Of a stretch of 64,000 nt of DNA, positions 1 to 64,000 are shown piece by piece; within the stretch, counting starts at the first letter, position 1, and each line of letters opens with the position of its first letter. The stretch is from NCBI GenBank assembly GCA_009379825.1, contig WHTA01000003.1, positions 62,001 through 126,000 of the forward strand, written 5' to 3'. Source of the stretch: Streptosporangiales bacterium. GTDB lineage: Bacteria > Actinomycetota > Actinomycetes > Streptosporangiales > WHST01. The position numbers and the translations under genes were made by a program. The notes beneath the pieces were generated by a model. The model worked only from the letters and a program-made list of their open reading frames with translations, searched no databases and had not been told where the DNA came from.

Positions 1-993
1 GGGCACCCGGTACGGACCTGGCAGCATCGCCAGCGTCAGCTCGGGCACGATGACGCCGTGCGTGCGCACGTAGGCGCCGTTGTCGTGCCGTACGTCGTCG
101 CGCAGGCCGAGGATGGTGCCGTCCGCGGCGAACGCCGCCTCCACCCGGTGCCGCTGCTGCCTGGAGTGGTTGACGGCCACCAGGTGCTCGGCGCGGTCCT
201 CGACCCACGACACGGCACGGCGCAGCCGCCTGGCCAACCACGGGACGAGGAAGTCCTCCGGGTAGAACTCGCCGCGCACGCCGAACCCGCCGCCGGCGTC
301 CACGGCGTGCATGCGGATCGCGCTCTCGTCCATGCCGAGCAGGCCGGCGAGCACCTGTCGGTTGAACACCGGCACCTTCGTGGCGCCGTAGACCGACAGG
401 CTGTCGGTCGCCGGCTGGTACTCGACGGTCAGTGCCCGCGGTTCCATCGGCACCGCCGTGTGTCGGCCGACCGCGACGTCCATCGCGACCACGTGCGCCG
501 CCCGTCCGAACGCCGTGTCGACGTCGCCGTAGCCGAGGCCGAAGTCCGCCACGACGTCCGCCTCGGTGGCGTCGTCGACGTCCACGAGCGGGTCGCGGTC
601 GTCGATGTCGACGGTGACCAGGCCGCTGGCGTCCTCGGCGACGTACGGGTCGTCGGCCACCACGACAGCGACCGGTTCGCCGACGTAGCGCACCTCGGTC
701 GCGGCGAGTACCGGCTGCAGCCGGCCGGAGACGTCCGTGTCGGGCACCTGCAGCCGCACGGGGATGGCCAGGCCGGTCGGCACGTCGGCGGCGGTGACCA
801 CGTCCACGACGCCAGGCAGCGCACGCGCGGCCGACGCGTCGATCGCAGTGATGGCCCCGTGTGCCACCAAAGAACGCACCACCCGCGCGTGCGCCATCCG
901 CGGGAACTGCACGTCGGAGCCGAACGTCGCGGTGCCGGTCAGCAACCGGCGGTCCTCCTTGCGCGGCGTACGCTGCCCGACCTGGTCAGCCAT
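1..993 (-). CDS. Molybdenum hydroxylase large subunit, second copy (N-terminal part, cut by window edge)
   Basis: This is the first 331 codons of a xanthine dehydrogenase/CO dehydrogenase large subunit (molybdopterin-cytosine-dinucleotide-binding, CoxL-like); the rest lies beyond position 1. The translation opens MADQVGQRTPRKEDRRLLTG, the usual start of this family, and contains the cofactor-binding GGGFG motif (DAGGGFGVRGEF, about residue 240) and the YVGEPVAVVVA segment. The ATG overlaps the stop of the 2Fe-2S subunit gene by 8 bases, so it is translated in the same operon. The active-site RG and Glu motifs are not in view. Family assignment is firm; the substrate is unknown. It is a second large subunit alongside the complete one at 1471-3795, which is unusual for a set with only one medium and one small subunit visible. 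Confidence 0.9.
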   Translation of the reverse strand, partial: MADQVGQRTPRKEDRRLLTGTATFGSDVQFPRMAHARVVRSLVAHGAITAIDASAARALPGVVDVVTAADVPTGLAIPVRLQVPDTDVSGRLQPVLAATEVRYVGEPVAVVVADDPYVAEDASGLVTVDIDDRDPLVDVDDATEADVVADFGLGYGDVDTAFGRAAHVVAMDVAVGRHTAVPMEPRALTVEYQPATDSLSVYGATKVPVFNRQVLAGLLGMDESAIRMHAVDAGGGFGVRGEFYPEDFLVPWLARRLRRAVSWVEDRAEHLVAVNHSRQQRHRVEAAFAADGTILGLRDDVRHDNGAYVRTHGVIVPELTLAMLPGPYRVP

Positions 994-1474
994 CGCGCTG
1001 CTTCCGGCGTGCTGCGGCGACCTCGGTCACCGCTTCCACGATGCCCTGGTACCCGGTGCAGCGGCAGAGGTTGGCGGAGACGACGTCGCGCACCTCCTCC
1101 GGGTCGCCGGCGGGTTCGGTGTCGAGGTACGCCTCGGCGAGCATCAGGAACCCGGGCGTGCAGAACCCGCACTGCAGCCCGTGGCAGCGGCTGAACGCCT
1201 GCTGCAGGTCGCTCAGCTCGTCGCCGTCGGCGAGACCTTCCACGGTACGTACGGAGCGCCCGTCGGCCTGCACGCCGAACACCAGACACGACCGCACCGG
1301 CTCACCGTCGAGCAATACCGTGCAGGCGCCGCAGATGCCGTGCTCGCAGCCGAGGTGCGTGCCGGTGAGCCCGAGATCCTGACGCAGGACGTCCGCGAGC
1401 GTGCGCCGCGACTCGAGTACCACCTCGTACTCGCGGCCGTTGACGTCGAGCGTGACCAGGTGCTGATCCTTCAT
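986..1474 (-). CDS. Molybdenum hydroxylase 2Fe-2S (small) subunit, CoxS-like
   Basis: A 162-residue iron-sulfur subunit that passes electrons from the molybdenum centre to the FAD subunit. An N-terminal plant-type ferredoxin domain has CEHGICGACTVLLDG (about residues 42-56), with a further Cys in RSCLVF; the C-terminal four-helix domain carries the second cluster in QCGFCTPG and LCRCTGYQGI. Length matches the CoxS/QorS family. I chose the ATG at 1474 (MKDQHLVTLDVNG) because it overlaps the stop of the upstream large subunit as ATGA; a longer frame begins at 1495 but would lie inside the previous gene. Translation is probably coupled to that gene. Whether it serves one or both large subunits cannot be told from sequence. 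Confidence 0.94.
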   Translation of the reverse strand: MKDQHLVTLDVNGREYEVVLESRRTLADVLRQDLGLTGTHLGCEHGICGACTVLLDGEPVRSCLVFGVQADGRSVRTVEGLADGDELSDLQQAFSRCHGLQCGFCTPGFLMLAEAYLDTEPAGDPEEVRDVVSANLCRCTGYQGIVEAVTEVAAARRKQRDG

Positions 1475-3795
1475 GCACTCTCCCGTAGTACGCACAGTAC
1501 GTCGGCCGGCCGCACCGGGATGCTGTCGATCTCTGCGCCGTAGTCGCGCAGCGCGTCGTTGACCGCCGCGACCACCGCGGCGGGTGCGCCGATGGTGCCG
1601 CCCTCGCCCATGCCCTTGGCGCCGGTCTCAGTCAGCTCGCACGGCGTGACGAGGTGGTGCACCGCGATCGGCGGTATCTCGCTCGCGGTGGGCATCAGGT
1701 AGTCCATGAACGTGCCGGTCAGCGGCTGCCCGTCCGGCGAGTACGTCATCTCCTCGTACAGCGCGGCCGCGATGCCCTGTGCCACGCCGCCGCGCACCTG
1801 CCCGTCCACGATCATCGGGTTGATGACGACGCCGCAGTCCTCGACGACGAGGTAGTCGACAACCTTGGTGTCACCGGTGCCAGGGTCCACCTCCACGAGC
1901 GCGGCATGCGTCGCGTTGGAGAACATGCCGGGCGGGTTCGCGGCGCCACGCGCCTCGAGCAGCTGCTCGTCGTGGGTGAGCGTGTGCGAGCGGAAGTGCA
2001 CCGTGGACGCGAGGGTGTCGATGCCGATCCGGCTGTCCGGCACGCCGCGGACCTGTGCGTGCCCGTCGAGCAGCTCGACGTCGGCCGCATCCGCCTCCAG
2101 CAGCTCGCCGGCGATCTCCCTGAGCTGGTCGGCGAGCCGGCCGGCCGCGACCGCGGCGGCACCGCCGCCGATCACCAGCGAGCGGCTGCCCCAGGTGCCC
2201 CAGCCGAAGCTCGCCAGGTCGGTGTCGCCCTGCCTGAGCTTGACCCGCGCGGGGTCGACGCCGAGCCGGTCGGCGACGACCTGCGCGAACGTCGTCTCGT
2301 GCCCCTGTCCGTGCCCGCACGTGCCGGTGGTGACCGTGACGTCGCCGGACGCGTCCATCCGTACGTGCGAGACGTCGAAGCCGGGCGTCATCTGCATTTT
2401 GCGCATGCCCATGGTCGCCGTGCCGTACGCGGTGCGTTCGGAGAAGTTCGCGATGCCGATGCCGCGCAGCAGGCCGTCGTCGCTCTTCCTGCGTTCCCAC
2501 CAGCCGGCCTGCTCGATCTCAGTCGCGCACCGCTCCATCGCCTCCAGGTACGAGCCCAGCTCGTAGCTGATCCCGTTCGGCCCCTGGTAAGGGAACTCCT
2601 CGCGCCTGATGGTGTTGCGCCGCCTGATCTCCAGCCGGTCGATGCCCAGCCGGTTGGCCGCCTTGTCCATCAGCCGTTCCATCACGAACACCAGCTGCGG
2701 CCGCGAGACACCGCGGTACGGCGCGGTCGGCGGCTTGTTCGTCGCGATGCCACGGCCCCGTGCGGCGTACCTGCCGACCTTGTAGACGCCGGGCAGCTCG
2801 GTGGCCGCCATCAACGGCTCGACGGCACAGCTGAACGGGTATACCGAGTAAGCACCGATGTTGCACCGAATGTCGGCGTCGACCCCGAGCAACGTGCCGT
2901 CCGCGGCGAAACCCGCGCGCACGCGGTACTCCTGCTCGTGGCCGTGACACGCCCCCATGAGGTTCTCCTGCCGGTCCTCGCTCCACCGCACCGGCAGCCG
3001 CAATCGGCGGGCGATCGCCGCGGCCACGACCTCCTCCCTGCCGACCACGCACTTCAGGCCGAAACCGCCGCCGACGTCGGGGGCGACGACCCGCACCTGC
3101 CGCTCGGCCAGGCCGAGCGCGGCGGCGATACCCGTACGCACCTGATGGGGCACCTGCGTGGACAGGTGCACGACCAGCTGGTCGTCGCGGTCCTGCCACT
3201 GCGCGAGGCACGCCCTGCCCTCGAGCGGCGCGGCGGCCACCCGGCCGCTGCGGAACGTCTCGTCGAGCACCAACGGTGCGTCCGCGAGCGCCTCGGCCAG
3301 CTCACCGTCGGCGAACATCTGCAGGTCGACGAGCACACCGTCGGGCGCCTCGTCGTGGATCGGCGGAACGCCGGCGTCGTGGTCGGCGAGCGAGAGCACC
3401 GGCGCGGTCTCTTCGATCTCGCACGCGACGAGCTCCGCGGCGTCCTCGGCCAGGTACCGGCTGTCGGCGACCACCGCGACGATCGGCTCGCCTGCGTACC
3501 GCACCTTGTCGTGCGCCAGCAGCGGCATGGCCGTCGGCACGAACTCGTCGCGCTCGAGCACGGCGGTCAGCGCGGGCCTGCCGATGTCGTCGGCCGTGAC
3601 CACTGCACGCACGCCGGCCGCCGTCTTCGCGGCGGCCGTGTGGATCGCCGTGATCCGCCCGGCGGCCACCGGGCTGCGCACGAACGCGACATGGCACGCG
3701 TGCGGCTGCGCGATGTCGTCGACGAAGACGCCCGCACCGCGCAGCATGCGCGGGTCCTCACGCCTGGGCAGCCGGTTGCCCACCCACCGGGTCAC
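1471..3795 (-). CDS. Molybdenum hydroxylase large subunit, CoxL/xanthine dehydrogenase family
   Basis: A 774-residue catalytic subunit of an aerobic molybdenum hydroxylase. It opens with the family signature VGNRLPRREDPRMLRG, has the GGGFG cofactor loop (DVGGGFGLKC, about residue 240), the substrate/active-site loop APYRGVSRPQ (about residue 365) and the catalytic Glu in GAKGMGEGGTIGAPAA near the C terminus. The loop is not the AYXCSFR of true form I CO dehydrogenase, so oxidation of CO is unlikely; form II-like or aldehyde/N-heterocycle hydroxylation fits better. The start is GTG, overlapping the FAD-subunit stop by four bases (GTGA). Gene order is FAD subunit, this gene, 2Fe-2S subunit, second large subunit. 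The substrate is not predictable from sequence. Confidence 0.93.
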   Translation of the reverse strand: MTRWVGNRLPRREDPRMLRGAGVFVDDIAQPHACHVAFVRSPVAAGRITAIHTAAAKTAAGVRAVVTADDIGRPALTAVLERDEFVPTAMPLLAHDKVRYAGEPIVAVVADSRYLAEDAAELVACEIEETAPVLSLADHDAGVPPIHDEAPDGVLVDLQMFADGELAEALADAPLVLDETFRSGRVAAAPLEGRACLAQWQDRDDQLVVHLSTQVPHQVRTGIAAALGLAERQVRVVAPDVGGGFGLKCVVGREEVVAAAIARRLRLPVRWSEDRQENLMGACHGHEQEYRVRAGFAADGTLLGVDADIRCNIGAYSVYPFSCAVEPLMAATELPGVYKVGRYAARGRGIATNKPPTAPYRGVSRPQLVFVMERLMDKAANRLGIDRLEIRRRNTIRREEFPYQGPNGISYELGSYLEAMERCATEIEQAGWWERRKSDDGLLRGIGIANFSERTAYGTATMGMRKMQMTPGFDVSHVRMDASGDVTVTTGTCGHGQGHETTFAQVVADRLGVDPARVKLRQGDTDLASFGWGTWGSRSLVIGGGAAAVAAGRLADQLREIAGELLEADAADVELLDGHAQVRGVPDSRIGIDTLASTVHFRSHTLTHDEQLLEARGAANPPGMFSNATHAALVEVDPGTGDTKVVDYLVVEDCGVVINPMIVDGQVRGGVAQGIAAALYEEMTYSPDGQPLTGTFMDYLMPTASEIPPIAVHHLVTPCELTETGAKGMGEGGTIGAPAAVVAAVNDALRDYGAEIDSIPVRPADVLCVLRESA

Positions 3796-4646
3796 GCGTA
3801 CGCCTCGGCGAACGCGCGCTGCGTCAGGGTGTCGACGAGGTGCCTGCGGTAGTCCGCGTCCCCGTGCACGTCGGCGGCCGGGTCGACGACCGAAGCCGCG
3901 ACGCGGGCCGCCTCGGCCCAGGTGGCCGCGGTCGGCTCACTCCCCTCCACGACGGCCTCCGCCTCGGGCACCCGCAGCGGGACGCCGGCGACACCCCCGA
4001 GCACGACGGCGACGTCGCGGCAGCGCCCGTCCACCACGTCGAAGGCCGCGGCCGCGGCGACGATGGCGAAGTCACCGCGGCGGCGCGCGTACTCGGTGAG
4101 CGCCGCGTGCCCCCGCGGTCGCGGGAACCTGACCTCCACCACCAGCTCGTTGGGTTCCGCGGCCGTGCTGAGGAACCCGGTGAACCACTGCGCGCTCGGC
4201 ACCTGCCTGCTGCCGTGCGCGCCGCGGACGACCACGTCGGCGTCGTACAGCCGGGCCAACAGGCACCACTCGGCGGTGGGGTCGGCGTGCGCGATGCTGC
4301 CGCCTACCGTGCCCCTCGTGCGGATCGGGTAGTGCCCGATCCACCGCGCGGCACGTGGCAGCGCCACGAACCCGTCCTGGACCTCGGGCGCGGTGGTGGT
4401 CTCTACCGTGCGGTGCCGGGTGAGGGCGCCCACGCACAACGCGTCGCCCTCGCGGCGGACGTAGTCGAGCCCGGCGACCGTGTTGACGTCCACGAGCGCG
4501 GCCGGCTGCGCGAACCTGAAGTTCATCATGGGCGCGAGCGACAGCCCGCCGGCCAGCACCTTCGCCTCGTCGCCCAGCTCGGTCAACAGCTCGACGACCT
4601 CCGCGGGCGTGAAGGCCCTGTGGTACTCGAACGCGGCCGGTTTCAC
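3792..4646 (-). CDS. Molybdenum hydroxylase FAD-binding (medium) subunit, CoxM-like
   Basis: A 284-residue FAD subunit of the molybdenum hydroxylase. It shows the CoxM-type start KPAAFEYHRAFTPAEVVELL, the pyrophosphate-binding loop AGGLSLAPMMNFRFAQP and the second FAD motif in TRGTVGGSIAHADPTAEW. I chose GTG at 4646 because a purine-rich GAGGTG lies about seven bases upstream; GTG at 4661 and an open frame back to 4769 exist, but the longer form would run into the divergent crotonase gene. It is the first gene of the minus-strand operon. A perfect palindrome lies about 25 bases upstream of the start and could be the operator for this operon, the divergent one, or both. Confidence 0.92.
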   Translation of the reverse strand: MKPAAFEYHRAFTPAEVVELLTELGDEAKVLAGGLSLAPMMNFRFAQPAALVDVNTVAGLDYVRREGDALCVGALTRHRTVETTTAPEVQDGFVALPRAARWIGHYPIRTRGTVGGSIAHADPTAEWCLLARLYDADVVVRGAHGSRQVPSAQWFTGFLSTAAEPNELVVEVRFPRPRGHAALTEYARRRGDFAIVAAAAAFDVVDGRCRDVAVVLGGVAGVPLRVPEAEAVVEGSEPTAATWAEAARVAASVVDPAADVHGDADYRRHLVDTLTQRAFAEAYA

Positions 4647-4671
4647 CGCCAGCCACCTCACTTTCGCGCTG

Positions 4672-4681
4672 TGGTATACCA
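4672..4681. promoter_or_regulatory. Palindrome TGGTATACCA in divergent promoter region
   Basis: A perfect 10-base palindrome sits in the 62-base gap between the FAD-subunit gene and the crotonase gene. The flanks are relatively AT-rich for this genome. Its TGGT-ACCA and GTATAC content resembles operators of GntR-family (FadR or NanR type) repressors. The nearest regulator is an IclR gene at 7715-8491; no GntR gene is adjacent, so the cognate factor may lie left of the window. Confidence 0.5.
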
Positions 4682-4708
4682 TATCGCAAGAGTCGAACGG
4701 AGCACAGC

Positions 4709-5422
4709 GTGAGCGAACTTCGGGTTGACCGGACCGACGCCGGGCAGCTGCAGCTACGGCTCGACGCACCTGCCGTGCGCAACGCCCTCACGCTAGCGAC
4801 CGTGCGCCGGCTGCACGAGGAGCTCGACCGCGACCCGCACGCCACCCTCCTGCTCGGCAGCACCACACCGGACATCTTCAGCGCCGGCGCCGACCTCAGC
4901 GCGCCCGACGACGAACGCAGGCAGATCAGCGACCTGCTCTACACCTGTTACGAGCAGCTCGTCACCAGGCCGGGCGTCGTCGTCGCGGTCGTCGAGGGCG
5001 CCGCCGTCGGCGGCGGCGCGCAGCTGACGGCCGCGGCGGACGTACGGATCGCGTCGCCTGCGGCGCGGTGGCGGTGGGTCGGACCCGGGCACGGCCTTGC
5101 GGTCGGCACCTGGATCCTGCCCGACCTGGTGGGCCGGTCGCGGGCACTCGACCTCACCCTCACCGGCCGCTGGCTGGACGCCGAGGAGGCCGCGCAGTGC
5201 GGGTTCGTCGCCCGCCTCGACGCCGAACCGTGGCAGCGCGCCGCCGACCTCGCCGCCGCGCTCGACCAGATGGACCCCGCGGCGCTCGCGCGGGTCAAGC
5301 AGCTCACCACCAGGCCACACCTGCTCGACCAGCTCGCCGCCGAACGGGACGGTAACGGCGGCTGGTCAGGGCGCGCGCCGACCGCGGCCCAGGCGTCCAA
5401 GGAGAGCAAGCACGTCCGCTGA
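4709..5422 (+). CDS. Enoyl-CoA hydratase/isomerase family protein (crotonase fold)
   Basis: A 237-residue crotonase-fold protein, likely acting on a CoA thioester. The oxyanion-hole segments are visible as FSAGADLSAPD (about residue 55) and VEGAAVGGGAQLTAAADVRI (about residues 90-110). The Glu that normally follows the second GG motif in hydratases is not evident in the ADVRIASPAARWRWVGPG stretch, so isomerase, hydrolase or ring-cleavage chemistry is as likely as hydration. The GTG start has a GGAG-like sequence upstream and lies in the divergent promoter region. It heads a plus-strand set with an SDR (28 bases downstream), a CoxG-like protein and an alpha/beta hydrolase. Confidence 0.85.
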   Translation: MSELRVDRTDAGQLQLRLDAPAVRNALTLATVRRLHEELDRDPHATLLLGSTTPDIFSAGADLSAPDDERRQISDLLYTCYEQLVTRPGVVVAVVEGAAVGGGAQLTAAADVRIASPAARWRWVGPGHGLAVGTWILPDLVGRSRALDLTLTGRWLDAEEAAQCGFVARLDAEPWQRAADLAAALDQMDPAALARVKQLTTRPHLLDQLAAERDGNGGWSGRAPTAAQASKESKHVR

Positions 5423-5450
5423 CAGCCGAGCACGTCAAAGGAGTGAACGG

Positions 5451-6248
5451 ATGGATCTCAACCTCACCGGCAAGGTCGCCTTCGTGACCGGCGCCAGCAA
5501 GGGAATCGGCCGCGAGGTGGCGAGCCGGCTGGCCGGCGAGGGCTGCGACGTGGCCATCACTGCCCGCGGCCAGGACGACCTGGAGAAGACCGCGGCCGAG
5601 ATCCGCGACGCCACCGGGGGCAAGGTGCTCGCGGTCGCCGGCGATATGGGCCAGGATGCTGACGTGCAGCGCTGTGTCCGTTCGGCACTCGACGAGCTCG
5701 GCCGGATCGACATCCTCGTGCCGTGTGCCGGCAGCTCCCCCGGCGGCCTGCTCGAAGAGCTCACCGAGGAACAGTGGCTGTCGAGCCTGAACCTCAAGTT
5801 CCTCGGCTACGTCCGCACGGTTCGGCACGTGGTGCCGAACATGGTCGCGCAGGGCAGCGGGAGCATCGTCCTGGTCGTCGGCAACGACGGGCTCAAGCCG
5901 AGCTTCTGGGAGATGACCGCAGGCGCCGCGAACGCGGCGGACCTGAACTTCGCCTCGTCCATCGCCGACCAGTACGGGCCGAAGGGTGTGCGGGTCAACA
6001 CCGTGAACCCTGGCCCGGTCGACACCGACCGCTGGGACGGCCTGGAGAAGGCGTTCGCCCGCGACATGGGCGTCGACCAGGCGGAGGCCCGCCGCCGCGC
6101 CGAGCTGTCGATCCCGCTGGGCAAGATCACCCGGCCGGAGGAGGTCGCCGCGCTGGTGGCGTTCCTCGCCTCCGACCTCGCCCGCAGCGTGCACGGTGCG
6201 CACATTCCGATCGACGGCGCCCAGCGCAAGCCGCTGATGGAGCGCTGA
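5451..6248 (+). CDS. Atypical SDR-family protein lacking the catalytic Tyr and Lys
   Basis: A 265-residue Rossmann-fold protein. The nucleotide-binding start is intact (TGASKGIG, about residues 12-19), as are the strand beta-4 region (ILVPCAGSS) and the post-catalytic VRVNTVNPGPVDTDRW. In the catalytic stretch the usual Ser and Tyr-x-x-x-Lys are absent: where YSASK is expected the sequence reads MTAGA, preceded by VVGNDGLKPSFWE. It could bind a nucleotide or CoA ester without classical dehydrogenase chemistry, or use another mechanism. The ATG has a strong AAAGGAG site. It is followed after one base by the CoxG-like gene, so it belongs to the same operon. Confidence 0.85.
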   Translation: MDLNLTGKVAFVTGASKGIGREVASRLAGEGCDVAITARGQDDLEKTAAEIRDATGGKVLAVAGDMGQDADVQRCVRSALDELGRIDILVPCAGSSPGGLLEELTEEQWLSSLNLKFLGYVRTVRHVVPNMVAQGSGSIVLVVGNDGLKPSFWEMTAGAANAADLNFASSIADQYGPKGVRVNTVNPGPVDTDRWDGLEKAFARDMGVDQAEARRRAELSIPLGKITRPEEVAALVAFLASDLARSVHGAHIPIDGAQRKPLMER

Positions 6249-6249
6249 C

Positions 6250-6819
6250 GTGCACCTGTCGCACTCGGTTCGGATCGACCGGCCCACGCCGGAGGTGTTC
6301 GCCGCGCTGCGCGACGTCGAACAGGCGGTGCGGTGCCTGCCCGGCGTGTACGAGGTGGCGCGGTCGGCGGACGGCGTCACCTGCCGGTTCGAGGTGCGGG
6401 TGGGCCGGCTGCCGCTCGCGTACGACGGGTGGGCCCGGCTGCTGACCGCGGACGACGACCAGCACTGCCTCACCGTGCGGGCACGGGGCCGGGAGCGGGA
6501 CGGCAACGGCGACGCGGACGCGTACCTCACCACCCGCGTGCGCACCCACGACGGCGGCACCGTGGTGGACGTCGACGCCAACCTCGACGTCCGCGGCAAG
6601 GCGGCCGTCTTCGGCCAGGGCGAGCTCACCGGCGTCGGCACCGAGCTGGTGACCGAGTTCGCCGAGACGCTCGCCGCCGGCCTTACCGCGACCGCACCGG
6701 CGCAGGCGCAGCGGCCGGGGCTGCGGCGGCACGCCCGTACCGTCGCGCTCGCGGCCGCCGGCGCCGCCGTGGTGGGGGTCGGTGTGGGCGCCGTACTCCG
6801 CCGACGTCACCGCAGCTGA
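6250..6819 (+). CDS. CoxG-like SRPBCC protein with C-terminal membrane anchor
   Basis: A 189-residue START/SRPBCC-fold protein. The N-terminal 150 residues match the CO dehydrogenase subunit G type (start HSVRIDRPTPEVFAALRDVE, then LPGVYEV). A C-terminal hydrophobic stretch (TVALAAAGAAVVGVGVGAV, about residues 163-181) ends in RRRHRS, an inside-positive anchor. In Oligotropha the CoxG homologue recruits the molybdenum enzyme to the membrane; the neighbouring hydroxylase suggests the same role here, by inference. The GTG start lies one base after the SDR stop. The next gene starts 14 bases downstream. Confidence 0.85.
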   Translation: MHLSHSVRIDRPTPEVFAALRDVEQAVRCLPGVYEVARSADGVTCRFEVRVGRLPLAYDGWARLLTADDDQHCLTVRARGRERDGNGDADAYLTTRVRTHDGGTVVDVDANLDVRGKAAVFGQGELTGVGTELVTEFAETLAAGLTATAPAQAQRPGLRRHARTVALAAAGAAVVGVGVGAVLRRRHRS

Positions 6820-6833
6820 CCACGAGGAGAGCC

Positions 6834-7718
6834 ATGCCGTACGCCGAGACCGACGACCGGGTCCGCCTCTACTACGAGGACACCGGCAGCGGAGTGCCGA
6901 TCGTCTTCCTGCACGAGTTCGCCGGCGACCACCGCTCCTGGCAGCCGCAGGTGCGGCACCTCGCCAGGCACTACCGCTGCCTGACGCCGGCCGCCCGCGG
7001 CTTCCCGCCGTCCGACGTGCCCACCGACCCGGCGGCGTACGACCAGGCACGCGCCGTCGCGGACGTGGCGGCGGTGCTGGACGCCGCCGGCGTGGAGCGG
7101 GCGTTCGTGGTCGGCAACTCGATGGGCGGGTTCGCCGCGCTGCACTTCGCGCTGCGGCACCCGGAGCGCACGCTCGGCTCGGTGGTCGCCGGCTGCGGGT
7201 ACGGCGCGCCGCCGGAGAAGGCGGACGGGTTCCGCGCGGAGTCGGAGAAGATCGCCGCGGCGTTCGACCGGGAGGGCTCGCAGTCGGTGTCGCAGTGGTA
7301 CGGCTTCGGCCCGGCGCGCGTGCAGTACGAGGCCAAGGACCCGGCGGGCCACGCCGAGCACGTCCAGGTGCTCGCCGAGCACCACCCGCTGGGCGCGGCG
7401 CTCACCATGCGCGGGGTGCAGATGCGCCGCCCGTCCCTGTTCGACCTGCACGCCGAGCTGGCCGCCTGCCAACCACCGGTCCTAGTGATAGCCGGCGACG
7501 AGGACGACGGCGTACTGGAGACCGACCTGATGCTCAAGCGCACCATCCCCAGGTGCGGCCTGGCCGTGCTGCCGAAGTCCGGCCACGTCACCAACCTGGA
7601 GGAGCCGGCCCTGTTCAACCAGCTACTCGAACGCTTCCTCACCGCCGTAGAACACGACAAGTGGCCCGCCCGCGACCCGCGCTCCCTGAGCGCTTCTACC
7701 ACCGGCGCCCGCACCTAG
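6834..7718 (+). CDS. Alpha/beta hydrolase
   Basis: A 294-residue alpha/beta-hydrolase. It has the oxyanion HEFAGDHRSW motif near residue 25, the nucleophile elbow GNSMGG (about residues 98-103), a candidate acid in AGDEDD and the catalytic His in SGHVTNLEEP near the C terminus. The family includes C-C bond hydrolases, enol-lactone hydrolases and esterases; the catabolic setting makes a ring-cleavage or lactone hydrolase plausible, but the substrate is not predictable. The ATG follows CACGAGGAGAGCC, a good ribosome site. The last four bases overlap the 3' end of the convergent IclR gene. Confidence 0.88.
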   Translation: MPYAETDDRVRLYYEDTGSGVPIVFLHEFAGDHRSWQPQVRHLARHYRCLTPAARGFPPSDVPTDPAAYDQARAVADVAAVLDAAGVERAFVVGNSMGGFAALHFALRHPERTLGSVVAGCGYGAPPEKADGFRAESEKIAAAFDREGSQSVSQWYGFGPARVQYEAKDPAGHAEHVQVLAEHHPLGAALTMRGVQMRRPSLFDLHAELAACQPPVLVIAGDEDDGVLETDLMLKRTIPRCGLAVLPKSGHVTNLEEPALFNQLLERFLTAVEHDKWPARDPRSLSASTTGART

Positions 7719-8491
7719 TCAGCTTCCGGCTCTCTCCTGGCCCAACCGAGCTCGGCGGACAGCGCCCGCGCTGTCTTCTCGAGCTGTTGCACCTGGGGCG
7801 AGTCCGAGGCGGCGCTCATGCTCGCGGCGGTACCCAACAGGGCCAGCGTGGCGCAGATGCCGTACTCGTCGAAGACCGGTGCGGCGATCGCCAGCATCCC
7901 CGGGTGCACGTCGGTGTTCACCGTGTACCCGTCCTGCCGTGCCTTCGCCACCTGCGCGTCCAGGTCGGAACGGGCGGCCGCCGGCAAGGTGGCGAGTAGT
8001 CGGGAGACCGTCAGCTGGTCGGGGTGCCAGGCCAGGAACAGCTTGCTCTGCGCCGCGGCCAGCGGCAGCTGAGTGCCCACCCGTACGGTCACGACCACCA
8101 CACCGGGGTCTTCCTCGACCCGCGCCACCACCGCGCCCGTGCCTCCCCACAGGCTCAGCGCCACCGTGTGTTCGGCACTCGCGCAGAGCTGCCGCATGTG
8201 CGCAGGAGCCAGGTCCATCACGCGGCGGCGGCCGAGCGCGAACACTCCCAGCTGCAACAACAACGCACCGGGAAGGAACGAGCCGTTCCTGTGCCCGCGC
8301 TCGAGCAGCCCGGCGGCGACCAGCGACGTGCAGTACCGGTACGCCGTAGTGCGGTTCATGCCCAGCCGCTCGGCCGCTTCCGCCGCGGTCAGTTCCTGGG
8401 TCTCGGGCCCGAACAGCCGCAGCACGTCCGCGGCTCGGCTCACGGCCTGGATCTCGCCACCCGCACCGTCGCCTGCACTGTCGTGTTTCAC
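7715..8491 (-). CDS. IclR-family transcriptional regulator
   Basis: A 258-residue regulator. The N-terminal winged helix contains AVSRAADVLRLFG and AAERLGMNRTTAYRYCTSL (about residues 16-60); the C-terminal IclR effector domain follows from about residue 80, ending in a typical GxxASM-like segment (GTAASMSAASDSP). IclR proteins sense small catabolic metabolites and often control divergent genes. The GTG start lies inside one arm of an inverted repeat shared with the divergent DUF6282 gene, which suggests autoregulation. It is convergent with, and overlaps by four bases, the hydrolase of the first catabolic set, so it could control either or both sets. Confidence 0.92.
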   Translation of the reverse strand: MKHDSAGDGAGGEIQAVSRAADVLRLFGPETQELTAAEAAERLGMNRTTAYRYCTSLVAAGLLERGHRNGSFLPGALLLQLGVFALGRRRVMDLAPAHMRQLCASAEHTVALSLWGGTGAVVARVEEDPGVVVVTVRVGTQLPLAAAQSKLFLAWHPDQLTVSRLLATLPAAARSDLDAQVAKARQDGYTVNTDVHPGMLAIAAPVFDEYGICATLALLGTAASMSAASDSPQVQQLEKTARALSAELGWARREPEAD

Positions 8492-8600
8492 GATACGAAT
8501 CCTCTCACCGCATAACGGTCACAATCTAGCTCATCGATCAGAAGAGTCGCCACTTCACCTCTTTACAAGTCGTATCGTGAATATTAAGTGTGACATACGA
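8487..8600. promoter_or_regulatory. Probable IclR operator region with inverted ATACGA/TCGTAT elements
   Basis: The IclR-DUF6282 divergent gap holds a 12-base inverted repeat: TTCACGATACGA at 8487-8498 and TCGTATCGTGAA at 8570-8581. A third half-site, ATACGA, at 8595-8600 forms a closer inverted pair with TCGTAT at 8570-8575. The first arm overlaps the IclR start codon. The surrounding sequence is unusually AT-rich. This is the expected layout for an autoregulated IclR protein; binding is inferred, not shown. Confidence 0.6.
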
Positions 8601-8618
8601 ACAGTTTCTGGAGGTGAC

Positions 8619-9505
8619 ATGCCCGCCACTCCTGCTCTCACCGCAGTCCTGGACGGCCTGGTAGACATGCACTGCCACTCGGCCCCAGCCCGTTCCCGCG
8701 CCGCTTCGACCACGCCGACGCCGCGGCCGACGGCGCCAGAATCGGGATGCGGGCGATGGTCGCCAAGTCCCACCACCACTCCACGGTGATGGACGTGCTG
8801 GCCATGCGCCCCCGGCTGGGCGACGTGACAGCGCAGGTGTTCGGCGGGATAGCGCTCAACACCTGGGTCGGCGGTATCAACCCCGACGCGGTGCAGATGT
8901 GCCTGAACCTCGGCGGGAAGGTGGTCTGGTTCCCCACCAACTGCTCCGGCCGGCACATCGACTGCCATCCCGAGCACGCCGGTTTCCCGACGCCCACCGT
9001 AGAACTGACCACCACCCGCGTGGACATCACCGACGAGCGCGGCGAACTGTTTCCGGCGGTACACCAGGTGCTGGATCACATCCACGCCGCCGGCGCCGTG
9101 CTGAACGCTGGCCACGGCCACCCCGACGACATCCTGCAGCTGTTCACCGCCGCGCACGAGCGCGGCATCGACAAGCTCGTGCTCAGCCATCCCGACTTCG
9201 TCGTCGACGCCGACGTCGACCGTTGCCGGGAGCTGATCGCGCTCGGCGCCGTCATCGAGCACGAGATGCTCATGTACCACCCCGACGCACTTGGGTGGAA
9301 GATCGACCAGCTGCTGGGCTGGATCGATGCCCTCGGGCCTGAGCACGTGGTGCTGGCGTCGGACCTCGGGCAGGCCACGATGCCGAGGCCCGTCGACGGG
9401 TTCCTCACCGTGGCCGAGCACCTGCTCGCCGCCGGCGTGGACGCGAAGGACGTACGCCGCATGGTGGTCGACAACCCCGGCCGCCTGCTCGACCTGGACA
9501 CCTGA
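8619..9505 (+). pseudogene. DUF6282-type amidohydrolase-like protein, interrupted by a -1 frameshift
   Basis: Reading from ATG at 8619 gives VDMHCHS, a metal-binding His-x-His opening, then nonsense. The downstream frame, open to 9505, restores SPFPRRFDHADAAADGARIG and continues with MVAKSHHHSTVMDVL, GGIALNTWVGGINPDAV and later LSHPDF and LASDLGQ, consistent with a TIM-barrel metal-dependent hydrolase that I recognise as DUF6282-like. One base is missing within GGCCCCAG at about 8681-8688; adding one C rejoins the frames. The start has GGAGG upstream and lies just after the operator region. The downstream hydrolase and transporter genes are intact. Either a recent inactivation or a sequencing error in a C run. 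Confidence 0.75.
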
Positions 9506-9574
9506 CGCCGTAGGCCGGCCACCTTCGGCCGTCCTGGCCGAGCCGCCCACTCGACGACGATTGGAAGCTTTGCG

Positions 9575-10543
9575 ATGAGACTGGCCTCGTACACTAGCGG
9601 CGACCGCGCCCAGGTCGGAATCGTGCACGCCGACCAGACCGTCAGCGCACTCGGTGACCTACTCGGCTCGGCCGCACCGACCGACATGGTCGAGGTGATC
9701 ACCGCTTGGGCCGAGCTGGCACCACGCCTTCCGGGCACTCGAAGCGGCGGCTCGGAGAGCGTCGACGCACTCGACGTGCAAGGCCGCTGGCTGCCACCGG
9801 TACCGCGACCGTCGAAGATGCTCGGGGTCGCGCTGAACAACAAGACCCTGGCCGCACTGGCCGTGATGCCGTCGGCCCATCCCGCACTGTTCTGCTACCC
9901 GCCGTCGGCGCTGATCGGTCACCGGCAACCAGTGGAGTTGCGTATCGACTACGGCCTCACCCATCCGGAGCCTGAGCTGGGTGTGGTCATCGGCAAGCGG
10001 GTCAAGGACATCGACGCCGCCGACGCCTTGGATGCCGTGTTCGGCTACACCATCGTCGACGACATCACCTCACCGACGCTGAAGGCCGGTGACACCGTGG
10101 TCATCCCCCGCTCCCAGGCGAGCGGACTCGACGGTGCCAGCAGCAGTGGCGCGGCCGCGCCGATCGGGTTCGAGCACGGCGATCTCCAGCTGACCTACCA
10201 CGCCCGGTCCAAGGGCACCGACACGTTCGCCCCCTGCGGACCGTGGATCGTCACAGCCGACGAGCTTGGCGCGCCGAACGACCTGGCGGTGTCACTGACC
10301 ATCGACGGCGAACTGTGCACCGAGGACAACACCGGCAACCTGATGTTCTCCGCCGCCGAGGTGGTCGCACACGCCAGCACGTACTTCACCTTGCACCCCG
10401 GCGACATCCTTCACATCGGCAGCGCCGCCCGCGGCAAGTACCGGCTGCGCGAGCTCGACTACCAGGCTCGGAACGGGGCAGAGCGCACCATCCAGATCGA
10501 AGGCATCGGCGCGTTGACCAACCCGATCCGCCGGACCACCTGA
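9575..10543 (+). CDS. Fumarylacetoacetate hydrolase family protein
   Basis: A 322-residue FAH-family enzyme. The C-terminal catalytic domain has the metal-binding acid motif HPEPELGVVIGK (about residues 129-140) and the later SPTLKAGDTVVIPRS and GPWIVTADELG segments; the N-terminal about 90 residues form the small domain. Relatives hydrolyse or isomerise beta-diketo acids and ring-cleavage products (fumarylpyruvate, hydroxyheptadienedioate, acylpyruvates). It uses a divalent metal and is cytosolic. The gene is 69 bases after DUF6282 and 24 before the MHS transporter, so likely one operon under IclR control. The exact substrate is unknown. Confidence 0.9.
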   Translation: MRLASYTSGDRAQVGIVHADQTVSALGDLLGSAAPTDMVEVITAWAELAPRLPGTRSGGSESVDALDVQGRWLPPVPRPSKMLGVALNNKTLAALAVMPSAHPALFCYPPSALIGHRQPVELRIDYGLTHPEPELGVVIGKRVKDIDAADALDAVFGYTIVDDITSPTLKAGDTVVIPRSQASGLDGASSSGAAAPIGFEHGDLQLTYHARSKGTDTFAPCGPWIVTADELGAPNDLAVSLTIDGELCTEDNTGNLMFSAAEVVAHASTYFTLHPGDILHIGSAARGKYRLRELDYQARNGAERTIQIEGIGALTNPIRRTT

Positions 10544-10567
10544 GGGCAACGACGCCGAGGAGGAGCC

Positions 10568-11905
10568 ATGTCGCACAACGCATCCACCGCCCCCAGTTGG
10601 CAAGACTCCCGCCGCATGCTGCCCGGCATGCTCGTGGGCACGGTGCTCGAATGGTACGACCTGTTCATCTATGCCCAAGCCGCCGCGTTGGTGCTCGGGC
10701 CGCTGTTCTTCCCCCAGGTCAGTGAGACCGCCGGGACACTCGCCGCTTTCGCCACGTTCGGCGTCGGCTACCTGGCCCGCCCGCTCGGCGCCGTGATCTT
10801 CGGCCACATCGGCGATCGGTACGGACGCAAACGCGCCCTCATCGCGACCTTGATGCTGATGGGTGTGGCCACCACGGCCATCGGCGTGTTGCCGACCTAC
10901 GCCGCAGCAGGACTGGCCGCACCTCTGCTGCTCACGCTGCTGCGCCTGGCCCAGGGCCTGGGCGCCGGCGCCGAGTACGCCGGCGCGTTCGTCATGGTGG
11001 CTGAGCTCGCCCCGCGCAATCGCCGCGGACTGTGGACGTCGATCCCCGGTACCGGCATCTACGGCGGTGTGCTGCTGTCGGCGGCGGTCGCCGCAGTGGT
11101 CTTCACGCTGCCCGAAGCCGCCCTCTACAGCTGGGGCTGGCGGATCCCGTTCCTCGTCAGCTTCGCGTTGATCGGGGTGGGCATGTACCTGCGGCTGCAG
11201 GTCACAGAGACTCCCGTGTTCACCGAGCTCGCGCAGCGCAAGGCGGTGCGCAAACTGCCGGTATTGACCGTACTCAAGGAGATGCCGCTGCGGTTGTTCC
11301 TCGCCGTACTCCTGACCACGCCGATCGCGTTCAACGCCTACGTGGCGTTGACGTACAGCATCACGTACAGCGTCAAGCGGGGTCTCTCGGACACCGACGC
11401 ACTGATCGGCATCCTCCTCGGCAGCGCCGTCGCTTTGGTGAGCGTTCCGACGGCCGGCTGGGCGAGCGACCGCTTCGGTCGTCGTCCGGTGTACCTCACC
11501 TTGGCCGCCTTGACCGCTCTCGTCGCCGTCCCGTATTTCTGGCTGCTCTCGACCGGGCAGCCACCGGCCACTTGGGCGGCCCAGGCTCTACTGATGGGAC
11601 CGGTGGCGTTCGCGGTGACCGGAGCGCAGGCCGCGTTCCTGGCCGAACTGTTCGACTCGCGGTACCGCTATTCCGGGGTGGCGCTGTCGCGCGAGCTCAG
11701 CACGGCCGCACTCACCGCCCCTGCCCCGGTGATCGCGATCTCGCTCACCGCCGCCGCAGGTGGAGCACCATGGCTGACCGCCGGGCTCATGGCGCTGGTC
11801 GGTGTCGTCTGCTTCGTCGCCGTGCTGGCGCTACCGGAGACCTCCGGCATCGACTTGTCCCCAACCAACCGGGCCGACGTCGAAACCGCCGAGCCGACCC
11901 GGTAG
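10568..11905 (+). CDS. MFS transporter, metabolite:H+ symporter (MHS) type
   Basis: A 445-residue, 12-segment major facilitator. The start GTVLEWYDLFIYAQAAALV and the loop GHIGDRYGRKRALI are hallmarks of the MHS subfamily, which imports organic acids such as shikimate, citrate, alpha-ketoglutarate and aromatic acids by proton symport. A second RFGRRPVYL loop is present between segments 8 and 9. The ATG has GAGGAG upstream and lies 24 bases after the FAH-family gene. The position implies that it brings in the substrate of the surrounding hydrolases, probably a carboxylate. Confidence 0.92.
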   Translation: MSHNASTAPSWQDSRRMLPGMLVGTVLEWYDLFIYAQAAALVLGPLFFPQVSETAGTLAAFATFGVGYLARPLGAVIFGHIGDRYGRKRALIATLMLMGVATTAIGVLPTYAAAGLAAPLLLTLLRLAQGLGAGAEYAGAFVMVAELAPRNRRGLWTSIPGTGIYGGVLLSAAVAAVVFTLPEAALYSWGWRIPFLVSFALIGVGMYLRLQVTETPVFTELAQRKAVRKLPVLTVLKEMPLRLFLAVLLTTPIAFNAYVALTYSITYSVKRGLSDTDALIGILLGSAVALVSVPTAGWASDRFGRRPVYLTLAALTALVAVPYFWLLSTGQPPATWAAQALLMGPVAFAVTGAQAAFLAELFDSRYRYSGVALSRELSTAALTAPAPVIAISLTAAAGGAPWLTAGLMALVGVVCFVAVLALPETSGIDLSPTNRADVETAEPTR

Positions 11906-11950
11906 GACGCCGACCGCCTCGGTGTCGGCGAGGTCGTGGAAGGTTCCCGA

Positions 11951-12627
11951 GTGCACGCCTTGATCGTCTACGCACACCCAGAACCCACGTCGTTCACGGC
12001 TGCGTTGAAGGACGCTGCCGTGACGGCACTGACCGAGGCCGGCCATGGCGTCGACGTCTCGGATCTCTACGGTGAAGGATTCGACCCGGTCGCGGGCCGT
12101 CGCGACTTCACCAGCGTCGCGGATCCTGCGCGGTTCCATTACCAGACAGAGCAGGCTCACGCCTCGGTCAACCACGGCTTCGCCGCGGAGATCGTCCGGG
12201 AACAGCAGCGCATCGCCCGGGCACAGGTCATCATCTTCGTTTTCCCCTCTGGTGGGGCGGACCTCCGGCCATCCTCAAGGGATGGTTCGAACGCGTTCTC
12301 GCGTACGGCTTCGCGTACGAGGACGGGATGCGCTACGAGACCGGTTACTTCCGCGGCGCTGCCGGGCTGTTGGGCGTCAGCACGGGAGGCACTCGCCACC
12401 GGTTCTCCGCCGACGGCACGATCGAGCAGGTGCTCTGGCCGACTCAACGCTGCGTCGTCGAGTACCTGGGCCTGACCACGATCGAGCCATTCGTGGCGTA
12501 CGCATCGCCACCAGTCACCACGGCGGAACGGGGCACCTATCTCGGCGCCTGGCGACAGCGCGTGCTGCAGTGCGCGGCCACGGTCAGTGGAAGTTGTCGG
12601 TCAGCCAGTCGATGCGGCGGAGGATGA
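11951..12627 (+). pseudogene. Flavodoxin-like NAD(P)H:quinone oxidoreductase, interrupted by a -1 frameshift
   Basis: The first frame encodes ALIVYAHPEPTSFTAALKD, typical of the NQO/KefF/MdaB flavodoxin_2 family, up to IIFVFP. The next frame supplies LWWGGPPAILKGWFERVLAY, the highly conserved flavin-site segment, and continues to 12627. One base is missing in the CCCC run at 12244-12247; a fifth C restores FPLWW exactly. GTG at 11951 has GGAAGG seven bases upstream and is preferred to the in-frame GTG at 11936. The enzyme would be a cytosolic FAD/FMN reductase of quinones. Its 3' end overlaps the convergent Ppx gene by 44 bases, so the real stop may also be affected. Confidence 0.75.
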
Positions 12628-13522
12628 CGCCCTCTCGCAGGGCCCAGGGGCAGATCGCCAGGGACTCGGCGGCCAGCAGGTCCATTACGGCGTCGGTGAC
12701 GATAGCGCCGGCCAGTAGCTGCGGGGCGCGGCTGGCCGAGACGCCGGGCAGCTCGGCGAGCTCGTCCGTGGTCATCTCCGCCAGCCGCGGCAACCACTCG
12801 AGCAGCGTCTCGCGGCGCAGCCAGCGGTGCTCGTACTGGCCGGCGGAGCTCGGCGCGGCACCGCAGACCCTGGCCAGCGACCGCATCGTCTTACTGGTGC
12901 CGACGACGAGGTCGGGGTCGCCGACCTTCACCAGGTCGCGCACCACGGTGGCCACCTGCGAACGCACGTACGTGCGCAGAGCCTTCACCTCGTCCGCCGT
13001 CGGCGGGTTGCCTGCGACCCAGTCCCTGGTCAGCCGGTGTGCGCCGAGCGGCAGGCTGGTCGCGACGTCCGGCTCCTCGTCGATGCCGACCGCGAGCTCG
13101 AGCGACCCGCCGCCCACGTCGACGACCAGCAGCCGGCCGCTCGACCAGCCGAACCACCGCCGCACGGCGAGGAAGGTCAGCCGCGCCTCGTCGTCGCCCG
13201 GCAGCACCTGCAGGTCGACCTCGCACGCCGTACGCACCCGGTCGAGCAGCTCGCCGCCGTTGCTGGCCTCCCTGATCGCGCTCGTCGCGAACGCCAGGAC
13301 GTCCTCGCACCCCCGGTCGGCGGCGACGTCGAGCGCCTCCGTCACCGTGGTACGCAGCGCCCGCTCACCGGCCGCGTCGATCCGGCCGGCCCCGTCGAGA
13401 TGCGCCCCGAGCTGCAGCCGGGTCTTGTGCGACCAGGCCGGGAGCGGCCGTGCGCCCGGGTGCGCGTCCACGACGAGCAGGTGGACGGTGTTCGAGCCCA
13501 CATCCAGTACGCCCAGTCGCAT
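12584..13522 (-). CDS. Ppx/GppA family phosphatase (exopolyphosphatase)
   Basis: A 312-residue protein of the sugar kinase/Hsp70/actin superfamily. The phosphate-binding loop [17 protein letters not shown] is at the N terminus and the second nucleotide/phosphate motif [14 protein letters not shown] is near residue 145, preceded by [12 protein letters not shown]. It hydrolyses polyphosphate or guanosine pentaphosphate; actinomycetes often carry two short paralogues of about this length, and this one lacks the long C-terminal HD domain. It appears monocistronic, convergent with the broken quinone reductase gene. Confidence 0.92.
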
Positions 13523-13611
13523 GGCACCCGAGTCTAGGGCGTACCTGGGCTGCTCTGCCCTACCTTGCGTCGCTCACGGTGACCGGACGGCCCCGCTACG
13601 GAAGCGGCCGG

Positions 13612-14250
13612 CTACTGCTGTTCCTCGTCGGTCCAGAAGATCGGTTTGCGGTCCCTGGTGCGCTTCAGCTCGTAGAACCCGTCGGTGCCGGCGACGAGCA
13701 GCACGCCGTCCCACAGCTTGGCCGCGGCCTCGCCGCGGGGTGCCGGCGTGACGACCGGACCGAAGAACGCCGTCTCCCCCACCTTGATCACCGGGGTGCC
13801 GACCTCCTGGCCGACCAGGTCGATGCCCTCCTGGTGCGACTTGCGCACCGCGTCGTCGTACCCGGCGTCGTCGTACGCGGCCAGCAGCGACTCCGGCAGC
13901 CCCACCTCGGCCAGTGCCTCGGTGAGCACGGTCTTGTCCAGCTCCCTGCGGTCGTAGTGGACCCGGGTGCCGATCGCCGTGTACAGCGGGCCGAGCACCT
14001 CGGAGCCGTGCTGTTGCTCGGCGGCGATGCACACCCGCACCGGGCCCCAGCCCTTGCTCAGCAGCTCCCGGTAGTCGTCCGACAGGCCTTCCTTGTCCTC
14101 GTTCAGGACGGACAGGCTCATCACGTGCCAGTTGGTGGTTGTGTTTCGCACCTGCTCGACCTCGAGCAGCCAGCGGGAGGTGAGCCACGCCCATGGGCAC
14201 AGCGGGTCGAACCACATGTCGACGACGGTGGATTCTGCCGTGGCAGTCAC
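13612..14250 (-). CDS. DsbA-family protein, mycothiol-dependent nitroreductase type (CPWA active site)
   Basis: A 212-residue thioredoxin-fold protein resembling mycobacterial Rv2466c. After a short lead it has the active-site segment VDMWFDPLCPWAWLTSRW; the usual second cysteine is Ala (CPWA), so it works as a monothiol enzyme, if active. The cis-Pro loop is visible as EVGTPVIKVGETAFFGPVV. Relatives use mycothiol to reduce disulfides or nitro-compounds in the cytosol. GTG at 14250 follows GAGGAGG at good spacing; longer open frames upstream lack family similarity. It is divergent from pepN across 124 bases. Confidence 0.88.
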   Translation of the reverse strand: MTATAESTVVDMWFDPLCPWAWLTSRWLLEVEQVRNTTTNWHVMSLSVLNEDKEGLSDDYRELLSKGWGPVRVCIAAEQQHGSEVLGPLYTAIGTRVHYDRRELDKTVLTEALAEVGLPESLLAAYDDAGYDDAVRKSHQEGIDLVGQEVGTPVIKVGETAFFGPVVTPAPRGEAAAKLWDGVLLVAGTDGFYELKRTRDRKPIFWTDEEQQ

Positions 14251-14374
14251 AAGGGCCTCCTCGTACGGGCACTCTTCGTACATACGTCCATGGATGCGAC
14301 AACCTCTTCGAGGTCTGTCGTGTTCCCGTGGCAGGATGCCGGAGTCGGTGTGACCAGTCGAAGGGAAGGCCGCA

Positions 14375-16912
14375 GTGTCAGTCATCAACCTGACCCGCGC
14401 CGACGCGCGGGAGCGGGCCCACCTGCTCGACGTCGCGTCGTACCGGGTCGATCTCGACCTCACTACCGGCGACGAGCGCTTCGTCTCGACGACGACCGTG
14501 ACCTTCACCTGCCGCGAGCCCGGTGCCGCCACCTTCATCGACCTGTGTGCGCCCGCGATACGCGAGATCACCCTGAACGGCACGTCGCTGCCCGTCGACG
14601 GGTTCGACGGCATGCGCATCGACCTCCCCGACCTGGCCGAGCACAACGAGCTGACGGTGGTCGCCGACTGCGCGTACTCCCGCACCGGCGAGGGCCTGCA
14701 CCGGTTCGTCGACCCGGTCGACGACCGCGTGTACCTGTACACGCAGTTCGAGACGCCGGACGCCAGGCGGATGTACACCTGCTTCGACCAGCCCGACCTG
14801 AAGGCGACGTTCGAGCTGTCCGTCACCGCGCCCGCGGGCTGGGTGGCGGTCTCCAACACCGCACCCGACGTCGCCGGTGAGCCGACCGGGGACGGCAAGG
14901 AGCGCTGGCACTTCCCGCCGACCGAGCCGATCTCCACGTACATCACCGCGCTGGTCGCCGGCCACTACTCCCACGTGCACGACGAGCACGACGGCATCCC
15001 GCTCGGCTGGTACTGCCGGCAGTCGCTGGCCGAGTACCTCGACCCGGACGAGCTGTTCGAGATCACCAAGCAGGGCTTCGACTTCTTCCAGCGCGCGTTC
15101 GACTACCGCTACCCGTTCGACAAGTACGACCAGCTGTTCGTGCCCGAGTACAACATGGGCGCGATGGAGAACGCGGGCTGCATCACGTACGTGGAGAACT
15201 ACGTCTTCAGGTCCCGGGTCACGGAGGCCGCGCGGGAGCAGCGCGCGAACACCATCCTGCACGAGATGGCGCACATGTGGTTCGGCGACCTCGTCACCAT
15301 GCGCTGGTGGGACGACCTGTGGCTGAACGAGTCGTTCGCCACCTACGCGAGCACGCTGGCCGGCTCCGAGGCCACCAGGTTCACCGCGATGTGGACCTCG
15401 TTCGCCACCCAGATGAAGGGCTGGGCGTACCGGCAGGACCAGCTGCCGACCACCCACCCGATCTCCGCCGACGCCGGCGACCTGATCACGGTGATGACGA
15501 ACTTCGACGGCATCACGTACGCCAAGGGCGCGTCGGTGCTGAAGCAGCTCGTCGCGTACGTCGGCCAGGAGGAGTTCTTCGCCGGCCTGCGCCAGTACTT
15601 CAAGCGGCACGCCTGGGGCAACATCTCGCTGGCCGACCTGCTCACCGCGCTGGAGGAGACGTCAGGCCGCGACCTGGTCGCCTGGTCGAAGGAGTGGCTG
15701 GAGACCGCGGGCATCAACACGCTACGGCCGATCGTCGAGGTCGACGACAACGGCACGTTCACCGCCTTCAGCGTCCGGCAGGAGGCCACCGCGGAGCTCC
15801 CGACGCTGCGCCCGCACCGGCTCGCCATCGGGCTGTACGACCGCACCGACGCGGGGTTCGCCCGGCGCCGGCGGGTGGAGCTGGACGTCACCGGCGCCGA
15901 CACCGCCGTGCCCGAGCTGGTCGGCGAACGCCGGCCCGACCTGGTGCTGCTGAACGACGAAGACCTGGCCTACGCGAAGGTCCGCTTCGACGACCACTCG
16001 CTTGCCACGCTGATCGCGCACGCCGACCAGCTCACCGAGTCGCTGCCCCGCGCGCTGGTGTGGGCGGCCGCATGGGACATGTGCCGCGACGGCGAGCTGC
16101 CGGCACGCGAGTACGTCCGGCTGGTGCTCGGCAACATCGGCGGCATCGACGACATCTCCGTCGTCGAGCTGCTGCTGGCCACCACCGCCGTGGCGGTCCA
16201 CTCGTACGCCGACCCGTCCTGGCGCGACGCCGGCAGGGAGTGGGCGGCCGACGTGCTGCACGAGCTGGCCCGCCAGGCCGCCCCGGGCAGCGACAGCCAG
16301 CTGGCGTTCGTCAAGGCGCTGGCGACCATGGCCGCCACCGGCGAGCAGCTCGACACCGTGGAGGGTCTGCTCGACGGCACCGTCGAGCTGCCCGGCCTCG
16401 CGGTGGACACCGAGCTGCGCTGGCACCTGCTGGAGAAGACCGTCGCGGCGGGCCGTCGTGGTGCCGACGCCATCGACGCCGAGCTGGCCAGGGACCGCAC
16501 AGCGGCCGGCGAGCAGCACGCCGCAGGCTGCCGGGCCGCCATCCCCACGGCGGCGGCGAAGAAGGCCGCCTGGGCGTCGGTCGTGGAACGCGACGAGCTG
16601 CCGAACGCGACACAGCGCGCGGTGCTCAACGGGTTCCAGCAGGCCACCCAGGTCGAGCTGGTCGAGCCGTACGTCGACCGGTTCCTCGACGCCGTCGCGG
16701 GCATCTGGGAGACCAGGTCGGGGATCATGGCGCAGCAGATCACCGAGTACCTGTACCCGCGCCTGGTGATCTCGCCGGCGACCGTCGAGAAGACCAACCG
16801 CTACCTCGACGAACGGGAGCCGATCCCGGCCCTGCGCCGCTCGCTGCTCGAGGGCCGCGACACGATCGAGCGCGCCTTGCGTGCTCGGGCCCGCGACGCC
16901 GAGGCGTCGTAG
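14375..16912 (+). CDS. pepN: Aminopeptidase N (M1 family)
   Basis: An 845-residue zinc aminopeptidase removing N-terminal residues from peptides in the cytosol. The substrate-anchoring GAMEN motif (NMGAMENAGCITY, about residue 265) and the zinc site HEMAHMWFGDLVT followed by LNESFATYAS (HExxH-x18-E) are intact, with the catalytic Tyr in the FDGITYAKGASVL segment. The C-terminal ERAP1-like helical domain fills residues about 530-845. Length and domain order match actinobacterial PepN. GTG at 14375 has AGGGAAGG upstream. A GC-rich hairpin follows the gene. Confidence 0.97.
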   Translation: MSVINLTRADARERAHLLDVASYRVDLDLTTGDERFVSTTTVTFTCREPGAATFIDLCAPAIREITLNGTSLPVDGFDGMRIDLPDLAEHNELTVVADCAYSRTGEGLHRFVDPVDDRVYLYTQFETPDARRMYTCFDQPDLKATFELSVTAPAGWVAVSNTAPDVAGEPTGDGKERWHFPPTEPISTYITALVAGHYSHVHDEHDGIPLGWYCRQSLAEYLDPDELFEITKQGFDFFQRAFDYRYPFDKYDQLFVPEYNMGAMENAGCITYVENYVFRSRVTEAAREQRANTILHEMAHMWFGDLVTMRWWDDLWLNESFATYASTLAGSEATRFTAMWTSFATQMKGWAYRQDQLPTTHPISADAGDLITVMTNFDGITYAKGASVLKQLVAYVGQEEFFAGLRQYFKRHAWGNISLADLLTALEETSGRDLVAWSKEWLETAGINTLRPIVEVDDNGTFTAFSVRQEATAELPTLRPHRLAIGLYDRTDAGFARRRRVELDVTGADTAVPELVGERRPDLVLLNDEDLAYAKVRFDDHSLATLIAHADQLTESLPRALVWAAAWDMCRDGELPAREYVRLVLGNIGGIDDISVVELLLATTAVAVHSYADPSWRDAGREWAADVLHELARQAAPGSDSQLAFVKALATMAATGEQLDTVEGLLDGTVELPGLAVDTELRWHLLEKTVAAGRRGADAIDAELARDRTAAGEQHAAGCRAAIPTAAAKKAAWASVVERDELPNATQRAVLNGFQQATQVELVEPYVDRFLDAVAGIWETRSGIMAQQITEYLYPRLVISPATVEKTNRYLDEREPIPALRRSLLEGRDTIERALRARARDAEAS

Positions 16913-16961
16913 CGGGGCGGCCGACAACCAACCAGGCGGCCGGTGCATCGGAGCACTGTGA

Positions 16962-16978
16962 CGGGACGCTCCGTCCCG
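16962..16978 (+). terminator. Hairpin downstream of pepN
   Basis: A perfect 7-base inverted repeat (CGGGACG / CGTCCCG) with a CTC loop lies 50 bases after the pepN stop and before the lipoprotein gene. There is no T tract, as is common for actinobacterial hairpin terminators. A terminator is the simplest reading. Confidence 0.4.
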
Positions 16979-17004
16979 CCGACCCGACGCGAAGGGCACC
17001 GGCG

Positions 17005-17642
17005 ATGGCACGGCAAGGCACAGGTTTCCGCTCCCGGGCGGTCACGATTGGCGCAGTCGCCATGGCGACGATCGCGGCGCTGGGCATCTCCGGCTGCATG
17101 CCGAACTTCTCGTCCGACGCCGAGAAGGGCCAGGACGACGACACGACCGACGCGAAGCGCTCGATGAGCTTCGACCTGTCCGCGAAGGGCACCAGCCCGG
17201 TCGAGGTCGACGTACCCGACGAGCCGGTGGCGACCTCGAAGACGGACACCCCCGGCGTGGAGTTCGAGCTGTACGCGCTGCAGCGCTCCGGCAAGACGGT
17301 CAACGTCGTGTTCGCCATGCACAACACCGGCGACGAAGACGTCGAGCGTCACGACGCGCACAGGAACCTCGACGAGAGCCCCGGTGCAGTCGAGTGGCAG
17401 GCCAGCAACATCTCGCTGACCACGCGGAGCACCTGAAGGACTACCGGGCCTTCGTGCCCGGTGACGTCAACAACGAGCAGCGCCTGTGCTGCAGCGTGTA
17501 CCGCATCGGCGCCCGCCAGGACTACGCATCCGACGAGCGGCAGTACTTCATGACCCAGGTGGCGGCACCGCCGGCCGACGTGCAGACGGTCACCGTACAG
17601 GCAGGCGTCGCGGCGCTGCCCGACCAGAAGATCGAGGGCTGA
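17005..17642 (+). pseudogene. Lipoprotein, DUF4352-like, interrupted by a -1 frameshift
   Basis: The ATG at 17005 opens a protein with a basic N terminus, a hydrophobic core and a lipobox (IAALGISGC), so it would be exported and lipid-anchored. A linker rich in Asp follows, then an immunoglobulin-like stretch (GVEFELYALQRSGKTVNVVF, AMHNTGDEDV) resembling DUF4352 domains. The frame stops at 17436, while the next frame continues from about 17418 as DHAEHLKDYRAFVPGDVNNE to 17642. One base is missing around 17413-17421. The stop lies two bases before the OmpA-like gene start, so the two form an operon. The function is unknown. Confidence 0.7.
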
Positions 17643-17644
17643 GC

Positions 17645-18166
17645 ATGCGCCAGGCCACCCGGCTGCTCACCGTGGCGACCGCAGCCACCGCAGTGCTCGT
17701 CGGCAGCTCGCCCGCGGCGGCAGCGCCGGCACCCCGGGTCGTAGAGCTGAAGCCGCGGGTCGTCGAGCTCGAGCCGCGGATCGTGGACATCACGCCGAAG
17801 AAGGAGAAGAACACCTACACCGTCGACGCCGACGTGTTGTTCGCCTTCGGCAGCGCGAAGCTCACCCCGGACGCGAAGGTCGTACTCGACGACGTCGCCG
17901 GCAAGCTCGACGCGGACGGTGCGCGCACGGCCGCCGTCACCGGTCACACCGACTCGGTCGGCGCGACCGCGTACAACCAGCGGCTGTCCACGAAGCGGGC
18001 CAGAGCCGTCCGCGCCTACCTCGCCGGCAAGACCGACGGCATCGGCTACAGCGCCCGCGGCCACGGCGAGAAGGACCCGGTCGCGGCGAACGAGAAGGCG
18101 GGCAAGGACAACCCCGCCGGACGGAAGAAGAACCGCCGCGTCACCATCAGCTACGCCAAGCGCTAG
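17645..18166 (+). CDS. OmpA-family envelope protein
   Basis: A 173-residue exported protein. A signal peptide (about residues 1-26, ending ASPAAAAPA-like) is followed by a short repeat (VVELKPR, VVELEPR, IVDITPK) and a C-terminal OmpA domain with DVLFAFGSAKLTPDAKVVLD, VTGHTDSVGATAYNQRLSTKRA and ending KKNRRVTISY, the peptidoglycan-binding residues of the family. It probably anchors to the cell wall. The ATG lies two bases after the lipoprotein stop. The 3' end overlaps the convergent permease gene by four bases. Confidence 0.92.
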   Translation: MRQATRLLTVATAATAVLVGSSPAAAAPAPRVVELKPRVVELEPRIVDITPKKEKNTYTVDADVLFAFGSAKLTPDAKVVLDDVAGKLDADGARTAAVTGHTDSVGATAYNQRLSTKRARAVRAYLAGKTDGIGYSARGHGEKDPVAANEKAGKDNPAGRKKNRRVTISYAKR

Positions 18167-20232
18167 GCCCGCGACCGCCACAGCAGCCAGAGGAAGTACG
18201 GCGCGCCAAGCACGGCGGTCAGCAGGCCGGCCGGCAGCTGGGCGGGTGCGATCACCGTGCGGCCGACGGTGTCGGCGAAGCAGACCAGGGTGCCGCCGAA
18301 CAGCGCGGCGACCGGCAGCACCCGCCGGTGCCTGCCACCGACAACCGCGCGCGCCGCATGCGGCGCGACCAGGCCGACGAAACCGATCACGCCGACGGCG
18401 GACACCGACATCGCCGCCACCAGTACGGCCGACCCGAGTATCGCCAGCCGTACCGGCTCCAGCCGCACACCGAGCACCCGCGGGGTGTCGTCGTCGAGCG
18501 CAAGCAGGTCGAGGTACCTGTGGCCGAGCACCGCGAGCACGACCACTACGGCGATGGCGATCACGAGCGGCACCGCGTCGGTGAGCGACCTGCCGTACGT
18601 GCTGCCGGACAGCCAGACGAGCGCCGGGCCGAGGTCATACTCCCGCTGCAGCACGAGCATGGTGATGACTGCGGTGGTGAACGCGTACATCCCCACGCCG
18701 ACCAGCACCAGCCGGTCGGGGTTGAGCCCGCTGCGCCACGCGAGCAGGTAGACGGCCGCGAACGCGGCCACACCACCGATGACGGCGAACAGCGACACGA
18801 ACCCGGCGCCGACGGACGGCACGAACACGATCACCGCGAGCGCACCGACACCGGCCCCGCCACTGATACCGAGGATGCCAGGTTCGGCGAGCGGGTTACG
18901 CGCGACCGCCTGGATGGCGGTGCCTGCGAGTGCGAGCGCGGTGCCCGCCGCGAAGCCCAGGATGACTCGTGGGATCCGGGTCTCGAGCACGTACGTGATG
19001 CCGCCGCTCGCTGTGCCGCGCAGCCAGTTCGCGACGTCGCCGAGCAGCACCCACCGGTCACCGGCGAGCACGCTGCACACCAGGACGCCCACGGTCACCG
19101 CGACGGTGACCGCGAGGATCACCAGGTACACCCACGCCGGCCGACCGGCCGGGTGCCCGGCCGCCGGCGGGGTCCTGGTGGGGCCCGAGTCGCGGTACCG
19201 CCTGGCCAGCCAGATCAGCGCCGGCGCACCGAACATCGACGTGATCACGCCGGCGGGGACGTCCACCCCGGCGAAGCCGCCGAAGATCGCCCGGGTCAGC
19301 ACGTCCGCGCCGACGATCACCACGCACCCGGCGACGGCCGCGGTGGGCACCAGGCCGAGGTGCCTGTGGATGCCGAGCAGCCGGACTATCGTCGGCGCGA
19401 GCAGGCCGACGAAACCGACCGGGCCGGTGACGGTGACGGCCGCCGCCGTCAGCAGCACGGCGAGCACGACGCTGACCAGCCGGGTGGTGCGCACCTTGAC
19501 GCCGAGCACCCGTGCCGTGTCGTCGCCGAGCCCCATGATGTCCAGCGACCGCGCCAGTGCCAGCGCGACCACGATGCAGAGCCCGATGATCGGCGCCATC
19601 TGGCCCACCGCGTCCAGACCGATCTGCACCAGCGAACCCTCGCCCCACGCGTACAGGCCGATCGTGGACTCCTGGTCGATCAGCTGCAGCCCCTGGGTGG
19701 CCGCGGCGAGCGCGAGCGTGACCGCCATCCCGGCGAGCACCAGCCGGGTGGGGCTGGTCGCCGCACCCGACGACAGCGTGATCACCAGGCCGGCGGCCAA
19801 CAGACCGCCGGCGAACGCAACCGCGGCCGTCGAGAACGTCGCCGCGGGTCCACCGAACACGGTGACGGCCACCACCGCGAAGAACGCACCGGCGTTGACG
19901 CCGATGGTGTCCGGTGACGCCAGGCTGTTGCGCGACACCGACTGCAGCAACGTACCCGCGACGCCGAGCGCGATACCGATGGTCAACGCCGCGGCGAGCC
20001 GCGGGATCCGCGACCCGAGCAGCACGTCGACGACGTGCGGGTCGAGGTCCCCGACGAGGAAGCCGGCGAGGTCACCGGGACCGACGGCCGACGTGCCCTG
20101 GGTGAGGTGCACGACGCCGAGGGCACCGACGAGGACCACGCCGCCCGCGAGGGCGAGCGTGGTCCTGCCCCACCGCGGCGCGGGGCGCTGCTCCTGCGCA
20201 GCCGGTGGAGTGCTCCGTCGGATCCCGGTCAC
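18163..20232 (-). CDS. Iron-siderophore ABC transporter permease, two fused FecCD domains
   Basis: A 689-residue membrane protein made of two tandem FecCD permease domains (about residues 25-340 and 365-689), as in FhuB, giving some 20 membrane segments. Each half carries the conserved R-I-P-R loop (LLGSRIPRLAAALTIG; ETRIPRVILGFAAG) and a GFVGLLAP/GFVGLVAPH segment that contacts the ATPase. The fusion means that one gene provides both halves of the channel. It is the third gene of an ATPase-binding protein-permease operon; its GTG start lies five bases after the preceding stop. Confidence 0.95.
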   Translation of the reverse strand: MTGIRRSTPPAAQEQRPAPRWGRTTLALAGGVVLVGALGVVHLTQGTSAVGPGDLAGFLVGDLDPHVVDVLLGSRIPRLAAALTIGIALGVAGTLLQSVSRNSLASPDTIGVNAGAFFAVVAVTVFGGPAATFSTAAVAFAGGLLAAGLVITLSSGAATSPTRLVLAGMAVTLALAAATQGLQLIDQESTIGLYAWGEGSLVQIGLDAVGQMAPIIGLCIVVALALARSLDIMGLGDDTARVLGVKVRTTRLVSVVLAVLLTAAAVTVTGPVGFVGLLAPTIVRLLGIHRHLGLVPTAAVAGCVVIVGADVLTRAIFGGFAGVDVPAGVITSMFGAPALIWLARRYRDSGPTRTPPAAGHPAGRPAWVYLVILAVTVAVTVGVLVCSVLAGDRWVLLGDVANWLRGTASGGITYVLETRIPRVILGFAAGTALALAGTAIQAVARNPLAEPGILGISGGAGVGALAVIVFVPSVGAGFVSLFAVIGGVAAFAAVYLLAWRSGLNPDRLVLVGVGMYAFTTAVITMLVLQREYDLGPALVWLSGSTYGRSLTDAVPLVIAIAVVVVLAVLGHRYLDLLALDDDTPRVLGVRLEPVRLAILGSAVLVAAMSVSAVGVIGFVGLVAPHAARAVVGGRHRRVLPVAALFGGTLVCFADTVGRTVIAPAQLPAGLLTAVLGAPYFLWLLWRSRA

Positions 20233-20237
20233 GGCGT

Positions 20238-21194
20238 TCAGGCGTACGCCTTGACCAACTCATCCACGAACTGGCTCGCGGAGCTCGGGCCACCGAACAG
20301 CCAGGTGCCGCCGTCCAGCTGGTACACCTGCTTCTTCTCCACGCACGTGAGGTTCTGCCAGATCCGGTTCTTCGGCAGCGTGGTCTTGAAGATGTTGTCG
20401 ACGGGCGCGATGTAGAAGAGGTGCACGTCACCCATCTTCGTCATGCCTTCGACATCGGTGGTGGACAACCCCCATTCGTCGGTCTTGCCCTTCCAACCGT
20501 TCTTCATGCCCATCTGCTCGGCGATGTCCGAGCCGAGCGAGCCCTTGCCGAACATCCGGATCACCGGTGCGCCCTTCTCCGTCCAGCCGTGCGCGCCGGC
20601 GAACTCCTTGCCTGACATGCCCGCCGCAGCGAGCTTCTTCTTGCCGTCGGCGATCTTCGCGTCCAGGGCGTCGAGCTGCTTCTCGGCTTCCTTCTCCTTG
20701 CCCACGGACTTGGCGATCGCCGTGAACTGGTCCTGCATGTAGCCGAAGTTGTCCTTCGGGTCGGTGCCGTCGAAGCACAACGTGTCGGCGATTTTCTGGA
20801 ACTGCTTCAACGTCTTGCCGCAGGTGTTCGTGCTGTCGCCGAGGATGAGATCCGGGTTCAGCTCGGCGACCGAGTCGATGCTGACCTCCTGCCGCAGCCC
20901 AACGTCCTTGATCGACTTCGGTGCCGGCTCCGCGGAGACCCACGTGTTGTAGCCCTTGACGTCGGCGACACCGACGGGCTGCACGCCGACGGCGAGCAGG
21001 TCCTCGACGAGCGCCCACTCCAGTGCCACGACGCGAGTAGCCACACCGTCGAGGGTCTGCTTGCCACGGCTGTCGGTCACCGTGACCTTCTTCCCCCCGC
21101 CTTCTTCCTTCGGTGGCTCGGTTGTCCCGCACCCCGCTATCGACAGCACGAGGGCCGCTACGAGGGCAGGCGCGAGCAGCTTGACCAGACGCAC
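20238..21194 (-). CDS. Iron-siderophore ABC transporter substrate-binding lipoprotein
   Basis: A 318-residue cluster A (FepB/FhuD-type) binding protein. A signal peptide ends in a lipobox LSIAGC (Cys22), followed by a low-complexity linker and the mature start VTVTDSRGKQTL, then VVALEW, VGVADVKGYNTW and a long backbone helix rich in Lys and Ala typical of this fold. It would capture ferric siderophore at the outer face of the membrane. It lies between the ATPase and permease genes; the 43-base gap upstream contains GTAGGTAAGC on the minus strand, at best a weak half iron box. Confidence 0.93.
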   Translation of the reverse strand: MRLVKLLAPALVAALVLSIAGCGTTEPPKEEGGGKKVTVTDSRGKQTLDGVATRVVALEWALVEDLLAVGVQPVGVADVKGYNTWVSAEPAPKSIKDVGLRQEVSIDSVAELNPDLILGDSTNTCGKTLKQFQKIADTLCFDGTDPKDNFGYMQDQFTAIAKSVGKEKEAEKQLDALDAKIADGKKKLAAAGMSGKEFAGAHGWTEKGAPVIRMFGKGSLGSDIAEQMGMKNGWKGKTDEWGLSTTDVEGMTKMGDVHLFYIAPVDNIFKTTLPKNRIWQNLTCVEKKQVYQLDGGTWLFGGPSSASQFVDELVKAYA

Positions 21195-21237
21195 GGATGT
21201 CCTTCCGATTGAGTTGCTTACCTACGCAGTTCGGCGG

Positions 21238-22062
21238 CTAGACCGCGAGCCTGCGCGCATTGAGGCGACCGATCGGTTGACAGGAGAGCTGTCCCGTCGC
21301 GGCATCGGTACGCACATCGACGTCGATGCCGTACACCGGACCGAGGCGGTCCGGGGTCAGCACCTCCACCGGCCTTCCACTGGCGACGACCTCGCCGGTA
21401 CCGAGCAGCACTACCTGATCGGCGACGGCCGCGGCCTGGTTGAGGTCGTGCAACACGACGCCGACGGCGACGCCGTGGTCGTCGGCCAGGTCACGGATCA
21501 GGTCGAGCACCTCGATCTGGTAGCGCAGGTCGAGGTATGTGGTGGGCTCGTCGAGGAGGAGCACGTCGGTGCGCTGCGCCAGTGCCGTGGCCAGCCAGAC
21601 GCGCTGCCGTTCCCCGCCGGACAGCTCGTCCACACCACGGTCGGCCATCGCCTCGACGCCGGTCACCGACATCGCCCACGAGATGGCGTCCCTGCCCTCG
21701 GGGTCGTCGCCGCCGAACCGCTTCCGGTGCGGGTGGCGGCCGTAGCCGACCACATCGGCGACGGACACGCCGCCGGGCACCGGCCGCGCCTGCGCGAGCA
21801 GGGTGACCCGGCGCGCGAAGTCCTTGGCGGACCAGTGCGCGACGGTCTCGTCGTCGAGCAGCACCCGGCCGTCGGCGACCTTGTGCAGCCGCGCCAGGGC
21901 GCGCAGCAACGTCGACTTGCCGGAGCCGTTCGGGCCGACGAGGGCGGTCACCGCGCCGGGGTACAACGCCACGCTGGCCTGCTGCACGACCGGCTCCCGG
22001 CCGTAGTGCAGGGTCAGGGCCTCGCCAGCGAGCGCGCCCACCGTGGTCACCGTCATGGGCAT
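21238..22062 (-). CDS. Iron-siderophore ABC transporter ATP-binding protein
   Basis: A 274-residue ATPase of the FecE/FepC type. Walker A is GPNGSGKST (about residues 43-51), the signature is LSGGERQRV, and Walker B is VLLLDEPTTYLDLRYQ. It is the first gene of the iron uptake operon and powers the fused permease. Two ATG codons (22062 and 22056) are possible starts. An iron box ends only a few bases upstream, placing the operon under an IdeR/DtxR-type repressor. Confidence 0.95.
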   Translation of the reverse strand: MPMTVTTVGALAGEALTLHYGREPVVQQASVALYPGAVTALVGPNGSGKSTLLRALARLHKVADGRVLLDDETVAHWSAKDFARRVTLLAQARPVPGGVSVADVVGYGRHPHRKRFGGDDPEGRDAISWAMSVTGVEAMADRGVDELSGGERQRVWLATALAQRTDVLLLDEPTTYLDLRYQIEVLDLIRDLADDHGVAVGVVLHDLNQAAAVADQVVLLGTGEVVASGRPVEVLTPDRLGPVYGIDVDVRTDAATGQLSCQPIGRLNARRLAV

Positions 22063-22065
22063 ATC

Positions 22066-22084
22066 TTAGGCAAGGCTTACCTAC
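22066..22084. promoter_or_regulatory. IdeR/DtxR-type iron box
   Basis: TTAGGCAAGGCTTACCTAC matches the IdeR/DtxR consensus (TTAGGTTAGGCTAACCTAA) at 15 of 19 positions, with both outer arms nearly intact. It lies four bases upstream of the first possible start of the ABC ATPase gene, where a bound repressor would block transcription of the siderophore importer when iron is plentiful. The divergent polymerase gene starts about 105 bases to the right. Confidence 0.8.
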
Positions 22085-22189
22085 CGAGCACCAGTGACTG
22101 TGACCGAGAATACGCACCGTGTGCGGAGCGTGCGTCCTTCCTTCCCCCGCGCGGACGTGGCCGTCGGTGCGTGGCGACACAATCGGCGG

Positions 22190-23770
22190 GTGCCCATCGT
22201 CGCCGTGCAGTCCGCATGCCAGCAGGTCGACGAGCGCGGCGTGCCCTGTGCGCCGCCGGTCCTGCCAGGCACCACGGCCGAGTGGCTGGCGTACGTCGAG
22301 GAGCAGGAGCGCACCGCGTCACCACGTTGGGTGGTCGGCGACTGCGCGGCCACGTACCCCGTGCTGCTGAACGCCGGAGTGCGGCTGCGCAAGGCGCACG
22401 ACCTGCGCCTCACCGAGGCGCTGCTGCAGGCGTACGCCGGCAGCCCGGCACCCCACGACGCGCCGCAGACGGAGCGGCCGAGCGCACAGCCCGACCTCTT
22501 CGAGCCCGAGCCGGTGCCCGAGGACCCCGCGACCGCCGTCGCCGCGGCGAGCCGGCGGTACGCGGACCAGCTGGCCAGGATCGCGGCGACCGAGCGGCCG
22601 CGGCACTTCGAGCTGCTCGTCGCGGCGGAGTCTGCCGGCGGTCTCGCGGCGTGCGAGATGACCGCCGCCGGCATCCCGTGGGACATCGGCGTGCACGACG
22701 CCGTGCTCACCGAGCTGCTCGGCACCGTCGACCCGGCCGGCGGCCGGCCGAGCAAGCTCGCCGCACTCGCCGAGCGGGTGCACGCCGGGTTCGGCCGGCC
22801 GGTGAACCCGGACTCCCCCGCCGACCTGCTCGCCGCGTTCCGGCAGGACGGGTACGCCATCGACACCACCCGGGCCACGACGCTGCGCCAGCTCGACCAC
22901 CCGGCCGCGGCGGCGCTACTCGCGTACAAGGAGGTCGCCCGGATCCACAGCGCACACGGCTGGGCGTGGCAGGCGGCGTGGATCGCGGACGGCCGGTTCC
23001 GGCCGACGTACGTGCCAGGCGGCGTGGTGTCCGGCCGCTGGGCCACCCGCGGCGGCGGTGCGCTGCAGATCCCGCGGCGGCTGCGCCGCGCCGTCGTCGC
23101 CGACCCCGGGCACGTACTCGTGGTCGCCGACGCGGGCCAGGCCGACCCGCGGGTGCTCGCCGCGATGTCCGGCGACCCCGGCATGACCGAGGCGGCGATG
23201 GCGGACGACATGTACACGGCGCTGGCCACGCAGGCGTTCGGCGGCGACCGGGGGCGGGCCAAGCTCGGCCTGCTCGGCGCCATGTACGGCCAGACCGGCG
23301 GCGAGGCGGCCGCGCCGCTCGCGACCCTGCGGCGCCGCTACCCGGTGGCGCTGGCACTGCTCGAGCAGGCGGCGCGGGCCGGCGAGCGCGGCGCCGTCGT
23401 CCGGTCGCACCTCGGCCGCACCTGCCCACCGGCGCGCGACGGCGAGGTCGCCACCACACCGCGGGCGCGGGCGCGCGGCCGGTTCACCCGCAACTTCGTC
23501 GTCCAGGCGACCACGGCCGAGTGGGCGCTGGCCCTGCTCGCCCGCCTGCGGCTGCACCTGGCCGACCTACGCGCTCCCGGCCAGCTCGCCGAGGTGGTCT
23601 TCTACCAACACGACGAGTTCATGGTGCACGCCGAGGAACCGTTGGCCAACGCCGTGAGCGACGCCATCCACCGCGCCGGCGAGGAAGCCACCCACCTCCT
23701 CTTCGGCGAGACCGCCGTGCGCTTCCCCCTGGACGTCACGGTCGCGGACAACTACCTCGACGCGCACTGA
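22190..23770 (+). CDS. DNA polymerase A-family protein (actinobacterial 3'-5' exonuclease/polymerase type)
   Basis: A 526-residue family A polymerase lacking the 5'-3' nuclease domain of PolA. The N-terminal third resembles a degenerate 3'-5' exonuclease domain. Polymerase motif A is VVADAGQADPRVLA (Asp, Gln and Arg kept), motif B is KLGLLGAMYGQTGG and motif C is YQHDEFMVHA, so both metal-binding acids are present. Actinobacteria carry this short protein besides true PolA; its role, probably in repair, is not established to my knowledge. I prefer GTG at 22190 (PIVAVQSACQQVDE); the frame is open back to 22094 near the iron box, but that extension lacks family similarity. Confidence 0.85.
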   Translation: MPIVAVQSACQQVDERGVPCAPPVLPGTTAEWLAYVEEQERTASPRWVVGDCAATYPVLLNAGVRLRKAHDLRLTEALLQAYAGSPAPHDAPQTERPSAQPDLFEPEPVPEDPATAVAAASRRYADQLARIAATERPRHFELLVAAESAGGLAACEMTAAGIPWDIGVHDAVLTELLGTVDPAGGRPSKLAALAERVHAGFGRPVNPDSPADLLAAFRQDGYAIDTTRATTLRQLDHPAAAALLAYKEVARIHSAHGWAWQAAWIADGRFRPTYVPGGVVSGRWATRGGGALQIPRRLRRAVVADPGHVLVVADAGQADPRVLAAMSGDPGMTEAAMADDMYTALATQAFGGDRGRAKLGLLGAMYGQTGGEAAAPLATLRRRYPVALALLEQAARAGERGAVVRSHLGRTCPPARDGEVATTPRARARGRFTRNFVVQATTAEWALALLARLRLHLADLRAPGQLAEVVFYQHDEFMVHAEEPLANAVSDAIHRAGEEATHLLFGETAVRFPLDVTVADNYLDAH

Positions 23771-23812
23771 CGCCTGGTGTACGGCGCGGTCGCGAGGTAC
23801 CGTGCCTAGCAG

Positions 23813-23893
23813 TGACGCGGGGTGCCCGGGCACGTCCGGGCTGAGAGCACACCCATCGAACCTGATCTAGTTCGCGCTAGCGGAGGGACGTCA
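23813..23893 (+). promoter_or_regulatory. TPP riboswitch (thi box)
   Basis: The conserved thi-box elements are present in order: GGGGTGCCCGGG, the CTGAGA core (in GGGCTGAGAGCA), ACCC, GAACCTGATCTAG, and the 3' GCTAGCGGAGGGA. The outer stem P1 is TGACG (23813-23817) with CGTCA (23889-23893). The GGAGGG of the 3' conserved part is itself the ribosome site of thiD, whose ATG is five bases after P1, so ligand binding should block translation directly. Confidence 0.95.
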
Positions 23894-23897
23894 CCCG

Positions 23898-24713
23898 ATG
23901 TCTCGAATACCCAATATCCTCACCGTTGCCGGCAGCGACCCCTCGGGTGGTGCCGGTATCCAAGCCGACCTCAAGACGTTCTCCGCGCTGGGCGGCTACG
24001 GCATGTCCGTGCTCGCTGCGTTGACCGCGCAGAACACCCGCGGTGTCGTCGAGGTGCACGACCTGCCGACGGAGTTCGTCCGCGCGCAGCTCGACGCGAT
24101 CTTCGCCGACGTACGGGTCGACGCGGTGAAGATCGGCATGCTCGGCACGACCGACGTCATCACGACGGTCGCCGGCGCGCTTGCGGACCACCAGCCGCCG
24201 TACGTGGTGCTCGACCCGGTCATGGTCGCGAAGAGCGGCCACCGCCTGTTGCACCCGACGGCGGTGGCGGCGCTACGCGACGAGCTGCTGCCGCGCGTCG
24301 ACCTGATCACCCCCAACCTGGCCGAAGCGGCCGACCTGCTGGACGTGGACACCGCCAAGACCACCGAGGAGATGGCCGAGCACGCCCAGCGCCTGGTGGG
24401 CCTCGGCGCCTCGCGGGTGCTGTTGAAGGGCGGTCACCTGCACGCCGACCGCAGCCCGGACCTGTTGCTCGACAACGGTTCCACGCACACCTTCGACGCC
24501 GAACGCGTCGTCACGAAGAACACCCACGGCACCGGCTGCACGCTCTCGTCGGCGATCGCCACCCTGCGTCCCCAGCGCGCGGACTGGGCGACCGCGGTCC
24601 GCGAGGCGAAGGAGTACCTCACCGGCGCCCTCCAGGCCGCCGACCAGCTCGACGTGGGCGACGGGTTCGGCCCGGTCCACCACTTCTACGACATGTGGAG
24701 GCAGCAGGTATGA
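23898..24713 (+). CDS. thiD: Hydroxymethylpyrimidine/phosphomethylpyrimidine kinase
   Basis: A 271-residue ribokinase-fold enzyme that phosphorylates HMP and HMP-phosphate in thiamine synthesis. Diagnostic segments are LTVAGSDPSGGAGIQADLKT at the N terminus, GMSVLAALTAQNT, VLDPVMVAKSGHRLL and the catalytic anion hole THGTGCTLSSAIAT near residue 210. It follows the TPP riboswitch and is the first gene of the operon. Its stop overlaps the start of a 40-residue reading frame as ATGA, and tenA follows, so HMP salvage is the likely theme. Confidence 0.97.
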   Translation: MSRIPNILTVAGSDPSGGAGIQADLKTFSALGGYGMSVLAALTAQNTRGVVEVHDLPTEFVRAQLDAIFADVRVDAVKIGMLGTTDVITTVAGALADHQPPYVVLDPVMVAKSGHRLLHPTAVAALRDELLPRVDLITPNLAEAADLLDVDTAKTTEEMAEHAQRLVGLGASRVLLKGGHLHADRSPDLLLDNGSTHTFDAERVVTKNTHGTGCTLSSAIATLRPQRADWATAVREAKEYLTGALQAADQLDVGDGFGPVHHFYDMWRQQV

Positions 24714-24832
24714 GTTACGCGCGAAGGAGCTCGACGAGCGAGCTGGAGGTAGGGGCCGCGATGTCCAGAGCAGCACGACGGAGGCCGCCGCGGCACCTGC
24801 CGGAGGCTCGGGAGGAGGCGGTCGCGACATGA
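24710..24832 (+). CDS. Possible 40-residue small protein between thiD and tenA
   Basis: An ATG overlaps the thiD stop (ATGA at 24710) and the frame ends with a TGA overlapping the tenA start (ATGA at 24829), so it would be translationally coupled on both sides. GGAGG lies about ten bases before the ATG. The product opens MSYARRSSTSELEVGAAMSR and is Arg- and Ala-rich without a recognised domain. It may be a real small gene, or just a non-coding spacer that happens to be open. Confidence 0.3.
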   Translation: MSYARRSSTSELEVGAAMSRAARRRPPRHLPEAREEAVAT

Positions 24833-25518
24833 GCTACTGCAAGGAACTGTGGGACCACACCAGCGACCTGCAGCAGGCGATCGTGGAGCACCCGTTCAAC
24901 CGGGAGCTCGCGGCCGGCACGCTGGCGAAGGACAAGTTCAGCTTCTACCTGGTGCAGGACCAGCGCTACCTGATCGGGTTCTCGAAGGCACTGGCGACGG
25001 CGTCGGCGCGGTCCACGGACGTGGCGGACGCCGCGTTCCTCGCGCAGAGCGCGCACACGGCGCTGGTGGTCGAACGCAGCCTGCACGCCGACTACCTCAG
25101 CGCGTTCGACATCGACGCGGACGAGGCGGACGGCGTCGAGACGGCGCCGTCCGGCCTCGCGTACACGTCGTTCCTGCAGGCGCTCGCCGCCACCGGCAGC
25201 TACCCGGAGCTGGTCGCCGGCCTGCTGCCGTGTTTCTGGGTGTACGAGCACGTCGGCCGCACGATCCTCGCCGACGTGGGCGACCTGGAGGGGCACCCGT
25301 ACGCCCTGTGGATCCGCACGTACGCCGACGACGAGTTCGCCGCCGCCGTGGCGAACATGCGCGACATCGTCGACCGGCAGGCCGCAGGCGCCGACGACGA
25401 GCAGCGCACGGCGATGCGGCGCGCGTTCGTCCGCGGCTGCGAGTACGAGTGGCTGTTCTGGGACGCCGCCTGGCGGATGGAGCCCTGGCCCACCAGGGCC
25501 TGGGTCGCGGCTCCGTAA
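24829..25518 (+). CDS. tenA: TenA-family thiaminase II (aminopyrimidine aminohydrolase)
   Basis: A 229-residue TenA protein. It has the family start LWDHTSDLQQAIVEHPFNRE, the active-site Cys in LLPCFWVYEHVG (about residue 131) and the C-terminal catalytic Glu region CEYEWLFWDAAWRMEPW. TenA hydrolyses aminomethyl-HMP from degraded thiamine to HMP, which ThiD then phosphorylates; the operon layout fits this salvage. The ATG has GGGAGGAGG upstream. The gene is convergent with xylB, two bases apart. Confidence 0.95.
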   Translation: MSYCKELWDHTSDLQQAIVEHPFNRELAAGTLAKDKFSFYLVQDQRYLIGFSKALATASARSTDVADAAFLAQSAHTALVVERSLHADYLSAFDIDADEADGVETAPSGLAYTSFLQALAATGSYPELVAGLLPCFWVYEHVGRTILADVGDLEGHPYALWIRTYADDEFAAAVANMRDIVDRQAAGADDEQRTAMRRAFVRGCEYEWLFWDAAWRMEPWPTRAWVAAP

Positions 25519-25519
25519 C

Positions 25520-26914
25520 TCAGGCGTCCGGGTGCGCGCGCAGCTTCGCCTCGCGGTAGGTGTCACGAACCTGCTCGCCCCACGTCTGTGCGGGCTCGTG
25601 GCCGGCGCCCGACCGCACCGTCCACTGCGGTGGGTCGACGGCGCCGGACAGCACCCACGCCGCCTGCCGCGCGGCACCGATCGCGACGTACTCGCCCGGG
25701 CTCGGCACGGTGACCGGCAGGCCGAAGACCTCGGGCGCCGCCGTCCGTAGCGCCTCCGACCTGGCACCGCCGCCGATCAGCACGACGCGACGCGGCTCCA
25801 CCCCGTGCCGGCGCAGCTCGGCCAGCCCGTCGGCGAGACTGCACAGCACGCCGAGCACCGCGGCGCGGGCGAGGTGCGCGGGCGTCATGGTGGCGCGGGT
25901 CAGCCCGAACAGCGAGCCGGTCGCGTCCGGCAGGTTCGGCGTGCGCTCACCCTCCAGGTACGGCACGAGCGCCAGGCCGTCCGCGGTCGGCGGCGCCTGT
26001 AGGGCGAGCCGGTCCAGGCCCTCGTGGTCGACGCCGAGCAGCGTGGCCGTGGCGTCGAGCACCCTGGTCGCGTTCAACGTGCACACCAGCGGCAGGTACC
26101 CGCCGGCCGCGTCCGCGAACCCGGCGACGATACCGGTCGGGTCGCTGGTCGGGCGGTCGTTGGTGGCGAACACCGTGCCGCTCGTGCCGACGGACACGAC
26201 CACGTCGCCGACCGCGGCCTGCAACCCGAGCGCCGCGGCGGCGTTGTCGCCGGCGCCCGCCCCGACCAGCGCACCCCAGTCGGTACGCCCGACCGGTTCG
26301 CTCGGGCCGGCCACCCTGGGCGTACGCACCTCCTTGCCGAGGGCGCGCTCGACCAGGTCCGTGCGGTAGCTCTCCGCCACCGGCGACCAGTAGCCGGTGC
26401 CGGACGCGTCGCTGCGGTCGGTCGCCGGGTCGCCCGACCGCCCGAGCAGCCGCCAGCCGAGCCAGTCGTGCGGCAGCAGCACAGACGCCACCCGGTCGGC
26501 GTGCGCCGGCTCGTGCTCGCGCAGCCAGGCCAGCTTCGTCACGGTGAACGACAGCGTCGGCACCGAGCCGGTGTTGGTCGCCCAGCACTCGGCGCCGAGC
26601 TCCTCGACGAGCGCACGGGCCTGGTCCGCGCTGCGGGTGTCGTTCCACAGCAGCGCCGGCCGTACGACGGCACCGGCGTCGTCGAGCGCCACCATGCCGT
26701 GCTGCTGCGCTGCGATGGAGACCGCCTGCACCGACTCCCACAGGCCGGTGCTCGCGCTCGCGTCGCCGAGCGCCCGCCACCACTCCGCCGGGTCGACCTC
26801 GGTGGCGTCCGGATGGGATGCGGACGCCTGGGCGCGCACGTCGCCGGTCTCGGCGTCGACCAGCACGACCTTGCAGGACTGCGTGGACGAGTCGACACCG
26901 GCAACCAGACTCAT
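25520..26914 (-). CDS. xylB: Xylulokinase (FGGY family)
   Basis: A 464-residue FGGY carbohydrate kinase. The N-terminal ATPase loop [20 protein letters not shown], the sugar-binding [14 protein letters not shown] and ALLWNDTRS, the second domain [16 protein letters not shown] and the adenosine loop [14 protein letters not shown] are all present, matching XylB more than glycerol or ribulose kinases. It would phosphorylate D-xylulose for the pentose phosphate route. ATG at 26914 has GGAGGAACG upstream; the frame stays open to 27043 without similarity. No xylose isomerase or transporter is adjacent, so it stands alone here. Confidence 0.9.
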
Positions 26915-27177
26915 GGCCGTTCCTCCACTCCCGCGTGTACCCGCGAGGGGGACAGTAGACCGCGGCGGGACGCCCACGCCACCCGCCCGTGCGGTCACCC
27001 GCAGTCGCAGGTCAACCGTCGGGTGCGATAGCTTTGGGCGCAAGTAGTAATTCTGTGTACGTGGTACATGTCACGCTCGCGGATCTACTCGCGGGCGTTC
27101 GTGCCGATGGTGCGGATCCGCCCGGGCCGGGGCTCGCAAGGTGCGGGACCCGTACTGTTCCAAGGTAGGAGAACACC

Positions 27178-27381
27178 GTGGCACAAGGAACCGTTAAGTG
27201 GTTCAACTCGGAAAAGGGTTTCGGGTTCATCAACGTCGACGGCAGCAGTGAGGACATCTTCGTCCACTACTCCGCCATCCAGTCCAGCGGCTACCGCACG
27301 CTGACCGAGAACGAGCGGGTGGAGTTCGAGATCACCCAGGGCCCGAAGGGCCAGCAGGCCGAGCAGGTTCGCTCGATCTGA
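27178..27381 (+). CDS. Cold shock protein, CspA family
   Basis: A 67-residue cold-shock domain protein, an RNA chaperone. It has [15 protein letters not shown] (RNP1) and DIFVHYSAI (RNP2), then a short basic tail. The GTG start follows AGGTAGGAGAACACC. The 263-base region between this gene and xylB has an AT-rich patch around 27030-27070 that could be the promoter, leaving a leader of about 110 bases, as expected for csp genes; I see no other gene there. Confidence 0.97.
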
Positions 27382-27393
27382 GCTGTCTAGCTG

Positions 27394-27840
27394 TCATGTC
27401 CCTGGGGCGCTGGTCGTACGCAGTTCCTCGGCCAGCGCCTCCAGGGCAGGCAGCGCGTCGAGCAGCGTCTTCGTCGTGGCCGGAGGCAGCCGTTCCAAGC
27501 AACTCGCCACGATCTCCGTGCGCTGAGCGCGTACCCGTTCACTGACCTCTGCCCCCGCTGGGGTGATCTCCACGCGGGCGGCACGCGCATCGGCAGGATC
27601 CTGGACCCGGCTGATCAGCCCGAGCTCGCCAAGCCTGCCGACCACCCGCGAGAGCATCGTCGGGTTCAGCCCCTCGAGCTCGGCCAGCTCGGCGAGACCG
27701 AGCGGCCCACGTACCGCCACCAATCCGAGCACCGACGCCTGCGACGGCGTCAGCCCCTCCCCCGTCGAGGTGGCGTTGAGCTGCCGCGCGAGCCGCCCGA
27801 TCACGGCGCGCATCCTGGCCAGCGATTCTGTGTCAGTCAT
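27394..27840 (-). CDS. MarR-family transcriptional regulator
   Basis: A 148-residue winged-helix regulator. MTDTESLARMRAVIGRLARQ leads into GLTPSQASVLGLVA, the recognition helix LNPTMLSRVVGRLGELGLI and the wing DPADARAARVEITPAG. ATG at 27840 has GAGGATC close upstream; the frame stays open to 27954 but that extension would cross the operator. It is divergent from a DHA2-type efflux pump with a 28-base palindrome between them, so it almost certainly represses the pump and itself until a drug-like ligand binds. Confidence 0.92.
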   Translation of the reverse strand: MTDTESLARMRAVIGRLARQLNATSTGEGLTPSQASVLGLVAVRGPLGLAELAELEGLNPTMLSRVVGRLGELGLISRVQDPADARAARVEITPAGAEVSERVRAQRTEIVASCLERLPPATTKTLLDALPALEALAEELRTTSAPGT

Positions 27841-27929
27841 GATCCTCGCGCTAAACGGATGAGCTCGACGGTTGCCCGGCAGCGCAACCCTCTCATCCGG
27901 CCGCACGCCCGGTGACCCACCGTACGACG

Positions 27930-27957
27930 ACATTACTTGCCTGCCGGCAAGCAATGT
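27930..27957. promoter_or_regulatory. MarR operator palindrome
   Basis: Arms ACATTACTTGCC (27930-27941) and GGCAAGCAATGT (27946-27957) are inverted repeats with one mismatch around a TGCC centre. The right edge is 13 bases from the GTG start of the efflux gene, where a bound dimer would block transcription. The TTGCC-GGCAA core is typical of MarR sites beside DHA2 pumps. Confidence 0.8.
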
Positions 27958-27970
27958 AATCTAGGTAGCT

Positions 27971-29401
27971 GTGCGACTGCTGCGTGGTTCAGGTGACGAA
28001 GGTGCCACGCCGACCCGTACCCTCCACGCGGCGACGCCAGCGGGCCGGAGACCTCCGCGCCGGGTGCTCGTCTTCGCGATCGTCGGGTTCGCCCTGTTCA
28101 TCGCGACCGTGGACACCACGATCGTGGCCACCGCGCTCGCCGCCATCCAGCACGACCTGGACGCTCCGATCAACTGGAGCGGCTGGACGATCACCATCTA
28201 CGCACTCGGCCAGCTGGTCGCCATGCCGCTGTCCGGCAAGCTCAGCGACCAGTACGGCAGGAAGAAGGTCTTCCTCACCTCGGCCGTCGTGTTCGTGGTC
28301 GCGGCGTTCTGCTGCAGCCTGGCCCCCAACATCCAGACGCTGATCGCGTTCCGCGCCGTGCAGGCGCTCGGCGGCGGCGCGTTCATGCCGTCCGCGACGG
28401 GCATCGTGGTGGACCAGTTCGGCCGCGAACGCGACCGGGCCCTCGGCCTGTTCGCCAGCATCCTGCCGATCGGTTCGGCCACCGGGCCGATCATCGGCGG
28501 CCTGGTCGTGACGTACTGGTCGTGGCGCGGGGTCTTCGTCGTCGACGCGGCGCTCGGTGCCCTGCTGATCGTGCTCGGCCTGATCTTCATCCCCCGCAGC
28601 GAGCCGCGTACGACCGCCCGTCCCGACGTGCCCGGCATCCTGCTGCTTGCGCTGAGCATCCTCGCCGCCATGTACGGCGTCACGTCGCTGGGCGACGTGC
28701 ACCGCGGAGTACTCAGCCCGCACTTCCTCGTCGCGGAGGCGGTCGCCGTCCTGGCCGGTGCGCTCTTCGTCTGGCACACCCGGCGGGCGGCCGCGCCGTT
28801 CATCCCCATGGTGCTGTTACGGGGCAAGGGGTTCGGCGTCACCAACGTGATCAACCTGCTCTACGGCGCGGCGACCCTCGGCCTGGTCGCCCTCATCCCG
28901 CTGTACGCGAACCGCAGGTTCGGCATCCAGGTGCTCGAGGCCGGCATCCTGCTCACCGTGCAGGCGGTGGGCACCATCTGTGTGGCCGGGCTCGCGGTGC
29001 TCGTCATCCGCCGCACCGGCTACCGCAAGCCGATCTTCACCGGCCTGCTGGTGATCGCGGTCGGCCTGCTGGTGCTTTCGCTCGGCGCTACGGTGCTGCC
29101 GCCGTACCTGTGCCTCGCCCTGGCCGCCGGCGTGATCGGCATCGGCCAGGGTGTCGCGGTACCGGCCACGAACAACGCGAGCCTGCAGCTGGCACCCGAC
29201 CAGGCGGCGGCGATCGCCGGGCTGCGCGGGCTGTTCCGCCAGTCCGGCTCGATCATCGCTGTCTCCGTCACCACGGCGATCCTCGCCAGGAGCGACGAGC
29301 CCGGCCTCGCCCTGGCCTACGTCTTCGCGGCCGTCGCCGTGACGCTGGCCGGCATCCTCCCCTTCGTCCGACTGGTGCCCGAGTACCGCGGCCGCTGGTA
29401 G
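27971..29401 (+). CDS. MFS drug efflux transporter, DHA2 (EmrB/QacA) type
   Basis: A 476-residue permease of about 14 membrane segments. It has ATVDTTIVATALAAIQHDL (motif D1 region in segment 1), GKLSDQYGRKKVFLTS (motif A) and SATGPIIGGLVVTYWSWRGVF (motif C), the antiporter pattern of DHA2 pumps. It exports drugs or toxic metabolites in exchange for protons. The GTG start is 13 bases after the palindrome; no clear ribosome site is visible, so a near-leaderless message is possible. It pairs with the divergent MarR gene. Confidence 0.93.
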   Translation: MRLLRGSGDEGATPTRTLHAATPAGRRPPRRVLVFAIVGFALFIATVDTTIVATALAAIQHDLDAPINWSGWTITIYALGQLVAMPLSGKLSDQYGRKKVFLTSAVVFVVAAFCCSLAPNIQTLIAFRAVQALGGGAFMPSATGIVVDQFGRERDRALGLFASILPIGSATGPIIGGLVVTYWSWRGVFVVDAALGALLIVLGLIFIPRSEPRTTARPDVPGILLLALSILAAMYGVTSLGDVHRGVLSPHFLVAEAVAVLAGALFVWHTRRAAAPFIPMVLLRGKGFGVTNVINLLYGAATLGLVALIPLYANRRFGIQVLEAGILLTVQAVGTICVAGLAVLVIRRTGYRKPIFTGLLVIAVGLLVLSLGATVLPPYLCLALAAGVIGIGQGVAVPATNNASLQLAPDQAAAIAGLRGLFRQSGSIIAVSVTTAILARSDEPGLALAYVFAAVAVTLAGILPFVRLVPEYRGRW

Positions 29402-29450
29402 CTGTCGATGGCCGGGCGCCCCATTCGTCATACCCACGGGAGGCGAAGAC

Positions 29451-29798
29451 ATGGCCGAGTACCTGATCCTGACCTACGAGAACGAGGACGCCTGGGCGGA
29501 CGCCGACGACGAGACCAGGACAGCGTTCGACAGGGAGCACGCGACGTTCGGCGCCACGCACGCAGGCGCCCTGCGCGGCGGCAACGCGCTGCATCCGACC
29601 GCCATGGCCACCACGCTGCGCAACGACGCCGCGGCCGGGCGCACGATCACCGACGGCCCGTTCGCCGAGGCCAGGGCGGCGCTCGGCGGCTACTACCTGG
29701 TCGAGGCGGCCGACCTCGACCAGGCGATCGCCGTCGCGAAGGACGTGCCCACCCGCTTCGGTGGCGTCGAGGTACGTCCCGTCCGCCCGACTGACTGA
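29451..29798 (+). CDS. DGPF/YCII-related domain protein
   Basis: A 115-residue protein of the YCII-related/DGPF family. The family mark TITDGPFAEARAALGGYYLVEA lies in the middle and the N terminus reads AEYLILTYENEDAW. These small ferredoxin-like proteins are often linked to ECF sigma factors, but none is adjacent. The function is unknown. The ATG has GGGAGGCG upstream. It lies 49 bases after the efflux gene and could be read from the same promoter. Confidence 0.85.
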   Translation: MAEYLILTYENEDAWADADDETRTAFDREHATFGATHAGALRGGNALHPTAMATTLRNDAAAGRTITDGPFAEARAALGGYYLVEAADLDQAIAVAKDVPTRFGGVEVRPVRPTD

Positions 29799-29808
29799 CT
29801 GAGAGATC

Positions 29809-29870
29809 GTATACAACGACGGCCCGATACGCGATCCACGGGTTGCATCGGGGGAATTTTGTATGCAAAA
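29809..29870. promoter_or_regulatory. Two GTATRC palindromes before the lyase-GntR pair
   Basis: GTATAC at 29809-29814 (in TCGTATACAA) and TTTTGTATGCAAAA at 29857-29870, a 14-base palindrome except for two central bases, lie upstream of the lyase gene in an AT-rich patch. GTATAC-type sites are typical of FCD-class GntR repressors, and such a gene is the second of this operon. Autoregulation is inferred. Confidence 0.55.
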
Positions 29871-29879
29871 CTGCGTCCG

Positions 29880-30845
29880 ATGACCGGATCACAGCTGCCG
29901 TTGCCGGCCGCCACCAGGCTGGTCGAGGTGGGGCTGCGGGACGGGTTGCAGACCGTCGAGCAGATCGTCGACACCGCGGACAAGGTGGCGGTGGCGCGCG
30001 CGCTCATCGACGCCGGCGTCACGGAGATCGAGGCGGTCTCGTTCGCCCACCCCCGCGTGCTGCCGCAGTTCGCCGACGCCGCCGAGGTGATGGCGCAGGT
30101 ACCCCGGGTGGACGGCGTGCGGTACCGCGGCCTGGTGCCGAACGTCCGGGGCGCGGAGCGGGCCGCGGACTGCGGCCTGGACGGCATGGTCGCGCTCGCC
30201 TGCGCCGACGAGGGCGTCGCGCGGATCAACCAGAACTCCACCGTCGCCGACATCCTCGCCGGGCTGCCGGCCATCGGGCAGATCGCCGACCGCGCCGGCG
30301 CGGAGTACATCGTCGGCGTCGCCATGGCGTTCTTCGCCCCCGGCCGCGGGCTCACCCCGGAGGCCGACCGGATGCGGTGCGTGGACGCCGCCGTAGACGC
30401 CGACGCGCACGGCGTCTACCTGGCGTGCAGCACCGGCATGGAGGACCCGCGGCAGGTGCACGACGCGGTCTGCACGGTGAAGCAACGGCACCCCGGCCTG
30501 GCCGTGGGGGTGCACCTGCACGCACGCAACGGGATGGCGACGGCCACCGCGCTGGCCGCGTTGCTCGCCGGCGCCGACTGGCTGGAGGGCGCGTTCGGCG
30601 GCCTGGGCGGCGACCTGTGGGCACCAGGCGCACCCGAGGTGCTCGGCAACGCGCCGTTCGAGGACCTGGTCCACCTGACCGCGTCGATGGGCATCGAGAC
30701 CGGCATCGACCTCACCCGCTACCTTCGGGTCGTACGGCAGATCGAGAAGCTCACCGGGTGGACACCGCTGTCCGCGGTCGTCGCCGGCGGCACGAGGGAG
30801 GAGCTCGCCGCCCACCGGTGGCCGACGTCGCAGCCGACCGAATAG
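29880..30845 (+). CDS. Hydroxymethylglutaryl-CoA lyase-like protein with altered active site
   Basis: A 321-residue DRE-TIM (HMGL-like) barrel. The N-terminal metal/substrate motif VEVGLRDGLQ and the VHLHARNG strand (the two metal His residues) are present. The catalytic loop GLGGC of true HMG-CoA lyases reads GLGGDLWAPGAPE, so the Cys is replaced by Asp, and the Asp after the second His is Ala. Leucine breakdown is therefore doubtful; a related aldol cleavage of another acyl-CoA or keto acid is more likely. ATG at 29880 is chosen; TTG at 29859 would lie inside the palindrome. No good ribosome site is visible. Confidence 0.82.
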   Translation: MTGSQLPLPAATRLVEVGLRDGLQTVEQIVDTADKVAVARALIDAGVTEIEAVSFAHPRVLPQFADAAEVMAQVPRVDGVRYRGLVPNVRGAERAADCGLDGMVALACADEGVARINQNSTVADILAGLPAIGQIADRAGAEYIVGVAMAFFAPGRGLTPEADRMRCVDAAVDADAHGVYLACSTGMEDPRQVHDAVCTVKQRHPGLAVGVHLHARNGMATATALAALLAGADWLEGAFGGLGGDLWAPGAPEVLGNAPFEDLVHLTASMGIETGIDLTRYLRVVRQIEKLTGWTPLSAVVAGGTREELAAHRWPTSQPTE

Positions 30846-30900
30846 CCGTACGGGTGTGGCAGGATTCGGTGCCGTACCTGAGCGGAGACCGGGGGTCCGA

Positions 30901-31530
30901 TTGGCTACCCAGAAGGCCGACGTCTACGAGGCGATCGCCGCGATGATCCGCGACGGCGTGTTCGCCGCCGGCGAGCCGTTGCGGGAGAGCTCCATCGCGG
31001 CCAGGATCGGTGTCTCGCGCACGCCCGTGCGCGAGGCACTGCGGCGGCTCGCCGCCGAGGGCACCGTGGAACTACACCGCAACCGCGGCGCCACCCTGGT
31101 CGAGCTCAGCCCTACGGACATCGAAGAGATCTTCATCCTGCGCAAGCTGATCGAGCCGTACGCCTCGGGGCTGGCGGCGGACCGGGCGACCGACGACGAC
31201 CTCACCAGGCTCGACGAGCTGGTGGAGAGCATGGACGCCGCGATCGCCGACCACGACCTCGACCTGCTCGCCGAGCGCAACAACGCGTTCCACGCCACCA
31301 TCCTGGACGCGGCCAACGTCCGGCTGCTCAGGGACGCCCTCGCGGTCGGCACCCGCACCTCACTGGTCCAGCGCACCTTCCGCCGGTACACACCGGAGCA
31401 GCTCACCCGTTCGCAACAGCACCACCGTGACCTGGCGACGGCGATCAGGGCGGGTAACGCGCCATGGGCCCAGGCCACCATGACCGCCCACATCGAAGCG
31501 GCGCGCGAGGTCTACGCGGTCAGCGAATGA
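30901..31530 (+). CDS. GntR-family regulator, FCD class
   Basis: A 209-residue regulator. The N-terminal winged helix has KADVYEAIAAMIRDGVFAAG and IGVSRTPVREALRRLAAEGT; the C-terminal FCD ligand domain starts near LSPTDIEEIFILRKLIEP and keeps the metal-binding His residues (NNAFHATIL, SQQHHRDLATAI). I chose TTG at 30901, at the edge of the conserved domain and preceded by a purine-rich GGAGACCGGGGG; GTG at 30856 is an alternative. It follows the lyase gene by about 55 bases and likely controls it through the GTATRC sites. Confidence 0.9.
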   Translation: MATQKADVYEAIAAMIRDGVFAAGEPLRESSIAARIGVSRTPVREALRRLAAEGTVELHRNRGATLVELSPTDIEEIFILRKLIEPYASGLAADRATDDDLTRLDELVESMDAAIADHDLDLLAERNNAFHATILDAANVRLLRDALAVGTRTSLVQRTFRRYTPEQLTRSQQHHRDLATAIRAGNAPWAQATMTAHIEAAREVYAVSE

Positions 31531-31784
31531 CCCGCTGTGGGGGTGGCGTGCGCGCCGAAAATCGGTAAGGTGACCGCGCAACACCCCGACGGCAAAGGCG
31601 CTGGAACACGAGGCGGTCATCTGCTGCTCTCAGCTCGAGAAGCGGTTCTCGTCGGAGGACAGTCGTAACGGGGGCATGCGTACTGTTCGCCGCGCTGGTC
31701 ATCACCGTTCTCGGTGCGCTGCTCCCCTCCGCGGGCGCGACCGCACAACAGAACGGCGACTACCAGATCGAGCCGCCCGGCCTC

Positions 31785-33617
31785 GTGCTCACCGGTGTGT
31801 CGTTCTCCGTGGACGTCACCGTCAAGGGCGACGCGCCCGAGTCGCTACAGCTGCGCGTCGACGGTGAGACGGCCACCGCAATGGTGTCGGACGGCACGGC
31901 CACGTTCGAGGACCTCACCACCTCACAGGTCGGCGACGTGTCGCTCGCCGTCGTCGAAGGCGGCGAAGAGGTCAGCACCGCGACGACGAAGTCGATCCCC
32001 GGCTGGTTGTCGGTGCTGCCCCCGCTGTTGACGATCGGCATCGCGCTGGCCTTCCGACAGGTCGTACCCGCGTTGTTCCTCGGCATCTACGCCGGCGCGA
32101 TCCTCACGCACGGAATGTCCTTCTCCTCGCTGTGGTACGGGCTGCTCGACACGTTGCAGGTGCACGTGGTCAACGGCATCGCGCCGCCCGACGACCAGAG
32201 TCACGTCCAGATCATCGTGTTCTCGTTCATGATCGGCGGGATGGCCGGCATCATCTCGAAGAACGGCGGGATGCGCGGCGCGGTCAACCACATCGTGCGG
32301 CTGGCGAGCACCCGCAGACGAGGTCAGACGACCGGCGGGGTTCTCGGCCTGGCCGTCTTCTTCGACGACTACACGAACACGCTCGTGGTCGGCAACGCCA
32401 TGCGTTCGGTGACCGACAGGCTGCGGATATCGCGGGAGAAGCTCGCGTACATCGTCGACTCCACCGCTGCACCGGTGGCGAGCATCGCGTTGGTCACCAC
32501 GTGGATCGGTTTCGAGATCGGCCTGATCGGCGATGCCGTCGGCCGGATCGACGGCATCGACATGGACCCGTACGCGATCTTCCTGCAGTCACTCCCCTAC
32601 GCGTTCTACCCGGTTCTCGCCATCATCCTCGTGTTCCTCGTCGTCCTCTCCGGACGTGACTTCGGCCCGATGCTGAAAGCGGAACGCCGCGCACTGCGCG
32701 AAGGCAAGGTGCTGCGCGACGGCGCCGACGTGGACCCGGCCGCGACGGGCGGCGAGGAGATGGAGGCCAAGGAGGAAGCCCCGCAGCGCGCAGTCAATGC
32801 CGTGCTGCCGGTGCTCGCCCTCATCGGCGTCGCCCTGGCAGGCCTCTACGTGACCGGCGACGGCGACAACCTCAGGGACATCGTCGGCAGCGCGGACTCC
32901 TACGCGGCATTGATGTGGGCGTCGCTGTTGGCCGTACTCGTCGCCGTGGTCCTGTCGATGGTGCAGCGCCTGATCAGCCTGAGCGAGATCACGAAGGCCT
33001 GGTACTCGGGCGTCAAGTTCATGATGTTCGGCATGATCATCCTGATCCTCGCCTGGGCGCTGTCGAACGTGATGGACGAGCTGCAGACCGGCGAGTACCT
33101 GGTGACCATCCTCGGTGGCAACCTGCCGGTGTTCCTCGTGCCGGCGCTGATCTTCCTGCTGGCGGCGGTGATGAGCTTCTCCACCGGCACCAGTTGGGGC
33201 ACCATGGGAATCCTGTTCCCGCTGGCCATTCCGCTGACCTGGTCGGTGCTCGAGGCCAACGACATGGCGGACCCGGCGCACTACTTCATCCTGTTCGCGG
33301 CGATCCGGTCGATCCTGTCCGGCTCGATCTTCGGGGACCACTGTTCACCGATCTCCGACACCACCATCCTGTCGTCACTCGGTTCGGGCTGCGACCACGT
33401 GGACCACGTACGCACCCAGCTGCCGTACGCGCTTCTCATCGGTGCCGTCGCGCTGATCTTCGGCCTGTTCCCGATGGGCTTCGGCGTGCCCGGCTGGATC
33501 CTGTTCATCGCCTGCCTGGTGGTGCTGGTCGTCGCCTTCTGGCTGCTGAGCAAGCGCGTCGACGACGGCAGCGCGCCACCGGCCGAGGAGGAGCAGGAGG
33601 CCGCGGCTACGACCTGA
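31785..33617 (+). CDS. Na+/H+ antiporter, NhaC family
   Basis: A membrane protein of 610 residues from the first standard start codon. It has a short N-terminal domain outside the membrane, about 12 segments, and the NhaC-type motifs SFMIGGMAGIISKNGG, VFFDDYTNTLVVGNAMR, DSTAAPVASIALVTTW and FGDHCSPISDTTILSS. It would exchange Na+ or an organic cation for H+. The same frame runs upstream as a convincing signal peptide (ACVLFAALVITVLGALLPSA, cleavage near ATAQ) beginning at GTA 31665 after GGAGGA, so the true gene probably starts there despite the non-standard codon. The 254-base gap before 31785 holds nothing else. Confidence 0.88.
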   Translation: MLTGVSFSVDVTVKGDAPESLQLRVDGETATAMVSDGTATFEDLTTSQVGDVSLAVVEGGEEVSTATTKSIPGWLSVLPPLLTIGIALAFRQVVPALFLGIYAGAILTHGMSFSSLWYGLLDTLQVHVVNGIAPPDDQSHVQIIVFSFMIGGMAGIISKNGGMRGAVNHIVRLASTRRRGQTTGGVLGLAVFFDDYTNTLVVGNAMRSVTDRLRISREKLAYIVDSTAAPVASIALVTTWIGFEIGLIGDAVGRIDGIDMDPYAIFLQSLPYAFYPVLAIILVFLVVLSGRDFGPMLKAERRALREGKVLRDGADVDPAATGGEEMEAKEEAPQRAVNAVLPVLALIGVALAGLYVTGDGDNLRDIVGSADSYAALMWASLLAVLVAVVLSMVQRLISLSEITKAWYSGVKFMMFGMIILILAWALSNVMDELQTGEYLVTILGGNLPVFLVPALIFLLAAVMSFSTGTSWGTMGILFPLAIPLTWSVLEANDMADPAHYFILFAAIRSILSGSIFGDHCSPISDTTILSSLGSGCDHVDHVRTQLPYALLIGAVALIFGLFPMGFGVPGWILFIACLVVLVVAFWLLSKRVDDGSAPPAEEEQEAAATT

Positions 33618-35733
33618 GCGCCCGGTGCACGACACGGAGCAGGTCGAGGGCGCGCGGCGAGCTCATCACGTCCTCGAGCAGCAGCGGGCGGCCATCCGGG
33701 TCGGTCAGTGGCACCCGCCAGTTCGGGTACTCGTCCACGGTGCCCGGCTGGTTCTGGGTGCGTCGCTCGCCGACGGCGTCGGTCAGGGCGACACCGACCA
33801 GCCGGGCCGGCGTGCGGCACACGTAGGCGTGCATCGCCGCGATCACATGGGCGTCGCCGGCCGCCGGGTCGTCGAGCAAACCGTTGGTACGTAACGTCTC
33901 CAGCCACTGCGCGCGGTCGGCCTCGTCGGCGGCGCGCTCGTCCTCGACGCTGCGGGTGAGCAGGCCGAGCTCGTGCCGCAACGCGACGTGGTCACCGGCG
34001 AGGTAGCCCGCGGTCGGCGGCAGGTCGTGCGTGGTCACCGTGGCGAGGCACAGCTCCCGCCAGCGCTCGGCCGGCAACGGGGCACCGCCGTCGTCGCGCT
34101 CGAACCACAGCACCGACGTGCCCAGGACGCCGCGCTCGGCGAGGTAGTCGCGGGTGGCCGGCTCGATGGTGCCGAGGTCCTCACCCACCACCACCGCACC
34201 CGCGCGGTGCGCCTCCAGCGCGAGGATGCCGACCATCGCCTGGTGGTCGTACCGCACGTACGTGCCGTCGAACGGCGAGGCGCCGTCCGGGATCCACCAG
34301 AGGCGGAACAGGCCGGCGACGTGGTCCACCCGCAGTCCACCGGAGTGCCGCAACAGGGCACGCAACATGTCGCGGTACGGGGCGTAGCCCGCCTCGGCCA
34401 GCCTGGTGGGGTGCCACGGCGGTTGCTGCCAGTCCTGGCCCTGCTGGTTGAACGCGTCCGGCGGCGCGCCCGCGGTGACGCCGAGCGCGAGTACGTCCTG
34501 GCCCGCCCACGCGTCCACGCCGCCGGGGGCGACGCCGACCGCGAGGTCGTGCATCACTCCCAGTGGCATGCCGGCGGCGGTCGCCGTGCGCTGCACCGCG
34601 GCGAGCTGCTCGTCGAGCTGCCACTGCAGCCAGCAGTAGAAGTCGACGCGGTCGGCGAGGTCGGCCCGCGCGGCCGCCACGTCGGGCGCCCCCGGCGCGC
34701 GCAGGCCGGTCGGCCAACCGCGCCAGTCCGCGCCGTGTTTCTCCGCGAGCGCGCACCAGGTGGCGAACTCGTCGAGCGCGCTGCCCTCCGCTGCGACGAA
34801 CCGCTCGTACTCCTGCTGCCTGCTGCGGCTGCGCGGCAGCTCGTACACCATCTCGAGCGCGGCCAGCTTGGCTCGCCAGCAGCTGTCCCTGTCGAGCCGG
34901 TCGGCGGTCGCCGGCGACGGACGCAGCGGCTGCGCGAGGTCGTCCACGCGGGCGCGTACCTCCACCGGCGCGGTGGCGTACTCGGCGATGTCCTCAACCC
35001 GCAGGTACAGCGGGTTGGGGAAGCGGCGCGTCGCAGGGAAGTACGGCGACGGCTCGAGCGGCGGCACCGGCGCGGACGCGTGCAGCGGGTTGACGAGCAC
35101 CAGCCCGGCGCCCGCACCGGCGCTCCACCCGGTCAGGTCGGCGAGGTCGTGCAGGTCACCGATGCCCCAGGACGCGGCGGAGCGCACCGAGTACAGCTGC
35201 ACCATCAGCCCCCAGGTGCGCAGCCCGGCCGGCACGCCGAGGAACGCGGGCGTGACGGCAACCGGGGCGGTCGCCTCGCCGCCGGTGTGCCGTGCGACGA
35301 CCGTGTGCCAGCCGAGCGGCAGGTCGGCGGGCAGTCGATAGACGTACTCGCCGACGAGCACGCCGTCGACCTCGACCGGCTGGACGTGCACGAGCAGCTG
35401 CATCAGGTCGCGGCGTACGGTGCCGTCCTCGCAGCGCACCTCCACGTCGACGGGTGTGGCTTCGGGGACGTGTACCCGTACAGAAGGGGCCGTGCCCTCC
35501 GTCGTCACCACCACCGGGGGGAGCACGCGGCGCCAGGGCGCCAGCCGGCGCTGCGCGAGTGCCTGCTCGATCCGCTCCGGTGTGGGCACGTCGACGCCGA
35601 GCGCGGCGAGCACGCCGACGACCGTGGAGCGCGGCACCTCGACGGGGTTGCCCTGCCAGTCCCGGTAGCTCGTCGCGATGCCGTACGCCTCGGCCAGCTC
35701 GCGGAGCGGCTCCCACTCACCTCGATCGGACAC
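33607..35733 (-). CDS. malQ: 4-alpha-glucanotransferase (amylomaltase)
   Basis: A 708-residue GH77 enzyme that rearranges alpha-1,4-glucans. Family segments include WGIGDLHDLADLTGW, LVNPLHASAPVPPLEPSPYF, GLRVDHVAGLFRLWWIPDG (with the nucleophile Asp) and VVGEDLGTIEPATRDYL (acid/base Glu). An N-terminal domain of about 150 residues, usual in actinobacterial MalQ, precedes the barrel. GTG at 35733 (SDRGEWEPLRELAEAYGI) is chosen; longer frames lack similarity. Its 3' end overlaps the convergent antiporter gene by 11 bases. Confidence 0.95.
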   Translation of the reverse strand: MSDRGEWEPLRELAEAYGIATSYRDWQGNPVEVPRSTVVGVLAALGVDVPTPERIEQALAQRRLAPWRRVLPPVVVTTEGTAPSVRVHVPEATPVDVEVRCEDGTVRRDLMQLLVHVQPVEVDGVLVGEYVYRLPADLPLGWHTVVARHTGGEATAPVAVTPAFLGVPAGLRTWGLMVQLYSVRSAASWGIGDLHDLADLTGWSAGAGAGLVLVNPLHASAPVPPLEPSPYFPATRRFPNPLYLRVEDIAEYATAPVEVRARVDDLAQPLRPSPATADRLDRDSCWRAKLAALEMVYELPRSRSRQQEYERFVAAEGSALDEFATWCALAEKHGADWRGWPTGLRAPGAPDVAAARADLADRVDFYCWLQWQLDEQLAAVQRTATAAGMPLGVMHDLAVGVAPGGVDAWAGQDVLALGVTAGAPPDAFNQQGQDWQQPPWHPTRLAEAGYAPYRDMLRALLRHSGGLRVDHVAGLFRLWWIPDGASPFDGTYVRYDHQAMVGILALEAHRAGAVVVGEDLGTIEPATRDYLAERGVLGTSVLWFERDDGGAPLPAERWRELCLATVTTHDLPPTAGYLAGDHVALRHELGLLTRSVEDERAADEADRAQWLETLRTNGLLDDPAAGDAHVIAAMHAYVCRTPARLVGVALTDAVGERRTQNQPGTVDEYPNWRVPLTDPDGRPLLLEDVMSSPRALDLLRVVHRALRS

Positions 35734-35812
35734 CTGCGCAACCCTACGACGCGTAGCCGGCCGCCGGCTGGGTAGTCGTAATACGTACGGTCCACGAGAA
35801 GAGGAGACCGTG

Positions 35813-36010
35813 ATGGGACTGAAGGACAAGGCGAAACGGCTGGCCCGCGGCCGCAAGCGCGAGATCGACAAGGGCCTGGACAAGGCCGAGCAGGTCGTCT
35901 CGGAGAAGACCAGCGGCAAGCACGCCCAGAAGGTGCGGTCGGTGCGGCGGAAGGCCGACGAAGCCCTCGCCGACGGCGACGACAAGCAGCCCCCGCCACC
36001 CCCGCGCTGA
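35813..36010 (+). CDS. MT0933-like antitoxin family protein
   Basis: A 65-residue, strongly charged protein opening MGLKDKAKRLARGRKREIDK, with Lys- and Glu-rich helices and a Pro-rich end. It matches the actinobacterial MT0933 (Rv0909)-like antitoxin family, whose partner in mycobacteria is an SRPBCC-fold toxin. No such partner lies beside it: the neighbours are malQ (divergent) and an MFS gene (convergent). The ATG has GAGGAG six bases upstream; GTG at 35810 is in frame. It may be an orphan or have another role in the envelope or stress response. Confidence 0.75.
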   Translation: MGLKDKAKRLARGRKREIDKGLDKAEQVVSEKTSGKHAQKVRSVRRKADEALADGDDKQPPPPPR

Positions 36011-36016
36011 CCAGCG

Positions 36017-37234
36017 TCAGCCGATGGCCGCGTCGCGCAGCCGGAGCGTGAACAGCAGCGAGACCACCGGCACGACCAACAGCACGGCAAGCGCCGTCGG
36101 CAGGCCGCGCGCGTCGGCGAGCATGCCGAGCAGCGGGGTGGCCGACCCGCCGATGGTCATCGCGACGCCGAGGGTGAGGCCGCTGGCGGTGCCGACCCGG
36201 TTCGGCAGGTACTCCTGCCCAAGCGTCACCTGCACTGCGAACGGCATCATCGTCGCGAAGCCGAGCACGGCAGCGGCGGCGAGCGCGACCGGCACGTTCG
36301 GCGCGAGCAGCAGCCCGAGCAGCCCCGGCAGGCAGGCGAGGTAGCCGATCCGCATGGCGCGTACCCGCCCCAGCCGGTCGCCGAGCGCGCCACCGAACAC
36401 GGTGCCGACGGCACCTGCGCCAAGGAACGCGGTGAGGCTGGCGGCACCCACGCGGGTGGACGCGTCCAGGTCGTGGATGAGGTAAAGCGCGACGAACGCG
36501 GTGATCCCGAACTGCAGCACCGACCTGGTGACCACGGCCGCGGTCAGCCAGCCGAAGCTGCGCCAGTCGTCGCGGCCGGCCGGCTGTGTCCGGCCGCCGC
36601 GCGCGGCGTTGTTCCCGGCGGCGAACCGCCTTCTCGACCACGCCCACAGCGGCAGCAGCACCACGAACGCACAGGCACCGAACGCAGCGAGCACCGGAGT
36701 CGCCGACACCCCGCCTTGCGAGAGCACCGGCTCCACGAGCAGCGGCGCACCCGCAAGGCCGACCAGGCCGCCGACCGAGAACCAGCTCATGCCCTGGGCC
36801 GACCCGCCGCTGGCCCGGCGCGCCGCGCTCGCGGCCTCCGGGTGGTACGCGGCCACGGCGATGCCGGCGAGCGCCACCGCCGCCCAGGTGACGGCGTAGA
36901 CGTCGAACACCCCGGAGATGCCGATGCCCAACCCGGCAACCAGCGGTCCCACGCCGACCAGCCACGGCATCTTGCGCCTGTCGGTGATCGCGCCGAACAG
37001 CGGCTGCACCAGGCTGGCCAGCAGCGTCGCGGCCAGCGTGATGCCGGCGACGGCCGCGTAGTCGTAGTGCCTGGTGGCGACGAGGAACGGCAGCATCGCC
37101 GGCACCGCGCCCTGGTGGAAGTCCACCACGGCGTGGCTGACGATCAGGATGACCAGCGACGGACGGTGCACGATACGGGGACGGTCGCGCTTCGCGCGGG
37201 AGGTGGGGGTCTGCGTACTCACTGTCCCGATCAT
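36017..37234 (-). CDS. MFS transporter, fosmidomycin-resistance (Fsr) type
   Basis: A 405-residue, 12-segment major facilitator. SHAVVDFHQGAVPAMLPFLV in segment 1 and QPLFGAITDRRKMPWLVG in loop 2-3 are close to the Fsr subfamily; GGALGDRLGRVRAMRIGYL is the second-half repeat of motif A. Export of a small drug or metabolite is expected. The start at 37234 (MIGTVSTQ) is chosen, with a few alternative codons nearby. An AraC-type gene begins 43 bases away on the other strand, so the pair likely forms a regulator-pump unit. Confidence 0.88.
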   Translation of the reverse strand: MIGTVSTQTPTSRAKRDRPRIVHRPSLVILIVSHAVVDFHQGAVPAMLPFLVATRHYDYAAVAGITLAATLLASLVQPLFGAITDRRKMPWLVGVGPLVAGLGIGISGVFDVYAVTWAAVALAGIAVAAYHPEAASAARRASGGSAQGMSWFSVGGLVGLAGAPLLVEPVLSQGGVSATPVLAAFGACAFVVLLPLWAWSRRRFAAGNNAARGGRTQPAGRDDWRSFGWLTAAVVTRSVLQFGITAFVALYLIHDLDASTRVGAASLTAFLGAGAVGTVFGGALGDRLGRVRAMRIGYLACLPGLLGLLLAPNVPVALAAAAVLGFATMMPFAVQVTLGQEYLPNRVGTASGLTLGVAMTIGGSATPLLGMLADARGLPTALAVLLVVPVVSLLFTLRLRDAAIG

Positions 37235-37277
37235 CGCCGGTACGCGGCCGTGCTGGAAACGGCTATCCTGCCAACTG

Positions 37278-38132
37278 ATGCCGGAAACTCGCCACATTGC
37301 CGAGCCGCACCCCTCTGCCGGGGCGGCACCTCAGGGTCGGGTCGGTGACCACCAGCCGGGTCTGCGCACCACCACCGCCACCACCAGGCGGCTGGCCAGC
37401 GGCGCCACCATCGACTGGCACGTACACGAGTCCGACCAGATCTGCCTGCCGTTGTCCGGCGTGCTCGCGTTCCTCACGAAGGTCGGCTCCTGGGTGGTGG
37501 CCGCGCCCGACCGCGCGGCGTGGATCCCGGCCGGCGTCTGGCACTCGCACGTCGCCCACCGGCACACGGAGCTGCGCTCGGTGCTGCTGCCCGGCCCCAC
37601 CGAGCGCGACCTGCAGGCGCCGACGGTGCTGGTCGTCGACCGGCTGTGCCGCGAGCTGGTCCGCACGCTGGTCGAGGAGCCGCCGACCGACCCGGTCGAG
37701 TACGAGCACCTCACCGCCGCACTGCAGCACCGGATCAGGCACCGGCAGGTGCGCGCACTGCACCTGCCCGAGCCACGCGACGACCGGCTGGTGCACCTCG
37801 CCCAGCTGCTCAACGCCCACCCCGGCGAGACCCGGACACTCGAGCAGCTCGGAAGCGAGATCGGCGCCAGCGCCCGCACGCTCAGCCGGCTGTGCCGCGC
37901 CGAGCTGGGGCTGACCTTCCCGTCCTGGCGCACCCAGATCCGGCTCAGCCACAGCCTGGTGCTGCTCGCCGACGGACGCACGGTCACCGCCACCGCGTCC
38001 GCGTGCGGCTGGGCGAGCATCAGCACGTTCATCGCCTGCTTCAGGGACTTCTTCGGCGTCACCCCGCGTGCGTACCAGCAGGCGGGTACCCCGCAGCGAA
38101 ATCCGGATGCCGCGCGCCCGCGCCGTTCCTAG
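37278..38132 (+). CDS. AraC-family regulator with N-terminal cupin domain
   Basis: A 284-residue regulator. The first half is an AraC-type cupin (ATIDWHVHESDQICLPLSG, about residues 45-65, then AAWIPAGVWHSHVAH). The C-terminal double helix-turn-helix has GSEIGASARTLSRLCRAELG and ACGWASISTFIACFRDFFGV, ending TPRAYQQAG. The arrangement resembles the NimR-type group that senses small inducers and controls a divergent MFS exporter, as here. ATG at 37278 is within the short divergent gap. Seven bases of sequence separate its stop region from the LysE gene. Confidence 0.92.
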   Translation: MPETRHIAEPHPSAGAAPQGRVGDHQPGLRTTTATTRRLASGATIDWHVHESDQICLPLSGVLAFLTKVGSWVVAAPDRAAWIPAGVWHSHVAHRHTELRSVLLPGPTERDLQAPTVLVVDRLCRELVRTLVEEPPTDPVEYEHLTAALQHRIRHRQVRALHLPEPRDDRLVHLAQLLNAHPGETRTLEQLGSEIGASARTLSRLCRAELGLTFPSWRTQIRLSHSLVLLADGRTVTATASACGWASISTFIACFRDFFGVTPRAYQQAGTPQRNPDAARPRRS

Positions 38133-38141
38133 ACTGCCGGG

Positions 38142-38783
38142 ATGGGCGTTCCCCTGGACCACCTCCTCGCGTTCACACTCGCGGCGTTCATCCTGATCGT
38201 CATCCCCGGCCCTTCGGTGCTGTTCGTGATCAGCAGGGCGCTGGCGTACGGCAGGCGCGCCGCGCTGCTCACCGTGCTCGGCGGCGCCATCGGCGGCTTC
38301 GTGCTCGCCTCGGCGGTGGCGCTCGGCGTCGGTGCGATCGTGCCGGCCTCGGCCGTGGCGTTCACCGTGATCAAGTTCGCCGGCGCCAGCTACCTCGTCT
38401 ATCTCGGCATCCAGGCGTTCCGGCACCGGCGGAAGCTGCGCGACGCGTTCGAGCGCGAGCTGAGCCCGGTAAGCGACCGGCGGACGTGCTGGCAGGGCTT
38501 CGTGGTCGCCGTGACCAACCCGAAGTCGGCGGTGTTCTTCGCCGCGGTGCTGCCGCAGTTCGTGGATCCGGCCGCCGGCCACACCAGCATGCAGATGATC
38601 CTGCTCGGCGCCATCACCGCCGGCATCGCGCTGATCTGCGACTCGGTGTGGGGAGTGCTCGCCGGCGCCGTCCGCACCTGGTTCGCCCGGTCCACGCGCC
38701 GACTCGAGCTGGTCGGCGGCGCGGCCGGGCTGACCATGGTCGGTCTCGGGGTCGGCCTCGCGTTCAGCGGCCGGCACGAGTAG
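38142..38783 (+). CDS. LysE/RhtB-family amino acid exporter
   Basis: A 213-residue permease with six membrane segments. The family mark FILIVIPGPSVLFVISRALAYG lies at the N terminus, followed by KFAGASYLVYLGIQAFR and the second-half FVVAVTNPKSAVFFAAVLPQF. Members export amino acids or their derivatives. It follows the AraC gene by ten bases and may share its transcript. It ends next to the 3' end of the convergent HNH gene with no spacer. Confidence 0.93.
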   Translation: MGVPLDHLLAFTLAAFILIVIPGPSVLFVISRALAYGRRAALLTVLGGAIGGFVLASAVALGVGAIVPASAVAFTVIKFAGASYLVYLGIQAFRHRRKLRDAFERELSPVSDRRTCWQGFVVAVTNPKSAVFFAAVLPQFVDPAAGHTSMQMILLGAITAGIALICDSVWGVLAGAVRTWFARSTRRLELVGGAAGLTMVGLGVGLAFSGRHE

Positions 38784-39302
38784 TCAGCTGGCGAGCTCGC
38801 CGGCCGCGGTCTGGGGACGTAAATAGGGCTCCCAGGAGGGCTCGCGCTTCGCGTACCCGACGAGCAGCGCCACCGTGCCACGCGGCGGCTGCGGCTGCAC
38901 GGACATCGTCCAGCCGATCTCGGGCAGCAGCCGGTCGGCCTTCTTGTGGTTGCACTTGCGGCACGCCGCCACCACGTTCGTCCACACGTGCCGGCCGCCG
39001 CGCGAGCGGGGCACCACGTGGTCGATGGTCTCCGCCTTCGCGGCGCAGTAGACGCACGCGTGCAGGTCGCGCTGCAGCACGGCACGGCGGCTCAGCGGCA
39101 CGCTGCGGCGGTACGGCACGCGCACGTACCGGCTCAGCAGCACCACCGTGGGCGCGGGTACGTCGAGACGCTCGGAGTGGAGGGTGTGCTGGCCGGTCTC
39201 CAGGATGGTCGCCTTCTCCGCCAGCACCAGGATGACCGCACGCCGCAGTGGTACGACGCACAGTGGTTCGTACGTCGCATTGAGGACAAGCGCGTGGGCC
39301 AC
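38784..39302 (-). CDS. HNH endonuclease
   Basis: A 172-residue protein of the HNH type common and single-copy in actinobacteria. The N terminus reads VAHALVLNATYEPLCVVPLR; the nuclease site is CVYCAAKAETIDHVVPRSRG followed by NVVAACRKCNHKKADR, with the two CxxC knuckles that hold a structural zinc. Its role is not established; it is not part of a mobile element here. GTG at 39302 is preceded by GGAGG eleven bases upstream; GTG at 39314 is also possible. Confidence 0.9.
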   Translation of the reverse strand: MAHALVLNATYEPLCVVPLRRAVILVLAEKATILETGQHTLHSERLDVPAPTVVLLSRYVRVPYRRSVPLSRRAVLQRDLHACVYCAAKAETIDHVVPRSRGGRHVWTNVVAACRKCNHKKADRLLPEIGWTMSVQPQPPRGTVALLVGYAKREPSWEPYLRPQTAAGELAS

Positions 39303-39440
39303 CTTGTCACTCACCTCCGGGACAAGTTTGCCCAATAACGGAGCGAAACGGCTACGGAGAATGGCGGAATCGGCGTGTCGGCGCGTTGAGCGGCGGGTTG
39401 TCCGGGGCATCCGCACTGGCAGCGCGCCGATTGCCGTCCC

Positions 39441-42400
39441 TCACGCAGGGTGTGCCACCGGACGCGTCCGCGTCAACCGGCCGCCGGCGAGCCGGTACGC
39501 CTCGTCCACCTGGTCGAGGTCGGCGAGCCGGTGGGTGAGCAGCAGCACCGTACGGCCGGCGGTGGCTGCCAGCAGGTCGGTTACCAGGGCGGCTGCGGTC
39601 GGTTCGTCCAGGTGTTCGGCGGGTTCGTCGAGGATCACCACCGGGGTGTCGGCCAGCAGCACCCTGGCCAGTGCGATCCGCTGGCGCTCACCGCCCGAGA
39701 CCCTGCTGCCGTGCTCGCCGACCCTAGTGTGGATGCCGTCCGGCAGGCTCGCCAGCCAGTCGCCAAGCCGCGCCGCGGCGAGCGCGTCGCGCACCTCACC
39801 GTCGGTGGCGGAAGGCCGCGCCAGGCGGACGTTCTCCGCGACGGTGGAGTCGAAGAGGTAGGCGTCCTGTGCGCACAGCCCGACCACCCGCCGGGCGCGC
39901 ACCTCGGACCCGCCCACGGTCACCTGCCCGGCTTCCGGCGTCAGCTGGCCGAGCAGGACGTTCGCGAGCGTGCTCTTGCCGGCGCCGCTCGCACCGGTGA
40001 CGGCCACCCGGGCGCCAGCGGGCACGGTCAGGTGCAGCCGGTCGAGCACCGCCGGCCGGCCGTCCGCCCACCGCGCCGTGACCCCGGTGAGGCGCACGTC
40101 GTACGGCTGCCGCGGCCGTCCGGCCGGCTGGCGCCCGGCACCGGCGACGGCCGGGCGCGGCAGCGCGCGCAGCCGGCGAAGCGAGGCGAGCGAGCGCAGG
40201 CCGTGTCGCACGGCGTCCGGCACCGTGCCGAGCACGTCGGCCAGACCGAGCGGCACGAGCGCCACCACGGCCAGCGAGGTGCCGTCCAGGGTGCCCGCGC
40301 GCACCGCCTGCACGCCCTGCGCGAGCGCGTAGCAGCTGGCCAGCCCGGTCGCGGCGAGGACCACCGCGGCGCCGGCACCGACCCACCAGGCGCTGCGCGT
40401 CTCGGCCGCGCGCAGCCGTGCGTCCCGGTCGGCGACGGTGGTGTCGGTGCCGCCGTACGCGACCAGGTCGGGCAGGCCGTGCAGCAGCTCGGTCGTCGCG
40501 GCGGCGAGCGCCGCGCGCCTGGGCGGCACGGCCGCAGCCGCACGCCGCTGCGCGTACCCCACGAGTAGCGGCACCGCCACCACCGCGACCAGCGCCGCGG
40601 CGAGCAGCGTGCGGCCGGCGGCGGGCAGCAGGGCCGCGACGGCGACCACGGCGCCACCGGCGACGAGCGCGGCCGTCAGCAGCGGCAGCACCGCGCGCAG
40701 CAGCAGGTCGAGCACGGCGTCCACGTCGTCGACCAGCCTGCTGCCGAGGTCGCCGAGCCGGTACCGCTGCAGCTGCGCGGGCCCGAGCTCGGCGAGCCAC
40801 GCGTACACCCTGGCCCGCACCCGGGCGAGCACGGCGAACGCGGCGTCGTGGCCGAGCAGCCGTTCCGCGTACGTGAGCACGGCACGCGCCAGCCCGAACG
40901 CGCGCACGGCGACGATCGCGACCAGCAGGAACAGCACCGGCGGCTGCTCGGCCGCCCGCGAGATCAGCCAGCCGGACGTGGCGAGCAGCGCGACCCCCGC
41001 CCCGGCAGCGCCGACGCCGAGCGCCAGCGCCCCCGCCAACCGCACCGCGATGCCGACCGCCCCGAGCGGCCGGCCGCGGTCCGCGTCAGCCGGCCCCGCA
41101 GGAACCGGGTCGGCGGCGACCACCTCGGGCACGGCCGCCTGGGACGCCGGCAGATGCACCACCCGGTCGGCCGCCGCGAGCACGGCCGGACGGTGGGTGA
41201 CGACGACGGCCGTGGTGCCCCGCGCCCGCAGCGTCCGCAGCACCGCGAGCTCGGCGTCGGCGTCCAGGCCGGCCGTCGGCTCGTCCAGCAACAGCAGCGC
41301 CGGCCGGCGCACGAGCGCACGGGCGAGCGCGACCCGGCGGCGCTGGCCCTCGGACAGCAGCAGACCGCCCTCGCCGACCTCGCTCGCCGGGGCCAGCTCA
41401 CCGATCCCGGCCAGGCGCAGCGCCTCGGCGACCGCTGCCCCGTCGGCCGCCGGGGCACCGAGCCGCACGTTGTCGGCCACCGTGCCGGCGAACAGGTACG
41501 GCCGCTGCGGCACCCAGCCGAGCTGGCGCCGCCACGCGCCGAGGTCGTACGCGTCCAGCGGCCGGCCGGCGACGGTCACCCGCCCGGCGGCCGGCCACAC
41601 GAACCCCAGCAGCACGGCGAGCAGCGACGACTTGCCGCACCCGCTCGGTCCGGTCAGCGCCACCAGCTCGCCCGGCCGCACCTCGAGCGACGCGCCGGCG
41701 ACCGCCTCGCCGCGGTCGTACCGCACGGTCACGTCCTCGACCCGCACGACCTCGCGCCGCAGGTCGGGCACGTCGGCGGCGCCACCGCGCGCCGGCGTCG
41801 TCTCGAGCACCTCGAACACCCGCTGCGCCGCGGCCAGCCCGTCCATGCTCGCGTGGAAGTGCACACCGACCCGGCGCAGCGGCAGGTACGCCTCAGGGGC
41901 GAGCAGCAGCACCAACAGCCCGGTGGCCAGGTCGAGCTGGCCCTCCACCACGCGCAGCCCCACCCCGACCGCGACGAGCGCCACCGAGAACATGCTGAGC
42001 AGCTCGAGCACGAGCGCGGAGAGGAACGCCAGCCGCAACGTGGCCAGCGACTCCCGCCGGTACGCGTCGGTGACCCTGCGCACCCCCTCGGCCTGCGCGC
42101 GTGCCCGGTCGAAGACCTGCAGCGTCGGCAACCCGGCGACGACGTCCGCGAAGTGGTGCGCAAGCACGGCGAGGGCACGCCAGCGCCGGTCGCTGTGCCG
42201 CTGCGTCGCCAGCCCGACGAGCGCCATGAACACCGGCACCAGCGGCAGCGTCACGGCGACGATCACCGCGCTGACCGGGTCGGCCCCGACGAGCGTCGCG
42301 AAGACGAGCAACGGCACGGTGCACGCCAGCACCAGCTGCGGCAGGTAGCGCGCGAGGTAGCCGTCCAGCCCGTCGATGCCGCGGCCGACGAGCGTCGCGA

Positions 42401-42749
42401 GGCCACCGCTGCGCTGCCCGGTGAGCCAGCCGGGACCGAGCTCGAGCACGTGCGCGACCAGCCGCCGCCGCAGCGTCGACTTCACCCGCGCGGCCGCCGC
42501 GTGCGCGGTGACGTCCTGCAGCCAGGACAGTGCCGCCCGCGCCAGCACCGCGAGCGCGAGCGCGATCAGCGAGCCGCGGACGTCGCCTAGGTCGGCGCCG
42601 TCGAGGAACGCCGCGCTGACCACGTCGGCGAGCAGCGCCGCCTGCACCAGCAACAGCACCCCGGTGGCCGTGCCGGTGGCGACGCACGCGCCGAGGTAGC
42701 CGATGGTCGTGCGCGCGTAGCGCAGCAGCCGCGGGTCGAGCGGCCTCAT
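39441..42749 (-). CDS. cydDC: Fused CydD-CydC cysteine/glutathione-type ABC exporter for cytochrome bd assembly
   Basis: A 1102-residue protein joining CydD (about residues 1-540) and CydC (about 560-1102), each with six membrane segments and an ATPase. Walker A motifs are GPSGCGKSS and GASGAGKST; Walker B are LLLLDEPTAGLD and VVILDEPAEHLD. The first half has the signature LSEGQRRR instead of LSGGQ, the second SGGERQR. CydDC exports thiols needed to assemble the bd oxidase haems. ATG at 42749 overlaps the cydB stop (ATGA). It is the last gene of the cydA-cydB-cydDC operon. Confidence 0.96.
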   Translation of the reverse strand: MRPLDPRLLRYARTTIGYLGACVATGTATGVLLLVQAALLADVVSAAFLDGADLGDVRGSLIALALAVLARAALSWLQDVTAHAAAARVKSTLRRRLVAHVLELGPGWLTGQRSGGLATLVGRGIDGLDGYLARYLPQLVLACTVPLLVFATLVGADPVSAVIVAVTLPLVPVFMALVGLATQRHSDRRWRALAVLAHHFADVVAGLPTLQVFDRARAQAEGVRRVTDAYRRESLATLRLAFLSALVLELLSMFSVALVAVGVGLRVVEGQLDLATGLLVLLLAPEAYLPLRRVGVHFHASMDGLAAAQRVFEVLETTPARGGAADVPDLRREVVRVEDVTVRYDRGEAVAGASLEVRPGELVALTGPSGCGKSSLLAVLLGFVWPAAGRVTVAGRPLDAYDLGAWRRQLGWVPQRPYLFAGTVADNVRLGAPAADGAAVAEALRLAGIGELAPASEVGEGGLLLSEGQRRRVALARALVRRPALLLLDEPTAGLDADAELAVLRTLRARGTTAVVVTHRPAVLAAADRVVHLPASQAAVPEVVAADPVPAGPADADRGRPLGAVGIAVRLAGALALGVGAAGAGVALLATSGWLISRAAEQPPVLFLLVAIVAVRAFGLARAVLTYAERLLGHDAAFAVLARVRARVYAWLAELGPAQLQRYRLGDLGSRLVDDVDAVLDLLLRAVLPLLTAALVAGGAVVAVAALLPAAGRTLLAAALVAVVAVPLLVGYAQRRAAAAVPPRRAALAAATTELLHGLPDLVAYGGTDTTVADRDARLRAAETRSAWWVGAGAAVVLAATGLASCYALAQGVQAVRAGTLDGTSLAVVALVPLGLADVLGTVPDAVRHGLRSLASLRRLRALPRPAVAGAGRQPAGRPRQPYDVRLTGVTARWADGRPAVLDRLHLTVPAGARVAVTGASGAGKSTLANVLLGQLTPEAGQVTVGGSEVRARRVVGLCAQDAYLFDSTVAENVRLARPSATDGEVRDALAAARLGDWLASLPDGIHTRVGEHGSRVSGGERQRIALARVLLADTPVVILDEPAEHLDEPTAAALVTDLLAATAGRTVLLLTHRLADLDQVDEAYRLAGGRLTRTRPVAHPA

Positions 42750-43732
42750 GGCGCCAGCACCCGGCGCCTGAAGACCCAGTAGCTCCACGCCTGGTACGCG
42801 AGGACGAGTGGCGTGCAGATCACGGCGATCACCGTCAGGATGCGCAGTGCGTACGGCTGCGCGACCGAGTCCGCGAGGGTCAGCGACCACGCCGCGGTCG
42901 ACGTGGCCGGCACCGCGTCGGGGAACAGCGCGACGAACACGGTCGCCACCGCCGCCGCCACGCCCACCGCGGTGCCGGCGAACGCCCACCCGTCCGCACG
43001 CCGCCAGGCCGCGACCGACGCGACGAGCAGCGCCACCACCGCGAGCCCTGCGACGCCCGCCGACCCGGCGTCGCCGCGTGCGTACTGCACCTGGCCGAGG
43101 AAACCGGCGACCACGAGCACCACGGCAGGGGCCGCGTAGCGCGCGACCCGCAACGCACGCTCCCGCAACCCGCCGGTGGTTCGCAGCGCGAGGAACGTCG
43201 CACCGTGCAACACGCACAGGCCGAGCACCGCCGCCGCGCCGAGCACGCCGCCGAGCCCGTCCACGGCGACGACCGAGCCGGCGTACGTGCCGTCGCGGTC
43301 GAGGGGCAGGCCGTGCACGAGTGTCCCGAACACGGCGCCCCACAGCGCGGCGGGCAGTAGCGAGCCCAGGCAGACGACGGCGTCGCAGCGGCGGCGCCAG
43401 CGCGGGTCGTCGCGCTTGCCGCGGAACTCCAGCGCCACGCCCCGGCCGATCAGCGCGACGAGGATCGCCAGCATCGGCAGGTAGAACGCGCTCAGCATGG
43501 TGGCGTACCACGCGGGGAACGCCGCGAACGTCGCACCGACGGCGACGACCAACCAGACCTCGTTGCCGTCCCACACCGGGCCGATGGTCTGCAACATCGC
43601 CGCCCGGTCGTGCTCACCGCGCCGGCCGACGACCGGCAGCAGCGCGCCGACGCCGAAGTCGAACCCGTCGAGCACCAGGTAGCCCACCCAGAAGAACGCG
43701 ACCACCGCGAACCAGACGGTGCTGAGCTCCAT
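42746..43732 (-). CDS. cydB: Cytochrome bd ubiquinol/menaquinol oxidase subunit II
   Basis: A 328-residue membrane subunit with about nine segments. MELSTVWFAVVAFFWVGYLV and LDGFDFGVGALLP are the classical start of CydB, and GPVWDGNEVWLVVAVGATFA is the conserved loop. It stabilises the haem core in CydA. ATG at 43732 has GGGAG upstream and is 17 bases after the cydA stop. It is followed by cydDC with a four-base overlap. Confidence 0.97.
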   Translation of the reverse strand: MELSTVWFAVVAFFWVGYLVLDGFDFGVGALLPVVGRRGEHDRAAMLQTIGPVWDGNEVWLVVAVGATFAAFPAWYATMLSAFYLPMLAILVALIGRGVALEFRGKRDDPRWRRRCDAVVCLGSLLPAALWGAVFGTLVHGLPLDRDGTYAGSVVAVDGLGGVLGAAAVLGLCVLHGATFLALRTTGGLRERALRVARYAAPAVVLVVAGFLGQVQYARGDAGSAGVAGLAVVALLVASVAAWRRADGWAFAGTAVGVAAAVATVFVALFPDAVPATSTAAWSLTLADSVAQPYALRILTVIAVICTPLVLAYQAWSYWVFRRRVLAP

Positions 43733-43749
43733 GCCGATCTCCCAACCTT

Positions 43750-45168
43750 TCAGTACGCGAGGGTCAGCGGCGCGTCGGTGTCCGGCTCGTCCGCCGGCGG
43801 CTCGGCATCCGGATCCGGCGCGCCGTTGCGCGCGAGCTTGGTCAGCAGCCAGACCTCGACCGTGCCGAGCAACGCGTACACGGCGATGAAGACGGCGAGC
43901 GAGAACGCCACCTGGCCGGCCGCCGTACCCGGCGAGACGCCGTCGGCCGTCTGGAACAGCCCGAACGCCAGCCACGGCTGCCTACCCACCTCGGTGAAGA
44001 TCCAGCCGGCGCTGTTGGCCAGCAGCGGCAGCACCGGCAGCGCGAGCGCCGCGCGCGCCAGCCACCGGCTGCGTGGGAAGGCCGCGTGCCTCGTCTTTGC
44101 CGTACGTCGTAGCAACAGCAGACCGCCGAGCGCCGCAGCCACGGCGAGCATGCCGAACCCGATCATGAGCCGGAAGTTCCAGTACGTCGCGGGGACGTTC
44201 GGCAGGTAGTCGCCCGGGCCGTACGTGGCGACGTACTCCCGCTGGACGTCGCGGATGCCCTCGACCTCGCCGTCGAGCGTGCCGGTGGCGAGGAACGAGG
44301 AGAGGTAAGGGATCCGCAGGCTCCACACCTCTTCGCGGCCGTCCAGCGTGCCGACGGTGAACACGCTGAACGAGGCCGGCCGCGACGTCTCGTACAGCGC
44401 CTCGGCGGCGGCCATCTTCATCGGCTGCTGCTCGGTCATCACCTTGCCCTGCGCGTCGCCGCTCACCGCGACCCCGATGCCCGCCACGAGGACGACCGCG
44501 CAGGCGGCCTTCGCGGCCGTGCGGAACACCTCGGGCTGGTGCTGCCTGGCCAGGTGCCAGAACGCGATCCCGGCGACGAGCGCGCCCGCGGTGACGAAGC
44601 TCGCGGCGGCAGTGTGCGCGTACGCGACGACGGCCGTCTCGTTGGTGAGCACCGCGACGAAGTCGGTGAGCACGGCCTCGCCCGTGCGCGGGTCGACGCG
44701 GAACCCGACGGGGTGCTGCATCCACGAGTTCGCGGCGAGGATCACGTACGCCGACACCTGCGTGCCGACCGCGACGACCCAGATGCACGCCAGGTGGACG
44801 CGTCGGGGTAGCCGCTGCCAGCCGAAGATCCACAGCCCGAGGAACGTCGACTCGAGGAAGAACGCGAGCAGCGCCTCCAGCGCGAGCGGCACGCCGAGGA
44901 TCTCGCCGACGAACACCGAGAAGGCGCTCCAGTTCATGCCGAACTGCAGCTCCTGCACCAGTCCGGTGACCACACCCACGGCGAAGTTGACGATCAGCAG
45001 CTTGCCGAAGAACTGCGTCAGCCGCAGGTAGCGCTCGGCGCCGGTACGCACCCAGGCCGTCTGGAAGCCGGCGACGATCGCGGACAGCCCCATGCTCAGC
45101 GGGACGAACAGGAAGTGGAACACCGTCGTGACGCCGAACTGCAAGCGCGCCAGGTCGAGCACGTCCAC
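43750..45168 (-). CDS. cydA: Cytochrome bd oxidase subunit I
   Basis: A 472-residue haem-bearing subunit that oxidises menaquinol and reduces oxygen at low tension. It has DLARLQFGVTTVFHFLFVPL with the haem b595 His, the GRQPW signature (TEVGRQPWLAFG, near residue 390), and the KMAAAEALYETSRPA stretch. The quinol (Q) loop is of the short type. The operon promoter is shared with the divergent blaI gene, and three BlaI-type palindromes lie between them. It starts at ATG 45168. Confidence 0.97.
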   Translation of the reverse strand: MDVLDLARLQFGVTTVFHFLFVPLSMGLSAIVAGFQTAWVRTGAERYLRLTQFFGKLLIVNFAVGVVTGLVQELQFGMNWSAFSVFVGEILGVPLALEALLAFFLESTFLGLWIFGWQRLPRRVHLACIWVVAVGTQVSAYVILAANSWMQHPVGFRVDPRTGEAVLTDFVAVLTNETAVVAYAHTAAASFVTAGALVAGIAFWHLARQHQPEVFRTAAKAACAVVLVAGIGVAVSGDAQGKVMTEQQPMKMAAAEALYETSRPASFSVFTVGTLDGREEVWSLRIPYLSSFLATGTLDGEVEGIRDVQREYVATYGPGDYLPNVPATYWNFRLMIGFGMLAVAAALGGLLLLRRTAKTRHAAFPRSRWLARAALALPVLPLLANSAGWIFTEVGRQPWLAFGLFQTADGVSPGTAAGQVAFSLAVFIAVYALLGTVEVWLLTKLARNGAPDPDAEPPADEPDTDAPLTLAY

Positions 45169-45185
45169 GTCGCACCTCCGTCAAT

Positions 45186-45237
45186 CTACGACAACTCGTA
45201 GTAGATACTACGCCTCGTAGTACGACGTCATGTCGTA
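45186..45237. promoter_or_regulatory. Three tandem palindromes, probable BlaI operators between cydA and blaI
   Basis: Three perfect palindromes fill the 71-base divergent gap: CTACGACAACTCGTAG (45186-45201), TACTACGCCTCGTAGTA (45206-45222) and TACGACGTCATGTCGTA (45221-45237); the last two share two bases. All contain TACGA/TCGTA half-sites, as expected for a dimeric winged-helix repressor of the BlaI/MecI/CopY type. The right one ends two bases before the blaI start. They leave little room for other elements, so both promoters should be covered by the repressor. Confidence 0.85.
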
Positions 45238-45239
45238 AG

Positions 45240-45617
45240 ATGGCTCACATGACTCGGCTCGGCGACCTGGAGCGGCAGGTGATGGAGCGGCTGTGGGCCG
45301 CAAGCGTTCCGCTGACCGTACGGACGATCCACGCGCAGCTCGCCGCCGATCGCGAGCTGGCGTACACCACGGTGATGACCGTCCTCGACCGACTGGCTAA
45401 GAAGGGCGTGGTGCAGCGGGTCCGCGACGGCCGGGCGTACCTCTACGAGCCGGTGGCCGCGCGGGAGCAGCTGGTCGCCGACCTGATGCACGAGGCACTC
45501 TCCGGCACCGACGACCGCTCCGCCGCGCTGGTCCGGTTCGTCGACTCCGCCTCCGCGGAGGAGGCCGCCGCCATGCGCGCAGCGCTGGCAAAACTGGAGC
45601 CCCCCGAGGGCGACTGA
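45240..45617 (+). CDS. blaI: BlaI/MecI/CopY-family transcriptional repressor
   Basis: A 125-residue winged-helix repressor. RLGDLERQVMERLWAASVPL, the recognition helix LAYTTVMTVLDRLAKKG and the C-terminal dimerisation helix are all present. BlaI proteins are inactivated by cleavage when their BlaR-type partner is triggered; the M56 peptidase gene follows 58 bases downstream. ATG at 45240 is chosen; ATG 45249 is possible. With no beta-lactamase or PBP gene nearby, the divergent cytochrome bd operon is the obvious target. Confidence 0.94.
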   Translation: MAHMTRLGDLERQVMERLWAASVPLTVRTIHAQLAADRELAYTTVMTVLDRLAKKGVVQRVRDGRAYLYEPVAAREQLVADLMHEALSGTDDRSAALVRFVDSASAEEAAAMRAALAKLEPPEGD

Positions 45618-45675
45618 CCATGATCGCGACGACTGGCCAACCCGTACGCCGCCCGGCCGGCTGGGGGCGGTAGCA

Positions 45676-46572
45676 ATGGTGACGCCCGTGGTGCTCGGGG
45701 TGCTCGCGCTCGTGCTCGCGGGACCGGCGCCAGCACTGCTCGCCAGGGCGTCCTGGCCGCACCTGGTGCCGCGCGCCACGGCGGTGCTGTGGCAGGCGCT
45801 CGCCCTCGCTGCCGTCCTCGCCGCGTTGGGGGCCGGTCTCGCGCTGGCCACCGGGCTGCTCGTCGCGCAGCCGCTCGGCACCGTCGAGCTCGTCCTGTAC
45901 GCGGCGGTCCTCGTCCTCACTGTGTTGGTGGCAGGCCGGCTCGCGTGGGCGGTGGTCTCGCTCGCCGTGCACACCCGCAGCAGGCGCCGGCGGCACCGCG
46001 CCCTCGTCGACCTGCTCGCCCAGCACGACGGGCTCGAACCTGGCCTGCGGGTGCTCGCCGAGCAGACACCCGTCGTCTACTGCCTGCCCGCGGTCCGGGA
46101 CGCACGGGTCGTGCTGTCGGCGGGCGCGCTCGCCCAGCTCGACCCGGACGAGCTGGGCGCGGTGCTCGCGCACGAACGCGCCCACCTGCGCGCCCGGCAC
46201 GACCTGGTGCTCGAGGCGTTCGGCGCGCTGCGGCACGCGTTTCCGCGGTTCGTCCGCAGCCACACCGCGCTCGAGCAGAACCGCATCCTGGTCGAGCTGC
46301 TGGCCGACGACGCGGCCAGGCGCAGGGTCGGCGCCGCGCCACTGGCCCGCGCCCTGGTGAAGCTGGCCGACGGCAGCACCCCGGAAGCGGCGCTGGCCGC
46401 GGCCTGCCAGGCCACGGTGCTGCGCGTGAACCGGCTGGCCGAACCCACGCGCCGCTACGACGCGCTGGCTGCAGCAACCTACGCCGCCGCCATCGCACTC
46501 GTCGCCCTGCCCACGGTCTTCGTCGCCGTCCCGTGGCTCGCCGACGTCCTCCGCGCCCTGGTCGGCGCATGA
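45676..46572 (+). CDS. M56-family membrane metallopeptidase (BlaR1-like, without sensor domain)
   Basis: A 298-residue membrane protein. Two or three N-terminal segments are followed by the zinc site VLAHERAHLRARHD (HExxH, about residue 172) and ELLADDAARR, and a C-terminal segment. The extracellular penicillin-binding domain of BlaR1 is absent, so the activating signal is unlikely to be a beta-lactam bound in that way. It probably acts on the BlaI protein encoded just upstream. Its stop and that of the convergent P1 peptidase are 28 bases apart. Confidence 0.9.
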   Translation: MVTPVVLGVLALVLAGPAPALLARASWPHLVPRATAVLWQALALAAVLAALGAGLALATGLLVAQPLGTVELVLYAAVLVLTVLVAGRLAWAVVSLAVHTRSRRRRHRALVDLLAQHDGLEPGLRVLAEQTPVVYCLPAVRDARVVLSAGALAQLDPDELGAVLAHERAHLRARHDLVLEAFGALRHAFPRFVRSHTALEQNRILVELLADDAARRRVGAAPLARALVKLADGSTPEAALAAACQATVLRVNRLAEPTRRYDALAAATYAAAIALVALPTVFVAVPWLADVLRALVGA

Positions 46573-46600
46573 GCGTCCTCGGCATGACTGCTGAACGAGC

Positions 46601-48040
46601 TCAGCGCAGGAGTAAGTGAGCCGTTCCGCGGCGGGTGTACAGCACGGCGCCTACGGCGCCGAGAACACCGAGCGTGCCGATACCGACGGTACTGGCATCC
46701 CCCAACGGCCAGCCCCCGTGACCGCCGTTGGAGCCCGCGGGCGGAACGGCAGCAGCGTTGCCGTCCTCGCTATCGCTGTCCGGTGAGTCGCCGTCCTGGG
46801 TGCTGTTGCCCGGCTCGGGGACCGGGGTCTGCTTCAGCTTCTTCTCTGCCCGCTTGAAGGACGCGGGGGTGACGTCCGGTGCCTTGCCTGCGTTGCGCCA
46901 CCTGTCGAGCTGGGGCATGTCGGCACAGGCCGACGGGTACTTGTCACAGTAGCTGCGGGTCGTGCCCTTGCTCTCGGCAGAGAGGATGGCGCGGGTGATC
47001 GCGCGGGCCAGGGTGCTCGAGCCGGCATCGAAGATGCTGTTCAACGTACGGCCGTCGGTGGGGTTGTTGACCTGCAGCGGCTTGCCGTCGCCGGTGGAGA
47101 CGCCGAAGACGGTGTCGCCGTCGGACAGCGTGTGGCTCGGCTGGATCGCCCGGGCCATGCCGTCGTGGGCGTTGCCCGACATGCGTGCGGCTGCGGCCTT
47201 CTCCAGGGGTGCGTTGGTCGCGACCACTGCGATGGTGGTGTTGAGCGAGTCGCTGTTCGGCTTGGTGGCGGTGCCGGTCGGGCACTCGGTCTTGGCGGGC
47301 TTCTGGTAGCCGGCGAACTCGTCGCCGATGCCGTAGGCGACGCCCCACAGCGAGCAGTCCGCCGAGTTGACCGTCGAGCCCACGGAGTTCACGATCACCA
47401 TGGCGCCCACGTAGATACCGTCGCCGAGGTCGACGCTGGCGGTGCCTACGCCGCCGCGCAGCCCACCAGCGCGGGCGCCGGTGCCACCGCCAAGGCTGCC
47501 CTGCCGCACCGGACCGCCCGAGGTCGCCTCCGCGGCGAGGTAGCCCCACGGAGCCGAGGTACGCGCCTTCGGGTCGCCGCCGCGGCCGAGGTCGTAGATG
47601 TCGGCCGCCGGCACGATGGGCGCCACACCCCCTGGGCCCAGCGGGATGCCCTCACCGCGGTCCTCCAGCCACCGGATGATCCCGTCGGAGGCCGACAGGC
47701 CGTACATGCTCGAACCGCCGAGCTGGATCGCGTTGACGCCGGGGTTGGAGTTGAGCGGGCTGAGGAGGTCGGTCTCCTTCGTCGCCGGGGCGCCGCCGCG
47801 TTGGTCGACACCGGCCACCGACATCTTCGGTGTGTACACAACTGACGTGCCGGTCAGGTACGGAGCGGTGTCGGACTGGACTTGACCGACCTTGATACCC
47901 GGTACGTCGGTGATGGCGTTGTTCGCGCCGGGCTTCCCTGGGACAGTCTCGGCGGACGCGGTTGGTGTGACAGCCACGAAGAAACCGACCCGGCAGGTGA
48001 GCACTGCGCCGAGCAGAAGGGCAGTAGGCCGTCGTTTCAT
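46601..48040 (-). CDS. Secreted P1-family (DmpA/S58) peptidase with C-terminal membrane anchor
   Basis: A 479-residue Ntn-type hydrolase. Signal peptide about residues 1-32 (MKRRPTALLLGAVL), then AITDVPGIKVGQVQS, the family opening. The self-cleavage/nucleophile site is SLNTTIAVVATNAPL, in which the Thr after Asn becomes the new N terminus. A Pro/Ser/Asp linker leads to a C-terminal hydrophobic segment (STVGIGTLGVLGAVGAVLY) and TRRGTAHLLLR, which would tether it to the membrane outside the cell. Relatives release N-terminal D- or beta-amino acids or cut nylon oligomers. The ATG has GGAGG upstream. Confidence 0.9.
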   Translation of the reverse strand: MKRRPTALLLGAVLTCRVGFFVAVTPTASAETVPGKPGANNAITDVPGIKVGQVQSDTAPYLTGTSVVYTPKMSVAGVDQRGGAPATKETDLLSPLNSNPGVNAIQLGGSSMYGLSASDGIIRWLEDRGEGIPLGPGGVAPIVPAADIYDLGRGGDPKARTSAPWGYLAAEATSGGPVRQGSLGGGTGARAGGLRGGVGTASVDLGDGIYVGAMVIVNSVGSTVNSADCSLWGVAYGIGDEFAGYQKPAKTECPTGTATKPNSDSLNTTIAVVATNAPLEKAAAARMSGNAHDGMARAIQPSHTLSDGDTVFGVSTGDGKPLQVNNPTDGRTLNSIFDAGSSTLARAITRAILSAESKGTTRSYCDKYPSACADMPQLDRWRNAGKAPDVTPASFKRAEKKLKQTPVPEPGNSTQDGDSPDSDSEDGNAAAVPPAGSNGGHGGWPLGDASTVGIGTLGVLGAVGAVLYTRRGTAHLLLR

Positions 48041-48081
48041 GGAGCCTCCGATCTCAGACGCGAGAGCCGCCGGCGTGGGAA

Positions 48082-48131
48082 GAGACGCCGCGTCTCCGCA
48101 AGGGATGGATACGGGCGCCCGCATGGGCGCC
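48082..48131 (-). terminator. Two GC hairpins downstream of the GntR gene
   Basis: The 184-base gap between the GntR gene and the P1 peptidase contains two perfect hairpins: GAGACG-CCG-CGTCTC (48082-48096) and GGCGCCC-GCAT-GGGCGCC (48114-48131). They lie after the GntR stop in its direction of reading and before the peptidase start. Termination of the amidase-GntR transcript is the likely role. No coding sequence is seen in the gap. Confidence 0.45.
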
Positions 48132-48224
48132 TACGCGTCGGGCTGCTTCCACGCAGCCCGGGCCACACGGGCGCTTCTCCTCTCCACCCCCGCGCTCGCC
48201 ACCCCCGTGCCCCGCTGGACGGAG

Positions 48225-48992
48225 CTACGGCTGCTCGACGTCGAGCAGCGCAAGCATGCCGGCGCGGTCCTCGTCAGGGACGTAGCCGGCGTAGTAGTCG
48301 TAGAGCTTTTTCCGTGCGATGCGGGCGGCAGCGTCGCCGTCGCCGGCGCCGATCGCCTCGAACACCTCGCGGTGGTGCTGCAGCGACTCGCGCATCACCG
48401 CCTCGCTGTCGAGTGCGCGCCGCACCTTGTCCTCGATGACCTGGAGCACGACGCCGCGGACGACGTTGTTGCAGACCTGGATCATCGCGTTGCGGCTCGC
48501 CTGGGCGATGGCGTCGTGGAAGGCGACGTCGGCCTCGCTGAACTCGTCGTAGCCCTTGTCGATCGCCTGCTCCATCGCCACGATCGTCCGCTCCATGGCA
48601 TCGAGCTCTTCCGGCGTACGCAGCCGCGCGGCGAGCCGGCTGGCCGAGCCGTCGATGATCATCCGGAACGCCAGCAGGTCGGCGAGCGACATCCCGTCCA
48701 GCCGCATCAGCCGGGTCATCTGGTTGGCCAGGCCGTCCGGGGAGAACGACAGCACCTCGGGACCGTAAGGGTCGCCCGGCCACGACCGAACCACACCGTG
48801 CGCCTCGAGCACCCGGAGTGCCTCCCGCACGGTCGCGCGGGATGCGCCGAACTGAGTGACGAGCTCACGCTCGCTCGGCAGGCGTTCGCCGGCCTTCAGC
48901 GTGCCGTGCGCGATGGCACTCTCTATCTGGTCGACGATGTTCTGGTACAGCCGCACCGGCTGCACCCGCTGGAACGGGCCCGCATCCGTCAT
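48225..48992 (-). CDS. GntR-family regulator, FadR/FCD class
   Basis: A 255-residue regulator. The winged helix has RLYQNIVDQIESAIAHGTLK, LPSERELVTQFGASRATVRE and ALRVLEAHGVVRS. The FCD domain starts near LADLLAFRMIIDGSASRLAA with metal-site His residues in EADVAFHDAIAQAS and LQHHREVFEAI. Its ATG overlaps the amidase stop (ATGA), so the two genes are co-expressed. The FadR-like palindrome upstream of the amidase and transporter operons is its probable binding site. The ligand is unknown but should derive from the amide substrate. Confidence 0.92.
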   Translation of the reverse strand: MTDAGPFQRVQPVRLYQNIVDQIESAIAHGTLKAGERLPSERELVTQFGASRATVREALRVLEAHGVVRSWPGDPYGPEVLSFSPDGLANQMTRLMRLDGMSLADLLAFRMIIDGSASRLAARLRTPEELDAMERTIVAMEQAIDKGYDEFSEADVAFHDAIAQASRNAMIQVCNNVVRGVVLQVIEDKVRRALDSEAVMRESLQHHREVFEAIGAGDGDAAARIARKKLYDYYAGYVPDEDRAGMLALLDVEQP

Positions 48993-50422
48993 GCCCCGAC
49001 GCTCTCCGCCGTCGCGTCCGGCCAGTGCGGGACCGCGGCGGGTGGGCGGTGTGCCTCGTACCAGGCGGCGGTTCTGAGCACGCCGGTGTCGTCGAACCTG
49101 CGTCCGCTGACCTGTACGCCGATCGGCCGGCCGTCGGCGGTGAAGTCGCAGTTGACGGTGGCGGCGGGCTGGCCGGACATGTTGTACGACACGGTGAAGC
49201 CTATGTGCCACATTGCCTTGCTTGGCTCGTCGAACGGCATCGGCTGCTCGGCGGGGAAGGCAGGGACGGATGTGACCGGCGAGAGGACCACGTCGTACGG
49301 CATCGTGGCGGCCACCGTGCGCCGCTGGATCTCCATGATGTGGTGGTAGCACTGCATCAGCCTGGTGCCGCTCACGTCGGCCCCGGCGTGGCACCACTCG
49401 GCGACGAACGGGTGCACCCGCAGCTTCCCCTCGGTCGGCAGCGCCTGGTAGTCGTTCCAGGACCGGACCCGCCAGAACTGGTCCAGGTCGTCGAGGAGCT
49501 CCTGGGTCATGAACGGCTGGACCGGCTCCACCGTCGCACCCGCGGCGCGGAACACCTCCGCCACCCGCGACACGGCGTCCGTCACCTGCTGCTCCGCCGC
49601 GACGCCGCAGCCGGCGTCGAGGTGCAGGCCGACCCGCAGGCCGCGGACGTCGACCTCGCTGAGGGACCAGTCGAGCTGCTCAGGGGGGAGGCTCGTCCAG
49701 TCCCGCTCGTCGGGCCGGCTCAGTACCTGCATCGCCATCGCTGCGTCGGCGACCGTTCGGGCCAGTGGGCCGGCCGCCCGGCCGAGGTAGGGCGCGTCGA
49801 GCGGGATCCGACCGGAGCTCGGCTTCAGCGTGGCCAGCCCCAGCCAGGTGCCTGGCAGCCGGATGGAGCCACCGATGTCGCTGCCGACGTGCAGCGGGCC
49901 GTACCCGCCGGCGGCCGCGGCACCGGCGCCTGAGCTCGAGCCGCCGGTCGTCCACGACGGGTTCCACGGACTGCGGGTGAAGCCGTGCTTGCTGGAGACC
50001 CCGGAGGAGAGCATCCCCCAGTCCGGCATCACCGTCGACCCCAGGACGATGCCACCCGCATCGAGCACCGCGGTCGTGACCGGTGCGTCGTGCGCGGGGA
50101 CCTCAGGCGCCACACCGGCGTTGCCGGCCGGCTTCGGGACGCCGCGGCGGGCGATGTTCTCCTTCAGCGTGACCGGGACCCCGTCGATGGGGCCGAGCGG
50201 TGCGCCCGCCGCCCAGCGGGCCGCGCTCGCTTCTGCGGCCTTGCGGGTGTCGTCGGGATCGTCGCGAACCCAGAAGGCGTTCAGCACCGGCTCCTTGGCG
50301 GTGATCACCGCCTGGACGGCGTCGTGCAGCTCCACCGGTGACAGCGTGCGGTCCGCGTATCGGCGTACCACCTCGACCGCGGGCAGTGTCGCCAGCTCGT
50401 CGTGATCCTTCGGCACAGCCAC
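48989..50422 (-). CDS. Amidase (amidase signature family)
   Basis: A 477-residue AS-family amidohydrolase. The Ser-Ser-Lys triad is visible: Lys in GVPVTLKENIA (about residue 88), the Gly-Ser region TTGGSSSGAGAAAAGG with the cis-Ser, and the nucleophile Ser in GSDIGGSIRLPG (about residue 185). Members cleave amides, carbamates and aryl acylamides. It starts with GTG at 50422. It is the first gene of a two-gene unit with GntR, divergent from the ABC importer; it probably hydrolyses the imported compound in the cytosol. Confidence 0.93.
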   Translation of the reverse strand: MAVPKDHDELATLPAVEVVRRYADRTLSPVELHDAVQAVITAKEPVLNAFWVRDDPDDTRKAAEASAARWAAGAPLGPIDGVPVTLKENIARRGVPKPAGNAGVAPEVPAHDAPVTTAVLDAGGIVLGSTVMPDWGMLSSGVSSKHGFTRSPWNPSWTTGGSSSGAGAAAAGGYGPLHVGSDIGGSIRLPGTWLGLATLKPSSGRIPLDAPYLGRAAGPLARTVADAAMAMQVLSRPDERDWTSLPPEQLDWSLSEVDVRGLRVGLHLDAGCGVAAEQQVTDAVSRVAEVFRAAGATVEPVQPFMTQELLDDLDQFWRVRSWNDYQALPTEGKLRVHPFVAEWCHAGADVSGTRLMQCYHHIMEIQRRTVAATMPYDVVLSPVTSVPAFPAEQPMPFDEPSKAMWHIGFTVSYNMSGQPAATVNCDFTADGRPIGVQVSGRRFDDTGVLRTAAWYEAHRPPAAVPHWPDATAESVGA

Positions 50423-50555
50423 TCCTCACCGGCCCGCTGAGCGGGTTTGGTCCCCGTCGGGTGCGAGTCGTCGAACGGTCGCTGCGGTGCGCCGCGCACA
50501 CCTTGACAACCGCCCGTGGTGCCGTCAGGGTAGCAGCCAACACGACTTAGTGTAC

Positions 50556-50566
50556 TGGTCAGACCA
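50556..50566. promoter_or_regulatory. FadR-type GntR operator TGGTCAGACCA
   Basis: A perfect palindrome around a central A lies in the 206-base gap between the amidase and the transporter operon, in the context ACTGGTCAGACCAAGTT. It matches the FadR-class pattern ACTGGTCnGACnAGTT closely. The two divergent transcripts of one catabolic unit flank it, and the unit encodes a FadR/FCD regulator. Confidence 0.75.
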
Positions 50567-50628
50567 AGTTCGCACCTTCGCGACGGTGGTCGCTTCAGCC
50601 GCCCTGCGCTGGATGGAGAGCTGACGTA

Positions 50629-52152
50629 ATGTCCCAGCTGAGACACCTGCGGAAGACCGCCGTGGCCATGGCCACTCTCGCGGTGATGTTCCTGGCCGCG
50701 TGCTCGGCCGGCTCGAGCAGCGACGGTGATTCGTCGGAAGGTAAGGCGAACGCCTCGCTGAACATCGGGCTGACCGCCGAGCCGGCGAGCCTCGACTTCA
50801 CCAAGAACGACGGTGCGGCGATTCCGCAGGCATTGCTCTACAACGTGTACGAGACCCTGGTGAAGGTCGACCAGGACGGCAAGATCGTGCCTGCGCTCGC
50901 GAAGTCGTGGGACGTCTCGTCCGACCGGAAGACGTACACCTTCGAACTGGTCGACGACGCGAAGTTCAGCAACGGGAAGCCGTTCACCGCGAAGGACGCG
51001 AAGTTCTCCATCGACCGGGTCAAGAAGGACTGGACCATCTCCCTGAAGGCGGGGATGGACCAGGTCGACCAGGTGTCGGTCTCCGACCCGACCACCCTGG
51101 TCGTGAAGCTGAAGCAGCCAAGCAACGACTGGCTCTACCGGATGACGACCAGGATCGGCGCGATGTTCAGCCGGACCGGGGTGGACGAGCTCGCCACCAA
51201 ACCGGTCGGCACCGGCCCGTACGGCTTCTCGAAGTGGGTTCGCGGCGACTCGATCAAGCTCACCCGCAACGACGACTACTGGGGCGACGAGCCGCACTTC
51301 AAGACCGTCACGCTGAAGTACTTCAAGGACTCCACCGCGGAGAACAACGCGCTGCTCAGCGACAGGATCGACATGATCGGCGCGGTGCAGAGCCCCGACT
51401 CCCTCGGCCAGTTCGAGAACAACCCGAAGTACCAGGTCATCGAGGGCACGACGAACGGCGAAGTGATGCTGTCGTTCAACAACGCGTCCGGGCCGCTGCA
51501 GAACAAGAAGCTGCGCCAGGCCGTCAAGTACGGCATCAACCACAAGGCGATGCTCAAGACCTGCTGGGCGGGCAGAGGAAAGCTGATCGGGAGCATGGTG
51601 CCGCCCACCGACCCGTGGTACGAGGACCTCACCGGTCGCTACCCGCACGACGCAGCGAAGGCCAAGCAGTTGATCCAACAGTCCGGACAGGCGGACAAGA
51701 CACTGCGACTGCGGATTCCGAACCTGCCGTACGCCACGGCATGCGGACAGGTGGTGAAGAGTCAGCTCGAGCAGGTCGGGCTCAAGGTCAAGCTCGAGCA
51801 GCTGGAGTTCCCTGCCGCGTGGCTGAACACGGTCTTCAACAACGCCGACTACGACATGTCGATCGTCTCGCACGTCGAGCCACGGGACATGCCCGCAGTG
51901 TTCGGTGACCCCAAGTACTACACGGGTTACGGCAAGCCGGCGTTCAACTCGCTGCTACAGAAGGCGGACCAAGGAACCCCGGCGGAGCAGAAGAAGTACA
52001 TGCAGCAGGCCGCCACGATGCTCGCCGACGACGCGGCGGCGGACTGGCTCTTCACGCTGCCGAACCTCATGGTCGCCGACAAGGACATCACCGGCCTGCC
52101 CAAGAACGCGATCTCGGAGTCCCTCGACCTCACCCAGCTGGGTCAGTCCTGA
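50629..52152 (+). CDS. ABC transporter substrate-binding lipoprotein (peptide/opine/nickel family 5)
   Basis: A 507-residue SBP_bac_5 protein. Signal peptide and lipobox MFLAAC (about Cys25), then NIGLTAEPASLDFTKNDGAA, LAKSWDVSSDRKTYTFELV and the RIDMIGAVQSPDSL-like ligand loop. It would bind an oligopeptide, opine or similar amide outside the membrane and hand it to the two permeases encoded next. It is the first gene of a seven-gene run, 20 bases before the first permease. Confidence 0.94.
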   Translation: MSQLRHLRKTAVAMATLAVMFLAACSAGSSSDGDSSEGKANASLNIGLTAEPASLDFTKNDGAAIPQALLYNVYETLVKVDQDGKIVPALAKSWDVSSDRKTYTFELVDDAKFSNGKPFTAKDAKFSIDRVKKDWTISLKAGMDQVDQVSVSDPTTLVVKLKQPSNDWLYRMTTRIGAMFSRTGVDELATKPVGTGPYGFSKWVRGDSIKLTRNDDYWGDEPHFKTVTLKYFKDSTAENNALLSDRIDMIGAVQSPDSLGQFENNPKYQVIEGTTNGEVMLSFNNASGPLQNKKLRQAVKYGINHKAMLKTCWAGRGKLIGSMVPPTDPWYEDLTGRYPHDAAKAKQLIQQSGQADKTLRLRIPNLPYATACGQVVKSQLEQVGLKVKLEQLEFPAAWLNTVFNNADYDMSIVSHVEPRDMPAVFGDPKYYTGYGKPAFNSLLQKADQGTPAEQKKYMQQAATMLADDAAADWLFTLPNLMVADKDITGLPKNAISESLDLTQLGQS

Positions 52153-52171
52153 CGGGAGGCCTTCGCTCTCC

Positions 52172-53122
52172 ATGCTCCTGCGTCTCCTGCGCCGGACGGC
52201 GGTCTTCCTGGCCAGCCTCGGCGTGAGCTCGATAGCGGTGTTCGCGTTCATGGCGGTGCTGCCAGGAGACCCCGCCCGGGTGGCCCTTGGCGTGAACGCG
52301 TCGACCTCGGCGGTGCAGCAGCTGCGCGAGGAGTTCGGGCTCGACCGACCGCTGGTCACCCAGTACGGCAGCTGGGTACACGGGCTGGTGACCTTCGACC
52401 TCGGCAACTCCTACGTCTCGAGCGCCGCCATCGGCCCGCAGATCGCTGACCGGATGCAGGTAACCCTGTGGCTGGTGGTTACCGCGATGGTGATCGCGGT
52501 GCTGATCGCCGTACCGGTCGGGACGCTGATGGCGATACGGCACAGGCGCCTGTCCGGGGTGCTGCTTTCTGGGCTCTCCCAGGTCGGGGTGGCCGTGCCG
52601 GCGTTCCTCGCGGGCATCCTGTTGATCACCCTGTTTGCCGTGCGGCTGCGCTGGTTGCCGGCCAACGGGTGGACACCGCCCGTGGACGATCCGGGCATGT
52701 TCCTCAAGCAGCTCGTCCTGCCGGCCTGCTCGCTGGCCGTCGTGCAGGGGGCGGTGCTCACCCGGTACGTGCGCAGCGCCGTGCTCGACGTGCTCAGGGA
52801 GGACTATCTCAGGACCGCTCGGGCCAAGGGGTTGCGACCGGGGCAGGCGCTGATCCGGCATGGGCTGCGCAACGCCGCGATCCCCGTCGTGACGATGCTC
52901 GCCCTTCAGCTCGCGACCCTGCTCATCGGTGCCGTCGTGGTCGAGCGGGTCTTCGTCATCCCCGGCCTCGGCAGCCTGCTGCTCGACAGCGTCGCCAACC
53001 GCGACCTGATCGTGGTGCAGGACGTCGTCATGATCCTCGTCGTCGCCGTGTTGACGGTCAACTTCCTCGTCGACCTCCTCTATCTGGTGATCGACCCACG
53101 CCTGCGGACGGGAGCGTCATGA
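52172..53122 (+). CDS. ABC transporter permease, DppB type
   Basis: A 316-residue permease with six membrane segments. The N-terminal MLLRLLRRTAVFLASLGVSS and the post-segment LPGDPARVALG are typical of DppB/OppB. The EAA loop reads YLRTARAKGLRPGQALIRHG. It forms the membrane channel together with the DppC-type protein. Its stop overlaps the next start (ATGA). Confidence 0.95.
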   Translation: MLLRLLRRTAVFLASLGVSSIAVFAFMAVLPGDPARVALGVNASTSAVQQLREEFGLDRPLVTQYGSWVHGLVTFDLGNSYVSSAAIGPQIADRMQVTLWLVVTAMVIAVLIAVPVGTLMAIRHRRLSGVLLSGLSQVGVAVPAFLAGILLITLFAVRLRWLPANGWTPPVDDPGMFLKQLVLPACSLAVVQGAVLTRYVRSAVLDVLREDYLRTARAKGLRPGQALIRHGLRNAAIPVVTMLALQLATLLIGAVVVERVFVIPGLGSLLLDSVANRDLIVVQDVVMILVVAVLTVNFLVDLLYLVIDPRLRTGAS

Positions 53123-53991
53123 CCGCGCAACCCGCCGAGCTCGCGGGCGCGGCCGTCGGTGCGCCCCGACGTGTCCGCGGCTGGAACACGAGCATGGTCG
53201 TCGGTGGGCTCATCGTCGTCCTGCTCATCGTGCTGGCGTTGCTGTCGTTCGTCTGGACACCGCACGACCCCACCCTGGTCAACGCTTCGGCGCGGTTGGA
53301 GGGGCCGTCGGCGGAGTACTGGTTCGGCACCGACAAGTTCGGCAGGGACGTGTTCAGCCAGATCATGGTCGGCTCGCGGACCGCCCTCTTCGTGGGCATC
53401 GTCGCGGTGGGCGTCGCGGCCCTGGTCGGGGTGCCGCTCGGCATCGTCGCGGGCATGGGCTCGCGGTGGGTGGGCGAGACGCTGATGCGTTTCAACGACC
53501 TGCTCCTCGCCTTCCCCGCGCTGCTGCTCGCCATCATGTTCGCCGCGGTGTACGGCGGCAGCACCCTCGTCGGGATGGTGGCGATCGGCATCGCCACCAT
53601 CCCGACCTTCGCACGCTTGGTACGCAGCGGCACGCTGCAGGTGATGCGGACCGAGTACGTCCTTGCCGCCCGCGCCGCGGGACGCCACCCGTTCGGCATC
53701 GGGCTGCGCCACGTGCTGCCGAACGTCATCGGCCTGGTCATCGTGCAGATGTCGGTCGGTTTCGCGATCGCAGTCCTGGCCGAGGCGGCGCTGTCCTTCC
53801 TGGGATTCGGCACTCCGCCACCGACCCCGACGTGGGGGCGGATGCTCCAAGCCAGCCAGGAGCTGCTGTGGCAGGCACCCCGCCTGGCGGTCTTCCCCGG
53901 TATCGCGATCGCGGTCGCCGTACTGGGCTTCAACATGCTCGGCGACGGGCTGCGCGACTACCTCGACCCCAAGCTCGAGGACCGGCGATGA
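53119..53991 (+). CDS. ABC transporter permease, DppC type
   Basis: A 290-residue permease, also with six segments. The N-terminal cytosolic stretch is followed by the DppC mark FGTDKFGRDVFSQIMVGSRT and the EAA loop YVLAARAAGRHPFGIGLRHV. Start and stop both overlap the adjacent genes by four bases. Pairs with the DppB-type permease. Confidence 0.95.
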   Translation: MTAQPAELAGAAVGAPRRVRGWNTSMVVGGLIVVLLIVLALLSFVWTPHDPTLVNASARLEGPSAEYWFGTDKFGRDVFSQIMVGSRTALFVGIVAVGVAALVGVPLGIVAGMGSRWVGETLMRFNDLLLAFPALLLAIMFAAVYGGSTLVGMVAIGIATIPTFARLVRSGTLQVMRTEYVLAARAAGRHPFGIGLRHVLPNVIGLVIVQMSVGFAIAVLAEAALSFLGFGTPPPTPTWGRMLQASQELLWQAPRLAVFPGIAIAVAVLGFNMLGDGLRDYLDPKLEDRR

Positions 53992-54968
53992 GCGGGGAGG
54001 TGCTCGCGGTCGACGATCTCGGCGTGACCGCAGGGAGCCGCCGCCTGGTCGAGGACGTCGGCTTCACCATCCACGCCGGCGAGCGGGTCGGCCTGATCGG
54101 CGAGTCCGGGTCCGGCAAGTCGTTGACCGCACTCAGCCTGATGGGACTGCTCCCCGAGGAGCTGGCCGCGGCGGGTTCCGCTCGCCTCGGTGACCACGAC
54201 CTCCTGTCCGGCGACGAGGTCGCGCTTTCGCGGGTCCGCGGCAAGGACGTTGCCATGGTGTTCCAGGAGCCCATGACAGCGCTGAACCCGACCATGCGAG
54301 TGGGCCGCCAGGTCGCGGAGGCGCTGCTGATCCACCGCACCCACACCGACCGTCGGTCGGCCAGCGCAGCGGCCGTGGAGTTGCTGGCGCAGGTCGGGCT
54401 GCCCGACCCGGCCGTTGCGGCACATGCCTATCCGCACCAGTTCTCCGGCGGTCAGCAGCAGCGCGTCATGCTCGCCATCGCGCTGGCCAATGACCCGGCG
54501 CTGCTGATCTGCGACGAACCCACCACCGCTCTCGACGTGACCGTGCAGGCCATGGTCCTCGACCTCATCGTGCACGGTGTCGAGCAGCGCAACTCCGCCC
54601 TGCTCTTCATCACCCACGATCTCGCCGTCGTCGCGACGGTGTGCGAGCGCGTGCTGGTGATGTACGGCGGCCGGATCGTCGAGTCCGGACCGGTCCATGA
54701 GGTCTTCACCCGGCCACGCCACTGGTACACGCGGGGGTTGATCGCGACCTCCGACCTCGCGGTCGTCGACGAACGCGGCCGGCTCGCCACGATCCGCGGT
54801 TCTGTACCCCCGGCCGGGCAGTTCCCCGACGGGTGTGTGTTCCGCAGCCGGTGCGACCACGCCACACAGGCGTGTGCCGACCGGCCGCCGTGGACGGAGC
54901 TCGGCGACCAATCCGGTTACGCGTGCTTCCACCCGGACCCGCCCACGGGGCAGGAGGTCTCCTCGTGA
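53988..54968 (+). CDS. ABC transporter ATP-binding protein, DppD type
   Basis: A 326-residue ATPase. Walker A is GESGSGKSL, the signature is FSGGQQQRVMLAIALA, and Walker B is LLICDEPTTALDVTVQA. The C-terminal oligopeptide-transporter extension has CVFRSRCDHATQACADRPPW with spaced Cys residues, which in the DppD group can bind an iron-sulfur cluster. It starts at ATGA and ends at GTGA overlaps. Confidence 0.95.
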   Translation: MSGEVLAVDDLGVTAGSRRLVEDVGFTIHAGERVGLIGESGSGKSLTALSLMGLLPEELAAAGSARLGDHDLLSGDEVALSRVRGKDVAMVFQEPMTALNPTMRVGRQVAEALLIHRTHTDRRSASAAAVELLAQVGLPDPAVAAHAYPHQFSGGQQQRVMLAIALANDPALLICDEPTTALDVTVQAMVLDLIVHGVEQRNSALLFITHDLAVVATVCERVLVMYGGRIVESGPVHEVFTRPRHWYTRGLIATSDLAVVDERGRLATIRGSVPPAGQFPDGCVFRSRCDHATQACADRPPWTELGDQSGYACFHPDPPTGQEVSS

Positions 54969-55867
54969 CCGAGCCGGTTGCCGTACCCGACCTGCCGGCG
55001 GAGCCGGACCCCGAGGCCGTGATCAGCGTGCGGGACGTGACCCGCGACTACCGAAGGTCGCGCTCGTCGCTGACACACGCCGCCCCCGTGGTGCACGCGC
55101 TGCGCGGCGTCAGCTTCGACGTGGCCCGCGGAGAGCGGTTCGGGGTCGTCGGCGAGTCTGGCTGCGGCAAGTCGACCCTGCTGCGGATCATCGCCGGGCT
55201 GGACCGTGCGACCAGTGGCACGGTGCAGGTCCAGGGCACAGACATCACCCGGCTGCCCGAGCGTCGGCTGGGGTTCCTGCGGGAGCTGCTGCAGCTGGTC
55301 TTCCAGGACCCGATGGGCTCGCTCGACCCGCGGATGAAGGTCGGCGACATCGTCGCCGAGCCGCTCGTCGCCCAGGGCCGGCACAGCTCACGTGAGACGG
55401 TCGCCGAACTGCTCGCGTCGGTGGGGATTCCCGGCGACGCAGTCGAGCGTTATCCCCACCAGTTCTCCGGCGGCCAGCGGCAACGCATCTCGATCGCCCG
55501 TGCGCTCGCGCCGAAGCCGCAGGTCATCGTCGCCGACGAACCGGTCAGCGCGCTGGACGTCTCGGTGCGCGCCCAGGTACTCAACCTCATCGCCGACCTG
55601 GTCGACGAGCTCTCGCTCACCCTGGTCTTCGTCTCGCACGACCTCTCGGTCGTCCGACACGTGTGCGACCGCGTCGCGGTGATGAGCCAGGGCCGCATCG
55701 TCGAGATCGGCTCCGTCGACCAGGTGTACGACGACCCGCAGCACCCCTACACCAAGCGGCTGCTCGCCGCCATTCCCACGCTCGAGAAGGCGCTCGCGGG
55801 GGCGGCCCCAGCCGACCTCCTCGACGGGTCGAGCACCGGATCCACGAACGGGAAGGACGAGGCGTGA
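54965..55867 (+). CDS. ABC transporter ATP-binding protein, DppF type
   Basis: A 300-residue ATPase. Walker A is GESGCGKSTLL, the signature is FSGGQRQRISIARAL, Walker B is VIVADEPVSALDVSVRA. It forms a heterodimer with the DppD-type subunit. GTG at 54965 overlaps the preceding stop, and its stop overlaps the start of the aldehyde dehydrogenase gene, so import and metabolism are produced together. Confidence 0.95.
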   Translation: MTEPVAVPDLPAEPDPEAVISVRDVTRDYRRSRSSLTHAAPVVHALRGVSFDVARGERFGVVGESGCGKSTLLRIIAGLDRATSGTVQVQGTDITRLPERRLGFLRELLQLVFQDPMGSLDPRMKVGDIVAEPLVAQGRHSSRETVAELLASVGIPGDAVERYPHQFSGGQRQRISIARALAPKPQVIVADEPVSALDVSVRAQVLNLIADLVDELSLTLVFVSHDLSVVRHVCDRVAVMSQGRIVEIGSVDQVYDDPQHPYTKRLLAAIPTLEKALAGAAPADLLDGSSTGSTNGKDEA

Positions 55868-57336
55868 GCCTGCTCCATGACGTCAAGGGTGCGTACCCCG
55901 ACGGTCTGCCGATCGGTGACGTCTGGGAGCCCGCCGAAGGCACCCAGGAGGTCGTCTTCCCTTACGACGGCTCGGTGATCGACCAGGCCCCCGTGGGCGA
56001 CGCCGCCGCGGCGCGGCGCGCGCTCGACGAGGCGGTCGCGGTGCGCAAGCTGGTCGGCCGGTTGCCCTCCCACGTCCGGCGCAACGCCCTGCTGGCCGCG
56101 CACGACGCGATCGCAGCGGAACGCGACGGCTTCGCGCAGCTCCTCGTACTGGAGACCGGCAAGCCGCTCGTCGACTGTCACGTCGAGGTCGACCGCGCCC
56201 TGCTGACGCTGCACACCGCCGCGGAGGAGGTCGCGCGGCTGTACGGCGAGACCGTACCGCTCGACCTGCTGCCGAACGGCGAAGGCCTGATGGGCTTCTG
56301 GGTACGCAAGCCGATCGGCGTGGTCGTAGGCATCGCGGGGTTCAACTACCCGCTCCTCCTGGCGGCGCACAAGATCGCCCCCCCGCTCGCGGCCGGTTGT
56401 CCGGTCGTCGCCAAGCCCGCGCCGCAGACACCGCTTGCGACACTGTGGCTGGTCCACGTCGTGCGTGAAGCGCTGGCCGAGGCCGGCGGGCCGCGTGCGG
56501 CCGTCCAGCTGGTCACCGGTGGCGTCGAGGTGGGCGTGACCCTCACCACCGACCGCCGGGTCGGCGCGGTCTCGTTCACCGGCTCCGCGTCCGTCGGACA
56601 CCAGATCGCACGCGACGCTGCGCCCACGAAGGTGCTCCTCGAACTTGGCTCCAACGCCGCGCTCGTGGTCGCAGCGGACGCCGACCTCGACGCCGCGGTG
56701 GACGCCATCGCACGCGGTGGCTACTACGCCTCGGGGCAGGCATGCATCAGCGTGCAGCGCGTGGTGGTCGTCGACGCGAGACGCGACGAGCTGCTCGCCA
56801 AGCTCAGCGAGCGGATGGCGGAGATCGTCGTCGGGGACCCGCGCGACCCCGCGACCCGCGTGTCTGCCCTCATCGACAAGCGCTCCACCGACCGGGTGCA
56901 GGCGTGGGTCGACGACGCGCTGGCGAACGGCGCCCACCTGGTCGCCGGCGGACAGGTCAGGGACGGCGTCGTCGAGCCGACCGTCCTCCTCGACGTCCCG
57001 CCGGGCGAGCCGGCGTGGGACGAGGAGATCTTCGGGCCGGTAGTCGCGGTGCGCTCCGTCCCCGACGTCGAGGCGGCGTTCGACGTCGTGAACGACTCCC
57101 GCTACGGCCTGCATGCCAGCGTCTTCACGGCCTCCCTCGACACGGCGTTCGCTGCAGTCGACCGGCTCGAGGTGGGCGGCGTCGTCGTCAACGAGGTGCC
57201 CGGCTTCCGCAGCGACGTGATGCCGTACGGAGGAGTCAAGGACTCCGGTGCCGGCCGCGAGGGTCCGCGCTTCGCGATCGAAGAGCTCACCGTGACTCGG
57301 ATGGCGGTCATCCGCCCGACCCAGAGGGGGGCATGA
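55864..57336 (+). CDS. Aldehyde dehydrogenase family protein
   Basis: A 490-residue NAD(P)-dependent aldehyde dehydrogenase. It keeps the coenzyme-site segments GVVVGIAGFNYPLLLAAHKI and FTGSASVGHQIA, the general base Glu in LLELGSNAALVV (near residue 260) and the catalytic Cys in SGQACISVQR (near residue 295). The LELGSNA variant resembles ALDHs of the benzaldehyde/vanillin or phosphonoacetaldehyde type rather than betaine ALDH, but no substrate can be assigned. GTG at 55864 overlaps the previous stop. It likely oxidises an aldehyde released from the imported amide. Confidence 0.93.
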   Translation: MSLLHDVKGAYPDGLPIGDVWEPAEGTQEVVFPYDGSVIDQAPVGDAAAARRALDEAVAVRKLVGRLPSHVRRNALLAAHDAIAAERDGFAQLLVLETGKPLVDCHVEVDRALLTLHTAAEEVARLYGETVPLDLLPNGEGLMGFWVRKPIGVVVGIAGFNYPLLLAAHKIAPPLAAGCPVVAKPAPQTPLATLWLVHVVREALAEAGGPRAAVQLVTGGVEVGVTLTTDRRVGAVSFTGSASVGHQIARDAAPTKVLLELGSNAALVVAADADLDAAVDAIARGGYYASGQACISVQRVVVVDARRDELLAKLSERMAEIVVGDPRDPATRVSALIDKRSTDRVQAWVDDALANGAHLVAGGQVRDGVVEPTVLLDVPPGEPAWDEEIFGPVVAVRSVPDVEAAFDVVNDSRYGLHASVFTASLDTAFAAVDRLEVGGVVVNEVPGFRSDVMPYGGVKDSGAGREGPRFAIEELTVTRMAVIRPTQRGA

Positions 57337-57340
57337 GCAG

Positions 57341-58138
57341 ATGACCGAACGACCTTCCGCAGCCGCACTCGAGAACTACTCCAGGCTCTTCCGCGTCGAC
57401 GGCCGTAAGGCGGTCGTCGTCGGTGCGGGCAGCGGGATCGGCAGGGAGAGCGCGCTCGCGCTCGCCGCGCACGGCGCCCAGGTGGTCTGCGCCGACCGTG
57501 ACCTCGCTGCGGCGGAGGAGACGGCGTCCGCAGGCGACGCCCTTACCGCGTATCGGCTCGATGTCCTCGACGGCGACGCCGTCGTGCGGGCCGCCGACGA
57601 CCTCGGCGCCGTCGACGTGCTCGTCTTCACCGCGGCGGTGAACGTAAGGAAGCAGCTGCTCGAGTACTCCGGCGACGAGTTCGACAAGGTCGTGGCGCTG
57701 AACCTCCGCGCCTCCTTCGATCTCGTGCGGGCGTTCGGCGCCGGCATGGCCGAGCGCGGTCGCGGCAGCATCATCGGGTTCAGCTCGATTCGTTCGGTAG
57801 CGGTCGAACCCGGGCAGGGGGTGTACGCCGCCACCAAGGCCGGCCTCGTGCAGCTGTTGCGCACCGCGGCCGCCGAGCTCGGTCCCTCCGGCGTACGCCT
57901 CAACGCGGTCGCGCCCGGTGTCGTCGAGACGCCGCTGACCGGCCAGATCCGGGCGGTCCCCGAGTGGGCGGAGGCCTACGCGACCAAGAGCGCGCTCGGC
58001 CGTTGGTCGCGCCCGGAAGAGCTTGCGGGCGCTGTGGTCTATCTGGCCTCCGATGCCTCGTCGTTCGTCACCGGCACGCAGCTCTTCGTCGACGGCGGTT
58101 GGACGGCCATCGACGGCCGGTACACCCCGCCAGGCTGA
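57341..58138 (+). CDS. SDR-family oxidoreductase
   Basis: A 265-residue classical short-chain dehydrogenase. It has GAGSGIGRESALALA (nucleotide loop), VFTAAVNVRKQLL, the catalytic Ser in IGFSSIRSVAVEP and Tyr-x-x-x-Lys in VYAATKAGLVQLL, then VRLNAVAPGVVETPLT. Unlike the protein at 5451-6248, all catalytic residues are present. ATG lies four bases after the ALDH stop. An alcohol-to-aldehyde or ketone step feeding the ALDH is a reasonable inference. Last gene of the operon; the convergent LLM gene ends 57 bases away. Confidence 0.93.
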   Translation: MTERPSAAALENYSRLFRVDGRKAVVVGAGSGIGRESALALAAHGAQVVCADRDLAAAEETASAGDALTAYRLDVLDGDAVVRAADDLGAVDVLVFTAAVNVRKQLLEYSGDEFDKVVALNLRASFDLVRAFGAGMAERGRGSIIGFSSIRSVAVEPGQGVYAATKAGLVQLLRTAAAELGPSGVRLNAVAPGVVETPLTGQIRAVPEWAEAYATKSALGRWSRPEELAGAVVYLASDASSFVTGTQLFVDGGWTAIDGRYTPPG

Positions 58139-58195
58139 GCACGACGCAGATCACGGCCGGCACCGTTTCCTCTTGCCACGCCCGGCCACCCGCCG

Positions 58196-59029
58196 TCAGC
58201 GCAACAGCAGGCCGGCAAGCTCGCGGGCCGCGGGTAGGCCGCCCGGTTGTTCGCCGTCGGTCAGGGGGCTCAGGACGACCTGGTCGGCGCCGGCGGCCAG
58301 GTGCGCCCGGACCCGTGCGGCGACCGCGTGTGGGTCGCCCCAGGCGGTGAGGTCGTCGACGATGCGGTCGCTGAGGTCGCCGATGGCCGCGTCGGTGTAG
58401 CCCATCCGGCGCGCGTTGTCGGCGTAGCCCGCGACGCCGAGCAGGAACCCCATGGTCTCGCGCGCCGTACGCCGCGCGCGGGACGCGTCGTCGTCGAGTA
58501 CGAGCATCTGGTTGACGACCAGCGTCGCGTCCGGACCTAGCGTCTCCCGCGCGTACGCGGTGTACTCCGGCGTGACTAGCAGCGTCACCGCGCCGGCGAA
58601 CCGGTCCCTGGCCAACGCGAGCTTGCGTGGGCCGAGCGCGGCCAGGATCCGCCGCTCCGCCGGCACCGGCGGGTCCGCGACGTCGAGCCGGTCGAGCACC
58701 TCGTTCATCGCCCGCAACGGCTTCGCCGAGCGCTGCGGGCCGCCGAGCCCCACCACGAACCTGCCCGGGCGGCTGGCCTCCAGGTCCGCGTACAGCCGCG
58801 CCACGGTGGCCGCGTCGTGTACGTCGAGCGGGATGATGCCCGGGATCACGGGCACCGACTCGGTCGCGTGCACGAGCTCGGTGATCGGGGTCAGGTCGGC
58901 CAGCTGGCCACCGGACACCCACAACCCCTCGTAGCCGAGCTTCTCCATCTCGGCGGCGGCGTCCAGGTAGCCGCTGTCCCCCGTCACGTCCACCGCGATG
59001 CCGATCGGCCCCAGCTCTACTGCGCTCAC
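58196..59029 (-). CDS. LLM-class F420-dependent oxidoreductase
   Basis: A 277-residue luciferase-like TIM barrel of the F420-linked group (LGPIGIAVDVTGDSGYLDAA, KLGYEGLWVSGGQLADLTPI, GRFVVGLGGPQ, and ADQVVLSPLTDGEQP near the end). Such proteins transfer hydride from F420H2 to varied substrates. GTG at 59029 follows GAAGAGG at six bases; GTG at 59035 is in frame but too close to that site. It is convergent with the SDR gene and may belong to neither neighbouring operon. Confidence 0.88.
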   Translation of the reverse strand: MSAVELGPIGIAVDVTGDSGYLDAAAEMEKLGYEGLWVSGGQLADLTPITELVHATESVPVIPGIIPLDVHDAATVARLYADLEASRPGRFVVGLGGPQRSAKPLRAMNEVLDRLDVADPPVPAERRILAALGPRKLALARDRFAGAVTLLVTPEYTAYARETLGPDATLVVNQMLVLDDDASRARRTARETMGFLLGVAGYADNARRMGYTDAAIGDLSDRIVDDLTAWGDPHAVAARVRAHLAAGADQVVLSPLTDGEQPGGLPAARELAGLLLR

Positions 59030-59070
59030 GTCCACCCTCTTCTCTGTCGGTTGCCACCGACGCTAGGACG

Positions 59071-59739
59071 TCAACCTAAGTTGAGGTCAACCGACGAGGC
59101 GGAGCCGTTCTCGTACGCGAAGATCACGGCCTGCACCCGGTCGCGCAGCTCGAGCTTCATGAGGATCCGCTTCACGTGTGTCCGCACGGTGGACTCCTCG
59201 ACGGCCAGCGCCGCCGCGATCTCCCGGTTCGACAGGCCACGCGCGACGTGGACGAGCACCTCCCGCTCCCGCGGGGTCAACCCGTCGAGCTTGCGCCGGC
59301 CGGCGAGCTCGGGTGTCGGCTGCTGGGCCATCCGGTCGATCACGCGGCGGGTGACCGACGGCGACAGCAGGGCGTCGCCGGCGGCGACCGTACGGACGGC
59401 CGCCACCAGCTCCTCCGGCCTGGTGCGCTTGAGCAAGAAGCCCGCGGCACCGGCCCGCAGGGCACCGAAGATGTAGTCGTCCTGCTCGAAGGTGGTGAGG
59501 ATCAGCACCTTCGTCTCCGGGGCTGCCCGCGACAGCTCGCGAGTCGCCTGGATGCCGTCCAGCTCGGGCATCCGTACGTCCATCAGCACGACGTCGGGCG
59601 CCAGCCGGCGGACCTGCTCGACGGCTTCCCGCCCGGTGGCCGCCTGGCCGACGATCTCGGTCTCCGGGTCGGCGGTGAGCAGCTCGACCAGCCCGGCGCG
59701 CATCAGGTCGTCGTCGTCCGCGATCAGCACCCGCGTCAT
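59071..59739 (-). CDS. Two-component response regulator, NarL/LuxR type
   Basis: A 222-residue regulator. The receiver has the acid pocket IADDDDLMR, the phospho-Asp in VVLMDVRMPELDG (about residue 54), and Thr and Lys in LTTFEQDD and LLKRTRPEE. The LuxR-type helix-turn-helix is LTPREREVLVHVARGLSNRE, then VEESTVRTHVKRILMKL. Its ATG overlaps the stop of the kinase gene (ATGA). It probably controls the divergent ABC exporter. Confidence 0.96.
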   Translation of the reverse strand: MTRVLIADDDDLMRAGLVELLTADPETEIVGQAATGREAVEQVRRLAPDVVLMDVRMPELDGIQATRELSRAAPETKVLILTTFEQDDYIFGALRAGAAGFLLKRTRPEELVAAVRTVAAGDALLSPSVTRRVIDRMAQQPTPELAGRRKLDGLTPREREVLVHVARGLSNREIAAALAVEESTVRTHVKRILMKLELRDRVQAVIFAYENGSASSVDLNLG

Positions 59740-60893
59740 GCCGGCTGACCTCCGTACGGGATCCGGGCGCGCACGACGAAGGCGCCGTCCGCGCGCTCCG
59801 CGTCCAGGCTGCCGCCGAGCATGCTGGCGCGTTCCCGCATCCCGATCAGCCCGTGCCCGCCGCCGGGGCGCGACGCCGTCGCCGCGCGAACCGGGTTGGT
59901 CACGGTGACGTCCAGCGCCTCGGCGCGGTAGGTCAGGACGATCCGCGCACTGCCGGTGCCGTGGCGAGCGGCGTTGCTCAACGCCTCCTGGACGATCCGG
60001 TACGCGCCCTGGTCGACGACGCCGGCCAGCGGCCGCGGCGTGCCCGTGCTGTGCAGCGTGACGGTGAGCCCAGCCGTCGCATGGTGCGAGACCAGCGTGT
60101 CGAGGGACGCGATGCCCGGCGGTGCACGGAGCGCGCCGTCCACGGAGCCACCCTCGCGCAGCGTGCCGACGATCTGGTCGAGCTCGTCGACCGTCTGCCT
60201 GGCCAGCTCCTCGATCGCGGCCAGCGCCGGCAGCGACCGCTCAGGCTCCTCCGCGTGCCGCAACCTGGCTGCGCCCGCACGTACGGCGATCACGCTGATC
60301 GCGTGGCCCGCAGAGTCGTGCAGATCGCGGGCGATCCGCGCACGCTCCTCAACGACGGCCCGCTCCTGCAGCTCGGCCAGCTGCTCGCGGCGCAGCCGGG
60401 TCCATTCGCCCGCGAACCACGAACCCACCGCGGCGAGACCGGTGTGGAGCAGCTCGATGCCGGGGAAGGCGGCCTGAGCCATCGCGGCCGCGCCGAGGTA
60501 CGCGAGCAGCATCGCTACGACGACCACCGTGGTACGAAGCGTCCACGGCGCCTCCCGGTCGCGGCTCGCGGCGAGCAGGAACAGCGCCACAACCACGCCG
60601 AGGGGCAGATCCAGCGAGTAGCCGAGACCGGCGAGCAGCGCGCTCGCCGCCGAGGTCGCGACGTACACCGCGAGCGGGGAACGACGCCAGCCGACGAGCG
60701 GCGCCGTCGAGCACACCACGAGGACGACACCGACCAGATCGACGTGCCCGGCGCCGGACCGCGCGGGGAAGATGCCGCCGTGCGAGAGCTGCGCCAGTGA
60801 CCCGACCAGCGCGACCAGCGCGACCGCGACGTCGAGCAGCGCCCGCGAGCTCGGCCGCGTCGCGAACAGCTGGTGAGCGCCGGACGTGGACAT
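59736..60893 (-). CDS. Sensor histidine kinase, NarL-system type (HisKA_3)
   Basis: A 385-residue kinase. The N-terminal half has about five membrane segments with short loops, so it senses signals in or at the membrane. The phospho-acceptor region is RARIARDLHDSAGHAISVIA (His near residue 200) and the ATPase has an N box QEALSNAARHG and GGHGLIGMRER. ATG at 60893 is chosen; GTG at 60899 is in frame. It is co-transcribed with the regulator and divergent from the ABC exporter, a common antibiotic or peptide-stress layout. Confidence 0.94.
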   Translation of the reverse strand: MSTSGAHQLFATRPSSRALLDVAVALVALVGSLAQLSHGGIFPARSGAGHVDLVGVVLVVCSTAPLVGWRRSPLAVYVATSAASALLAGLGYSLDLPLGVVVALFLLAASRDREAPWTLRTTVVVVAMLLAYLGAAAMAQAAFPGIELLHTGLAAVGSWFAGEWTRLRREQLAELQERAVVEERARIARDLHDSAGHAISVIAVRAGAARLRHAEEPERSLPALAAIEELARQTVDELDQIVGTLREGGSVDGALRAPPGIASLDTLVSHHATAGLTVTLHSTGTPRPLAGVVDQGAYRIVQEALSNAARHGTGSARIVLTYRAEALDVTVTNPVRAATASRPGGGHGLIGMRERASMLGGSLDAERADGAFVVRARIPYGGQPA

Positions 60894-61055
60894 GACCACA
60901 GTGAGAGTAGCGCGGTTACCGGCCTGCGGCGTCCTCCCAGCGGATTACCCGTGTCCACGAATTGGGTACGCGCAGGTTCCCCACGCAGGGCGTTTCGCCG
61001 GCGTCCCCGGCTACCTAGCGTTGACGGCACCGCATCCCGATTGGAGGCCCGGCCG

Positions 61056-61760
61056 GTGGGAAACATCGTGCAGGTCGACGACGTCGTCAAGACGTACCCG
61101 CTCGGCGTCGGCGAGGTGGTTGCCGTCGACCACGTCACGTTCGAGATCGCCGTCGGCGAGTTCGTCGCGATCGTCGGGCGTTCTGGCAGCGGCAAGACGA
61201 CGCTGCTGAACCTGCTCGCCGGCATCGACCGGCCCTCCTCGGGCACGGTGCACGCCGCGGGCGCCGACCTCGGCTCGCTGTCGGAGTCCGGGCTGGCCGG
61301 CTGGCGCGGACGCAACGTCGGCCTGGTGTTCCAGTTCTTCCAACTGCTGCCCACGCTGACCGTTGCGGAGAACGTCCTGCTGCCGATGGACTTCGCGAAC
61401 ACCATCCCCGCCGGCGAACGACGGGACCGCGCGCAGCAACTGCTCGAACGGGTGGACATCGGCGACCAGGCGGACAAGCTGCCCGCCACCCTGTCCGGCG
61501 GTCAGCAACAACGCGCGGCCATCGCGCGTGCGCTGGCCAACGACCCACCACTGTTGCTGGCCGACGAACCGACAGGCAACCTCGACTCGCACACGGCCGA
61601 CGCGGTTCTCGGCCTGTTCGCCGACCTCAACACCGACGGACGGACCATCATCGTGGTCACGCACGAGCGCGACATCCGTTCGATCGTCGACCGCGAGATC
61701 GCCCTGCGGGACGGCCGCATCGTGACCGGCGAGGGTGAGCGGACGGAGGCGCTCGCGTGA
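61056..61760 (+). CDS. ABC transporter ATP-binding protein, MacB/LolD type
   Basis: A 234-residue ATPase. Walker A is GRSGSGKTTLLNLLAG, the signature is LSGGQQQRAAIARALA and Walker B is LLLADEPTGNLDSHT, the MacB/LolD pattern. GTG at 61056 has TTGGAGG eight bases upstream. It pairs with the FtsX-type permease that starts within its stop (GTGA). Export of a peptide or lipid-like compound is expected, or a mechanotransmission role. Confidence 0.95.
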   Translation: MGNIVQVDDVVKTYPLGVGEVVAVDHVTFEIAVGEFVAIVGRSGSGKTTLLNLLAGIDRPSSGTVHAAGADLGSLSESGLAGWRGRNVGLVFQFFQLLPTLTVAENVLLPMDFANTIPAGERRDRAQQLLERVDIGDQADKLPATLSGGQQQRAAIARALANDPPLLLADEPTGNLDSHTADAVLGLFADLNTDGRTIIVVTHERDIRSIVDREIALRDGRIVTGEGERTEALA

Positions 61761-64000
61761 GCCGGCTGCTGACGGTGAAGCTGCGGCGGGATCTCCGCGC
61801 GACCTGGCCGCGGCTGGCGCTGATGGTGGTCGCGATAACCGTCAGCCTGACCGCGTTCAGCGCCGTGCTCTACGCCTGGAGCGTCATCGACAGGGAGGCG
61901 CAGCGCGCATACCTCAGCACGGAGCCAGCGTCGGCCACGCTCCGGCTCGGCAAGGGTGTCGACGGCGAGGCGATGAAGGCGATCGCGGCCGAGGCGCGCG
62001 GCATGCCCGGTGTCGTGGAGGCGACCAGGCGTACCCAGTTCACCAGCGAGGTGCAGGTCGACGGCCGGCCGCGGGACATCCAGCTGCAGCTCTACGCGGC
62101 GGCGCCGGACGACCCGATGCGGATGGCGAAATTCTTCCCCGGCCGCGGCCAGTGGCCACCGGCTACCGGCGAGGTCTACGTCGGGCGCGACTCGCTGCCG
62201 CTGCTCGACCTGGCGGTCGGCGACACGGTGACCGTAGCGACCCCGGACGGCAGCCCGGCGCGGCTGCGGGTGGCGGACACCGTGTACGACCCCAGCCTGT
62301 CCCCCGCAGCGCAGGAGCAGCGGGCCCGCGGCTACCTGTCCGCGGCGGCGCTCGGCCGGCCGGACGTGTTCGACCAGCTCAAGCTCCAGGTCGCCGACCC
62401 AGGCGGGGCCACACCGAGCCGCGACCGCGACCGCATCGCGGCGGTCGCGTCCGACGTCGCCGACCGGCTGCAGCGGGAGCACGGGGTGACCGTCGCGGAG
62501 ATCCAGGTTCCCGAGCCGTACGCCCATCCGCACCAGGGGCAGACCGACGCCTTGCTCACCGCGCTGCTCATCGGCGCCGGCGCGTCCCTGCTGCTGGCCG
62601 CGATCCTCGTCGCGACCATGCTCAACGGGCTGTTCACCCAACAGATACCGCAGATCGGCATCATGAAGGCGATCGGCGGCGGAGCCGGCCGCATCGGCCG
62701 GCTGTACCTGGCGATGACGCTGGTCGTCGCTGCGGCGGCGACCGTGCTCGCGCTGGCCCCCGGCATCCTGATCAGCACCGCCTTCGCCCCCGCCATCCTC
62801 GGCTTCCTCGGCATCGACGCGACCAGCCTGACGGCCGCGTGGTGGACGTACGCGGTAGTCGCCGGCACCGGCGTCGCACTGCCGGTGTCGCTGACGCTCG
62901 TCCCGCTGGTCCGGGCCAGCCGCACCACCGTGCGGGCGGCGATCGACCACCGGGGCACGGGGGCGACGCCGCGCGTGGCAACGAGCGCGCTCGCGCGGCT
63001 CGGTCGACTCGACCGCGGCCTGCTGATGTCGATCCGCAACACCGTCCGACGGCCGGCCCGCACCTTGCTGGCGGTCGGCCTGCTCGCCGGCGCCGGCATG
63101 ATGTTCGTCGCCGGCATGTCGACCCGTGACGCCACCGCGGCGGTCGGCGACGACGCCGCCGAACAGCTCACCTGGGATGTCGAGGTGCAGCTGGCGAAGC
63201 CGACCCCGCCGGACGAGGTCACCGGCCGGCTCGAACGGCTGCCCGCGGTGACGAGGGTCGAGGGCTTGCAGGTGACCGCGGGCAGCCTCGCCGAGCCGGG
63301 CGAGTTCCCGCTGACCAACACGTACCCCGACCAGGGCCACGGGCGGCTGTCGGTGACGGCCGTCCCGTCTGACACCACCATGCAGACACCGCCCACGTTG
63401 CTGCAGGGCCGCTGGTTACGGCCAGGGGAGACAGGGGCGGTGGTGCTCAACCAGGTCACCGTGGCCAGCAGCGACCTCGACGTCGAGGTCGGTGACACCG
63501 TGGAGCTGAACCTCGCCGACCGCGGCGCGGCCACCAGCTGGCGGGTAGTGGGGATCGCCGAGGAGCTCGGCGCCAACAGCCGCGCCTACGTGACCGACAC
63601 CGGGCTGGGCGCGGCCATGGCCCAACCCCCGCGGTCCAACACCCTCCGGATAACGACCGACCGGCACGACCAGAAGACGCGCGCGTCCGCCGCCGACGCC
63701 GCGGAGGCGGCACTCACCGACGCGGGAATCGCGGTGCGGTCCGCGGAGTCGGTCGGACGCCAGGAGACCTCCACCAGAGGGCACCTGGGGCCGGTCCTCG
63801 CCATCCTGCTGGCGACCGCGCTTCCCATGGGGCTGATCGGCTGCATCGGGCTGGGCTCGACGATGGCTGCCAACGTCCTCGAGCGCACCCGCGAGTTCGC
63901 CGTCATGCACGCGATCGGGGCACGTCCCGAGGCTGTGCGCCGCATCGTGGTCACGGAAGGCGTCATCATCGCCATGGCCAGCTGCCTGCTGGCTACCGTC
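61757..64000 (+). CDS. ABC transporter permease, FtsX/MacB type (runs off the window)
   Basis: The first 748 residues of a long permease; no stop is reached. It starts MSRLLTVKLRRDLRATWPRL with a first membrane segment and a large outside domain, then segments at about 275-380 (TALLIGAGASLLLAAILVAT), a second unit from about residue 420 (MSIRNTVRRPARTLLAVGLL) with another outside domain, and the last FtsX-like block near the edge (AVMHAIGARPEAVRRIVV). This is the 10-segment double FtsX layout. The GTG start overlaps the ATPase stop (GTGA). Confidence 0.92.
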   Translation, partial: MSRLLTVKLRRDLRATWPRLALMVVAITVSLTAFSAVLYAWSVIDREAQRAYLSTEPASATLRLGKGVDGEAMKAIAAEARGMPGVVEATRRTQFTSEVQVDGRPRDIQLQLYAAAPDDPMRMAKFFPGRGQWPPATGEVYVGRDSLPLLDLAVGDTVTVATPDGSPARLRVADTVYDPSLSPAAQEQRARGYLSAAALGRPDVFDQLKLQVADPGGATPSRDRDRIAAVASDVADRLQREHGVTVAEIQVPEPYAHPHQGQTDALLTALLIGAGASLLLAAILVATMLNGLFTQQIPQIGIMKAIGGGAGRIGRLYLAMTLVVAAAATVLALAPGILISTAFAPAILGFLGIDATSLTAAWWTYAVVAGTGVALPVSLTLVPLVRASRTTVRAAIDHRGTGATPRVATSALARLGRLDRGLLMSIRNTVRRPARTLLAVGLLAGAGMMFVAGMSTRDATAAVGDDAAEQLTWDVEVQLAKPTPPDEVTGRLERLPAVTRVEGLQVTAGSLAEPGEFPLTNTYPDQGHGRLSVTAVPSDTTMQTPPTLLQGRWLRPGETGAVVLNQVTVASSDLDVEVGDTVELNLADRGAATSWRVVGIAEELGANSRAYVTDTGLGAAMAQPPRSNTLRITTDRHDQKTRASAADAAEAALTDAGIAVRSAESVGRQETSTRGHLGPVLAILLATALPMGLIGCIGLGSTMAANVLERTREFAVMHAIGARPEAVRRIVVTEGVIIAMASCLLATV

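Follow-up and report, generated by a model that had tools for sequence, protein, structure and literature searches.

A divergent cydA–blaI locus with an array of predicted BlaI operators and its recurrence among actinobacteria

The cydA–blaI locus and its operator array

The window, by which we mean the whole 64-kb stretch of DNA analysed here, comes from an actinobacterium with a genome of 6.15 Mb. It contains the genes for a cytochrome bd oxidase and, on the opposite strand, the genes for a BlaI-family repressor and a membrane protease (Table 1). The cydA and cydB genes are accompanied by a fused cydDC, the product of which has a role in bd assembly. This gene content agrees with that given in the preliminary description. 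A longer frame of cydB (42746–43975) matched PF02322 with an E-value of 1.5e-95. The protease gene has as its convergent neighbour a gene (window 46601–48124) for an S58-family peptidase, whose N-terminus resembles a signal sequence and whose C-terminal part includes a hydrophobic stretch; it has no evident tie to the BlaI/protease switch proposed below.

Table 1. Genes and predicted regulatory features of the locus (window coordinates)
Feature	Position	Strand	Remarks
cydDC, fused thiol-reductant ABC exporter	39441..42728	-	1095-aa single frame; CydD and CydC equivalog matches
cydB, cytochrome bd subunit II	42746..43795	-	inner start assumed
cydA, cytochrome bd subunit I	43750..45168	-	PF01654, E 1e-158; GTG start, GGAGGTG ahead
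divergent promoter/operator region	45169..45239	.	71 bp, between cydA and blaI start codons
operator 1	45187..45203	.	TACGAC-AACTC-GTAGTA; one arm mismatch in common register
candidate cydA -10 element	45205..45210	-	TAGTAT; weak, predicted; overlaps edge of operator 2
operator 2	45206..45222	.	TACTAC-GCCTC-GTAGTA; perfect; 19 bp start-to-start from operator 1
operator 3	45221..45237	.	TACGAC-GTCAT-GTCGTA; perfect; 15 bp from operator 2
blaI, Penicillinase_R repressor	45240..45617	+	PF03965; clade of M. tuberculosis Rv1846c
membrane gluzincin-type protease (mycobacterial-type BlaR)	45676..46572	+	298 aa; HERAH at residue 166

The gap between cydA and blaI holds three predicted 17-bp BlaI sites that share one dyad, TACKAC-N5-GTMGTA. 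Operators 2 and 3 overlap by 2 bp, and the array is positioned over the start regions of both cydA and blaI. The preliminary description had spoken of three perfect palindromes. This is correct if the register is allowed to shift, as operator 1, when read from one base earlier, forms a perfect 6-4-6 palindrome (CTACGA-CAAC-TCGTAG, 45186–45201), but it does not hold in a common register. Similarly, the statement that the whole gap is made of operators applies to most of the gap, the three sites covering about 51 of the 71 bp, but not to the remainder.

We assessed the array against shuffled sequences and against the rest of the DNA. When the gap was dinucleotide-shuffled 20,000 times, three non-overlapping palindromes never appeared; two palindromes were present in 55 of the shuffles, and any match to the motif in 51. 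A weight matrix derived from the blaI promoters of other genomes gave exactly three matches of at least 15 bits in the window, all of them in the gap. Exact sites numbered five in the whole genome, three of which are those of the cydA–blaI gap; the other two (L006 and L010) appear intragenic, within coding frames, and were dropped as regulon members. Sites with one mismatch were disregarded, their genome-wide number (48) being below that of a reversed-pattern control (125).

A scan of the gap revealed no sigma-70-type promoter pair. In addition to the candidate listed in Table 1, a second weak -10 candidate for cydA, TAGATT, lies closer to the start, and no TANNNT was found in the gap for blaI. 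Operator 3 ends 2 bp ahead of the blaI start codon, so that a ribosome-binding site of the usual kind has no space within 45221–45240. Possible explanations are a leaderless blaI mRNA or an actual start further in, at the ATG of position 45249.

The repressor and the protease

The repressor matched PF03965 (Penicillinase_R) with 100.4 bits against a cut-off of 22.6, and its entire sequence could be aligned with PDB 2g9w, which we take to be M. tuberculosis BlaI (Rv1846c). In a tree built from a short alignment with an arbitrary midpoint root, it grouped with M. tuberculosis BlaI, and the paralogues L002, L003 and L004 of the same genome fell outside (split support 100/99). Within the inner clade, where the order is weakly resolved, the mycobacterial BlaIs are surrounded, with modest support, by BlaIs encoded next to cydA, a placement that hints that the adjacency of blaI and cydA is old. 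The genome has four more BlaI-family genes (L002–L005), which have M56-like genes nearby and lack the cydA–blaI operator; at least one of them (L004) is near a multicopper oxidase gene.

The preliminary description had noted a partner protein without a penicillin sensor domain, and a Pfam profile search accordingly found no C-terminal penicillin-binding domain in the 298-residue protease. Homologues with an adjacent blaI are of similar size (280–329 residues). The HExxH residues H166, E167 and H170 as well as E207, which is probably the metal-ligand glutamate downstream of this motif, are invariant in 32 proteins, and the protein has several hydrophobic segments. Its score was above the Pfam cut-off for M48 (33.2 vs 20.3) and below that for M56 (25.8 vs 31), while its confidently predicted structure (pLDDT 92.6) matched both ZMPSTE24/Ste24, of family M48, and BlaR1, these matches being weak (E about 0.05, low TM-scores). 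Since M48 passes, M56 fails and the fold matches are weak, the protease appears to lie between the two families, and we call it M56-like. An invariant cysteine in a YC motif, C136, was considered as a redox sensor and dropped as non-specific, because the BlaI-linked paralogues of the same genome have it too.

Conservation of the operators at cydA

We collected 80 BlaI-like loci by protein similarity alone, together with the CydA loci of 60 relatives. Whether the gene order recurs in other actinobacteria had been raised in the preliminary description; cydA divergent from blaI and the protease gene was seen in many genera, including Microlunatus, Kribbella, Desertihabitans, Kineococcus, Phytoactinopolyspora, Nocardioides, Actinomycetospora, Actinoplanes, Aeromicrobium and Kineosporia. 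Forty-five distinct gaps were analysed, of which 28 had been obtained without use of the motif (25 at the main cydA and three at a second cydA) and 17 by pattern. Every one of the 28 motif-independent gaps, and all 45 overall, contained one or more sites scoring at least 16 bits, so that the palindromes, the absence of which from the same layout would have spoken against the proposal, are in fact conserved across many genera. Two or three sites were present in 43 of the 45 gaps. The commonest spacings, 19 bp (26 neighbouring pairs, a count inflated by loci that had been fetched through a 19-bp pattern) and 15 bp (13 pairs), are both those of the window.

A search of 395 genomes of the class for two sites 19 bp apart gave one copy each in 24 genomes, and the reversed pattern gave none. 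In all 24 the pair lies directly upstream of cydA, with blaI on the other side in 19, the window included. In four genomes of the same order (L241, L245, L247 and L248), blaI and the protease gene are divergent from a second CydA gene, the product of which is about 31% identical, with paired sites between them; the one second CydA that was checked is Cyt_bd_oxida_I by Pfam. Two of these four genomes (G024 and G041) are also among six relatives whose main cydA has no site. In Knoellia (L115), a CydC gene and a partial CydD gene are followed on the same strand by blaI, an arrangement suggestive of an operon.

As a measure of conservation where blaI is elsewhere, we used a weight matrix trained solely on blaI promoters without a nearby cydA; its matches at cydA are therefore independent of the training set. 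For most cydA loci it gave sites of at least 18 bits, roughly between -30 and -130 relative to cydA; the 95% points of shuffled sequences were at most 11 bits. Among 28 cydA loci of the same order with no blaI in the fetched flank, 22 had such a site within about 110 bp; none was found at the main cydA of six relatives (L024 and L026–L030). Eight named genomes were included, two of Mycobacterium and one each of Mycobacteroides, Rhodococcus, Nocardia, Gordonia, Williamsia and Aldersonia. In seven of them, one of the 3–6 exact sites per genome lies 11–111 bp from the cydA match, and the eighth, Aldersonia, has a weaker cydA site of 19.5 bits.

The ATP synthase genes are preceded by a site in the two Mycobacterium species, Rhodococcus and the Mycobacteroides (L156). 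In the last of these, two BlaI-type sites (at 1501 and 1524 of L159, 23 bp apart) lie just ahead of a gene for a bc1-type cytochrome b, about 62 kb from blaI; this cytochrome is possibly an alternative QcrB under BlaI. These additional targets are respiratory. BlaI-type sites were also seen before DUF3817 genes in Gordonia and Williamsia (L165 and L170) and before DUF4383 genes in the two Mycobacterium species (L153 and L160), and these small genes are recurrent candidates for the BlaI regulon. In another genome of the same order (L188), a site (at 1501) immediately precedes a WhiB-family gene.

A proposed respiratory switch

The operator array, its conservation and its specificity for cydA promoters can be read directly from the genomes. 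In line with the proposal of the preliminary description that BlaI controls the bd oxidase, operators occur in all 28 motif-independent gaps, most cydA genes distant from blaI keep a site, and the M. tuberculosis literature agrees: BlaI of this organism binds the promoters of cytochrome bd and ATP synthase, as stated in a passage of PMC5473688 (2017) that cites Sala 2009, and it binds and represses Rv1303-atp (PMC12565901). It is thus very probable, as judged from sequence, that BlaI controls cydA in the present organism. It need not be the dominant regulator, as mycobacterial cydAB is also under RegX3 and Crp (PMC7719681; PMC7739888).

We propose that BlaI dimers would bind the array of two to three sites and repress both the cydA-cydB-cydDC operon and, by autoregulation, the blaI–protease operon. 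A signal of a failing main respiratory branch or membrane would activate the membrane metalloprotease, which would then inactivate BlaI, by cleavage or by another route; derepression of both operons would provide the cell with the alternative bd oxidase. We regard the protease step as probable. The chances that the signal is respiratory seem to us about even, our best guess being lost flux through the copper-dependent bcc-aa3 branch. Published observations point to this branch. Passages of the respective papers describe a joint increase of the bd and atp operons in a copper-starved M. tuberculosis sigC mutant, where blaI is also discussed (PMC7924339), and in M. abscessus treated with clofazimine (PMC8765290), as well as a requirement of blaR for growth with haem or haemoglobin as the iron source (PMC7058343); these passages do not ascribe the effects to BlaR. 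The recurrence of the same arrangement across Actinobacteria makes it most likely that what the repressor–protease pair controls is respiration and not antibiotic resistance.

Autoregulation is common among BlaI-family repressors, and given the position of operator 3 next to the blaI start codon, the whole array could serve blaI only, with cydA a mere divergent neighbour under other control. This we find hardly credible, because the sites are kept at the 22 cydA loci that have no blaI nearby and at cydA in the named mycobacteria, Nocardia, Rhodococcus, Gordonia and Williamsia, and because a distantly related second bd oxidase shows the same arrangement. A β-lactam-responsive system of the BlaI/BlaR1 type, by which the bd oxidase would have been recruited for cell-wall drug tolerance, is suggested by the family names and by M. 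tuberculosis, in which BlaI controls blaC and amoxicillin-clavulanate raises cydAB and blaI-blaR (as given in a passage of PMC5473688). Such a system is nevertheless unlikely here: the protease has no penicillin-binding domain, and the tandem operator is found solely at cydA throughout the class. The earlier statement that no β-lactam resistance gene is nearby held for the genes identified, and the class A β-lactamase-like genes of the genome, on other contigs, are without the operator.

The repressor could also be of the copper-responsive CopY/TcrY kind and tune the bd oxidase to copper supply, the protease being an accessory. CopY_TcrY was its best match in NCBIfam, the paralogue L004 adjoins the multicopper oxidase gene, and the bd oxidase needs no copper, according to a passage of PMC7924339. 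We nonetheless judge this very unlikely, as the CopY_TcrY score of 42.7 bits is far below the cut-off of 121.95, the copper-linked paralogue belongs to a separate clade, and nearly all BlaI loci encode a membrane protease as partner, which is indicative of a protease switch. CopY/TcrY and the present BlaI thus belong to the same Penicillinase_R superfamily but differ in this score and in the adjacent protease gene.

Staphylococcus BlaI/BlaR1 and MecI/MecR1 have a winged-helix repressor and TAC/GTA palindromic operators. The present locus resembles them in its TAC/GTA palindromes, divergent target and membrane gluzincin protease, of which BlaR1 is a weak fold match. Unlike these systems, it has no extracellular penicillin-binding sensor and no β-lactamase target, its target being a terminal oxidase. 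The BlaI–BlaR pair of M. tuberculosis (Rv1846c and Rv1845c) is closer, with a BlaI of the same clade and the same type of small, sensor-less protease, and its regulon shares the site upstream of bd oxidase genes that is seen here and in the relatives. In the mycobacteria examined, however, blaI is away from cydA, whereas here the two are adjacent and separated by a three-site array; in contrast to the M. tuberculosis-type regulon, this genome has no operator near atpB (L192) or at the β-lactamase-like genes. A regulatory link between BlaI and cytochrome bd is already reported in one species, M. tuberculosis. What appears to be new is the cis-encoded divergent locus, with its array of two to three sites at recurring spacings, its occurrence in many actinobacterial families and its association with a second bd oxidase; we found no description of the divergent cydA–blaI locus in the open-access papers searched.

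The data suggest that respiration is an ancestral role of the BlaI pair. A more tentative reading, to which we give less than even weight, is that the actinobacterial BlaI/BlaR pair was in the first place a cytochrome bd switch, with a protease that senses failure of the bcc-aa3 branch, and that the mycobacterial targets, such as β-lactamase and ATP synthase, among others, were gained later, when blaI left cydA. The conserved pair also suggests that the name BlaI/BlaR is only an analogy in this class, and that the β-lactam response may represent an offshoot of a respiratory circuit. In mycobacteria, cytochrome bd confers tolerance to drugs that target respiration, and the switching-on of its genes is only partly understood; the repressor–protease pair, being conserved and cis-encoded, would offer a direct handle on the signal.
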